Origin: a virus
DNA: 39,052 bases
Direction: 5' to 3' (one strand)
Virus record (IMG/VR): IMGVR_UViG_3300013101_000030
Span: 1-39,052 of that record
Shown: positions 1 to 39,052 of the stretch, one piece after another
Position numbering within the stretch: the stretch's first letter is position 1
Layout of the letters: every line of letters begins with the position of its first letter
Notes under the pieces: model-generated
What the model was told of the DNA's origin: nothing
Seen by the model: only the letters and a program-made list of their open reading frames with translations
Database searches by the model: none
Position numbers and translations under genes: made by a program

Positions 1-433
1 TATCTCAAACCGAATGGCAGGGGCTTGACTTCTCCTCGATACCGATCAAGGAGTGCTTCTTCGAAATCGACCATCGCGGCCGTGTCAAATACTTCTACCG
101 TAAGCTTGAGTGGACTGCCGTACAGATAAAGGACAAATTCGATGACATCCCCGACCGTGTCGCCGCAAAGCTCGGACATCCTGATGATCGCATGGGGGTC
201 TTGTTTGTCATCTACCCGCGTGACGGAGTTGAAGAAGGAGATGGTGTCAAAGCCCCGAACCTTCGACCCTGGGGTTTCAGGTACATACTCACTGATGATG
301 CCGTACTTCTCGGAGAAGAAGGGGGTTACTATGAGATGCCCGCGTTTATTCCACGTTGGCTCAAAACCTCAGGCAGCATCTGGGGTCATTCGCCTTCAAC
401 CGTTGCATTGGCAGACATCAAGACTCTCAACAA
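1..433. repeat. Contig-end overlap, left copy
   Basis: These 433 bases recur at 38620-39052 with 13 mismatches (left-copy positions 92, 119, 137, 146, 152, 158, 159, 239, 242, 299, 305, 323, 329). Twelve fall in third codon positions of the portal frame. Ten of the differences are silent and three give D/E, V/I and D/E exchanges. The outer 91 and 104 bases are identical. The overlap shows the molecule closes on itself in the portal gene. Confidence 0.95.
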
Positions 434-1205
434 GCAAGTCGAGCTTATCCTGCGCGCAAACGAGAAAATTATCGACCCAACTACACTCACTACGCAGCGT
501 GGCTTGTTTGGAGACCTTGACCTATCACCCGGAGCCGTCAATGTTGTACGAGATATCGAGGCAGTTAAAGCCTACGAGTCAGGTGCTCGGTTCGACGTAT
601 CCGAACTCCAACGATCCCACCTAGTCGAGTCGATACGCCGCATATACCATGTGGATCAGCTCGAACTGAAGGAGTCTCCGGCAATGACCGCTACGGAGGT
701 CACAGTACGCTACGAGCTTATGCAAAGGTTACTCGGGCCTGTGCTTGGTCGTTTGCAGCATGACCTCTTAGACCCCCTAGTAGAGCGCACATTCCGCATA
801 CTGGCGCGGGCAGGTCAATTGCCGGAGACACCTGAGGTAGTCAAGAACGCCGGTGAACTAGATATCAGGTATAGCGGGCCGCTTGCGAGAGCACAGCGTA
901 GTGACTTGATCGCTAGTACAGAACGCTGGGTCGGTGGCTTAGCTCAAGTTGCGCAGGTAGTTCCGTCAGTGCTTGATAACTTCGACGGTGACGCGTATGC
1001 TCGAGAAACCTCTGAGATGATGGATGTACCTAAGTCCATGCTCAAGAGTGAAGAAGAAGTAACGGCTGAGCGCCAGGCACGCCAGAAAAAAGCCGCCGAA
1101 CAAGAACAATTAGATAAGGTCAATCAAGCCGGACAAGCCATTGAGTCCATAGGAAAGGGAGCGCAATCAATTGTCGGACAACCCCAACCCGCAGCAGCAG
1201 CTTGA
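1..1205 (+). CDS. Portal (head-tail connector) protein, 3' part
   Basis: This is the C-terminal 400 or so residues of the portal protein whose start lies at 38190. Joined across the contig ends (38190-38619 plus 1-1205) the protein is 544 residues, close to the 536 of T7 gp8. The family is the podovirus head-tail connector, a dodecameric ring at the packaging vertex through which DNA enters and leaves. The frame is open from base 3. An in-frame ATG at 192 is an internal methionine, not the start. The C-terminus is an Ala/Gln-rich charged helix (around residues 490-544 of the joined protein), as is usual for the barrel/crown end. It sits between large terminase and a set of small genes, and its last 35 bases overlap the next gene. 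Identification rests on family recognition and on its place after terL. Confidence 0.9.
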   Translation, partial: SQTEWQGLDFSSIPIKECFFEIDHRGRVKYFYRKLEWTAVQIKDKFDDIPDRVAAKLGHPDDRMGVLFVIYPRDGVEEGDGVKAPNLRPWGFRYILTDDAVLLGEEGGYYEMPAFIPRWLKTSGSIWGHSPSTVALADIKTLNKQVELILRANEKIIDPTTLTTQRGLFGDLDLSPGAVNVVRDIEAVKAYESGARFDVSELQRSHLVESIRRIYHVDQLELKESPAMTATEVTVRYELMQRLLGPVLGRLQHDLLDPLVERTFRILARAGQLPETPEVVKNAGELDIRYSGPLARAQRSDLIASTERWVGGLAQVAQVVPSVLDNFDGDAYARETSEMMDVPKSMLKSEEEVTAERQARQKKAAEQEQLDKVNQAGQAIESIGKGAQSIVGQPQPAAAA

Positions 1206-1392
1206 AGAACTTAGAGAGCGACGTGCGATGATCAAGCGTATGCTCCTGTCCCCGATTGGGGCAGATCTTATAGCTTTACTCGAAGAAGAATATGGGCAGC
1301 AAACCTCGTTCAGTGCTGACCCCTATCTGACCGCCTTCAAGGAAGGACAACGGTCTGTATTACTTTTGCTGAACGAATTTTTAAAGGACTAG
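1171..1392 (+). CDS. Small hypothetical protein, TTG start
   Basis: 73 residues beginning at TTG, preceded by AGGAAAGGGA at 1151-1160 (about 10 bases upstream), which favours this start. It overlaps the end of the portal gene by 35 bases in another frame. The N-terminal third is Gln/Glu/Arg-rich and probably helical (LEELRERRAMIKRML), followed by a compact helical segment ending in LLLLNEFLKD. Small helical proteins directly after portal are common in podoviruses and some may be head-completion or accessory factors, but I do not recognise this family. Function unknown. Confidence 0.7.
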   Translation: MSDNPNPQQQLEELRERRAMIKRMLLSPIGADLIALLEEEYGQQTSFSADPYLTAFKEGQRSVLLLLNEFLKD

Positions 1393-1397
1393 CAGCT

Positions 1398-1694
1398 ATG
1401 GGCGATAACAATATTACTGACGGGCCTCTTGATAGTGATATCAGGACGGAAGAACGAGACAACTGGACGCCGACATTCGAGAAAGGTAATGACTTACCGG
1501 AAGGGAGTAAGTTCTACATCAAGACCACAACTGTGGAAATGGTGAAGATGGATAAGCTCTTCCGAGCAGTAAGTCGTGAGGGTGTCCTGTTTGGTGAAGC
1601 CGGTGACTTCCTCGTTGAAGACGGCTATGGCGGCTTCTACTCGGTCGGCGCTGACTTCCACGAGGCCAATTATGTGGAAGTGGTCGATGACTAA
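1398..1694 (+). CDS. Hypothetical acidic protein
   Basis: 98 residues, starting five bases after the previous stop. The N-terminus is polar and acidic, and the second half is rich in Gly, Phe and Tyr (FLVEDGYGGFYSVGADF), suggesting a small beta-rich fold. There is no signal peptide or membrane segment. It overlaps the next gene by eight bases (ATGACTAA). I recognise no family. It belongs to the accessory group inserted between portal and scaffold. Confidence 0.65.
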   Translation: MGDNNITDGPLDSDIRTEERDNWTPTFEKGNDLPEGSKFYIKTTTVEMVKMDKLFRAVSREGVLFGEAGDFLVEDGYGGFYSVGADFHEANYVEVVDD

Positions 1695-2445
1695 AACAGT
1701 TATAGCATTCGTTCACTCCATCGCTGAGGACGGTCTGCCTACTGGCGATATGTCAGACGTAGCCTTTCTCTTCGATGGCAACATCGTATCTGGCTGGCCT
1801 CTTGAGCGTGACAGCGGAGATTGGGAGGCCGATAGCGACGTAGGCCGTGTCGGGAAATTTCGTGGCGTCACACATTGGGTTGACTTCGGTACACCGCTGC
1901 TGAATATGACTGACGCTGACCTTATCTCGGAACAGAAATTAACAGAACAAGAACGGTATAAGCTTGCGCTTGATGGCAAAGACCCCATGCCTGAAGCTAA
2001 GGGCGCAAAGCGCATGGTGCCACGCAGCAACCCTAGCCGGCAACCGAATGAAGGTGTGGATACTATGCCTGATCCTAATTACCAGGAAAGCGAAGACGGT
2101 ATCCCACTCAGGCATGACGAAAAGGTCGCCGGCCCCTCTCAGAAGTCGGGTCAAGGTAAATCATTTCATAACTCGGATGTGAATACGACTACGAGCAATG
2201 TTCCCGATGTCCAGTTCTTCGGCGATGGCGACACCTTCAAACTGTTATGTAAGGCATCGTCTGAGTCGGAGGGGTGGATGAAATCAACCAAGGCGATGGA
2301 GATAGTTGGCGTTGGTTGTGTCGTCCAAGTTACCACTCAGCAGCATGGTAATGTCGCAGAAGCTGTGGTATTCATACCGGATGTGGAGATTAGGACGACG
2401 TTCGAAGGCGGCGAAGTGACTGGCCGTCAACTAAGGCGGGTATAG
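1687..2445 (+). CDS. Hypothetical protein with disordered middle
   Basis: 252 residues from the ATG at 1687, which overlaps the preceding stop codon as ATGACTAA; the frame is open further upstream but this coupled start is the natural one. The first 85 residues look folded (MTKTVIAFVHSIAEDG). Residues from about 100 to 175 are Pro/Ser/Asn/Asp-rich and probably disordered. The last 70 form a possible beta domain with many Val (VVQVTTQQHGNVAEAVVFIP). The product is not recognised. Its stop overlaps the GTG of the next gene by one base. An accessory virion or host-takeover protein is possible but unproven. Confidence 0.65.
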   Translation: MTKTVIAFVHSIAEDGLPTGDMSDVAFLFDGNIVSGWPLERDSGDWEADSDVGRVGKFRGVTHWVDFGTPLLNMTDADLISEQKLTEQERYKLALDGKDPMPEAKGAKRMVPRSNPSRQPNEGVDTMPDPNYQESEDGIPLRHDEKVAGPSQKSGQGKSFHNSDVNTTTSNVPDVQFFGDGDTFKLLCKASSESEGWMKSTKAMEIVGVGCVVQVTTQQHGNVAEAVVFIPDVEIRTTFEGGEVTGRQLRRV

Positions 2446-2669
2446 TGGGCAAGGTCATTAACTTTACTGGCGGTACTCTTATAGATAGTGACCCAGACGA
2501 CATCCTCAGGGGAGCTATTGGCGATTACGAGAGTATCGTCATGATCGGGATAAGGAGAGACAGTGACCTCTTTGACTTCCGGTCAAGTATGAGTGACATG
2601 GCCGAAACTCTGTTACACCTTGAAATTGCCAAAAAATTTGGCGTAGATATAACAATTGGAGATGACTAA
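2445..2669 (+). CDS. Small hypothetical protein, GTG start
   Basis: 74 residues from GTG at 2445, which shares its G with the preceding TAG stop; AAGGCGGG just upstream serves as a ribosome-binding site. The pattern (a VMIGI strand, a short loop with DLFDFRSSMSD, then a helix TLLHLEIAKKFGV) resembles a widespread small phage protein of unknown function, but I cannot name a family with certainty. Its end couples to the lipoprotein gene through TAATG. Confidence 0.65.
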   Translation: MGKVINFTGGTLIDSDPDDILRGAIGDYESIVMIGIRRDSDLFDFRSSMSDMAETLLHLEIAKKFGVDITIGDD

Positions 2670-3007
2670 TGAGAATTCTATTAGCGTTGGCTTTCTTACT
2701 TACTGCTTGTGCGAGCACGTTACCGGTATCTGAAGATACGCCGTTGAAGTGTAAAGCAGAACTTGCTACGGGCATCGCTGCTGTCGAGCAGAAATATGGC
2801 ATCTACGAGCAGTTGTCCGACGGCACCCAATACGGTAAGCTTACAGGTTGGTACTTCGGCACTGGCGGCGTCAGCGGTTTCGGCCCGAGCAAGTCCGGCG
2901 TCACTGACTCCAAAGGTATCGCGTGGTCAGATGCTCGAGCTCAAGAAATCCGTACCAACAGCTTGGACGTCCGGGCTATCTGTGAAATCATAGGGGGTGT
3001 AAAATGA
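2669..3007 (+). CDS. Predicted lipoprotein
   Basis: 112 residues with a short positively charged start (MR), a hydrophobic stretch at residues 3-12 and a lipobox LLTAC, so Cys14 is the expected lipidation and cleavage site. The mature part is Gly/Ser-rich around residues 55-85 (YFGTGGVSGFG) and has two further cysteines, one near each end. Phage lipoproteins in this style include outer spanins and superinfection-exclusion proteins. The location among virion genes and the absence of a partner inner spanin make superinfection exclusion or envelope modification as likely as lysis. The start is coupled to the upstream stop (TAATG) and the stop to the next start (ATGA). Confidence 0.7.
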   Translation: MRILLALAFLLTACASTLPVSEDTPLKCKAELATGIAAVEQKYGIYEQLSDGTQYGKLTGWYFGTGGVSGFGPSKSGVTDSKGIAWSDARAQEIRTNSLDVRAICEIIGGVK

Positions 3008-3369
3008 GGCACTACATCGGAACAAAAACGGTCAAAGCGGAACCGGCCATCAATGATGACACGATGGCCGATGGCTACAGGGTCCTTTACCCGGATGGCT
3101 ATGAAAGCTGGTCGCCAAAAGACGTATTCGAAGAAGCATACATAGCTTTGCCAAGGGATCCGCAACAGCTGAAACGTCAGTACCCAGTCTTGGGCAACTA
3201 CTTCGAGTTCAGCCACTTGCCGCCATATCTGCAAGACGTCAGTAAACATTTTTGGTATCTTGCGTGGATAATGGTCAGTAATGACCCGGATAACCCAGCT
3301 GAAGTAGCTGCCGGGCTTCGTAAATTACTCGAGGCGAAAGACTGCTTCGTTCGTGCAGCTATAAAGTAA
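3004..3369 (+). CDS. Probable Tad1-like anti-defence sponge (Acb2/Tad1 hairpin)
   Basis: 121 residues in two parts. Residues 1-48 form a small beta domain with the hallmark string DGYRVLYPDGYESWSPKDVF, shared by many phage proteins related to Tad1. Residues 65-121 form a predicted helical hairpin (HLPPYLQDVS then LRKLLEAKDCFVRAAIK) resembling the Acb2/Tad1 hairpin domain. Tad1 and Acb2 are known phage proteins that bind and sequester cyclic nucleotide or cyclic ADP-ribose signals, thereby blocking Thoeris and CBASS immunity. The family assignment is by motif recognition; ligand and activity are inferred. The gene overlaps the lipoprotein by four bases (ATGA) and sits among small accessory genes between portal and scaffold. 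It could instead be an uncharacterised relative with no sponge activity. Confidence 0.62.
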   Translation: MRHYIGTKTVKAEPAINDDTMADGYRVLYPDGYESWSPKDVFEEAYIALPRDPQQLKRQYPVLGNYFEFSHLPPYLQDVSKHFWYLAWIMVSNDPDNPAEVAAGLRKLLEAKDCFVRAAIK

Positions 3370-3379
3370 GGAGGGCAAC

Positions 3380-4204
3380 ATGCCTGAAGAAGGAAGAGAA
3401 TGGGTAGAAACCTTACCGGCTGATGTTCAAGGCTGGAAGGAAGTAAAGGACTCACCAGATGCGGATGCCTTTTACCAGAACATGGGCGATATGCGGGCAC
3501 GCATGGGCAACAGTCTCACAGTTCCTGGTGAGGATGCTGGTCAAGATGCGATGTCTGAATTCTACGGTCGCCTGGTTGATAAAGTGCCTGGCGTCATCAT
3601 CCGCCCAGATGACACGAACACCGAACAGATGGCGGCTCACTATAAAAGCATCGGACGTCCCGAAGAGTTTAAGGACTACGGCTTGCCTGAGGGTGTGGAG
3701 GACTCAGGTACTATTCCTATACTACAAGAGATCTCTCACGGACTTGGACTCAGTCCGTCTCAGTATAACGGTATGGTGGTGGGTCTCGACAAAGTAATAT
3801 CCACCCAAGTTGCGAATAGCGAAAGTGCTCGCGTCGAAAGTGTTAACACTTTGAGGGAGGAGTGGGGCGCGGGCTATGACCGTAAACATCGCGAAGCCGT
3901 CCTTGTTGCTAAGCAGACTGGTGCACCACCTCAGTTGATCGAGCAACTTGAGTCAGGCAAAATGGGCGCTGATACTCTTAAGTGGGTTGCGGGTCTTGCT
4001 GGTGCCGTGAGTGGCAAACCGAATAGCATTGGTGATGACCCGGGTGGTGCAAGCGAGCTCACTAAATCGGAGGTCAAAACGAAACAAGCCGAGATCCGTG
4101 CTAACAAGGCATATTGGGAACCAGACCACCCCGATCATAAGCGCCTAGTGAAGCGGATGCAGGAATTGGCATTGATCGCAACACCCGCAGAAATTAAGGG
4201 TTGA
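3380..4204 (+). CDS. Capsid assembly scaffolding protein
   Basis: 274 residues, acidic overall, directly before the major capsid gene as in T7 (gene 9 then 10). It is predicted to be mostly helical with Pro/Gly breaks, with a disordered Gly/Asp stretch at about 220-232 and a C-terminal basic helix (PDHKRLVKRMQEL), the part that normally contacts the capsid protein in scaffolds. The segment GRPEEFKDYGLPEGVE is typical of this podovirus scaffold family. It directs procapsid assembly and then leaves. The start has a strong ribosome-binding site, TAAGGAGGG. Confidence 0.85.
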   Translation: MPEEGREWVETLPADVQGWKEVKDSPDADAFYQNMGDMRARMGNSLTVPGEDAGQDAMSEFYGRLVDKVPGVIIRPDDTNTEQMAAHYKSIGRPEEFKDYGLPEGVEDSGTIPILQEISHGLGLSPSQYNGMVVGLDKVISTQVANSESARVESVNTLREEWGAGYDRKHREAVLVAKQTGAPPQLIEQLESGKMGADTLKWVAGLAGAVSGKPNSIGDDPGGASELTKSEVKTKQAEIRANKAYWEPDHPDHKRLVKRMQELALIATPAEIKG

Positions 4205-4363
4205 CAAGTCGTTGACTCTATGTGGTAGGTTCATAAATCAAATATCTACCGGGCAGACCTACGAGGTTCCGGAAGACCCTGTAGCCGAAAGCTTCGGTTA
4301 GCTAAGCAGTTCCGAATTGTTCGGGTAGACTCAGGCGTTTTCCGTAACCCGTAGGAGGCCAGA
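4205..4363 (+). promoter_or_regulatory. Structured leader of the capsid gene
   Basis: 159 non-coding bases between scaffold and major capsid genes. They hold two tandem hairpins with the same CCGAA/TTCGG stem: 4282-4300 (eight pairs, loop AGC) and 4312-4324 (five pairs, loop TTG). A TTCCGGAA palindrome lies at about 4267-4274. A TTGACA overlaps the scaffold stop (4201-4206) and TTGACT lies at 4212-4217, but neither has a good -10 at proper spacing. TAGGAGG near 4351 is the ribosome-binding site. The leader may stabilise or boost capsid mRNA; this is inferred. Confidence 0.5.
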
Positions 4364-5257
4364 ATGGTTGTTACAATATCTCAAGCATATATCGAGACGT
4401 TTGAAGAGAACGTCCGACACCTTGCTCAGCAATCCGACACTCGACTTCGCCGCTTCGTAACCGAAAAAGCCACCACCGGCGAGAAGCATAACTGGGATCG
4501 CTTAGCTCAATCAGCTGCAGTTCAGAAAACATCCGCACGTACCGGCACGCCTGCTGGTGGCGACGGCTCTGGTGCTGTTGGTTCCACCGACGGTTTGGAC
4601 TGGGATCGGCGCGTATCTCTTGCCGAGACCTGGCACACTGGTGAAATCTTCGAGCAAGAAGATCCTGTTCAAATGTTGATTGACCCACAATCGTCCATCG
4701 CTACCAACTTGGCGATGAACATGCGCCGGTCGGTCGATGACATTATCATCACTGCCGCCACTGCCGATGCCTTAGATGGCGATGGCGGTACCGTTGCATT
4801 CCCAGCCGGTCAAGTTGTCGGCGACGGTACCACTCCGATCACCCTTGACTTCGTTCTCCAAGTTCAGGAACTGTTCAACCAGAATGATGTTGACCCTGAC
4901 GAACCCAAGTGCGCGGTCATCGGACCTACCCAACAACGGAAGCTCATGCAGCTGATGGAAGTCACGTCTGGCGACTATCAAAATGCTAAAGCCCTCGCGA
5001 CCGGCGTCCTGCCGAATTGGATGGGCTTCACCTGGATCGTTTCCAATCGCCTGCTAATCCCGGCATTGGACGAAATCAGCACGTTGTTCTTCAGTCGCAA
5101 GGCTATCGGTATGCAGGTGAATAAGGACATCACCGCGCGTATCGCTGAACGTGTGGATATGTCGTTTGCCTGGCAAGTTTACTGCCATCTGACGATGGGC
5201 GCTGTCCGCACTGAAGACGAGCATATCGTCCATGGCCACCTGGCCGACACTATCTAA
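4364..5257 (+). CDS. Major capsid protein
   Basis: 297 residues. The sequence matches the phage capsid family often seen next to T7-like scaffold genes. Elements include an N-terminal helix (SQAYIETFEENVRHLAQQ), a Gly-rich loop at about 65-78, the segment DRRVSLAETWHTGEIFEQED, the domain with ECAVIGPTQQRKLM-like spacing (here KCAVIGPTQQRKLM), and a C-terminal region with a WQVYCHLTMGAVR motif before an acidic/His tail. Hundreds of copies form the icosahedral HK97-fold head. The length is shorter than T7 gp10A (345), consistent with other podovirus capsids. It has its own structured leader and is followed by a strong hairpin, fitting the high-expression position of T7 gene 10. Confidence 0.88.
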   Translation: MVVTISQAYIETFEENVRHLAQQSDTRLRRFVTEKATTGEKHNWDRLAQSAAVQKTSARTGTPAGGDGSGAVGSTDGLDWDRRVSLAETWHTGEIFEQEDPVQMLIDPQSSIATNLAMNMRRSVDDIIITAATADALDGDGGTVAFPAGQVVGDGTTPITLDFVLQVQELFNQNDVDPDEPKCAVIGPTQQRKLMQLMEVTSGDYQNAKALATGVLPNWMGFTWIVSNRLLIPALDEISTLFFSRKAIGMQVNKDITARIAERVDMSFAWQVYCHLTMGAVRTEDEHIVHGHLADTI

Positions 5258-5270
5258 TCTTAATATCAGC

Positions 5271-5299
5271 TAGGGGCCCCCGATCCTAGGGGGTCCCTA
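5271..5299 (+). terminator. Terminator-like hairpin after capsid gene
   Basis: An 11-pair stem (5271-5281 with 5289-5299, one G-T pair) and a seven-base loop GATCCTA, beginning 14 bases after the capsid stop. The stem is very GC-rich (GGGGCCCCC). Only a weak T content follows (TATTAAG), so it may be an attenuator or mRNA-stabilising structure rather than a full terminator. The position matches the T7 late terminator after gene 10. Confidence 0.65.
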
Positions 5300-5315
5300 T
5301 TAAGAGGAGACTACA

Positions 5316-5510
5316 ATGCTTAAATCCCATCCAAATCGTCGCGACCTCAACGCTATCGAAGCTGCTTGTGCAGCGGCTGGTGATAGTCCGGTCAACACTA
5401 GAGATCTTGCCAAGAGCTTGCGCGTCAAAGAAAACGCCGTTCGCTCGATGGTTCGCCAGATCAAGGATCGCGACTCCGGGAAGAAGAAGAAGAAGAAAAA
5501 GGAGGATTAA
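5316..5510 (+). CDS. Small HTH-like basic protein
   Basis: 64 residues. Residues 10-50 read as a compact three-helix, winged-helix-like domain (NTRDLAKSLRVKENAVRSMVRQIK), and the tail is a lysine run followed by ED. It could bind DNA or serve as a small virion or assembly factor; such genes often lie between capsid and tail tube genes in podoviruses and their role is unknown. AGAGGAG at about 5301 is the ribosome-binding site. The lysine-coding end (AAAAAGGAGG) doubles as the ribosome-binding site of the next gene. Confidence 0.7.
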   Translation: MLKSHPNRRDLNAIEAACAAAGDSPVNTRDLAKSLRVKENAVRSMVRQIKDRDSGKKKKKKKED

Positions 5511-5514
5511 GTCG

Positions 5515-5760
5515 ATGGCTATCGTCTCTGTTCGCACTGAGCTCATTCAAACGGTCAATGCCCCGGTTCTCTCAGAACGTATCAAGACTGAGCTCGTCTA
5601 TCAACTCGACACAGGTACTGGTCTACGTGAGAGCAACGTATCACCCGGAGGTTCCGCAGTTTCGTACCTCGGTCGGGCCCTTAATTTTATTGGCAACTCT
5701 GGCTCAGCCCGCGAGGATGTACGGGCTTTCAATAATCGCGCCAGCGAAGTCACACCATAA
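5515..5760 (+). CDS. Small hypothetical protein
   Basis: 81 residues from ATG at 5515. The frame is open further upstream, but this start has an excellent AGGAGG at 5499-5506 supplied by the preceding gene. The sequence is mixed and polar with no membrane segment (ELIQTVNAPVLSERIKTELVYQLDTG). I recognise no family. By position between capsid and tail tubular protein A it may be a minor head or head-completion protein. Confidence 0.65.
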   Translation: MAIVSVRTELIQTVNAPVLSERIKTELVYQLDTGTGLRESNVSPGGSAVSYLGRALNFIGNSGSAREDVRAFNNRASEVTP

Positions 5761-5771
5761 GGAGTTGAGCT

Positions 5772-6383
5772 ATGGCTGCATCGAATACCGTAGGAATATG
5801 CAACCAGGCTCTCGGCTGGGTCGGTGGTAATCTTATCACCAGCCTCGATGATAACTCGAAGGAGGCCCAACTTTGTAAGGCTAACTTCGAGTTTTCCCGG
5901 GATGCGGTTCTTGAAGAAGCTGACTGGACGTTTGCTCTCAAACGCTACAAGCTAATCCCCAATGCTGAAAAGCCTCTATATGCCTTCGGCAACGGTTTTA
6001 CCCTACCGCCTGAGGTGATTAGAGTCATCTCGGTATCAGACGGTAATGACTCCGGCTCTCATACCCTTGATCACGAACGCGACTGGCAAAGAGAAGGCGA
6101 CAATGTTATAGCTAACGAAGACGTTGTCTGGATCAAAGCACTTACCCGAGTTGAGGATACCACAAAGTTCTCGCCGGGTTTTCGCCAATCGTTGGCTACT
6201 CGTCTCGCCGCAGAATTTGCAATCCCGATCTCTCGTAGCCGGAAAACGTCAGAACAATACTGGATATTGTATCAAGATCGACTTGCCGTAGCGATGGCCA
6301 GCGACGGTCTCCAGGGCCGCGCAGAACAGAAAAATTCAAGTCGTTTGATTAACATTCGACGGAAAGGTGTATTCTCAGGATGA
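5772..6383 (+). CDS. Tail tubular protein A (T7 gp11-like)
   Basis: 203 residues, about the length of T7 gp11 (196). The N-terminus NTVGICNQALGWVGGNLITSLDD and the following residues with the EEADWTFALKRYKL signature are characteristic of the podovirus tail tubular A / gp4-like family, a ring that joins portal to nozzle. It precedes, at a short distance, tail tubular protein B, as expected. The ribosome-binding site is AAGGAG. The stop overlaps the next start by four bases (ATGA). Confidence 0.9.
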   Translation: MAASNTVGICNQALGWVGGNLITSLDDNSKEAQLCKANFEFSRDAVLEEADWTFALKRYKLIPNAEKPLYAFGNGFTLPPEVIRVISVSDGNDSGSHTLDHERDWQREGDNVIANEDVVWIKALTRVEDTTKFSPGFRQSLATRLAAEFAIPISRSRKTSEQYWILYQDRLAVAMASDGLQGRAEQKNSSRLINIRRKGVFSG

Positions 6384-7015
6384 ACATCCAAGACCATAAA
6401 CTTGTTAAAATGCAAGCCACCCTGAGCATTGCACCTGAGGATACAAACCCAGACCTCGAGCCTTTATTCGTCCAAGCATTAGGTGTGGCGATTACACAGG
6501 CGCACACTCAAGATATGTGGCATGAGTTTTGGGACGAGGAAGGTATTGCATCAGGCCAGTACAATGATCGAGCGTATGCTTGGTTGGCTACTGTTGGCTA
6601 CCTTGAACCCCACATCCAAGATCGGTGGTATTCGTTCTGGTCTGATGTGGGGCCAATCCTTGGTGCTGAACTTGTTATTGACGGCGGCTTTGATAACCCC
6701 GCAGACTGGACATTGGGCTCAGGTTGGTCAATTGCAGCTAGCGTAGCTACCACAGACGGTACTGCTGCTACCATGTCTCAAACAGTCACTCCGATACCCG
6801 GTGAAACCTATCAGGTATTAATAGATACGGCGGGTGCCTACGTAGGTGGCCTTAGCGTTGAACTCGGAGGTACTGCCAGTGTCGTTGCTGTTGACGCGTC
6901 CCATAATTTGACTATAGTTGCTGGTGCTGGCACGGACCTAGTCTTTAATGTTCCAGCTCTCAACGATTTCATAGGTAACGTGGATAATGTTAGCGTTCGG
7001 AGGGTCTACGGCTAA
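6380..7015 (+). CDS. Virion-associated protein with carbohydrate-binding-like C-terminal domain
   Basis: 211 residues. Residues 1-95 are Trp/Glu-rich and probably helical (QDMWHEFWDEEG and DRWYSFWSDVG look like an internal repeat). From residue 94 the segment GAELVIDGGFDNPADWTLGS starts a jelly-roll, carbohydrate-binding-module-like domain often found in phage structural proteins. It is inserted between the two tail tubular genes, so a tail or receptor/glycan-binding decoration role is reasonable but inferred. It is coupled to both neighbours (ATGA before, TAATG after). Confidence 0.65.
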   Translation: MNIQDHKLVKMQATLSIAPEDTNPDLEPLFVQALGVAITQAHTQDMWHEFWDEEGIASGQYNDRAYAWLATVGYLEPHIQDRWYSFWSDVGPILGAELVIDGGFDNPADWTLGSGWSIAASVATTDGTAATMSQTVTPIPGETYQVLIDTAGAYVGGLSVELGGTASVVAVDASHNLTIVAGAGTDLVFNVPALNDFIGNVDNVSVRRVYG

Positions 7016-7212
7016 TGGTACTTAATTCTGCAGAGCGAAAGACTTTTATCCTTAACAGCATGGCTCATATGGCCGGCGGCGTTATGTCAAACCTGCAAAC
7101 CGTTGATAATGCTCGACGAGCTTTTGGTGATGCGGCTGAGGCAAAACTGGCCGAAGGTATCTACAACATCGCTGTGACTTTGGCTGATAAGTATGACTCG
7201 GAGAACCCCTAA
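7015..7212 (+). CDS. Small hypothetical protein
   Basis: 65 residues, predicted helical throughout (AERKTFILNSMAHMAGGVM, then AKLAEGIYNIAVTLADKY). There is no signal or clear membrane segment. Tightly packed between structural genes with TAATG junctions on both sides, so it is probably expressed with the tail tube proteins. Function not recognised. Confidence 0.65.
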   Translation: MVLNSAERKTFILNSMAHMAGGVMSNLQTVDNARRAFGDAAEAKLAEGIYNIAVTLADKYDSENP

Positions 7213-9344
7213 TGTCTAAGATAACACCTCTAATCGAGACATTCGTTGCCGGAGAGTTGTCGCCTCGGTTCCATGCGCAGTCTAGTATTGTAGCCACTCA
7301 TAAGGGTTTGAATACCTGTGAGAACTTCATTACCACGTCTCACGGTCCTGCTAGACGCCGGGGCGGCCTCCAATATATTCGAACGGTGCCGGCTGAGAGT
7401 AGTGATGAGCAGATCCCGTACGGTCAAATCTTCCCCTTCACTGTATCACAGACTAACTCATTCATAGTCACTGTAGCGAATGATGGGTTCCTGCGCGTGA
7501 ATACAATCGGCGGTGAGGCTCTAGATGCTAGTACTGTTATCAATGTTAACCCCGATTTCACGCAAGACAATCTTGGCTATGTTTATAATATCTCAGGTAC
7601 GTCTGTCGTTACGTTCCCAGAAGATACTGTTCAACTCAGGCCATCTGGTGGTGGTGAAGCCCGCATCAGGCAGTTTACAAACACCCCTGATCAAGGTGTA
7701 GAACATACTCTTCGACTCACAATGCCATTTAATACCAAGGGCCGTATTCGAATTGAGATTGGTGGTGATAACCATGGCGATATCATGGACTTTACAACCA
7801 CGGGTCAACTATTGATCGAGCGAACTTTTATTCCAAACTGGCCAAGCGTCAACGTGAGGATAACCGCCCTTACTCAAGACAATTGGATTGTGTTCGACCG
7901 CTGGGAGCTTACAACTACTTCTACTGAGGCTTTTATTACATTCCCACACGATTGGTCAACGGATACAGATATCCGGGAAATCCAAGTTGCCATGCCCGCG
8001 AGCGACCAAGGTGACATCGAACCAACTATCCTTTACATGGTATCACCCCGCATCCCGCCCCATAAATTGACCTACGATAGAGTCAATCGAATATGGTCCT
8101 TTGGATTAGTTAACTTTGTGGGTACACCGCCAAGATGGGAACTTGAGAATTGGCCAGGCGTCATCGGGTTCTATCAAGGACGAATGTGGTTAGCAGCAAC
8201 ACCAGACCAACCCGAGTCTTTTTGGGGTAGTGCGTCTGGTGAGTTTGAGGACTTCACCCCGGGTGGGACAGAAGCAGACGATCAAGTAGCATTCGGCCTA
8301 GACCATCGCGGTCGCATTGAATGGCTTGTTGGCTCTAAGAACCTGTTGATCGGGACTGAGAACGCCGAGTTCATCGCGACGTCAGAGTCGGGTGTTATCA
8401 AGGCCGGTGATATTCAAGTTACCCACCAGAGCTCATTTGGGTCTGCCAGTGCAATGGCTGAACAGGTGGGTAATCAAATAATGTATATTTCTGCTGACGG
8501 TCGTAAGATCCGCGAAATGGGTTTTCAATGGACCGACGAAGGTTACGTATCCCGAGACCTCACATTCATCGCCGAGCACTTGACTGGCGGTGTTGGTGAT
8601 AACAAGCGGCTGGTAGATATTGCCTGGGTACAGAACCCCGATAATTTACTCTGGGGTCTACTGGCTGACGGTACTTTGATTTGCGCGACGTATGAGCGAT
8701 CCTATGAAATTATCGGCTGGCATCGTCACCACACACCCGGCGATGTTCTCTCAATTGCTGTGGTTGAAAGTTATGGCGAGTCAAAGCTGTGGGTACTTAC
8801 CCGTAGGAACAATATCCTATATCTTGAAACCATCGTTGAGGGTATCTTCCAAGATAGTTTTAAACTCATCGATAATGAAGAGTCTCCTAGCGCTTCTATC
8901 AGTGTCCCACATCTAGCCTTTGAGTCCGTCCAGGTCATCGCCGATGGTGCAGTACACCAGAACATTACCTTAGACTCTAACGGTGATGGCATACTGGACG
9001 CTCCGGCTGATATTGTGATTGTTGGCTTGTTCTATGACAACCACCTTAAAACACTGCCGCTCGATGTAGGTTCTCAAACTGGCTCTGGTCGAGCTTACTC
9101 GAAGGGCTGGAGTAGCGTGTATACCTATCTCATTGATAGCCACTTACCGCTGTTGAACGGTGAACGCTCGCCCGACCGTACACCTGCTACGCCGATGGAT
9201 ACCGCTGAACCTCGAGTCACTGGTTTTATACGGATGACTGAGTTAGGTTATGATGAGAAAGCTCAACTTGATGTATCACAGGACCTGCCTCTTAGCTGCG
9301 TTGTTGGCGGTTTCTTCGGCGAACTAGACCAAGGGATACTGTAA
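7212..9344 (+). CDS. Tail tubular protein B (T7 gp12-like nozzle)
   Basis: 710 residues, near the 794 of T7 gp12. The N-terminus (ETFVAGELSPRFHAQSS...GPARRRGGLQYI) is the signature of podovirus tail tubular protein B, with the usual GELSP motif near residue 13 and the RRRGG motif near residue 48. The remainder is beta-rich with WD-type blades, e.g. ...GFYQGRMWLAATPDQPESFW at about residues 318-337. It forms the hexameric nozzle carrying the fibres. It is coupled to its neighbours by overlapping start/stop codons. Confidence 0.92.
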   Translation: MSKITPLIETFVAGELSPRFHAQSSIVATHKGLNTCENFITTSHGPARRRGGLQYIRTVPAESSDEQIPYGQIFPFTVSQTNSFIVTVANDGFLRVNTIGGEALDASTVINVNPDFTQDNLGYVYNISGTSVVTFPEDTVQLRPSGGGEARIRQFTNTPDQGVEHTLRLTMPFNTKGRIRIEIGGDNHGDIMDFTTTGQLLIERTFIPNWPSVNVRITALTQDNWIVFDRWELTTTSTEAFITFPHDWSTDTDIREIQVAMPASDQGDIEPTILYMVSPRIPPHKLTYDRVNRIWSFGLVNFVGTPPRWELENWPGVIGFYQGRMWLAATPDQPESFWGSASGEFEDFTPGGTEADDQVAFGLDHRGRIEWLVGSKNLLIGTENAEFIATSESGVIKAGDIQVTHQSSFGSASAMAEQVGNQIMYISADGRKIREMGFQWTDEGYVSRDLTFIAEHLTGGVGDNKRLVDIAWVQNPDNLLWGLLADGTLICATYERSYEIIGWHRHHTPGDVLSIAVVESYGESKLWVLTRRNNILYLETIVEGIFQDSFKLIDNEESPSASISVPHLAFESVQVIADGAVHQNITLDSNGDGILDAPADIVIVGLFYDNHLKTLPLDVGSQTGSGRAYSKGWSSVYTYLIDSHLPLLNGERSPDRTPATPMDTAEPRVTGFIRMTELGYDEKAQLDVSQDLPLSCVVGGFFGELDQGIL

Positions 9345-9757
9345 TGATCAGAGCATATGAGCCAGGTGATTATGACTACGTCTCCAAATATCAGCCTATA
9401 GGCAATTTTGAAGATTTGTTGAATGATGGTTCCCACGTTCGAACGATTGAGCATGACGACACAGTACTGTCTGTCGCAGGTGTCTCAGTTATGTGGGACG
9501 GCGTTGGCCAGCTTTGGTCGATGCAAACCAAGTATGCCCCGGACCATTCGATGACTGTGGTTCGTGATACTCGAGAGTTGATTGCTCAGGCTTTTACCCA
9601 GCTGGAGCTTCATCGAGTTCAGACCACCGTACGCGCTGATGATCCTCACCTTCAGAAGTGGATACGGCTGGTTGGGCTATCAGTCGAAGGTGTATTAACT
9701 GCAGCGGCGTCTGATAGAACAGACCTATTAATGTACATGAAACTAAGAGGAGACTGA
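9344..9757 (+). CDS. Internal virion protein A-like (T7 gp13-like, GNAT-type fold)
   Basis: 137 residues, almost the length of T7 gp13 (138), and in the same place between nozzle and gp14-like genes. The layout MIRAYEPGDYDYV... with a central strand pair and HRVQTTVRADDPHLQKWIRLVG resembles GNAT acetyltransferase folds, as many gp13-type proteins do. In T7, gp13 is needed for proper internal-core assembly. Whether it has any acetyltransferase activity is not visible; no clear acetyl-CoA loop is seen. Confidence 0.75.
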   Translation: MIRAYEPGDYDYVSKYQPIGNFEDLLNDGSHVRTIEHDDTVLSVAGVSVMWDGVGQLWSMQTKYAPDHSMTVVRDTRELIAQAFTQLELHRVQTTVRADDPHLQKWIRLVGLSVEGVLTAAASDRTDLLMYMKLRGD

Positions 9758-9758
9758 G

Positions 9759-10304
9759 ATGGGATTGGAAATAATCATACCAGCTATTCTATCGATAGCG
9801 TCAGCAGGCGTAGCTTACAAAGGTCAGAAGGATGCAGCAGATGCCCAGGAGGATGCGGCAAAAAAGCAAGATCAGGCAGCAGCAGAGCAGAGGGCGGCAG
9901 CAGCAGAGCAAGAACGCCTTGCCACGGAAAATGCAGCCCTCGAGCAGCAGCAAGTCGATGAAGAGGCCCGGCGACTCTCAGCTCAACAAGATACCCTAAA
10001 CTCCGAACTTCGAGCTAGGGCAGCAGCCTCCGGTGTCAAACTAAGCGGGTCTACGTTTAATTACCTGAAGGACTTCGAAACAGAACAAGCCAGTCAATTG
10101 AACTGGCTCAAAGAGTCAGGCGCCAGTCGCGCACAATTCATCGAAGCGCAAGGTCAAACACAGGCCGCCCTTACACGGGCCGGATCATCAAGTACATCGG
10201 CTGCCGCTGACGGTACTCGTGCCGGTGCATCTCGATCTATGGCTGGTGCTGTTGGCTCACTAATCGGTGGCGCTGAAGAGCAGTATAACATCTGGAAGAC
10301 CTAA
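9759..10304 (+). CDS. Internal virion protein B (T7 gp14-like)
   Basis: 181 residues. A hydrophobic N-terminal segment (IIIPAILSIASAGVAYKG, residues 4-21) is followed by a long Ala/Gln/Glu coiled coil (about 25-80) and a Gly/Ser/Ala-rich end. This matches T7 gp14 (196 residues), an ejected protein that inserts in the outer membrane to start the DNA channel. The position as second of the four core genes agrees. The ribosome-binding site is AGAGGAG. Confidence 0.82.
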   Translation: MGLEIIIPAILSIASAGVAYKGQKDAADAQEDAAKKQDQAAAEQRAAAAEQERLATENAALEQQQVDEEARRLSAQQDTLNSELRARAAASGVKLSGSTFNYLKDFETEQASQLNWLKESGASRAQFIEAQGQTQAALTRAGSSSTSAAADGTRAGASRSMAGAVGSLIGGAEEQYNIWKT

Positions 10305-10305
10305 A

Positions 10306-12003
10306 ATGAAACTGAATGATATCACGTATGGACCCGTTCAAAGCTTTGGCCGTCATGATATTGCCGGCATTGGGGCTGTTGCTCGGGCCAATGCCGCAGC
10401 TGCTGGTGCGCATGCCGGCGCTGCTGGTGCTGAAGCCGCTGCAGCTAATGCGTGGGGTAATGTTGCCCGACGGATAGGCTCCACCGCTGTTCAAATTTCT
10501 CAAGATTGGCAGGATCGTGAAGATCGAGAGTCGCTGGAACGGGCTACATATGAGATAACTAAAGCAGAGGCCGAATGGCGTTCTGCACATAGCGATAAAA
10601 GGTATTACTCCTCGACTGAGGTTCAAGGCCTTCAGGGTGTTCGCCTGACGGATCAAATAGCCCAGCCTGATGGCACTGTCATCGAAATTGCACGCGAGGA
10701 TATTCCCGCGCACGAAGTACAGCCCTCTCTATATCGAAACCACATGGACTCAGCTATTCAGGCACAAGCCCTTACTATCCAGACTGAAGATGTTCGAGAT
10801 CGATGGACTCTAAAAATGAGCGGCATGGCCGTTACGAACTGGGCTCGTCGCGAGGAGGCTGCCGCGGGTCAACAACAACAGGCTATCCGGTTCGAGCAAA
10901 ACTTTCGTATCCAAGAGTCCACACGAAATGGCCAGTACGATATTGCTCGCGAACTAGCCAATAATTATTCTGGGTCTGTAGCCGAGCGCGATAAAATTAG
11001 ACTGGGCATTGACATTCAGGAAGAGAAGGACTCATACACATATGCTGTGTCGTCGGGTAGCGAAGAAGTAATTGAACATTCGATTGATCGATTAATTACT
11101 AACTCTGCCAATTCTTACCTATCCCCCGTGGAACAGACATCCGTATTAAACAGTTTAAATGTGGCCGCTAGCCAGATCGAGGCCGGTAAGAAAGAAGCTC
11201 TCCGAGTAAGCGAGGATGAGTGGGCCAAGGATGGAGATACGTTAATTGCCGAAGGTGGACTTACCCATGAGTGGCTCTATGCTAATCGACACAACCTAAG
11301 CCAGACGGATTTTAGACACTTCGCTAACTATGTAGATCGCCAATCAAACGGCGGTGGCACAACAAAAACCTGGGAGACGCCTGAGGCGAAAATTGTCTAC
11401 ATGGATTTATGGGACGATGCCATGGCTGGCGAGCTTGACGTACCGACGAGAGCACGAGCCGCCTTTTTAGGGGGTCAAGTTACTAAATCCGCCTATGATC
11501 AAATTCTTGCCCGTCAGACTGAGGCTCTTGATGAGGATACCACTAGCCCGTATCTGTCAACCTATAAGCGCGGCGAGAAATATTTGTCGGTTGCGCTTAA
11601 GCCCAATGACCTTAATCCGAAGGCTGGCGCCCACCAACGCCAAGCAGCCGCAATGGAAGAATGGCGTAATTGGGCAGAGTCTCCTGAAGGTCAAGGGGCT
11701 GATCAAGCGACAGCTCAACTCAAGTATGAGCAAATCGGCAAAGACTATAATTACTTAAATACAGAAGAGTTTCTGTTTACTTGGCCTAAGCCAACCTACC
11801 TTGTTGGCGGTAGGGGCGACCTTAGGAATGTTGAAGTTATCGATGCCACAGAGGCTAACACTATGGCTGCCTTCATGGCTAAACACGAAGATAACTTACA
11901 GGCCGTGGTGAATGACCCTGAATTTATCCGGCAAGTAAATTTACTCCAGGCCTATCGCAAGAATATCGAGAAGAGCCTTATGCTCGAGAGAGGTGAAGAA
12001 TAA
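10306..12003 (+). CDS. Internal virion protein C (T7 gp15-like)
   Basis: 565 residues from the ATG at 10306, one base after the previous stop codon. The start follows no strong ribosome-binding site, suggesting coupling. N-terminal Ala/Gly-rich helix (AAGAHAGAAGAEAAAANAWG), then long helical repeats as in the ejected gp15 hub protein, which builds the periplasmic part of the ejection channel. T7 gp15 is 747 residues, so this is a shorter version. Identification is mainly from gene order and helical character. It couples to the next gene through TAATG. Confidence 0.75.
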   Translation: MKLNDITYGPVQSFGRHDIAGIGAVARANAAAAGAHAGAAGAEAAAANAWGNVARRIGSTAVQISQDWQDREDRESLERATYEITKAEAEWRSAHSDKRYYSSTEVQGLQGVRLTDQIAQPDGTVIEIAREDIPAHEVQPSLYRNHMDSAIQAQALTIQTEDVRDRWTLKMSGMAVTNWARREEAAAGQQQQAIRFEQNFRIQESTRNGQYDIARELANNYSGSVAERDKIRLGIDIQEEKDSYTYAVSSGSEEVIEHSIDRLITNSANSYLSPVEQTSVLNSLNVAASQIEAGKKEALRVSEDEWAKDGDTLIAEGGLTHEWLYANRHNLSQTDFRHFANYVDRQSNGGGTTKTWETPEAKIVYMDLWDDAMAGELDVPTRARAAFLGGQVTKSAYDQILARQTEALDEDTTSPYLSTYKRGEKYLSVALKPNDLNPKAGAHQRQAAAMEEWRNWAESPEGQGADQATAQLKYEQIGKDYNYLNTEEFLFTWPKPTYLVGGRGDLRNVEVIDATEANTMAAFMAKHEDNLQAVVNDPEFIRQVNLLQAYRKNIEKSLMLERGEE

Positions 12004-15000
12004 TGCCTGTTGAACTTAATATCCCCTACCGGCCACCAGCGAACGACGCTGACCTAAGCTATGTGGAAAATCTAAAGAAGATCGAGCAAGACGAGGCGAT
12101 GAAAGGCTTCATGACTCGAAACATACCTCAGGAGCAACCACAGGCGGATGGCGAGGTAGCTGCTGTCGCCCCGACTGATACTCCACCGTCAGAGTTGCCC
12201 AGCTCTGGTGCGGACACGGTTGCTTCTGAGGCCCCTGACGGTAACCTGCTAACGAAGGCTGGTGATGTTGCAGCCGACGTTGGTGAAGGCATTATTGAGT
12301 TACCGCGACAGACTATAGGCGGTATGTTTGATGCTAGTAAGGAAGCTCTCAAAACTTTTCAAGACCTTGACAATTGGCTTAATGAGAACGTCATTGACAC
12401 CCGCCTCCCGGTTGTGGGAATACCGCTTGTTGATGACCTATTCCTCACAACAGCCGAAGCGATCCCCGAAATTGACGAAGCCCGAACCACAACGGGCGGC
12501 ATCATCCGCGGAGTTTCGCAATTTCTCACAGGTTTCAAAGGTGTGGATAAAGTACTTAAGATGCCTGCTGCCGCCGGTAAGTTAGGTATCTTTGCTCAGG
12601 CTTCGCTTAAGGGCGCAGTCGCGGATATGACTGTGTTTGACCCCGCTGAAGATAACCTAGCGAATTTAATTGAGCAATTTCCGGAGCTTCAAAACCCGGT
12701 GACCGAATTCTTATCAGCTGACCCCAATGACGGTCAGGCAAGTAATCGATTGAAAAAAGCTCTTGAAGGTCTCATGCTTGGCGGTGTCACCGAAGGTTTC
12801 ACGATGGGTCTGAAGACGCTGCGTCGGGTGCGTATTGCCAGAAAAGCTCAGAAGGCTGAAGTTGAAATTAAACACACAGTCGAAGGCGATGCAGTAATCG
12901 AGGAGATTGCCGAAGGCCGGCGCATGAAATTAGAAGACCAAATGGGCGGTGCTCCAGACGGTCCCCGATACACCGTCGATGATAGCGGTGAGGTAATGAT
13001 CAATTTTAATCGGATCAACAGCCCAGAAGATGTCAAAGAGATAATGCAAATGTTAGCCAATAAGTCGAAGAGTGAGATCGACCAGGCTCGCAGGGGTAAG
13101 CAAACCTTTCAAGAGATTGAATTAAACGCCGCGCAGATCGACGCATGGGATACGCTTAATGCTCGACGCCACGGTCAACCCCTCAACGCTGAAGAAACTC
13201 TCGCGGCACGACAACTGTGGGCAACCACCAGTATGGAAGTCCGGAACTCTGCAGATGAATACTTGAGGTATCGTACACCAGAGGCCATGTATAAACTCCA
13301 CAAGATGCTGGCTGTTCACCAGACAGTGCAGACTGAGGTACTAGCCGCCAGGACAGAAACCGCTCGTGCGCTCGCGCAATGGCGTATCCCCGTCGGCATG
13401 GGCCTCGAGTTCGATAAGAACATTGAAGCTTTGATAGACATGCGCAATCCCCGCGTAACCAAGGATATTGCTGAACGAGTCGTTGGCCTATCGGAAGCTG
13501 GCTTGGAACGAGAACTTGACCACTTCGTTCGCGGGAGTGTCTGGGCAAGAACTGCTGACGCCGTTAGACAACTGTGGATTAATGCTCTTTTATCAGGGCC
13601 CTTCACCCACGTCAAGAACTTCACCTCGAATACCGCTGTATTATTTCAGCAGCTGGCTGAACGTCGAATTGCTGAGACGTATGCCCGCGCATTCGGGAAT
13701 AGTATTGACGACGTAGTTCAGGGTGAAACACTCCAAATGACCTATGGCATGGTCGAAGGCTTAAGAGACGCCTTCATAATTCGCAGTAAAGCCCTGAGGG
13801 CAATGAAGGCCTTCGCGGATCGTGCGGCTCATGGGGATTTCAAAGGTAGTAAAGCTAAATTTCTTGATGAGATCGATGAGGGCGACGTCGGGTCATTCTA
13901 CGCGTCAGTTGCTACCGGCGAGTCCCGCATGGGTCGATCCAAGGTTGAGGATGTACGGGCGGGTTCACTATCGGGTGAAGCTTTAAGTCCTACGCCCGGA
14001 TCTATGGTCGACCGTACCGCGCAGTCACTGGGCATTGGTAGAGACTCACCAGTCGGCCGATCACTTGGCTACCTCATGGATGGTGTTGATCTTACTACTC
14101 GTGTTCCAGGCAGCGCATTGAATGCCTCAGACTCCGTGTTTAAGACCATTAACTATCGAATGGCTGCTCGAGCCCTCAGTTTACGGCAGGCTACAAAAGA
14201 GATCAATCAGGGTCTTCTGCCCGCTGACGGTCTTACCAAACGGATGCAGGAATTGATGTCTAATGAGGATTGGCTTCGTAAGGCTGGTGCTGAGCATCAA
14301 GCGGCATACAACACGTTTACGAACGAGGCCGCTGATGTACCGATGGCTGTGGTACGAGGCCTTGGTAATATTCCCGTGCTTGGTAGGATCCTATTACCGT
14401 TCCGCCGGACGCCTATCAATCTGACGACTTATGCTTTTGAGCGTACACCTTTAGCACCGCTTGTGAAGACATGGCGTGACGATATACTCCGGGGAGGGGC
14501 TGACGCGCAAATTGCATCGGCACGTATCTCCCTTGGCACTGGTGTCCTTCTGTTAATGGCTGATCTCTCAATGAGTGGCATGATTACGGGCGGCGGTTCC
14601 ATTGACTCTGGTCGTCGATCATTAGCCCGTCGTAAAGGCGAACTTGACTATGCCATTAAAATTGAAGGCGATGATGGTGAAATCCGGTCGTTTAGCTACA
14701 AAGGTCTAGAACCTATTGCCACACCACTTGGCCTTGCCGCTGACCTGGTTCAAATACTTGAGGACATGAACCCAGACGACTACAACGATGTGGAGGTAGA
14801 ACAAGTTGTTGCCGCTACGGCTATTGCCATCGCCTCTCAGTTGGGGACTAAGTCATACCTCCAAGGCGTGTCTAGTTTCTTTGAGTCAATGTCTGATCCG
14901 AAACGGTATGGCGAGACCTATATCAAGCGACTGACGGCTTCTATCGTCCCGTCTATAGTAGGTCATGTTGCTCGCCAGGAAGACCCTTATGTTCGAGCAG

Positions 15001-15614
15001 CCTACGACATACAAGATACTCTCAGGGCTAAAATACCGGGCATGAGTCAAGGGTTACCCTATCAACGAGACCTATGGGGCCGTAAGATTAACCGGCAATC
15101 AGGCCTTGGCGATTGGTATGACGCACTTATCCCAGCCAAATCCAAGCAGTATAAAGCTGAGTCGATCGACCTGGAACTTGAACGACTAGAGTATTACCCC
15201 ACCAAGCCTAGCCGACGGATTAATTTTGAAGGTATTGATACCGCCATCGATCTGAGGAGATACCCAGAAGCCTATGATCGGTACCTTGAATTAGCGGGTA
15301 ATAAAATGACTACAGACATAAAAGGTATACCGATTGACATCCACACCAGGAAGGGGCTAAAAGGTACCCTTAATGACTTAGTTCGCGGTCGACACCCTGT
15401 AAGTGAGCTATATGATATGAGGACCGATCACGGTAAAGTTGAAGTGATTAAGAGTACTATTCGGAAGTTTCAAACCGCGGCAAAGATGCACCTACTCGAA
15501 GAATTCCCCGGTCTTCGAGAAGAGTATACAGAGAAACGTATGAAGGCTGCTCGAACCTATGAGTTTGAACCGAAGCCGTCGAAAGAAACTATCTTACCCA
15601 ATATCCGGTTCTAG
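12003..15614 (+). CDS. Internal virion protein D (T7 gp16-like)
   Basis: 1203 residues, the longest gene here, comparable to T7 gp16 (1318), the ejected protein that forms the inner-membrane end of the DNA channel. Unlike T7 gp16 there is no recognisable lytic transglycosylase domain at the N-terminus; instead the first 90 residues are Pro/Ala/Asp-rich and probably disordered. Later parts show long helices and amphipathic or hydrophobic stretches (for example LGTGVLLLMADLSMSGMITG near residue 840). The missing muralytic domain is notable because no other cell-wall-cleaving enzyme is visible in the genome. Confidence 0.8.
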   Translation: MPVELNIPYRPPANDADLSYVENLKKIEQDEAMKGFMTRNIPQEQPQADGEVAAVAPTDTPPSELPSSGADTVASEAPDGNLLTKAGDVAADVGEGIIELPRQTIGGMFDASKEALKTFQDLDNWLNENVIDTRLPVVGIPLVDDLFLTTAEAIPEIDEARTTTGGIIRGVSQFLTGFKGVDKVLKMPAAAGKLGIFAQASLKGAVADMTVFDPAEDNLANLIEQFPELQNPVTEFLSADPNDGQASNRLKKALEGLMLGGVTEGFTMGLKTLRRVRIARKAQKAEVEIKHTVEGDAVIEEIAEGRRMKLEDQMGGAPDGPRYTVDDSGEVMINFNRINSPEDVKEIMQMLANKSKSEIDQARRGKQTFQEIELNAAQIDAWDTLNARRHGQPLNAEETLAARQLWATTSMEVRNSADEYLRYRTPEAMYKLHKMLAVHQTVQTEVLAARTETARALAQWRIPVGMGLEFDKNIEALIDMRNPRVTKDIAERVVGLSEAGLERELDHFVRGSVWARTADAVRQLWINALLSGPFTHVKNFTSNTAVLFQQLAERRIAETYARAFGNSIDDVVQGETLQMTYGMVEGLRDAFIIRSKALRAMKAFADRAAHGDFKGSKAKFLDEIDEGDVGSFYASVATGESRMGRSKVEDVRAGSLSGEALSPTPGSMVDRTAQSLGIGRDSPVGRSLGYLMDGVDLTTRVPGSALNASDSVFKTINYRMAARALSLRQATKEINQGLLPADGLTKRMQELMSNEDWLRKAGAEHQAAYNTFTNEAADVPMAVVRGLGNIPVLGRILLPFRRTPINLTTYAFERTPLAPLVKTWRDDILRGGADAQIASARISLGTGVLLLMADLSMSGMITGGGSIDSGRRSLARRKGELDYAIKIEGDDGEIRSFSYKGLEPIATPLGLAADLVQILEDMNPDDYNDVEVEQVVAATAIAIASQLGTKSYLQGVSSFFESMSDPKRYGETYIKRLTASIVPSIVGHVARQEDPYVRAAYDIQDTLRAKIPGMSQGLPYQRDLWGRKINRQSGLGDWYDALIPAKSKQYKAESIDLELERLEYYPTKPSRRINFEGIDTAIDLRRYPEAYDRYLELAGNKMTTDIKGIPIDIHTRKGLKGTLNDLVRGRHPVSELYDMRTDHGKVEVIKSTIRKFQTAAKMHLLEEFPGLREEYTEKRMKAARTYEFEPKPSKETILPNIRF

Positions 15615-15623
15615 GAGGAAACC

Positions 15624-17897
15624 ATGACCGTTAATTCAACTCTAGTCAAAGAAGATTTTATCACCGACGGGATTGAGACTGATTTCTCATACAACATCCT
15701 GACCCCCGATGGGAGTGATCTTCAATTATATGAGAATGGAGAACTTACCTCAAAGACCTATACGGTCACTATCACGCCGTCGCCTGGTGTTGGTGGTCTA
15801 ATTCAGTTTACTCCTGATGCGCCCGATGCAGGTCAGCTCACTATTCTCCGAGTCTTGGATATCACGCAAGAAGCCTTATATAACCCATTCGACCCCTTCC
15901 CTGCGAAGACCCATGAGCGAGCGCTCGATCTGGGTACGATGGTCGACCAGCAATTGCAAGAACAACTCGACAGAGCCCTGCTCGTGCATGTTGGCGGTGA
16001 CCCCAATGTCGATTACACGCTACCGCCCTATGAGGCTGGTAAAGGTATTATGTGGACCGAGAATGACCCCAAAGGCTTAACCAACAGCAACGAGGGTCTT
16101 AACGATATCGTCCAGCAGGCGGAAACAGCACGAGACGCGTCAGTTGCTGCGGCTATCACTTCAGAAGATTGGTCTGACTTATCTAACCTGTGGGCCGAGG
16201 AAGCTGAAGATGTACCTGTAGCACCCGGCCAATTTTCCGCATTTCACTGGGCGAAGAAAGCCGAAGGATCAGCGACGTTAAGCCCAGTCAGTTCGGTGTT
16301 TACTCGGATTGGCGATGTTGTGGCTGTTGACGGCGATTATGACATTGACCTAATTGGCCGAGTTGATATCAATTCACCAACTGACGGTCACACCCTGGTC
16401 TATGATACGGGTGCTTTTGTCAACGAGTTTATGAGTGCTATTCTTGTTACTAACACCCCGTCGGGTGATATCTCGGCTACCGATGTTCAAGGTGCGATTG
16501 ATGAACTCGACACTAGTAAATCACCAGTCACCCACACCCATGTCCCGAGTGATGCAATTGCAGAACCGGTACCTACGGGTCTAACAGACGGTGGCGAGAT
16601 AACTCAAATACCTGCTAACTTCACTGAAGTCCACATTGATGGGGGTAGCGGGTTTATCATCAACGCGTATGATGACTATGAGAACGTCACGGTGACGCCG
16701 GTGTCGTGGCTTGCACAAGATGTGGCACTACTTAATCCGCTGACAGAAACCAGGTCACATTTCAGAGTTGACAACACTGGCACTATCTTGGTCCTTAACA
16801 CGCCGCCAACGCCTACGTCTGAGCGTACTACAATCCACTTAGGTCAGGCATGGCATGACCCGATTGGTAGTGCTGAACCTTTGATATTTAATAGTCCACA
16901 TAGGGCGGGGCTTGACGCTCACGGATTAATCGACCTGGTTGATTTTATTGGCCCGCTGACGCGCGGCTTTACCCCAGTACCTAACGCTGATCTTACCTTC
17001 GGCCATAGCGGCGGCGAATATTTCAGCCTGGGCATTAATCATCTCACTGACTCTTCAAACCCCAATGAGCTGGTCATACCGCCAATCGCCGCACTAGACT
17101 TCTATTACTTCACGGGCGACGGTACCATCCAAGGCACTTTAACAACTTTAGTCGATGCAGAGAACTATGACCCGGCGGGCGTAGGCCCCGCCCCCGAGTC
17201 TGTCCCCGGCGGTCCTAGTGTATCAACCATCCAATATTTCTTCGGTATTGTCCCCGGCATTGGCGGTATGCTATACGGTCAAAATACCTATGGCACACTT
17301 GAAGAAGCTAAGGACGAGGTGTTTAATGACCTTAGTAGCTTGGTTATACCGCAGGCATTACAGGACTCATTTGGCCCGCTATACGCAGTAGCTTCTATTA
17401 ACACCGCCACCGATCTTTCTGACCCCTTGCAAGCCAAGGTATTCAACCTCAATGCCGCCGCTGGTATTGGCGGTTCTGGCGGTGGTGGTACACCGGGCGC
17501 CGTCACTAGCGTCTTTGGTCGCATAGGTGACGTCGTAAGCGTCGCTGATGATTACAATGCGTCGTTGATCACGTTCGACCCCTCCAGCGTCGCAGGCGTC
17601 GCTACAAATGTGCAAGATAATCTCGAAGAACTTGATGCCGTGACCGTTGCGAACGCTGCGCAGATAGACACCAACACTGGGAACATCACTACAAACGCCA
17701 GTAACATTTTGACCAATGCCGGAGATATCACTGTTAACTCTAATGCTATTATAGCGCTTGATGCCGTTAAGGTTAACAGTGACCCCACTGTGGTCGACCC
17801 CGGAGCTGGCCAAGTGATCAATATGGTGCAGATATCTCAGGTCGACTATGACGGCCTTGTGCCTGACGTTAATACCTTATACCTCATCGATAGCTAA
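15624..17897 (+). CDS. Tail fibre protein with T7 gp17-like N-terminus
   Basis: 757 residues. Residues 1-120 match the T7-type tail fibre N-terminal domain that docks on the tail (DGIETDFSYNILTPDGSDLQ ... LDLGTMVDQQLQEQLDRALL). Two copies of a fibre repeat are visible: SSVFTRIGDVVAVDGDY at about 217 and TSVFGRIGDVVSVADDY at about 630, each followed by a VQ..ID/LEELD segment. The C-terminus has a short heptad-like Asn/Thr coiled coil (NTGNITTNASNILTNAGD) and ends in NTLYLIDS, a common phage tail motif. It should mediate host recognition as a trimer. The ribosome-binding site is TAGGAGG. Confidence 0.88.
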   Translation: MTVNSTLVKEDFITDGIETDFSYNILTPDGSDLQLYENGELTSKTYTVTITPSPGVGGLIQFTPDAPDAGQLTILRVLDITQEALYNPFDPFPAKTHERALDLGTMVDQQLQEQLDRALLVHVGGDPNVDYTLPPYEAGKGIMWTENDPKGLTNSNEGLNDIVQQAETARDASVAAAITSEDWSDLSNLWAEEAEDVPVAPGQFSAFHWAKKAEGSATLSPVSSVFTRIGDVVAVDGDYDIDLIGRVDINSPTDGHTLVYDTGAFVNEFMSAILVTNTPSGDISATDVQGAIDELDTSKSPVTHTHVPSDAIAEPVPTGLTDGGEITQIPANFTEVHIDGGSGFIINAYDDYENVTVTPVSWLAQDVALLNPLTETRSHFRVDNTGTILVLNTPPTPTSERTTIHLGQAWHDPIGSAEPLIFNSPHRAGLDAHGLIDLVDFIGPLTRGFTPVPNADLTFGHSGGEYFSLGINHLTDSSNPNELVIPPIAALDFYYFTGDGTIQGTLTTLVDAENYDPAGVGPAPESVPGGPSVSTIQYFFGIVPGIGGMLYGQNTYGTLEEAKDEVFNDLSSLVIPQALQDSFGPLYAVASINTATDLSDPLQAKVFNLNAAAGIGGSGGGGTPGAVTSVFGRIGDVVSVADDYNASLITFDPSSVAGVATNVQDNLEELDAVTVANAAQIDTNTGNITTNASNILTNAGDITVNSNAIIALDAVKVNSDPTVVDPGAGQVINMVQISQVDYDGLVPDVNTLYLIDS

Positions 17898-17906
17898 GGA
17901 GAGATT

Positions 17907-18779
17907 ATGCCGATTAAATTTGGAGCCAACGATGTAGGCAAAGCCCACCTGGGCGCGGCTGAATTGAGCCAGATATATCTCGGGAGCATACCAATCTTAG
18001 AGGGGTCTGGACCCGAAGAACCTGTATTACCGCCAGTCACTGACGGCCTTGTCGAGTATATCGACTGTGGCGTGTACCAGAGTTGGGATGCCTTGAACAG
18101 GAACTTCATCGATCTAGCCGGTGACGGCAGTCTTATCTATACTGAAGGTAGTACTGATGAGTGGATCGACCCGGTAGGCGTAGCCCCCGACAGTGGTCGA
18201 GACGTGTCCAAGTTTTTTGCGCCGGGTGGCGTGGACGCTGAATGTAGGTGGTCTGCTAGAACAACTTTTAATGAGCAGCTACAATGGCGAGCATCAACGT
18301 TTACTGCGGTGATCGTTATAGGGTTACCAGCTTCAACTAACGCCGGTGTGTTATTATCATCTGGGGAGGCTGGTGAGGTGGGTATAAATATATGGGCTAG
18401 GGACGACGGAATTCGTGTGACACGGAGATGGGCCGGCGGTGGGCCTAATCGTGTAGACTCTTCCTTCCTAATTACTGGGCCCTGGGATAATGACCCGGCA
18501 TCTGCAAAAATCATAACTTATGCGACGGATAATGATGACGATAACCCTGACGGTTCTTTTGTTAAAATCAACGGCCACGCTAGAGTTGACGCTAATCCGT
18601 TCAATAGCAATACCACACAGAACGACTCGGCGTTATTCTACGGTATTGGTCACGGTAGAGTCCAGGAGAAACTACCAGTTGAAGCCAAGATTTATGCGTC
18701 GCTATTGTATAATCGCAAATTAAGTGATGCTGAGGTGAGCTTGCTGGAAAACTTCTTCTTAACCTACCTCAGCGCATAG
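17907..18779 (+). CDS. Tail-associated lectin-like protein
   Basis: 290 residues. The N-terminus contains two repeats of a tail-protein motif (KFGANDVGKAHLGAAELSQI then YLGSIPIL) seen in phage adhesins. From about residue 45 the sequence resembles a concanavalin A/LamG-like lectin domain, ending in AKIYASLLYNRKLSDAEVSL, the usual last strand and helix. It directly follows the fibre gene with a good ribosome-binding site (AAGGAGAG). It probably works as a distal fibre or receptor/glycan-binding subunit; the exact ligand cannot be told. Confidence 0.75.
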   Translation: MPIKFGANDVGKAHLGAAELSQIYLGSIPILEGSGPEEPVLPPVTDGLVEYIDCGVYQSWDALNRNFIDLAGDGSLIYTEGSTDEWIDPVGVAPDSGRDVSKFFAPGGVDAECRWSARTTFNEQLQWRASTFTAVIVIGLPASTNAGVLLSSGEAGEVGINIWARDDGIRVTRRWAGGGPNRVDSSFLITGPWDNDPASAKIITYATDNDDDNPDGSFVKINGHARVDANPFNSNTTQNDSALFYGIGHGRVQEKLPVEAKIYASLLYNRKLSDAEVSLLENFFLTYLSA

Positions 18780-18818
18780 CGATGAAGACACGCTTAAGAA
18801 AAACGGTCGAGTAAAGAA

Positions 18819-19004
18819 ATGAAGCCTTTGTTTATTATATCCCTAGTCTTCACTTTGACTACCGGTTGTGAGCAACTCGAAATACTGCCCACAAAAAAAC
18901 CAGCTAATCAGTTGATGGCTGACTACCTGGTAATTTGCGTTATCTGTTTTGACGTGAGTATTGAGTCACCCAAACCAGTAAAGAATGAGAATGCCGGCCC
19001 CTAG
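18819..19004 (+). CDS. Small predicted lipoprotein
   Basis: 61 residues with a short N-terminus (MK), hydrophobic residues 4-15 and lipobox LTTGC, so Cys17 would be lipidated. The mature part is only about 45 residues and contains two more cysteines (VICVICFD). Size and lipobox fit a small outer spanin or other outer-membrane lipoprotein, yet no inner spanin is nearby. Its last 39 bases overlap convergently with a leftward 43-residue gene. The ribosome-binding site is weak. Confidence 0.55.
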   Translation: MKPLFIISLVFTLTTGCEQLEILPTKKPANQLMADYLVICVICFDVSIESPKPVKNENAGP

Positions 19005-19097
19005 TATAACGGCCGATTTAAGCCAGAACTTAATAGCCTCCCCGAGTAGGAGGGCATCCAATGCACGATCAGTGTGGTATGGCCTTTTCTTGTTCAT
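18966..19097 (-). CDS. 43-residue single-pass membrane protein
   Basis: Translated by hand. It begins MNKKRPYHTDRALDALLLGE and ends with a hydrophobic segment (FWLKSAVILGAGILILYWFG), giving one transmembrane helix near the C-terminus. The start overlaps the stop of the upstream 132-residue gene as ATGA and is preceded by GGGGGAAG. It is the last gene of the leftward operon and overlaps the lipoprotein gene on the other strand. A role as small holin or spanin-like lysis factor is possible by location only. Confidence 0.6.
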   Translation of the reverse strand: MNKKRPYHTDRALDALLLGEAIKFWLKSAVILGAGILILYWFG

Positions 19098-19492
19098 CTG
19101 TACTTCCCCCATTCAACGTAGAGAGCCCGAACGAAATCGTTGAGTATGCTCTCCAATAGTTTCTCAAGACTACCGTGGTTGTTCTCCGCAGCAATCACCG
19201 GGTATGAAACAAAGTTATTAAGCTGTAGTTTCCGACCGCGCTTATCAACGCCCCACAATCGGATTCCGGTGTAAGTATCAGAGTCCCCCTGAGTGCATAG
19301 TTCTACACTCGCATTCCTGTGGAGGTTCCATTGATCCTGGCTATCACTCATCACCGGCGTCGTCGGGGCTGCGTCCTGGATTTTGAATGGGCCTGGTCGG
19401 ATTGACGCGAGCATCCTGAGGTCATAATTCTCACGCTTAAGTTCTCGAACCTCATGCTCGAGCTCAATCTGCCTTATGCTTGTTGTTTGCAT
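19094..19492 (-). CDS. Hypothetical protein with N-terminal coiled coil
   Basis: 132 residues. Residues 1-30 form a basic/acidic heptad pattern (QIELEHEVRELKRENYDLRM), followed by a Pro-rich linker and a compact domain with VELCTQGDSDTYTGIRLWGV. Not recognised. It overlaps the upstream gene by 29 bases and the next by four (ATGA), so it is part of the coupled small-gene run. Confidence 0.65.
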   Translation of the reverse strand: MQTTSIRQIELEHEVRELKRENYDLRMLASIRPGPFKIQDAAPTTPVMSDSQDQWNLHRNASVELCTQGDSDTYTGIRLWGVDKRGRKLQLNNFVSYPVIAAENNHGSLEKLLESILNDFVRALYVEWGKYR

Positions 19493-19823
19493 CCCTCTTC
19501 TCCGATAGTTGCTGTTTTATGATCATGTCGGTTAATTTGAATACCGCTGGCAGTATATACTTAAGTTCGCTCGGTTCAGTTTTGAAACCCACGGTCAAGA
19601 CCATCGCCATCACTGAGGAGATCGCGCCGATTTGAGTTGCGGTACTACTAGACTTTCGCCTGTTCAGTAGGTCAACCATCTCAGCTGATATCTCATTAGC
19701 TTCCGAGCTATGGTCCTTAAACTTGAGAGTCGTTAACAGAGACAGATAATATGAATTTATCTCTTTGTCTCCTCGGAAATGTTCACTTATCGCTTCCTTG
19801 AGTTCTTCGAAATCATCCGGCAT
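19464..19823 (-). CDS. Hypothetical protein with one possible membrane helix
   Basis: 119 residues. An amphipathic N-terminal half (MPDDFEELKEAISEHFRGDK) is followed by one hydrophobic stretch (ATQIGAISSVMAMVLTVGF, about residues 61-79), a second helix and a Lys/Asn-rich end (EKRDANNKHKAD). It could be a membrane-associated accessory lysis protein, but no family is recognised. The start overlaps the end of the two-helix membrane gene by 11 bases. Confidence 0.62.
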   Translation of the reverse strand: MPDDFEELKEAISEHFRGDKEINSYYLSLLTTLKFKDHSSEANEISAEMVDLLNRRKSSSTATQIGAISSVMAMVLTVGFKTEPSELKYILPAVFKLTDMIIKQQLSEKRDANNKHKAD

Positions 19824-20034
19824 GATGATGGTCCCTTCTCTGCCAGTGCTCTAGCTCGAGTTTCGTGAGATATAAATTCCATTCAAGCCGGTCATAAACG
19901 AATACGAACATGCTGAGGAATAGCCCCACGCCGATTAACATCAGCGCGCCGCCCATATTGCAGGACATCAATGACGAGGCCATGACTACAACACTTAGCC
20001 CCAGGTAGATGTAATTCTTGATGTTGTGCATCAT
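19813..20034 (-). CDS. Two-helix membrane protein, holin candidate
   Basis: 73 residues. The frame is open to 20067, but the natural start is the MM at 20034, where ATG overlaps the preceding TGA (TGATG). Two hydrophobic segments are clear: YIYLGLSVVVMASSLMS and GGALMLIGVGLFLSMFVFVY, followed by a charged, His-rich tail (QRRDHHHAG). A short two-helix protein with a charged tail in a small-gene cluster fits a class II holin, but this is inference from topology. Confidence 0.6.
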   Translation of the reverse strand: MMHNIKNYIYLGLSVVVMASSLMSCNMGGALMLIGVGLFLSMFVFVYDRLEWNLYLTKLELEHWQRRDHHHAG

Positions 20035-20204
20035 CACCGAGTCTCCGCCAAATAATCTCGAAGCCAATTGTAGAGCTTCTTTACTTCGACGCGGTCAAAC
20101 TCAGTATGGTGACTCTGACCATTTGACAGCCTTACGATATTACCTACCTTTGAGACTGTTATGTTTTGGTTATCTGTTTGATTAACTACGATAAGCATCT
20201 TCAT
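20034..20204 (-). CDS. 56-residue hypothetical protein
   Basis: Translated by hand: MKMLIVVNQTDNQNITVSKV, continuing to WLRDYLAETR. The start lies in an ATGA overlap with the 58-residue gene upstream, and the stop overlaps the next start in TGATG. The fold looks like a small beta sheet followed by a helix. No family recognised. Confidence 0.62.
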   Translation of the reverse strand: MKMLIVVNQTDNQNITVSKVGNIVRLSNGQSHHTEFDRVEVKKLYNWLRDYLAETR

Positions 20205-20377
20205 CTTATTCTCTCCAGAAATCTGATGGGGACGTTAGTGAGTTTCAGACCGGTGACGATTATAATGTCGTAGTTCCCGTATCGCCGGTCAGCGACTCGT
20301 GAGACGTAGCCTTCAAAGTCATGGGTCAACATATGTAGATACACCCTGACTCGGTCACCGCTTTTAAGATCTCTCAT
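20201..20377 (-). CDS. 58-residue hypothetical protein, SH3-like
   Basis: 58 residues starting at ATG 20377, chosen over the longer open frame because CTGGAG lies eight bases upstream and the longer N-terminus would overlap the helicase end and terminator. The sequence is a small beta protein (LKSGDRVRVYLHML then YVSRVADRRYGNYDIIIVTG) reminiscent of SH3/KOW-type barrels, but the family is not recognised. It is the first gene after the terminator at 20394-20423. Confidence 0.65.
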   Translation of the reverse strand: MRDLKSGDRVRVYLHMLTHDFEGYVSRVADRRYGNYDIIIVTGLKLTNVPIRFLERIR

Positions 20378-20393
20378 TATTAGTCTCCAGGTT

Positions 20394-20423
20394 AAAAATG
20401 AGGCCGGGCGTACGCACCCGACC
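20394..20423 (-). terminator. Rho-independent terminator after helicase gene
   Basis: On the minus strand a seven-pair stem (20417-20423 with 20402-20408, one G-T pair) closes an eight-base loop TGCGTACG. It is followed after three bases by a run of five T. It lies 25 bases beyond the helicase stop and just before the 58-residue gene, so it would limit transcription into the small-gene run. Confidence 0.7.
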
Positions 20424-20448
20424 CCACTCCACTTAACGACGAAATGGA

Positions 20449-20718
20449 TCAGTCGTCGTCTTCGTCTTTTTTCTTTTTCTTGGTCTTCGACGCCAGGTCC
20501 TTGGCGGTGTTTTTCATTTCCTTGGCGGATCCGAAGTCCCAAGCGCGACCTTCTTTTTCATAGCCACCGGCACGGAGTTTCTGGCGACATACTGACGGTT
20601 CAACACCCAGTTCTTCTGCGAGTTCGGGAATACCGTATTTCGGTTTCACAAATTCGGGGAGGTTCGATTTGCCCTTGGCTTTCTTTTCGCCCTTAGCTGC
20701 TTTCTCTTTCTTAGCCAT
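20449..20718 (-). CDS. Putative internal in-frame product of helicase gene
   Basis: An in-frame ATG at 20718 has AAAGGAAAG directly upstream at good spacing, giving an 89-residue protein: a Lys/Ala-rich head, a middle resembling a helix-turn-helix (YGIPELAEELGVEPSVCRQK) and a Lys/Asp tail. Similar small DNA-binding-like proteins are often stand-alone in podoviruses. It may be made both as helicase tail and separately. Translation from this site is inferred. Confidence 0.5.
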   Translation of the reverse strand: MAKKEKAAKGEKKAKGKSNLPEFVKPKYGIPELAEELGVEPSVCRQKLRAGGYEKEGRAWDFGSAKEMKNTAKDLASKTKKKKKDEDDD

Positions 20719-22077
20719 TGTCTTTCCTTTTTTGAGTTGATTAAATACATGATCAGCTAGATCACCTTTTATCTTTAAGACATTATACCTGTGCATGTCA
20801 ATAGTGAATTGAGCTAATAAATGAATAAAGAGAATCTTGTTTAATTGACCCTTTCTGTCGAGTCGATCACGGCATTGTCTGTAATCGATGTAGCTAAAAC
20901 TACCGGAGTAAAAATATGCGAGACTTGCCTTGAATAAATCAATGCCCACGCCCATCTGAGTTTGAACGATGATAACTCGCGGGTCATGCTCGTCTTGGAA
21001 TGTTTCCCATATCGTTCGATCCTTGGTTCGCCCATCAAGTATTTCCACAGTGGTAAATCTCAATATCGCCTCGTGCAGGATATCTATCTCGGCTGTGTAT
21101 TGTGCGAAGATTACAACCTTCTGATCTGGCATATCTTCGAAATGATCGAGGAACGCGTTGAGTTTGTCTTGCTCGAGTTGTATGGTGTCATCGTCATCAG
21201 TCTTAAAAAAACCGCCAGTCAATTGCTGCAGTCGCAACATGGCAGTCACTGTCATCTCACTTGTACTAGTGTGGTCACCGAACTCAATGAGGAATTCTTC
21301 CTCCATCTGTTTGTAAGCTTTCTTTGCTTTACCCCTCAACTCGAAATCTATGATACCATCAACCACAGGCGGTAGATCAAGTACGTCGCGTCTCTTGACA
21401 GCCATCGTAATGTGTTTGACCTGATCAATAATCCATTTCTTATACGCGTTTTTCAGCTTCGGTATTCTCGTATGACCGATGTCGATCTGATGACAATACC
21501 TCTTAATGAACTTGAACCAGTTGTGTCCGAAGATACTGTCGTCGAGAAATCGATACTGTGCCCATAGGTCAAGTTCGCTTTTATCCAACGGCGTACCCGA
21601 CAAGATACACTTGTATTCAGCGTATTTTCCCAGCTCATATGCAACCTTTGATTGCTGAGTGTTATGCTTCTTAATACGCTGCGACTCATCGATGACAATC
21701 ATGTCGAAATAGTCGTCACCGAATGTATCCAGGATCGCTGACAAACGCCTGTGTGACACCGATATTAGGGTTATATCATCATTTTTGATGGCGTTGATCT
21801 GGGATGCGCTGGGATCGATCAATGCATATATCGGTATACGGTCAATTCTGACGTGTTCAATCAACTGTCGAGACCAGACGGTTCGCGCAGTCTTCGGGCC
21901 TGCAACGAGTATCCGTTTAATTGACCCTTTTGAAGCTAGCCTTACGATGGCCGCGAGAACGCCGAGCGTCTTCCCAGTTCCCGGCTCCCAGAAGAACGCC
22001 ACGCTCTTGTGCTTCAGGAAGAGACTGGCGCCTTTGCGCTGATGGCCCATGAGTTTGGTTTTGAGTAATCTTCCCAA
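20449..22077 (-). CDS. SNF2-type DEAD/H helicase with basic C-terminal extension
   Basis: 542 residues from TTG at 22077, preceded by TAAGGAA six bases upstream; an ATG at 22050 is the alternative. Superfamily 2 motifs are clear: GTGKT at about 33-37 (Walker A), DESQ at 130-133 (DEAH-like), SGTPL (motif III) and RDRLDRKGQ (motif VI). Phage SNF2-type helicases remodel DNA during replication or recombination and often pair with a VRR-NUC nuclease, as here. From residue 454 (MAKKEKAAKGEKKAKG) an 89-residue tail looks like a separate small phage protein with its own ribosome-binding site. The stop lies just before a terminator. The first 161 bases overlap the nuclease gene in another frame. Confidence 0.85.
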   Translation of the reverse strand: MGRLLKTKLMGHQRKGASLFLKHKSVAFFWEPGTGKTLGVLAAIVRLASKGSIKRILVAGPKTARTVWSRQLIEHVRIDRIPIYALIDPSASQINAIKNDDITLISVSHRRLSAILDTFGDDYFDMIVIDESQRIKKHNTQQSKVAYELGKYAEYKCILSGTPLDKSELDLWAQYRFLDDSIFGHNWFKFIKRYCHQIDIGHTRIPKLKNAYKKWIIDQVKHITMAVKRRDVLDLPPVVDGIIDFELRGKAKKAYKQMEEEFLIEFGDHTSTSEMTVTAMLRLQQLTGGFFKTDDDDTIQLEQDKLNAFLDHFEDMPDQKVVIFAQYTAEIDILHEAILRFTTVEILDGRTKDRTIWETFQDEHDPRVIIVQTQMGVGIDLFKASLAYFYSGSFSYIDYRQCRDRLDRKGQLNKILFIHLLAQFTIDMHRYNVLKIKGDLADHVFNQLKKGKTMAKKEKAAKGEKKAKGKSNLPEFVKPKYGIPELAEELGVEPSVCRQKLRAGGYEKEGRAWDFGSAKEMKNTAKDLASKTKKKKKDEDDD

Positions 22078-22372
22078 GACGTTTCCTTATTTTCCGTATG
22101 GCATTTTCTGGTGATCGTGACACGATAGCGACGCCGCCGGCTCTCCGTATGAGCTTTAACACTGAGCGTTGTACACCAGATGTGGTAGAGCCCCTGCGAT
22201 GGGTCTTGACTTCGACTGCCACATATATGCCGTTGATGCAAAACAAAAGGTCAGGCAATCCCACACGTTGGAAGCCTGACCCGTGAACCTTGAAACCGAA
22301 ACAGTGTGGCCACTCACGCTCGATGGCCTTTCGAATTTCTTTTTGGTACTTTGTCTCAGTCTGTTTCGACAA
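21917..22372 (-). CDS. VRR-NUC family nuclease
   Basis: 151 residues from TTG at 22372. Residues 8-98 match the VRR-NUC fold of the PD-(D/E)XK superfamily: KEIRKAIE helix, GSGFQRVGLPDLLF with Asp41, EVK with Glu54 and Lys56, and a QRSVLKLIRRAG helix. Such nucleases act on branched or forked DNA and commonly neighbour SNF2 helicases in phages. The C-terminal 52 or so residues are translated from the start of the helicase gene in another frame and are Arg/Ser-rich and low in hydrophobics, so may be a non-functional tail. The TTG start has a poor ribosome-binding site; it overlaps the upstream gene by 17 bases. Confidence 0.82.
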   Translation of the reverse strand: MSKQTETKYQKEIRKAIEREWPHCFGFKVHGSGFQRVGLPDLLFCINGIYVAVEVKTHRRGSTTSGVQRSVLKLIRRAGGVAIVSRSPENAIRKIRKRLGKITQNQTHGPSAQRRQSLPEAQERGVLLGAGNWEDARRSRGHRKASFKRVN

Positions 22373-22919
22373 GTTTCTCTGCCAGTTTTAGAGTGAGGAT
22401 AACGACTTTGCCGTATTGAGCGTTAAGCCTTTCGAGAGTCTTCTCGAGTTGGATAACATCTTGCTGATAGTCAGGCCGCTTGTTGAGCTCTGCTATCTCG
22501 TCGTTGGCGTTAGCAATTTCCAATTCGAGCAGTGGTATTTGATCATTGGCTTCACGGCTAGACTGCTCAAACATTCTTACTTGATTGCCTAATGTGGTCT
22601 TTTCTTCCAGCAAATCTTGAACCCTTTTGAGCGCAAGGTTCATTGCTGCCTTATGCTCGGTGGCCTCAGAGTTGAGTTCCCCTGTGCGTTCGATGTACGC
22701 GTCGGCAGTCGCGGTTTTTTCTTTCAGTGACTTGTCGAGTTCACTAATGCGCCTGAGCATGCCTGGCCTGTCAGCGCTAGCGGTTACCTCGGCCTCGGAA
22801 GTTTCAAGCCTGTTAGTGAGTTCTGCGATCATAGCATTCTTCACTCGGATCGTGTCAGTCATTGTGGAAATGCGGTCATGGTCAGACAAAGTGTTTTCCG
22901 CCTTAAGCGTTTGGGACAT
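22356..22919 (-). CDS. Coiled-coil protein
   Basis: 187 residues, almost entirely heptad-like coiled coil rich in Glu, Leu, Lys and Ala (for example EIANANDEIAELNKR). There are no membrane segments or enzyme motifs. The start has TAGGAG. It lies between the ssDNA-binding-like gene and the nuclease. Function unknown; perhaps a structural partner of the recombination proteins. Confidence 0.68.
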   Translation of the reverse strand: MSQTLKAENTLSDHDRISTMTDTIRVKNAMIAELTNRLETSEAEVTASADRPGMLRRISELDKSLKEKTATADAYIERTGELNSEATEHKAAMNLALKRVQDLLEEKTTLGNQVRMFEQSSREANDQIPLLELEIANANDEIAELNKRPDYQQDVIQLEKTLERLNAQYGKVVILTLKLAEKLVETD

Positions 22920-22936
22920 TGTATTCTCCTATGGCG

Positions 22937-23030
22937 AACGGGGTATCAAGTTGGGCGAATAACCTGGAGAGGAAATTTCGCATCACGTATGCAGCGGGAA
23001 CGAACCTCGATACGTGTCTGACACCCCGTT
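22937..23030. repeat. Nested inverted repeats in intergenic region
   Basis: In the 148-base gap between two leftward genes, AACGGGGT (22937-22944) pairs with ACCCCGTT (23023-23030). Inside it CACGTAT (22984-22990) pairs with ATACGTG (23010-23016) around a 19-base loop. Transcribed RNA could form a branched structure, or the repeats could be protein-binding sites. A short direct repeat GATACCT occurs twice near 23049-23066. No promoter of the early type is present. Confidence 0.55.
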
Positions 23031-23067
23031 CTAACTAGAGACTATAGAGATACCTTATTGCGATACC

Positions 23068-23880
23068 TCAGTCATCGTCGTCGTCTTCGATCAGGCCTTC
23101 TTCTTCGAGGGCTTTGATCACCGACTTCCGCTTCTTACGAAGCTTCTCGCTGGTGTCGACTTCCAAGTCATGCTCTTCGATAATTTCATCGAGAGCCTTG
23201 CTCTTCATGTCGTTGATGTCGTCAGCGGTGTAGGTTTCTTCGTCATCACCGTCACTGTCATCATCATCACCATCATCATCGCCTTCTTCTTCGGCGAGTG
23301 CTTCCAGCGCTTCTTTCACTGCAAGGCGTTTCTTCTTGATGCCCTTGAAGTCATCGAGGTCGAGTTCGACGTCATATTCTTCGATAACGTCTTCTAACCC
23401 GTCAATGTCCAGTTTGCTGACGTCAACTTCGACCATGTCGTCACCGTCGTCACCGTCGTCACCATCGCCATCAATCAGTTCGGCTTCGTCAGCGGGGAAG
23501 ATATCTGCGATTTTGGCACGCTTCTTACCTTCCCAAGTTTCATGGATAACCATACAACCGGCAGGTTCGCAGTCGTCAATTAACGCTTCTAGGTCGAGAT
23601 CCATGGGGCCATCCGGTACTTCAACACCATGGGCTTCCAGGATTGTTTTCAAGTTGAACAGCGCCTTCGGCGATAGCGACGTGTTGTTATACAGTGTGGC
23701 ACCTTCATGTTCACCGGCAGTGATTTCATATTCCCACGAGAAATATGGACCCTTAGTGCCTTCTTCTTCAGTGATCACCACAGGTTTGATTAGGTAGTCA
23801 CCTTCCGCGGGCCGGTTTGAACCTTTGACACCGCCGAAATCGACCTTAACGCCTTTAGCTTTTTTCTTCTTACGAGTCAT
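23068..23880 (-). CDS. DUF669-like ssDNA-binding protein with acidic repeats
   Basis: 270 residues. Residues 10-135 resemble the DUF669-type proteins that accompany phage recombinases and behave as single-stranded DNA-binding proteins (SNRPAEGDYLIKPVVITEEE, LYNNTSLSPKALFNLKTILE). The C-terminal half has runs of Asp/Gly and two copies of a roughly 40-residue helical module (LDIDGLEDVIEEYDVELDL and DMKSKALDEIIEEHDLEVDT) reminiscent of SAP/HeH motifs, and ends in DDDDD, as acidic tails of SSBs do. The strong ribosome-binding site is AGGAGAAAGA. It very likely works with the Sak4-like ATPase next to it. Confidence 0.75.
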   Translation of the reverse strand: MTRKKKKAKGVKVDFGGVKGSNRPAEGDYLIKPVVITEEEGTKGPYFSWEYEITAGEHEGATLYNNTSLSPKALFNLKTILEAHGVEVPDGPMDLDLEALIDDCEPAGCMVIHETWEGKKRAKIADIFPADEAELIDGDGDDGDDGDDMVEVDVSKLDIDGLEDVIEEYDVELDLDDFKGIKKKRLAVKEALEALAEEEGDDDGDDDDSDGDDEETYTADDINDMKSKALDEIIEEHDLEVDTSEKLRKKRKSVIKALEEEGLIEDDDDD

Positions 23881-23891
23881 TGCTCTTTCTC

Positions 23892-24713
23892 CTAGCTAGT
23901 TATAAGACCTATGATTTTTTCATAGGATGGATCGATCAATTGGTCAGGAAGTACGATCTTCTTCGGCTTCCTGATCTTGGTCGAGTAAGTGGCATTAGGA
24001 CCAATGCGAAGGCAATATTCTATCCTCTTCACTTTCTTTGGTTTCTTCTGCCCCTTTACGCGCTTCGACACGATACGCTCACGGATGTAAGTGTTACCAA
24101 TAATCGAAACGGCGCCTTCGAGTACTGTCGAGACACTTGGCATGAGGCGAGGCCCCACTGTCGGTGCAATCGCAGTACCATCTTCTTCATCTTCATCACC
24201 ACCCCCGAACGTGCGATCATGGGCGATAAAAATTACGTTCATAGGCAAGTTACGCATGGTCAGTATAAAGGTCTTCAACTGTGTGGAAACAGTACCCCAG
24301 TCCTGCTGGCGCATGGTGCCCCAGTTACCAAGCGCGCCGGGTTCAACTTCCTTCAGTTGCCTGATGGCCAAGTCCTGAGCCTGCGACATAGTATCAACTA
24401 CCACAGTCTTGTATCGATGCTTAGATTTCTTGAGAAACCAGTAAGCATCCTCTAGGTCCTCATAGGTTTCTGCGCGTATAACATCAGCATCGGTGTCCCG
24501 TATGCTGTCTGTGCCCCGCTCAGCGCAGTCGAGAAATAGCGTCGGACCCGGGAATGTTGAAGCCAGTGTGGTTTTACCCGTACCGGCTTTGCCATACAAG
24601 GCCACCGTTAATTCAGGTTCGAGACTTTTTACTGCCACGATCTTGTCCTTTATTTTTCGGTAGTCTGATCCCCCGCTTCGGCTGCTTGGCTTTTTCTTCG
24701 TTCGTCTTGCCAT
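23892..24713 (-). CDS. Sak4-like RecA-fold ATPase
   Basis: 273 residues from ATG at 24713 with GGAG eight bases upstream; the longer open frame upstream overlaps the nuclease gene and lacks a good site. Walker A GKAGTGKT at 41-48, Walker B-like KTVVVDTM at about 102-109 and the segment MNVIFIAHDR fit the AAA_24/Sak4 family, RecA-like proteins used by phages for recombination or replication-linked strand annealing. The C-terminus is rich in Lys (VKGQKKPKKVKRIEY). It sits between Cas4-like nuclease and ssDNA-binding-like protein, giving a compact recombination module. The first 101 bases overlap the upstream nuclease. Confidence 0.85.
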   Translation of the reverse strand: MARRTKKKPSSRSGGSDYRKIKDKIVAVKSLEPELTVALYGKAGTGKTTLASTFPGPTLFLDCAERGTDSIRDTDADVIRAETYEDLEDAYWFLKKSKHRYKTVVVDTMSQAQDLAIRQLKEVEPGALGNWGTMRQQDWGTVSTQLKTFILTMRNLPMNVIFIAHDRTFGGGDEDEEDGTAIAPTVGPRLMPSVSTVLEGAVSIIGNTYIRERIVSKRVKGQKKPKKVKRIEYCLRIGPNATYSTKIRKPKKIVLPDQLIDPSYEKIIGLITS

Positions 24714-25659
24714 AATCGTTCTCCATATAGTTTCTGGCGAGTATGAATGACTCATCAAGGCCGAGTAGACTGGCTTGACAGAGGTCGCGCATGTCGCACC
24801 ATGAGCAATGTTGACCGAGTGATCTGGTGCGGTCGACACCAGCACGTTTCTCCATTTCACGAGCCGTCATGATAGCCTCATCCTTGAGATTATTAATGAA
24901 GGTCTCGCTAATTGGGAGGAACACGCGGATGTAGAAATCAGCCTCTTTACCGTCAAGATGTTCCCTCACATCCTCGTAATCTGATGGGTCAAGGTCTTCT
25001 TCCTCAATCGCTGAGAGGTAAACCGGCCAGGTTGTGTTGATTGATTTTTTCTTTGACAGTTCCCCGCTCTTCAGAACTTCAGGTTTCTTCGGCGAGTTTG
25101 TTTTGATATAGTCCCAGCACACGCCGTCGGGCTTTGGTAGTCCCACCTCAGGCATCGCTAGGGTATATAACCCCGATTGCGCGTCGGTGAATTTGAACTC
25201 TGATATCGGTATCTGTTTATGGGATTTGTGCTCTACGAGCCACACCAATTTATCTTGCGACCGGGCAGCGCTATCAACTTTGCCCTTGAGCATGATGCCG
25301 GGTGCCAGCTTGATTTCAAATTCAAATTCTGATTTTTTACCCTGATGCTTGATGTACTTCAGCGGGTCGGGTTTGTAGTAATCGAAGTAGCCGTCCATGA
25401 GAATTTCAATTTCGTCTAAGACACCGTAGAAATCATCACCCTCCATAATCTTGCCAATTTTCTTTTTGTGAGCCTTGAGCACTTTGCGCGCGGCGGCGGC
25501 GCCGGTGTCAATATTCGCCTCGAGCATCTCATGAATGATCGTGCCCCGTACCAGCGGTGTCGACTTCTTCTTCTTCATGATATTCATGATATGCTTATAA
25601 TAGAACTGCCGGTGACAAGTTCGCCATGACCTTAGTTTTGACTGAGAGACGCTATACAT
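24613..25659 (-). CDS. Cas4/RecB-like PD-(D/E)XK nuclease with probable Fe-S cluster
   Basis: 348 residues from ATG at 25659, which overlaps the preceding stop as TAATG and lies nine bases after GGAGG. The ATG nine bases earlier touches the ribosome-binding site and is less likely. Active-site elements: His43, Asp129 (GKVDSAAR) and EHK at 143-145. Cys15 plus Cys285, Cys288 and Cys294 (HCSWCDMRDLC) match the four-cysteine iron-sulphur arrangement of Cas4/AddB-type exonucleases. Likely an exonuclease that resects DNA for the neighbouring recombinase. The last 34 residues overlap the next gene and are very basic. Confidence 0.82.
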   Translation of the reverse strand: MYSVSQSKLRSWRTCHRQFYYKHIMNIMKKKKSTPLVRGTIIHEMLEANIDTGAAAARKVLKAHKKKIGKIMEGDDFYGVLDEIEILMDGYFDYYKPDPLKYIKHQGKKSEFEFEIKLAPGIMLKGKVDSAARSQDKLVWLVEHKSHKQIPISEFKFTDAQSGLYTLAMPEVGLPKPDGVCWDYIKTNSPKKPEVLKSGELSKKKSINTTWPVYLSAIEEEDLDPSDYEDVREHLDGKEADFYIRVFLPISETFINNLKDEAIMTAREMEKRAGVDRTRSLGQHCSWCDMRDLCQASLLGLDESFILARNYMENDYGKTNEEKAKQPKRGIRLPKNKGQDRGSKKSRT

Positions 25660-25883
25660 TATGCCCATCCTCCAATTTGATTGGCCTTGTTCATAAGTGA
25701 TGTGGCTTCTCTGGGCGTTAGTTCCAGGATCATCACCACGTGAGCATCCCGCTCCAGCAAGTAATGGAGAAGAGTCAGGCGGTCTGTGTCATTGTGAATG
25801 TTGGTGAACAATGCGCGCCCGGGGGACTGCCTACCCTTGTGGTCAGTCTGACGTTCGAACGCCGTAACTAGGAAGTCAGCCAT
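25659..25883 (-). CDS. Small hypothetical protein
   Basis: 74 residues from ATG 25883, within an ATGGCTGA overlap with the previous gene. It is mixed alpha/beta (FTNIHNDTDRLTLLHYLLER, then VVMILELTPREATSLMNKAN), without membrane segment. The frame is open upstream, but coupling supports this start. Function unknown. Confidence 0.65.
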   Translation of the reverse strand: MADFLVTAFERQTDHKGRQSPGRALFTNIHNDTDRLTLLHYLLERDAHVVMILELTPREATSLMNKANQIGGWA

Positions 25884-26169
25884 CGGCTTTTTCCAGGGCG
25901 GAGATAATACACTCAGCAGCATGTATCCCGTTGTCCCGGTTATACAGCATAGTCTTGAACTTTTTGCCGTCACCCCCCAAATTAATTTTCATGGACCGGC
26001 CCCGAACATAGTCGAAGTAGTGACCTTTTTGAAGCAACTCATTCGCTTCTTGTAAAGTCATCTTCTCGGGTTGAGCTGCAGCAGCGAGGGCCGCTAGGCT
26101 TTGACCGTGGCGGGCACCATTAAAAAGAGCGGCCAATACCTCGGCCTTGTTGTACATCGATATATCCAT
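25876..26169 (-). CDS. Conserved phage protein of unknown function
   Basis: 97 residues. The pattern YNKAEVLAALFNGAR, MTLQEANELL, KGHYFDYVRGRSMKIN and YNRDNGIHAAE is that of a small protein common in many phages, whose role I do not know. It is the first gene after the promoter at 26200-26228, and AACCTGGAG (on the minus strand at 26177-26185) is its ribosome-binding site. It heads the replication/recombination operon running to 20449. Confidence 0.75.
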   Translation of the reverse strand: MDISMYNKAEVLAALFNGARHGQSLAALAAAAQPEKMTLQEANELLQKGHYFDYVRGRSMKINLGGDGKKFKTMLYNRDNGIHAAECIISALEKADG

Positions 26170-26199
26170 TTGAATTCTCCAGGTTAAGTTAATACGTCT

Positions 26200-26228
26200 A
26201 ATATAAACATCAGGTTGTTAATTGTCAA
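26200..26228 (-). promoter_or_regulatory. Sigma-70 promoter for recombination operon
   Basis: Minus-strand TTGACA (26223-26228), 17-base spacer, TATATT (26200-26205). The -35 lies inside the last codons of the DNA polymerase gene. It is placed about 30 bases before the ATG of the 97-residue gene. Confidence 0.75.
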
Positions 26229-28065
26229 ATTTAATTTCCTTGTTGTCGCCCCATGGTCCTTGAGATACCTCAGCGATAATCGGTATTGACAGGTCTGCAC
26301 CCATACCACGTAGGATACGATACCCTTCCATGATTTCTTTAACCTGTGTGGCAACCTCCATTACTCTACCGTTTGGAACTTCCATAAGTATCTCATCATG
26401 GACAGTACCCACAATATCGCAATGCTTTACTTTGAGGTCAATATCAAGTGCCGCGGTAATTGTAAGATCACTACCGAAACCTTGAATTGGGGCGTTGATT
26501 GCTTGACGTAATGCGTTCTGGCATTTGCCATGTCGCTCGTTGGACATTTGCGCGTCAGGTAATCGACGCAACCTTCCCACCAGGTTCCTCACGTAACCTT
26601 GGTTCCTAGCAAACCGCCTCATTCGCTTATGCCATGGCGGTAAGCCGTTATATTCCAAGAAGAAACGCGTTCGAATTGTGCGTGCCTCAGCGGATGTGAA
26701 CTCTACCTGGTAATTGTCGCGGCCGTAGTCTACGAACTTTGGCCATCCCATTCCATAGATGAAACCAAAGTTAATTGCCTTCCCCCTTTTCCGCTCCTCT
26801 TTGGTTGGATTAGGTATACCGATAATGTTTTGGACGGTTTTAGTGTGTATATCTTGACCAGTCTGGTATGCAAATAGTAGGGCGGGGTCCTTTGAAACGT
26901 GCGCGATAATTCGAAGCTCGATTTGAGAGTAATCGGCTGCAATGAGAGTATACCCCGGTGGTGCTGTATAGCAGCCCCGTAATTTAGGGTCTCTCGGGGT
27001 TTGCTGAAGGTTGGGGTCAGTGCAACTGGGTCTTCCCGTGACAGTTCCATGGATTTTAAAGCTCGGGTGTATTCTGCCATCCCAAGACTCCTCAATCCAG
27101 CGATTGATGAAGGTTCCGAGATTTTTTTCTGCCGCTCGATGATCAAGTATGAGCTGGGGGACTTTGTGCTTAGGTCCAAGCCTAAGAAGGACGGACTCGT
27201 CTGTTGATCTAGCCCCGGTTCCCGTTTCTTTGATCGACTTAAGTCCGAGTTTATCGAAGAGTATCTCAGCGACTTGCTTGGGCGAATTCCAGTTGACACC
27301 GTACTTCCACTCTTTAGTTTTTTTGTCTTTCCATTTGTTGTCGCTAGGGCATAAGCGAGTGAGTCGCTTAAATGCCTTGTCTCTGGCCCTCTCCCAATAA
27401 CGTCGTTGGCGTTGAAGCTTTTTCTGATCGACGTAGATACCTCGGTGTTCCACTCTAGCATAGAGCCATGAGGCTGGGAGGGTAATGTTGTTATAGATTG
27501 CCTCAGTCTGAGGGTCTTCGGCAAGCATCCGCTTAAAGATGAAAGCAAGCTTACGGGTATAGTATATGTCCTGAGCAAGATACTTGCAATGTGTTTCCAG
27601 ATCACCGAAGCCGTGTTTTTCTTTGAGCGGGATATCATAGTCGTCCTCCAGTCCACAGTACTTCATAGCCAAATGCGTCAGATCGTGCTTGTCGTTCTCG
27701 TCAAGATTATAGTGGGCGAGTAGTGTGTCGAATGACATCGGGAACCACATACCGAAGTGATGCTTCAACCATTTTAAATCGAACTTCCCGCCCTGCGCAA
27801 CCACTTTCTTTTTCTCGATTGCTCGGTATATCCGTGTGGTAAGTCGCTTCTGCTCCTCGAAGTTTTCAAAAATGGGTGACTCCTGGTGGTTCATCGGGAA
27901 ACACCAGTTGTGGTTACGCGTGCCAATGCCGATACTGGTGATCCAACTACCCGGCTTGTAGGGATTAAGACCCGACGTCTCAGTATCGAGCGACACTAAC
28001 CCAGACTTGGCAATGTCGGCGAAAGCCTTATGTTCGGTAGAGGGTGTGACTATCGACCACAACAT
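26218..28065 (-). CDS. DNA polymerase, family A
   Basis: 615 residues from ATG 28065 (TTG 28080 is an alternative). The exonuclease domain is intact: DTET with Asp27 and Glu29, FD with Asp96, and AQDIYYT with Asp166. Polymerase motifs: A DYSQIELR (Asp378), B RKRGKAINFGFIYG (Lys429, Phe433, Tyr437) and C VHDE (His556, Asp557). The motif B Phe corresponds to Phe762 of E. coli Pol I, the form that discriminates against dideoxynucleotides, unlike the Tyr of T7. It replicates the phage DNA, probably with the primase-helicase at 31595. It overlaps the dCMP deaminase gene by 38 bases. Confidence 0.95.
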   Translation of the reverse strand: MLWSIVTPSTEHKAFADIAKSGLVSLDTETSGLNPYKPGSWITSIGIGTRNHNWCFPMNHQESPIFENFEEQKRLTTRIYRAIEKKKVVAQGGKFDLKWLKHHFGMWFPMSFDTLLAHYNLDENDKHDLTHLAMKYCGLEDDYDIPLKEKHGFGDLETHCKYLAQDIYYTRKLAFIFKRMLAEDPQTEAIYNNITLPASWLYARVEHRGIYVDQKKLQRQRRYWERARDKAFKRLTRLCPSDNKWKDKKTKEWKYGVNWNSPKQVAEILFDKLGLKSIKETGTGARSTDESVLLRLGPKHKVPQLILDHRAAEKNLGTFINRWIEESWDGRIHPSFKIHGTVTGRPSCTDPNLQQTPRDPKLRGCYTAPPGYTLIAADYSQIELRIIAHVSKDPALLFAYQTGQDIHTKTVQNIIGIPNPTKEERKRGKAINFGFIYGMGWPKFVDYGRDNYQVEFTSAEARTIRTRFFLEYNGLPPWHKRMRRFARNQGYVRNLVGRLRRLPDAQMSNERHGKCQNALRQAINAPIQGFGSDLTITAALDIDLKVKHCDIVGTVHDEILMEVPNGRVMEVATQVKEIMEGYRILRGMGADLSIPIIAEVSQGPWGDNKEIKFDN

Positions 28066-28498
28066 TATTTTTCCAATCAAATATTATCCCATTGGGTATT
28101 ATCTGGTAGACTTCTATACACTCCTCGGAGACTAGCTCTAAGCCTGAGATATCCCGATATTCTTCCTTGAAAAATATCTGGTCAATGTCATGGTCGAACG
28201 CCAAGGTTTTACAACAGGATAGACAGGGAGACAGTGTAATATATAAATCCCGACTACCTCGCTGAGGCGGTGCCTTACTTATTGCATTCATCTCAGCATG
28301 CGTGCTGCGCGTACAGCCCTGCGTCATGTCGCATTGATCGCCGCAATGTGCTTCGCCAGCGGCTGGGCCGTTATAGCCCATGCTGACAATGTTCTTATTT
28401 TCTATGATTATTGCGCCGACGTTTCCTCGGTTGCATGTTGACCTTCGAGCTATTATCTCGGCGATCTGCATATACATCTGTGGTCTGCTTATTCGCAT
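28028..28498 (-). CDS. dCMP deaminase
   Basis: 156 residues with the zinc-dependent deaminase signature HAEMN (His67, Glu69) and SPCLSC (Cys92, Cys95), plus a preceding Cys/His-rich stretch (HCGDQCDMTQGC) as in phage dCMP deaminases with a second zinc site. It converts dCMP to dUMP, the substrate for thymidylate-synthase-type enzymes, which are encoded just upstream. The first 104 bases overlap the upstream gene and the last 38 the polymerase. Confidence 0.9.
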   Translation of the reverse strand: MRISRPQMYMQIAEIIARRSTCNRGNVGAIIIENKNIVSMGYNGPAAGEAHCGDQCDMTQGCTRSTHAEMNAISKAPPQRGSRDLYITLSPCLSCCKTLAFDHDIDQIFFKEEYRDISGLELVSEECIEVYQIIPNGIIFDWKNNVVVDSHTLYRT

Positions 28499-28682
28499 TT
28501 CGTTTCCTGACTTTTACGATCATCGATTGAGAATTTCGGTTACGCTCTACTTGAGCAGCTAGCTTTCGTAGCTGTAGCGCTAATGTTCGAGCGTCGCCGG
28601 GGAGAAGGAGTTGGAACTCGTAATACTGGTTGATCCACACCTTAATATATTTACTGTCGTGGTCCCAGATTTCGAGCCTCAA
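28395..28682 (-). CDS. Hypothetical protein, TTG start
   Basis: 95 residues from TTG at 28682, which overlaps the stop of the thymidylate synthase gene (TTGA) and has GGAG eight bases upstream. Residues 1-60 look folded (DHDSKYIKVWINQYYEFQLL, then LALQLRKLAAQVERN). The last 35 are translated over the deaminase start in a second frame and are strongly basic (QPRKRRRNNHRK). Not recognised; a small nucleic-acid-binding protein is possible. Confidence 0.6.
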   Translation of the reverse strand: MRLEIWDHDSKYIKVWINQYYEFQLLLPGDARTLALQLRKLAAQVERNRNSQSMIVKVRKRNANKQTTDVYADRRDNSSKVNMQPRKRRRNNHRK

Positions 28683-29368
28683 AAAACATTCTCCACATCT
28701 TTGTTATAAACGTGCAACGACTTAACCGAGTGGATGAAGTGTCCAGCCTTCATACCAGTTCTATCAGCAACCCAGAGCTGTAGCTTACGAGCCAGCCACA
28801 AATCATTTTCAAAGTGCTCACCGAAGTCGCACGAGCGCATACGGTACTCCATGTTGAGTTGGCTGTCGCGATATGAAAAGGTGTAGTCAATGGAACATGG
28901 CGTTCGCTGGATGCCGAAGAAGTGGGTATCTTCCGTATCCCACATAGAAACGACGAGTTGACGACTACCAGGGTCTACCATCAACCGATCAATCACGTTG
29001 TTTACCTGGTTGTCCCGAGCTAGCCGCTCGTTGTAGGTATAATCCATCTTGCCGTACTCATTAAGCATCGGTTCCCACAATTCCCGACGGTGCTTCCAAG
29101 CTTCGCCAGGGTTTACAAAATGGTTGGTGCCGAAGAAAGCCATCAATCGTTCCCCCCATTCGGCATCGGCCCATGGCTGCATGGGGTTGAGGTCATTGAG
29201 GTCGGGTTCAGTCACCGTATAGATGTAGCTTGACAATTCTCGGGTGTCGTCGCGGGTGTCATTCACTCGGAGATTTTGATAGGTCTCCGTGTGGTGGGGT
29301 ATACCCATCTCCTTCAGATCCCGCCGAATTTCCGAGATTGCCTGCTTGTAGTTTTGAAATATTCTCAT
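28679..29368 (-). CDS. Thymidylate synthase family protein
   Basis: 229 residues, slightly shorter than bacterial ThyA (264). The core is clear: RTPC with catalytic Cys158, YRMRSCDFGEHFEND with Arg178, Ser179, Asp181 and Asn188, and LHVY with His219 and Tyr221. Asn188 is the residue that in thymidylate synthases recognises the uracil base. The Asp of the usual GDxHxY segment is Ser here, and the RS-D-to-Asn spacing is one residue shorter. It should methylate (or hydroxymethylate) dUMP with a folate cofactor. The neighbouring dCMP deaminase, dUTPase-like and kinase genes complete a dTTP or modified-dTTP pathway. The start has AGGA nine bases upstream. Confidence 0.82.
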   Translation of the reverse strand: MRIFQNYKQAISEIRRDLKEMGIPHHTETYQNLRVNDTRDDTRELSSYIYTVTEPDLNDLNPMQPWADAEWGERLMAFFGTNHFVNPGEAWKHRRELWEPMLNEYGKMDYTYNERLARDNQVNNVIDRLMVDPGSRQLVVSMWDTEDTHFFGIQRTPCSIDYTFSYRDSQLNMEYRMRSCDFGEHFENDLWLARKLQLWVADRTGMKAGHFIHSVKSLHVYNKDVENVF

Positions 29369-29501
29369 TGATGCCGTCCTTTAATGTGTCTAGAAAATTA
29401 CTGAGCCTTTTGAGCTCACTGATTTGCAGGTGTTTCAGGCCATAAGCTTTGGCTTTGAATTGACCCGGCTTGCCTTGCTTGACTTCGAGTATCTTCCTCA
29501 T
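29259..29501 (-). CDS. Small hypothetical protein
   Basis: 80 residues; the start overlaps the preceding stop as ATGA. Residues 1-45 are basic and helical (VKQGKPGQFKAKAYGLKHL, then LKRLSNFLDTLK). The last 37 residues lie over the thymidylate synthase start in another frame and are Gly/Ser/Pro-rich (DGYTPPHGDLSKSPSE), probably disordered. Not recognised. Confidence 0.58.
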   Translation of the reverse strand: MRKILEVKQGKPGQFKAKAYGLKHLQISELKRLSNFLDTLKDGINENISKLQAGNLGNSAGSEGDGYTPPHGDLSKSPSE

Positions 29502-30235
29502 AATGCCTCCAATCGTTTTTCAAAATCCTTCTTTATTCTCTTGGCATATTTGCCCGCCACAGTGTGGAATGCGATACCGATATTCCGACCGTTAGCATAT
29601 GGCCCGTCATATTCCACATACTGGTTGAAACATTTCACAAGGTACTTGTAAAATTTTGGGTCTTTCAACTCGAGCATGAATAGCTCTCTTTCATAGGCCC
29701 TTGGCGTTAGAGCTATTAGCGCCAGGCTATGCATCGGGTGAACGGTCATGTTAGAAAAATGGAAATTAACCTCCACACCTTCGAGGCCAAAATCAGGCAG
29801 CACAACATCCCGCACGAATATAACGTCAGCAACAAACTTCTTGTACAGCTCACTTGTGCGGTAATATATATCGATGCTTGGTTCACCCTCAAGCAATGTG
29901 AACACCATCGATTGTATGCAGAATGTCTGCTTCGTGTTCTTCTTGACGTGGCCATAGGTGTGGCATGCTGTCGAATTGTATTTACCTTTCTCCACGATGC
30001 TGTGCCATTCCTTGATCGCAAAACCGTAAGCTTCTTCATTTATGTAGTGACGCTTGAGGCTGGTTATTTTATTGCCCTTCTCGGCATAGCCTACGTCAGT
30101 CAGCTGAAGCGTATCGTCGAGTACCGTTCGCCAGCCGTAATTCCGGATTATTTTCCGATTACTAGCATAGCCAGTAGGTAGATGGCCAGTGAGATGCCAA
30201 GCGAACTCGATATATCGCTTCTTAAGGCTTTTCAA
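29498..30235 (-). CDS. Divergent thymidylate-synthase-fold protein (dCMP-hydroxymethylase-like?)
   Basis: 245 residues from TTG 30235 (TTGA overlap with the dUTPase-like gene). Residues 105-140 align residue by residue with the ThyA catalytic core: FCIQSMVF (Cys106) for PCHALFQF, LEGEPSIDIYYRTSE for VDGKLSCQLYQRSCD, then Asp137 exactly where ThyA has its base-reading Asn. In T4 dCMP hydroxymethylase this Asn is Asp, which suits cytosine. The RS motif is RT, the following Asp is Glu, and the His-x-Tyr segment is altered (SNMTVHPMH), so substrate and activity are uncertain. The alignment is mine by eye. It may make a hydroxymethylated pyrimidine or be a regulatory paralogue. Confidence 0.55.
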   Translation of the reverse strand: MKSLKKRYIEFAWHLTGHLPTGYASNRKIIRNYGWRTVLDDTLQLTDVGYAEKGNKITSLKRHYINEEAYGFAIKEWHSIVEKGKYNSTACHTYGHVKKNTKQTFCIQSMVFTLLEGEPSIDIYYRTSELYKKFVADVIFVRDVVLPDFGLEGVEVNFHFSNMTVHPMHSLALIALTPRAYERELFMLELKDPKFYKYLVKCFNQYVEYDGPYANGRNIGIAFHTVAGKYAKRIKKDFEKRLEAL

Positions 30236-30849
30236 TAGTTTGACCCCTGCCGGAACTTGTTAACTTCAGATTTCTTGAAGTAAATGGCATGAAGCTCCGA
30301 ATAATCAATATACTTAGAGAGCCACCGCAAGAATGACAAGTTCGACATGATGACGAGTGACCGGTATTTATTCTTGTCAGTCATCATCTGTGTGGTTTTC
30401 CAGGGCTTGTTCTTCAAGCAATTCATTGCGAGGCCGAGGTAATACACAGTTGCCCAGCAATCGTCATGAATGATTTCGGTCGGGTAATTACCAATCTCGC
30501 GCATAATGTCAGCAGGTGATACACCAGACAGCAGGTTAAGTTCCACCAGAAAATGATACGCGTCGGCGACCTCCTCATAGAAATGGGTTTGGTTCCCTTC
30601 GATGTTAGCCTCCATGGCCTCGGCAAGTTCCTCGGTGACACGCCAGGCCATTTCCTTTAACTTGAGTTGATGGCCAGCCAAATCAAGAGAGATTGTCTGA
30701 GGCATCCATGAGCTGAAGCCATTTTGTTTTTCAATGGTGTGGTACCTCAGCATCAACTCGTGCTGGCGGACGAAGATTTGCATCATGGCCTCCGACTGGT
30801 TGGTGGCCTCAGGGATTTTGTCGTCGTCGATATCGTTCACGTTAACCAC
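30232..30849 (-). CDS. All-alpha dUTPase/dCTPase-like nucleotide hydrolase
   Basis: 205 residues from GTG at 30849. The MazG-type metal-binding helices are visible: MAWRVTEELAEAMEA (EExxE) and FYEEVADAYHFLVELNLLSG (ExxD). The overall pattern fits the dimeric dUTPase/dCTPase family used by T-even and other phages to remove dUTP or dCTP and supply dUMP/dCMP. It overlaps the kinase gene by eight bases (GTGGTTAA) and the thymidylate-synthase-like gene by four. Hydrolysis of one of these triphosphates is inferred. Confidence 0.75.
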   Translation of the reverse strand: MVNVNDIDDDKIPEATNQSEAMMQIFVRQHELMLRYHTIEKQNGFSSWMPQTISLDLAGHQLKLKEMAWRVTEELAEAMEANIEGNQTHFYEEVADAYHFLVELNLLSGVSPADIMREIGNYPTEIIHDDCWATVYYLGLAMNCLKNKPWKTTQMMTDKNKYRSLVIMSNLSFLRWLSKYIDYSELHAIYFKKSEVNKFRQGSNY

Positions 30850-31336
30850 GTGTCTCTCCGATGCTTAGCATATAGTTAATCCACATATTAGAGCTGTTGC
30901 GGAAATCATATCGGTAATGTGGGTGAACCGAAAAGAAATCGTCATAGGCTTGCTGTGTGACGGCTTGCTTGGCGATTGTCTTGAGATGGTGAGCACGGTC
31001 TTCACCATCACGCATAACAGGAACTGCAAGTACCTTCGGCCTGCAGTATATAACGACGACGCCGCACGCGTAGACGTACTTCATCAGCTGCTTCTTGTTT
31101 TTGATGTGATCGACCTGGCGATATAGCGGGCCATATAGCTGTTCGCTGATGACCGTGCACCGGTCGAATATCACGTCATCATGTATGCGCGATGCCATAT
31201 GCTTTAGTCGGTCGTCGACTTCGTCAAGATTTAGAGGCGGACCACCGCCATGATATACTTCCCATTTCAGTGACGCGCCTAACGATTGTGCAAGCGTCGA
31301 CTTGCCTGAGCCGTCTGGCCCTTCAACAATGATCAT
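30842..31336 (-). CDS. P-loop (deoxy)nucleoside monophosphate kinase
   Basis: 164 residues. GPDGSGKST at 6-14 is a Walker A typical of thymidylate/dNMP kinases; DDVIFDRC at about 53-60 is the DR motif, and RDGEDRAHH a lid-like region. It probably phosphorylates the product of the two thymidylate-synthase-family enzymes. First gene of the leftward nucleotide operon, just downstream of the overlapping promoters. The ribosome-binding site AACCTGGAG lies at 31346-31354. Confidence 0.8.
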   Translation of the reverse strand: MIIVEGPDGSGKSTLAQSLGASLKWEVYHGGGPPLNLDEVDDRLKHMASRIHDDVIFDRCTVISEQLYGPLYRQVDHIKNKKQLMKYVYACGVVVIYCRPKVLAVPVMRDGEDRAHHLKTIAKQAVTQQAYDDFFSVHPHYRYDFRNSSNMWINYMLSIGETRG

Positions 31337-31362
31337 CTAGAGATACTCCAGGTTTAAGTGAT

Positions 31363-31391
31363 TTGACAATAGATTAATATTAGAATATCAT
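31363..31391 (+). promoter_or_regulatory. Rightward sigma-70 promoter
   Basis: TTGACA (31363-31368), 17-base spacer, TATCAT (31386-31391, five of six to consensus), followed by the HTH gene starting at 31429. It overlaps the leftward promoter on the opposite strand. Confidence 0.75.
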
Positions 31392-31406
31392 CATTATCCT
31401 TGTCAA
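31377..31406 (-). promoter_or_regulatory. Leftward sigma-70 promoter for nucleotide operon
   Basis: Minus-strand TTGACA (31401-31406), 18-base spacer, TAATAT (31377-31382, four of six). It is interleaved with the rightward promoter (shared bases 31377-31391), so both cannot be bound by polymerase at once. Confidence 0.6.
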
Positions 31407-31428
31407 CGAAAATAATCTTGAGGTAAAA

Positions 31429-31617
31429 ATGGAAACTAAATACCATTCGCCACGATGGCTGGCGAAACAATTAGGGTGGAGTTATGCGAAAGTACTCAGA
31501 CACCTGAGAAACGGTGAGATTAATGGTATTCGGGTTGATGAATACGTCTGGATTATTCCCGTCACTGAATGCAATCGTGTAATGGATCAAATTAATGAGA
31601 AAATTAAAACCGCATGA
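31429..31617 (+). CDS. Small HTH DNA-binding protein
   Basis: 62 residues with an excisionase/MerR-like helix-turn-helix (SPRWLAKQLGWSYAKVLRHL then RNGEINGIRVDEYVWIIPV, a wing-like strand pair). The ribosome-binding site is TGAGG, spaced six to eight bases from the ATG. It is followed by, and overlaps by 23 bases, the primase-helicase gene. As the first gene from the overlapping promoters it is a good candidate for their regulator; this is inference. Confidence 0.72.
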   Translation: METKYHSPRWLAKQLGWSYAKVLRHLRNGEINGIRVDEYVWIIPVTECNRVMDQINEKIKTA

Positions 31618-33517
31618 ATTTATCATGCAAGTGTGGTCGATGAATAAACCCGCCGACGGCGCGCATTTCTTTCTAGCATATCAAATACCTGGCCACAAGC
31701 GAATGAGGCAGGCCATATTTAAGTGGCCCATTGGCCGTAACAAGGTAAGATTGTTCATCAAGGAACATATCGAACGGCATCACTTATTCTTTTGCCCATC
31801 ACCCTTCATGGACGAACGCCGACTGAAAGACCGCATGATGCCAACATGCTGGATGTGGTCGGACCTGGATCACAACAAAGATTTGACATACCCTGCTAGC
31901 GTTTACTGGCGCACGTCGCCGAAATCGTCACAAGCAATGTGGTTACTCGACGACGTTCATACTACCATGGAGGTCGGCCCCGTCAATCAGAAACTCAATC
32001 AGTTAGAGGCGGGCGATGGCGGCGGCGGGGCGATGGCGAAGTTGCTGCGTATACCCGGCACCACAAATTTCAAAAAGAAATATCAGGTCGGTACGCGGTA
32101 CCCGCGCGTGCGACTCCTTATGTTTAACAAACGTCCTCGACCGATCAGCGACTTCAAAATAGTTGTGGTAGCTGACAAGGCCTCGAGAAATAAGGCGATG
32201 TCGTTATGCCGGAGCAAGGGCGTACCTGAGAGAATTATCCACATGGTGGGTTTGAAATCCCTGAAGAAAGAAGAAGATAGAAGCTCACGACTAAGATTTT
32301 TGTGCAGGTCTTTATTCGAATACGGTATTAACAGGGAAAACATTATCGCTTTGCTAACTGACTCTGTGTGGAACAAATTCCAGGATAGCCGGCCTGAGGA
32401 GCTGGAGGCGGATGTTGATCGAAATCTCGAGGGCATTGAAGAAACGGGGCCTGTCGGATTGTCCATCGTATCTGCAGGGCGCGTGCGACCGGGCAAGCAG
32501 GAATGGCTGATTGATTATCGGATACCGTTGCATGAAATAACATTCCTCGAGGGCGCGACAGGCGTGGGCAAATCGTCATTGATCATACGACTGATATCTG
32601 ACTTCAGCAGCGGCCGACGCATGGGCACGCGCGGAGGACACGGTCGATTGAATATACTCGTGATACAAACCGAGGGCCATCTGGAGAATTCGTTCGTACC
32701 CCGATTAATCGCGTGCGGCGCGGACATGGATCGAATAAAATTACTTAACGCGAGCGGCAGCGAAGAAACGCTACACCTCGATGAGCAGCGATACGTTGAT
32801 TGGCTTAAAGATCAGCTCGTCGCATATGACACCAACATATTGATTATCGACCCGCTGTTGCAATTCGCAGGTGATATTGATTTCAACCGCGGCAAGGAAG
32901 CGCCGAATTGGCTCAACATGCTGCAGCGTATGTGCCGAGAAATGAAGATTACCGGCATATTCACGCGGCACTGGACGAAGAACAGCGAGAACGCGGTGCT
33001 GTATCGAGGCGGCGGCGTTGTCGGCATGACCGGCGTTGTACGTGCTCAAAGCGCTGTCATTCAGGACCCGAATGATGAGGACAAAAAATATTGGGTAACA
33101 ACGAAAATGAATGAGGGCGCGCGAAGCGACAGCTTGCCGATGTCATATTACACGAACAAAGACCTAAGCGTTGATTGGGGCAAGATCGAAAACATTGATA
33201 TTGAGGGCATGTCGCGTGCGGCGGTCAATCAAAATGAGGCGACGGATCATCGTAAGGAGATGGACGATTTTGTGAAGTCATCGCTTAACGGCAAGGGCAT
33301 GACACACGAGCAATTGATGAAGCAAGCTGAGGTCGATGGCCGCAGCCCTGATGAGGTCGAGCGATCAATGAAGCGATTGAATATCATCGAGCGTGCTGGC
33401 AAGTTGCGCGTGACGGTGCGTAAAAATAAGAAGAAAATCTTGATGAAAGCCAAGAAGCAACGCGAGTCAAAAGCAGAGCGATCGACCGGCGAAGCATACT
33501 CCTACAACAACAGCTAA
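31595..33517 (+). CDS. Primase-helicase (AEP-type primase plus RecA-like helicase)
   Basis: 640 residues. The N-terminal half shows an archaeo-eukaryotic primase-like core (MWSDLDHNK with Asp90 and Asp92, WRTSPKSSQAMWLLD and LLRIPGTTNFK, as in RepB-type primases). From about residue 312 a RepA-like hexameric helicase follows, with Walker A GATGVGKSS (320-328) and Walker B-like NILIIDPLLQF. The C-terminus (about 545-640) contains a winged-helix-like segment (MTHEQLMKQAEVDGRSPDEV) and a very basic tail. It should prime and unwind for the family A polymerase. Convergent with the small leftward gene at 33514 (four bases shared). Confidence 0.85.
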   Translation: MRKLKPHEFIMQVWSMNKPADGAHFFLAYQIPGHKRMRQAIFKWPIGRNKVRLFIKEHIERHHLFFCPSPFMDERRLKDRMMPTCWMWSDLDHNKDLTYPASVYWRTSPKSSQAMWLLDDVHTTMEVGPVNQKLNQLEAGDGGGGAMAKLLRIPGTTNFKKKYQVGTRYPRVRLLMFNKRPRPISDFKIVVVADKASRNKAMSLCRSKGVPERIIHMVGLKSLKKEEDRSSRLRFLCRSLFEYGINRENIIALLTDSVWNKFQDSRPEELEADVDRNLEGIEETGPVGLSIVSAGRVRPGKQEWLIDYRIPLHEITFLEGATGVGKSSLIIRLISDFSSGRRMGTRGGHGRLNILVIQTEGHLENSFVPRLIACGADMDRIKLLNASGSEETLHLDEQRYVDWLKDQLVAYDTNILIIDPLLQFAGDIDFNRGKEAPNWLNMLQRMCREMKITGIFTRHWTKNSENAVLYRGGGVVGMTGVVRAQSAVIQDPNDEDKKYWVTTKMNEGARSDSLPMSYYTNKDLSVDWGKIENIDIEGMSRAAVNQNEATDHRKEMDDFVKSSLNGKGMTHEQLMKQAEVDGRSPDEVERSMKRLNIIERAGKLRVTVRKNKKKILMKAKKQRESKAERSTGEAYSYNNS

Positions 33518-33735
33518 ACGAGGTCATGATCCGCTAGCTTCATGCGGCCCTTGAGCGTGATGCGATACGCGCGGCAATTCGGCTGCAGCGATGTCACCTC
33601 CTCAAGCCAACCGCGTTTTGTCATGAGCCTGAGTTTGCGCGATTTACCTTCGAAGAAATGAAGCTGCGAATGCTCAACAACATGCTCATCGAATTGCTGT
33701 AGCAGCGTAAGCTGTGAGGCCTTCGAGCGGTTCAT
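33514..33735 (-). CDS. Winged-helix-like small protein
   Basis: 73 residues from ATG 33735, which overlaps the stop of the 46-residue membrane gene as ATGA; longer upstream starts lack that coupling. The segment LTLLQQFDEHVVEH, KLRLMTKRGWLEEV and CRAYRITLKGRMKLAD reads as a winged helix-turn-helix. It may bind DNA. It is the last gene of leftward block 2. Confidence 0.65.
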   Translation of the reverse strand: MNRSKASQLTLLQQFDEHVVEHSQLHFFEGKSRKLRLMTKRGWLEEVTSLQPNCRAYRITLKGRMKLADHDLV

Positions 33736-33872
33736 GCTGTTGCCCACATACTGGCGCTGATGATCAATGCGCCCCATGCGAATGTCCAATTAGGGCTGAG
33801 GTGAATGGCGTTGCCGAATGCGAACACGAGCAACGAGATAAACAATATCATGGCAATGCGTGCATAGATCAT
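33732..33872 (-). CDS. 46-residue two-helix membrane protein
   Basis: Translated by hand: MIYARIAMILFISLLVFAFG, a polar turn (NAIHLSPNW), then TFAWGALIISASMWATA. Two hydrophobic helices and a short hairpin turn. The start overlaps the preceding stop (ATGA at 33869-33872) and the stop overlaps the next start (ATGA). Clearly an early-region membrane peptide; function unknown. Confidence 0.65.
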   Translation of the reverse strand: MIYARIAMILFISLLVFAFGNAIHLSPNWTFAWGALIISASMWATA

Positions 33873-34066
33873 AATCCAAATTCCTCGATGTTATATATGA
33901 TGCCCGAATTCGGGTCGGTGAAATCGCTAGCGGTCATTCGCATGGGCTTAATCAATTCGCCACAGTCGTCGCTGACTAGGTGATTGATGTATTGCACGGC
34001 GAGCGGGCGGGCGAAGAACAGCACGCGATGGCGGCCGATTTTCGTGTCGATAACGACGTAGGTCAT
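33869..34066 (-). CDS. 65-residue hypothetical protein
   Basis: From ATG 34066 with GGGAGA six bases upstream; the upstream frame is open but lacks a ribosome-binding site. Mixed alpha/beta (MTYVVIDTKIGRHRVLFFAR). First of three coupled small genes. Not recognised. Confidence 0.65.
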   Translation of the reverse strand: MTYVVIDTKIGRHRVLFFARPLAVQYINHLVSDDCGELIKPMRMTASDFTDPNSGIIYNIEEFGL

Positions 34067-34094
34067 TTTATTCTCCCAATTGAGATTGCGTAAG

Positions 34095-34132
34095 ACGTGC
34101 CGTATCGTTGGCACGTTTCGGGCAATGAGCCC
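34095..34132. terminator. Tandem hairpins between early genes
   Basis: ACGTGCC (34095-34101) pairs with GGCACGT (34110-34116), loop eight bases; next GGGC (34120-34123) pairs with GCCC (34129-34132). They lie between the stop of the 124-residue gene and the next leftward start. No strong T-run follows on either strand, so terminator activity is uncertain. Confidence 0.4.
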
Positions 34133-34139
34133 TCGTCAG

Positions 34140-34514
34140 TTACGCTGCTGTCAATGCGGCAGTGATTTCTTCGACGGTGTGATTTTGCCATTCGCCAGCA
34201 CCGAATTCCTTGCGCAGGATAACGCGAGCAGCGCGAGGCGTCATATCATCAGGCAGCAACTCCTTGAGCACGAGGCCCACTACCTTGGCGCTTTCCTTTG
34301 ATTTCTTCGCCTTCGGCTTTATGGATTTTGGCTTGTCGTCAATCACTTCATGGATATTCTGCGCGAGCTGACGTTTCGTCGCCTTCGTCCAATTCCTGGC
34401 GGCGAAGAGTTTTTTCTGGCCGACGACGCGGTAATATTGCTTGTCGTCCTCGGTAACCTTTTCGACGCTGTTCATAATGCGAGATGTTTTGTTGTGGATA
34501 ATTGAGATGGTCAT
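34140..34514 (-). CDS. Basic hypothetical protein
   Basis: 124 residues with a Lys-rich linker at about residues 61-74 (DKPKSIKPKAKKSKESAK) joining two compact parts. It starts after the strong promoter at 34554-34582 and AACCTGGAG (34522-34530). Early, basic, two-domain, perhaps a DNA- or RNA-binding host-takeover protein; not recognised. Confidence 0.7.
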   Translation of the reverse strand: MTISIIHNKTSRIMNSVEKVTEDDKQYYRVVGQKKLFAARNWTKATKRQLAQNIHEVIDDKPKSIKPKAKKSKESAKVVGLVLKELLPDDMTPRAARVILRKEFGAGEWQNHTVEEITAALTAA

Positions 34515-34553
34515 TTGTTTGCTCCAGGTTTGTGTTTGTGTTTCGATGATTGG

Positions 34554-34582
34554 AATATAAGAATGGCCGTCGGATATGTCAA
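34554..34582 (-). promoter_or_regulatory. Early promoter 4
   Basis: Minus-strand TTGACA (34577-34582), 17-base spacer, TATATT (34554-34559), upstream of the 124-residue gene. It shares flanking CCTA before the -35 with other early promoters. Confidence 0.85.
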
Positions 34583-34590
34583 TAGGCGAT

Positions 34591-34800
34591 CTAAAGTTTT
34601 TTCAATTCGCTGTCGATGTAGCGCATCATATCGCGCCATATGGCGCTATTGCCCCTGCCGCGATTGACCGACGAGCAATAGTAGCCCTCAGCACGATCAG
34701 CGACCTCGTTCAATTTTCCAATCGAAATGTCGTCATCGGTAACGAGCACGGATGCGCGATCAAAGACGGCTTGACGAAATGCTCGGTTGATATTGTTCAT
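34591..34800 (-). CDS. 69-residue paralogue of the 74-residue early protein
   Basis: From ATG 34800 (ATGA overlap with the 29-residue peptide gene). Homologous by eye over its whole length to the product of 35153-35377: both have INxAFR/ITQAFR, L-N-x-(V/A)-AD-x-AE-x-YYCS and a C-terminal MMR(Y/H)ID-xx-L. A conserved Cys after YY may be functional. Function unknown. Confidence 0.72.
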   Translation of the reverse strand: MNNINRAFRQAVFDRASVLVTDDDISIGKLNEVADRAEGYYCSSVNRGRGNSAIWRDMMRYIDSELKKL

Positions 34801-34886
34801 GATAGCCCCACAAGCTGAATGTTTTTGATGATATGCCACGCAAAGAATATGATGGTGGTGGCGTTGACGAGTACAAGCGTTCTCAT
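34797..34886 (-). CDS. 29-residue membrane peptide
   Basis: Translated by hand: MRTLVLVNATTIIFFAWHII, then KNIQLVGLS. One predicted membrane helix. GAGG lies six bases before the ATG and the stop overlaps the next start (ATGA). The same arrangement is repeated at 35374-35466. Confidence 0.6.
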   Translation of the reverse strand: MRTLVLVNATTIIFFAWHIIKNIQLVGLS

Positions 34887-34894
34887 GCTGAACC

Positions 34895-35077
34895 TCAAAA
34901 GTTATATGGTGTTGCGCCAAGGTGTTTGGCAATGCGACGAGCTTCCCGTTTATCCTTGCAACTATGCACGGAAATATTGGTGACGCGTTGATCCTGCATG
35001 ATACCGACAGCGAGGGTGTATTTATAGCCCTTATCGCGCAGGGATTTATGTGCGTTTGTGATGTCAGCGCGTTTCAT
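34895..35077 (-). CDS. 60-residue basic hypothetical protein
   Basis: Starts after early promoter 3 with AACCTGGAG at 35084-35092. Basic, mixed alpha/beta (RDKGYKYTLAVGIMQDQRV, then CKDKREARRIAKHLG). It heads a unit with the 29-residue membrane peptide and the 69-residue paralogue. Not recognised. Confidence 0.68.
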   Translation of the reverse strand: MKRADITNAHKSLRDKGYKYTLAVGIMQDQRVTNISVHSCKDKREARRIAKHLGATPYNF

Positions 35078-35115
35078 TTTGTTCTCCAGGTTTTGTTTTG
35101 TGTTTCGATAATGGA

Positions 35116-35144
35116 TATATAATGTGGCTGCTGAGAGATGTCAA
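35116..35144 (-). promoter_or_regulatory. Early promoter 3
   Basis: Minus-strand TTGACA (35139-35144), 17-base spacer, TATATA (35116-35121). Its spacer is nearly identical to that of early promoter 2 (both end CTCAGCAGCCACAT). Confidence 0.88.
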
Positions 35145-35152
35145 CAGGTGAT

Positions 35153-35377
35153 CTAAAGTTTTCCCAATTTATTATCGATATGCCGCATCATGCCGTCATA
35201 TGACGCCTTGCTGTGAAAACCGCGTTTAATGTTTGAACAATAATATTGCTCTGCGTCGTCAGCAAGCGCGTTCAATTGCTGTATCGTGATGTGGTCGCGG
35301 GCGTCAGGGTTGTTGTCAAAATGATGTTGCGCACGCTCGAGGGCGATTGTGCGAAATGCTTGGGTGATGGCGTTCAT
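35153..35377 (-). CDS. 74-residue paralogue of the 69-residue early protein
   Basis: From ATG 35377, overlapping the stop of the 30-residue peptide (ATGA), with AAGGA nine bases upstream. Acidic, His-rich middle (HHFDNNPDARDH) not present in the other copy; shared YYCS and MMRHID segments. The pair indicates a tandem duplication of a two-gene cassette. Function unknown. Confidence 0.72.
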   Translation of the reverse strand: MNAITQAFRTIALERAQHHFDNNPDARDHITIQQLNALADDAEQYYCSNIKRGFHSKASYDGMMRHIDNKLGKL

Positions 35378-35466
35378 AACGTAAATCCTTGTAAGGGTGA
35401 AATAAATAGCCCGCTGAATGTGATCATCGCGCCAGCGCTGACGAATGCGAATGAATATGTTGTCAT
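35374..35466 (-). CDS. 30-residue membrane peptide
   Basis: Translated by hand: MTTYSFAFVSAGAMITFSGL, then FISPLQGFTL. A weakly hydrophobic helix. GGAGGT lies six bases before the ATG; the start overlaps the preceding stop (TGATG) and the stop overlaps the next start. It occupies the same cassette position as the 29-residue peptide. Confidence 0.58.
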   Translation of the reverse strand: MTTYSFAFVSAGAMITFSGLFISPLQGFTL

Positions 35467-35717
35467 CACGATACCTCCACGATTTCATAAATCAAAACGT
35501 CATCATGATTTAATTCGAGCGCATCGCCTGACATCGGCGTGAAATCCACGGGGGTATGATCGTTGACGTCACGATACGCGTTGTCATGGAATTCGATGTC
35601 CCAGCCATCAATGTGTGTCGCGTTGATTGCGATTTGCGCATCAGCGATGGTTTTGAACAATGTGGGGTACACGCTGCTTTCGTTAATTTCGTAATCGTGT
35701 TCCTTGACGATGTACAT
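35466..35717 (-). CDS. 83-residue acidic hypothetical protein
   Basis: From ATG 35717 with AAGGAAAA upstream, behind early promoter 2. Acidic (pattern DYEINESSVYPTLF, DIEFHDNAYRDVND, LELNHDDVLIYEIVEV). Phage early acidic proteins sometimes mimic DNA or inhibit host enzymes, but nothing specific can be claimed. It couples to the 30-residue peptide. Confidence 0.68.
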   Translation of the reverse strand: MYIVKEHDYEINESSVYPTLFKTIADAQIAINATHIDGWDIEFHDNAYRDVNDHTPVDFTPMSGDALELNHDDVLIYEIVEVS

Positions 35718-35750
35718 AATGTTTTCCTTGTTTGCGTTGTTGATAATGGA

Positions 35751-35779
35751 TATGTAATGTGGCTGCTGAGATATGTCAA
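35751..35779 (-). promoter_or_regulatory. Early promoter 2
   Basis: Minus-strand TTGACA (35774-35779), 17-base spacer, TACATA (35751-35756); upstream flank matches early promoter 1 (TTTCCTATTCCTA). Confidence 0.87.
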
Positions 35780-35806
35780 TAGGAATAGGAAATTATTTAT
35801 GTGATG

Positions 35807-35971
35807 TCAATACCCGAGCCAGCCCAGAATGTCAGCGCCAGAATATGTTTCATGATCGCCACAGTCTATGATGAATTGATCAAAGCCACTGCCATCATGT
35901 AAATCAATCTCACGACGGGCCTCAGCCTGTGTGAATGTCTCGTCAATCGCTTCATCATATGTCATTGTCAT
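35807..35971 (-). CDS. 54-residue acidic protein
   Basis: Translated by hand from ATG 35971: MTMTYDEAIDETFTQAEARR, continuing to SGADILGWLGY. The ribosome-binding site is AAAAGGAAAA. Highly acidic, without membrane segment. First gene behind the outermost early promoter, so probably among the earliest expressed. Unrecognised. Confidence 0.65.
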   Translation of the reverse strand: MTMTYDEAIDETFTQAEARREIDLHDGSGFDQFIIDCGDHETYSGADILGWLGY

Positions 35972-36004
35972 TGTATTTTCCTTTTTTGTGTTGTTGATAA
36001 TGGA

Positions 36005-36033
36005 TATGTAAGAACGGGTGATGGGAATGTCAA
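36005..36033 (-). promoter_or_regulatory. Early promoter 1
   Basis: Minus-strand TTGACA (36028-36033), 17-base spacer, TACATA (36005-36010), with TATCCATTATCAAC after the -10 shared with promoters 2 and 3. Confidence 0.87.
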
Positions 36034-36052
36034 TAGGAATAGGAAATTATTT

Positions 36053-36390
36053 TAGCGCATACAGACAGAAATGTGATGGGTATGCGTTGCGAATGTGAAA
36101 GAATGATTAATATCATATGCTTAGCGGTGGGCGCGGATGTGGGGGTGTGTGCACAAATGTGTGTGTATGTGTCCATAATATATGTATATATATGTATAGA
36201 TAGAGGTTGCGTATTCTCGTATGCGCTAAGTGACGTATATGTACGTACCAGCGTGTATCTTGGGGAGGCGGTAAGTGTATGTAATCATTGGGGTACGTAC
36301 ATTTCATCGCAAAATGAGTTGACAGCAGAGGAGATTATTGTTAAGAATGGGACAACACAAGAACAGCATAAGAACAAAGGAGAACATTAC
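36053..36390. other. GT/TA-rich non-coding region before terminase genes
   Basis: About 340 bases between divergent transcription units. Alternating purine-pyrimidine runs occur at about 36146-36175 (GTGTGTGCAC, TGTGTGTGTATGTG) and 36179-36200 (TATATGTATATATATG). An 11-base inverted repeat, ATGTACGTACC (36239-36249) and GGTACGTACAT (36292-36302), is spaced by 42 bases. TTGACA at 36319-36324 has only a weak -10 (TAAGAA, 36342-36347). The frame before 36391 is open but Cys/Val-rich and unlike a protein. The region could be a replication origin, packaging or terminase recognition site, and late promoter. Confidence 0.55.
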
Positions 36391-36777
36391 ATGCCGAAAG
36401 CCAATCGAGTAGCACCTGCCAAAACCGTCGCCCCTGAACGCCGCTCCCGAAGGAAAAAACCCAACGCTCGGATATTGAAGCAGGTCACGACAATGTTGGC
36501 CATCGGACGTTCAATCAATGAGATCGTTGCTGTAACAGGCAAGAAGCGAGGCGTCATCGAACGTACCTACATGAAGCACGCAATCAAAGCTGTGGGATCG
36601 ATTGATCAACGGCTATTCAGCAAAGGATTGTCGATGGCATTGGATGGGAATGAGAAGCTGTTGCCTTTGTATCTGCGTAAGCGTGCGAAGTTCGGCGAGA
36701 CAGTAGAGGCAGCAGCTCCGACGTTTAATGTTACGGTTGTGACGGATGGACGGCTCGATGAAAAAAAGAGTAAATGA
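36391..36777 (+). CDS. terS: Terminase small subunit
   Basis: 128 residues from ATG 36391, preceded by AAAGGAGAA; the open frame runs upstream but is unlike a protein. A basic N-terminus (PERRSRRKKPNARILKQV) is followed by a helix-turn-helix (MLAIGRSINEIVAVTGKK), a helical oligomerisation segment and an acidic/basic end, the standard small terminase layout. It recognises phage DNA for packaging by the large subunit encoded next. Confidence 0.72.
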   Translation: MPKANRVAPAKTVAPERRSRRKKPNARILKQVTTMLAIGRSINEIVAVTGKKRGVIERTYMKHAIKAVGSIDQRLFSKGLSMALDGNEKLLPLYLRKRAKFGETVEAAAPTFNVTVVTDGRLDEKKSK

Positions 36778-36903
36778 CCCCCGTGGGGGCGAAATCGTCA
36801 TGGGCGTGGATCGAAGACATATCCAATAAAAGTTGAGAAGGGCTCAGAAACCCATTTACAAGATCACTAAACCCTACTATTTTAGGAGCCTAAAAAACCT
36901 ATC
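36778..36903 (+). promoter_or_regulatory. Terminase intergenic region with palindrome
   Basis: Holds CCCCC-GT-GGGGG at about 36778-36789 and a 16-base palindrome-type hairpin, TTTTAGG (36880-36886) with CCTAAAA (36889-36895). The only purine-rich ribosome-binding site (AGGAG) is inside this hairpin and about 15 bases from the terL ATG, an unusual distance, so terL translation may be limited. Confidence 0.45.
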
Positions 36904-38193
36904 ATGGAAGATGTCAACATATCAATCCCTAATAACTGGGGCGTAAGAAAACACCAGGAGCCCCTTTGGGACTATATGGCCAATGGCGGGAAGCGTGCAG
37001 TAGCAGTTTGGCACCGCAGAGCCGGTAAAGACTCCACTTCCCTTAACTTTACTAGCGTACAGGCTCACATTCGTAAGGGCGTATACTGGCACTTAGCCCC
37101 CACAGCAAAGCAGGTTCGTAAGATAGTGTGGGATAACATTGACGCCAGGGGTGATCGAGTTATTGACCAGGTGTTCCCAGAGGCCGTACGTACTAAGACT
37201 AACCAGACTGAGATGCGTATTGAGTTAAAGTGTGGCTCCCTGTGGCAATGTGTGGGCAGTGATAACTTTGACTCCCTGGTGGGTGCTAACCCGGTCGGTG
37301 TCGTGTTCTCTGAATATGCCCTTGCTAACCCCCGGGCCTGGGACTATATACGTCCTATCCTGGCAGAAAACGGGGGCTGGGCTATATTTATCTATACCCC
37401 CCGCGGCAAGAACCATGGCTATGAGCTATATAATTTCGCCAAGAAAAACCCTAAGTGGTATCATGAGATACTTACTGTCGGTAATACCGGCGTAATTTCT
37501 GAGGAGATAATACAGGAGGAGCGTGACAGTGGCATGCCAGAGGCTATGATCGAACAGGAATTTTACTGTAGCTTTGACTCCCCACTGGTCGGGGCTTATT
37601 ATGCCAGGGAGTTTAACCGTATAAATAAAGAGGGGCGTATAACCCGGGTACCATATGATACGGGCTTGCAGGTTCACACGGCATGGGACCTGGGTATTGG
37701 TGATGCCACCAGTATATGGTTCTTTCAGCAAATAGGTTTTGAGATACGTGTGATTGACTTTTACGAGTCCTCCGGTGTGGGGCTTGACCACTATGTGGAT
37801 CACCTGCGCTCAAAGCCTTATAAATATGGCGAGCATTATCTACCACACGATGTCAATGTCCGCGAACTCAGTACAGGTAAAGCTCGTATAGATACCTTGC
37901 ATGACCTCGGTGTGCACGCAACTGTGGTGCCACAATTACCTGTCGCTGATGGGATTAATGCTGTTCGGAATTTGCTTGGTATGTGTTATTTTGATGAAGA
38001 TAAATGCCACTACGGTATTGAGGCGCTAAAGGCATACCATGCAGAGTACGACGACATCAGACGTGTTATTAAAGCCGTTCCCGTTCATGACTGGGCAAGC
38101 CATGCGGCGGACGCGTTTCGTTATGCAGCTATTATGTTGGACCCACCCACCCACAAAACTAAGAAGTTCAAAACGAAAAGAGCTGTATCATGA
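36904..38193 (+). CDS. terL: Terminase large subunit
   Basis: 429 residues. ATPase: Walker A WHRRAGKDS at 36-44, Walker B VGVVFSE at 131-137 and coupling motif IFIYTPRGKNH at 161-171. Nuclease domain: AWDLGIGDAT with Asp262 and a C-terminal HDWASHAADAFRYA with Asp near residue 408. It powers DNA packaging and cuts concatemers. It overlaps the portal start by four bases (ATGA). The sequence is not of the closest T7 gp19 type, so the terminase and virion modules may have different histories; this is a weak inference. Confidence 0.93.
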   Translation: MEDVNISIPNNWGVRKHQEPLWDYMANGGKRAVAVWHRRAGKDSTSLNFTSVQAHIRKGVYWHLAPTAKQVRKIVWDNIDARGDRVIDQVFPEAVRTKTNQTEMRIELKCGSLWQCVGSDNFDSLVGANPVGVVFSEYALANPRAWDYIRPILAENGGWAIFIYTPRGKNHGYELYNFAKKNPKWYHEILTVGNTGVISEEIIQEERDSGMPEAMIEQEFYCSFDSPLVGAYYAREFNRINKEGRITRVPYDTGLQVHTAWDLGIGDATSIWFFQQIGFEIRVIDFYESSGVGLDHYVDHLRSKPYKYGEHYLPHDVNVRELSTGKARIDTLHDLGVHATVVPQLPVADGINAVRNLLGMCYFDEDKCHYGIEALKAYHAEYDDIRRVIKAVPVHDWASHAADAFRYAAIMLDPPTHKTKKFKTKRAVS

Positions 38194-39052
38194 ACTATAC
38201 TAACTCAGAGCTGATCAAACGGTATGAACGCGTGCAGGCCTCCCGTCGCACTGTTGAGTCTACATGGGAAGAGATTGAGAATTTCGTCGTGCCATTCCGA
38301 GGCAAGTTCTTTCGAGATGATAAGTCTGAACACCAGGTAGAATGGGAGCGTGCTTTAATCTTTGATAGTACGGCGGTTACCAGCGCTCAGACTCTCAGCG
38401 CTAGCCTCCATGGTTCACTCACATCACCTGTTACCCAATGGTTCAATCTTATTTTCCGTGACAAGGAACTTAATCTTAACAAGACTGCTAAGGAGTGGCT
38501 TGACAAATGTTCCATAACCTGTTTCCAGGCACTCCAAGATAGCGATTTTAATCTCGAAGTGAATGAGACGTATATCGATCTCGTATCATACGGCACCTCG
38601 GTCATTGTGGAAGAGGAAGTATCTCAAACCGAATGGCAGGGGCTTGACTTCTCCTCGATACCGATCAAGGAGTGCTTCTTCGAAATCGACCATCGCGGCC
38701 GTGTCAAATATTTCTACCGTAAGCTTGAGTGGACTGCTGTACAGATAAAGGACAAGTTCGATGAAATCCCAGACCGCATCGCCGCAAAGCTCGGACATCC
38801 TGATGATCGCATGGGGGTCTTGTTTGTCATCTACCCGCGTGACGGAGTTGAAGAAGGTGAAGGTGTCAAAGCCCCGAACCTTCGACCCTGGGGTTTCAGG
38901 TACATACTCACTGATGACGCCGTGCTTCTCGGAGAAGAAGGCGGTTATTATGAGATGCCCGCGTTTATTCCACGTTGGCTCAAAACCTCAGGCAGCATCT
39001 GGGGTCATTCGCCTTCAACCGTTGCATTGGCAGACATCAAGACTCTCAACAA
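38190..39052 (+). CDS. Portal (head-tail connector) protein, 5' part
   Basis: Starts at ATG 38190, overlapping the terL stop as ATGA, and runs off the end of the window in frame; it continues at base 434 of the window. The N-terminal segment (RRTVESTWEEIENFVVPFRG and DSTAVTSAQTLSASLHGSL) is typical of podovirus head-tail connector proteins. Bases from 38620 on are the right copy of the contig-end overlap. Confidence 0.92.
   Translation, partial: MNYTNSELIKRYERVQASRRTVESTWEEIENFVVPFRGKFFRDDKSEHQVEWERALIFDSTAVTSAQTLSASLHGSLTSPVTQWFNLIFRDKELNLNKTAKEWLDKCSITCFQALQDSDFNLEVNETYIDLVSYGTSVIVEEEVSQTEWQGLDFSSIPIKECFFEIDHRGRVKYFYRKLEWTAVQIKDKFDEIPDRIAAKLGHPDDRMGVLFVIYPRDGVEEGEGVKAPNLRPWGFRYILTDDAVLLGEEGGYYEMPAFIPRWLKTSGSIWGHSPSTVALADIKTLN
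38620..39052. repeat. Contig-end overlap, right copy
   Basis: Repeats bases 1-433 at about 97% identity (13 mismatches). The two copies encode the same portal segment with three conservative residue changes, so they look like allelic versions. Confidence 0.95.

Follow-up and report, generated by a model that had tools for sequence, protein, structure and literature searches.

What does the 121-amino-acid protein encoded between the portal gene and the scaffold-position gene of this phage do, and is it a Tad1-like sponge for immune signals? An earlier sequence-only reading of the locus had proposed the latter and had regarded the late operon as an unusual place for a counter-defense gene. The window (the whole stretch of DNA analyzed here) corresponds to a 39,052-base IMG/VR record. 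The ends of the record (positions 1-433 and 38620-39052) overlap by 433 bp with 97% identity, and the portal gene runs off the right end and continues at the left; the record is therefore a nearly complete genome, closed imperfectly. Its gene content, including a Head-tail_con portal, tail proteins, an internal virion protein, a DNA polymerase, a helicase, and a terminase, is of the T7-like podovirus type, and its lifestyle is presumably that of this type.

The target gene and its neighbors

The genes and signals of the region, all on the + strand, are as follows.

192..1205, + strand: portal/head-tail connector gene, C-terminal part, forming the left border of the slot (PF12236; E value, 9.8e-64)
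1171..1392, + strand: gene for a Bbp19-like protein (PF25181), normally the sole gene of this gap in relatives (Pfam and relatives)
1206..3379, + strand: expanded accessory slot of ~2.2 kb, from the portal to the scaffold-position gene (gap comparison with relatives)
2669..3007, + strand: upstream slot gene for a predicted secreted lipoprotein (MRILLALAFLLTACAS; lipobox read from the sequence), overlapping the target gene
2992..2997, + strand: Shine-Dalgarno-like AGGGGG, 6 nt 5' of the target start codon (sequence)
3004..3007, + strand: ATGA, in which the target start codon overlaps the stop codon of the gene at 2669-3007 (sequence)
3004..3369, + strand: target gene, encoding a 121-aa two-module candidate sponge-type counter-defense protein (ORF list, relatives, and profile match)
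3380..4204, + strand: scaffold-position gene, forming the right border of the slot (assigned by position)
4364..5257, + strand: major capsid protein gene (PF19821; E value, 3.4e-51)

The target ORF starts with ATG and is judged from its sequence relationships to be a real gene, since a profile of its C-terminal part recovers the window protein at an E value of 7e-28 (the protein itself being a row of that alignment) and relatives of part of the protein are encoded in 343 phage records. Scanning the 121-aa protein against Pfam, NCBIfam, and PADLOC yielded no match, and a PDB sequence search returned only an insignificant one. The ATGA overlap suggests that translation of the target is coupled to that of the upstream gene. 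None of the promoter-like and terminator-like sites near the target gene exceeded the expectation from shuffled sequences, with promoter-like sites falling below it; the gene is thus presumably expressed from the late operon transcript, as the earlier reading had supposed.

The placement of the gene given in that reading also held, with the PF12236 portal upstream and the PF19821 capsid gene downstream. The product of 3380-4204 matched only PHROG families that carry no scaffold label, so the name scaffold rests on the position of its gene between portal and capsid. Five further small ORFs separate the portal from the target gene. Three of the slot genes, at 1398-2669, have no annotated function (98 aa; a frame of up to 289 aa; and 74 aa, PHROG 11040) and account for the unusual length of the gap in the window.

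Two modules and the Tad1/Acb2 question

The first ~50 residues of the protein (YIGTK..AEP....GYRVLYPDGYESWSPKDVFEEAY) and the last ~60 (YFEFSHLPPYLQDVSKHFWYLAWIMVSNDPDNPAEVAAGLRKLLEAKDCFVRAAI) matched different sets of homologues, and separate alignments were used for comparisons of the two modules.

3004..3150, + strand: N-module, aa 1-49, an SH3/Tudor-like small beta barrel plus a short helix (alignment, AlphaFold2, and fold comparison)
3187..3366, + strand: C-module, aa 62-121, a helical hairpin family with the pattern YFxYxHLPxxLQxVS...AGLRKLLEAKDCFVRA (PHROGs 1761 and 5120)

From the N-module alignment, AlphaFold2 predicted strands at residues 2-5, 9-16, 23-28, and 34-38 and a helix at 39-45 (pLDDT, 95-98); from the C-module alignment, it predicted short helices and, after them, a hairpin whose two helices span residues 74-93 and 98-119 (pLDDT, about 92-98). 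Because barrel and hairpin were both modeled at high pLDDT, the small beta domain and helical hairpin described earlier were correct as anatomy. PDB fold searches identified no significant match for either module. Among solved structures, the N-module came nearest to the RNA polymerase (RNAP)-interaction domains of CarD and Mfd (rmsd of 1.5 A across 48 residues, with a Z of 6.4), although a Z below 8 may reflect no more than a common SH3/Tudor arrangement. These analogues would suit a protein that serves counter-defense or host takeover through protein-protein contact, for example by way of an N-module that binds host RNA polymerase as Mfd and CarD do. Given that the resemblance may stem from the general arrangement alone, and that the N-module is fused to small-molecule binders, such a mode of action is considered unlikely.

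Tad1/Acb2 proteins have two long helices, combined either with a beta part or with short helices at the N terminus (PMC12043709). Membership of the 121-aa protein in this family, which was the central claim of the sequence-only reading, is not supported at the sequence level, where no kinship could be detected. In the profile search that the reading had itself proposed, PF24729 (Acb2_Tad1_hairpin) gave no match to the protein even at an E value of 10, whereas controls in the same scan were recovered (T4 Vs.4, whose structure is solved as 7uq2, at 7e-20; the Tad1 of locus L001 at 1.6e-6). Using hhalign, the C-module hairpin reached probabilities of 0.1-0.6% against the Acb2/Tad1 hairpin families, compared with 99.6% for the positive control of Tad1 against an Acb2-type profile; a run with the full-length alignment A5 aligned just a short N-module stretch and is uninformative on the hairpin. 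The fold lists shown for the hairpin contained no Acb2, Tad1, or Tad2 chains, though the hairpin is very small for such comparison. A true Tad1/Acb2 protein whose hairpin had diverged beyond the reach of sequence comparison, still forming the same hexamer, would share the general layout described for these proteins, and the best hhalign overlap, although insignificant, pairs the second halves of both hairpins. Set against the missing PF24729 match beside positive controls and the hhalign probabilities, kinship of this kind is improbable.

The N-module was also considered as the beta core of Tad1 and rejected. In locus L001 it stands in front of a complete Tad1, which can be aligned with solved Tad1 chains starting at residue 69, and hhalign of the N-module against the Tad1 profile gave 0.1%. 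In locus L091 the N-module likewise lies ahead of the Tad1 region.

Relatives of the modules and their genomic settings

A pattern-based, similarity-ranked search collected 102 distinct N-module proteins, which are related to one another, so that the following counts are not of independent events. A Tad2 or Tad1 domain was also present in 53 of the 102. The architectures comprised N-Tad2 (n = 40), N-gp49 (n = 26), the N-module alone or with an unidentified remainder (n = 12), N-crAss001_48-Tad2 (n = 9), N-crAss001_48 (n = 7), N-C (n = 4), N-Tad1 (n = 2), and N-gp49-Tad2 (n = 2). Pfam confirmed the Tad2 and Tad1 domains in example proteins, and gp49 of phage N4 consists of the N-module plus a Tad2-like domain. 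A viral structure search flagged an RyR protein of Yersinia phage TG1, in which the N-module (i-E value, 3.4e-10) accompanies PF02026; phage proteins with RyR domains either break down cADPR signals or sequester them (PMC13232231). Through the Tad1, Tad2, and RyR fusions, three partner families of the N-module are therefore immune-signal binders in the literature (PMC12043709, PMC13232231). The other partners, gp49 and crAss001_48, are domains without known function, and the association is thus not exclusive to sponges. These two uncharacterized partners, together with a phage MazG protein among weak Foldseek matches to the N-module, would also fit another kind of accessory (moron) gene, one concerned with nucleotide or transcription regulation and unrelated to immune signals; with three partner families known to bind immune signals, such a role is unlikely.

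Several further N-module proteins were observed. Near-standalone versions of about 54-57 aa occur in L363, L372, L377, L297, and L305, several of these from Lachnospiraceae or Eubacterium contigs, and the N-module may therefore act on its own. The portal relative L506 (8258-8896) encodes an N-module fused to a C-terminal region without a Pfam match. In Escherichia phage Louie (L514:1495-1965), a protein composed of the N-module and Tad2 bears the label "anti-CRISPR protein"; as Pfam gives Tad2-like, this label is probably wrong. Three-domain proteins combining the N-module, gp49, and Tad2 in L351 and L390 suggest gp49/Sf6 gene 66 as a further candidate for a counter-defense domain.

The C-module matched PHROG 1761 (E value, 5.1e-20; aa 57-120) and PHROG 5120 (E value, 2e-18; aa 63-120). 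It represents an unnamed family with members in several hundred phage records, mostly standalone proteins of 60-90 aa, carried by phages and prophages across many bacterial groups. Apart from the window, only Vibrio phages had N- and C-modules fused among the gathered loci. In L370 the C-module is fused to crAss001_48, and in L085 crAss001_48 is fused to Tad2; hhalign found no relation between the C-module and crAss001_48. Comparisons of the C-module with known sponges by sequence, profile, and fold gave no match, and outside the slot, standalone C-module genes were not enriched beside other sponge genes, with 5 such cases among 135 loci and a handful among the controls. That LEAKDCFV looks invariant in alignments A1 and A5 is partly an artifact, because this peptide served as a search pattern; homologues recovered without it retain the second-helix residues RKL, E, KD, and VR.

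Depending on the phage, the C-module gene lies after the capsid gene or in head, tail, lysis, or early regions. Such scatter fits an accessory gene that is mobile, and the variable position argues against a fixed structural role. A head-region accessory protein, serving in the virion or in assembly, would be in keeping with the late-operon location of the target gene between the portal and the capsid, with the head or tail operons that house C-module genes in Gordonia phages, and with a weak match of the C-module profile to the P1 tail sheath Gp22 in the PDB (L511; E value, 2e-4). That match covers the first half of the module only, with unrelated sequence following and the conserved second half of the hairpin missing, and it was set aside as a chance or local resemblance. 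The gene is also absent from most relatives that share the portal, scaffold-position gene, and capsid, and in other phages it has a lysis or early location, all of which makes a virion or assembly role very unlikely. Packaging of the protein in the particle, which the sequence-only reading had also raised, gained no support.

The gap between portal and scaffold gene was surveyed in 99 distinct relatives found through capsid or portal. It measured 198 bp at the median and normally held one Bbp19-like gene, compared with ~2.2 kb in the window. Gaps of more than 330 bp occurred in 15 of the 99. Nine of these (360-447 bp) contained just small ORFs without a match to the searched families, two belonged to very distant relatives, and four (476, 538, 570, and 664 bp) contained Tad2, Tad2, Tad2, and a standalone C-module, respectively. 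These last four, the slots with a searched-for family, were the four largest of 97 compact gaps; inserted genes are expected to make the largest gaps, and the informative part is which genes they are. Tad2 lies directly ahead of the scaffold gene in L126, L131, and L133, where Pfam confirmed the Tad2 domains above cut-off, and the standalone C-module is in L476, which was reached through its portal. Elsewhere, an N-module-Tad2 gene lies between portal and capsid (L066), a standalone C-module directly follows the portal (L067 and L079), and Vibrio phage 1.205.O carries a crAss001_48-Tad2 gene and then an N+C gene between terminase/portal and MCP. The portal-scaffold gap is thus an accessory slot and a recurrent site of sponge genes, not an anomaly. 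Since relatives reuse it for Tad2 and C-module genes, the late-operon position that had been thought unusual for a counter-defense gene is not odd. A small secreted protein is also encoded in the same slot in relatives L109 and L476.

Proposed function and comparison with known systems

Because the N-module is repeatedly attached to proteins that soak up immune signals, the 121-aa protein is probably anti-defense, and we lean, with some reserve, toward an accessory counter-defense protein of the sponge type as the candidate role. The counter-defense flavor of the sequence-only reading is in this respect retained: a sponge-type role is well supported by association, through the N-module fusions and the content of the slot, and the activity would be as follows. 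Translated from the late transcript during infection, the protein would form an oligomer through the hairpin of the C-module and bind a host-made signal of the nucleotide or ADP-ribose type, as in Thoeris- or CBASS-like defense, so that the bound signal would no longer reach its effector. Ligand binding would fall to the hairpin, and the barrel of the N-module may be a shared accessory part that contributes another pocket, a contact within the oligomer, or a place for docking.

A broader proposal is offered tentatively: the C-module could be a new and very widespread sponge family unrelated to Acb2, Tad1, and Tad2, with the N-module a general accessory domain common to unrelated sponge families. 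If so, one small domain would mark sponge-type counter-defense genes across unrelated families, and sponge families as yet unknown could be found by their fusion to it. The uncharacterized hairpin family would become a concrete candidate inhibitor of signaling defenses, with gp49 and crAss001_48 as further candidates, and the gap in the late structural operon would be a repeated landing site for such genes.

Among known systems, Tad1/Acb2 (PF24729) resembles the window protein in being a phage accessory protein with a beta part plus a helical hairpin, and Tad1 is itself fused to the N-module in two loci; however, neither window module shows sequence or profile similarity to Tad1/Acb2. Tad2 (DUF2829, PF11195) is the commonest partner of the N-module and occupies the same portal-scaffold slot in relatives, but the domain is absent from the window protein, and PF11195 had no match there or across the whole window. 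The phage RyR proteins (RyDEP anti-Thoeris family, PF02026) are linked through the Yersinia phage TG1 protein, which carries the same N-module, whereas the window protein contains no RyR domain. With the RNAP-interaction domain of Mfd and CarD, the N-module shares an SH3/Tudor-like fold but no sequence similarity, and having a fold in common implies no function. The closest relatives of the hairpin are the proteins of PHROGs 1761 and 5120, both matched by the C-module; these are mostly standalone, while the window copy is fused to the N-module.
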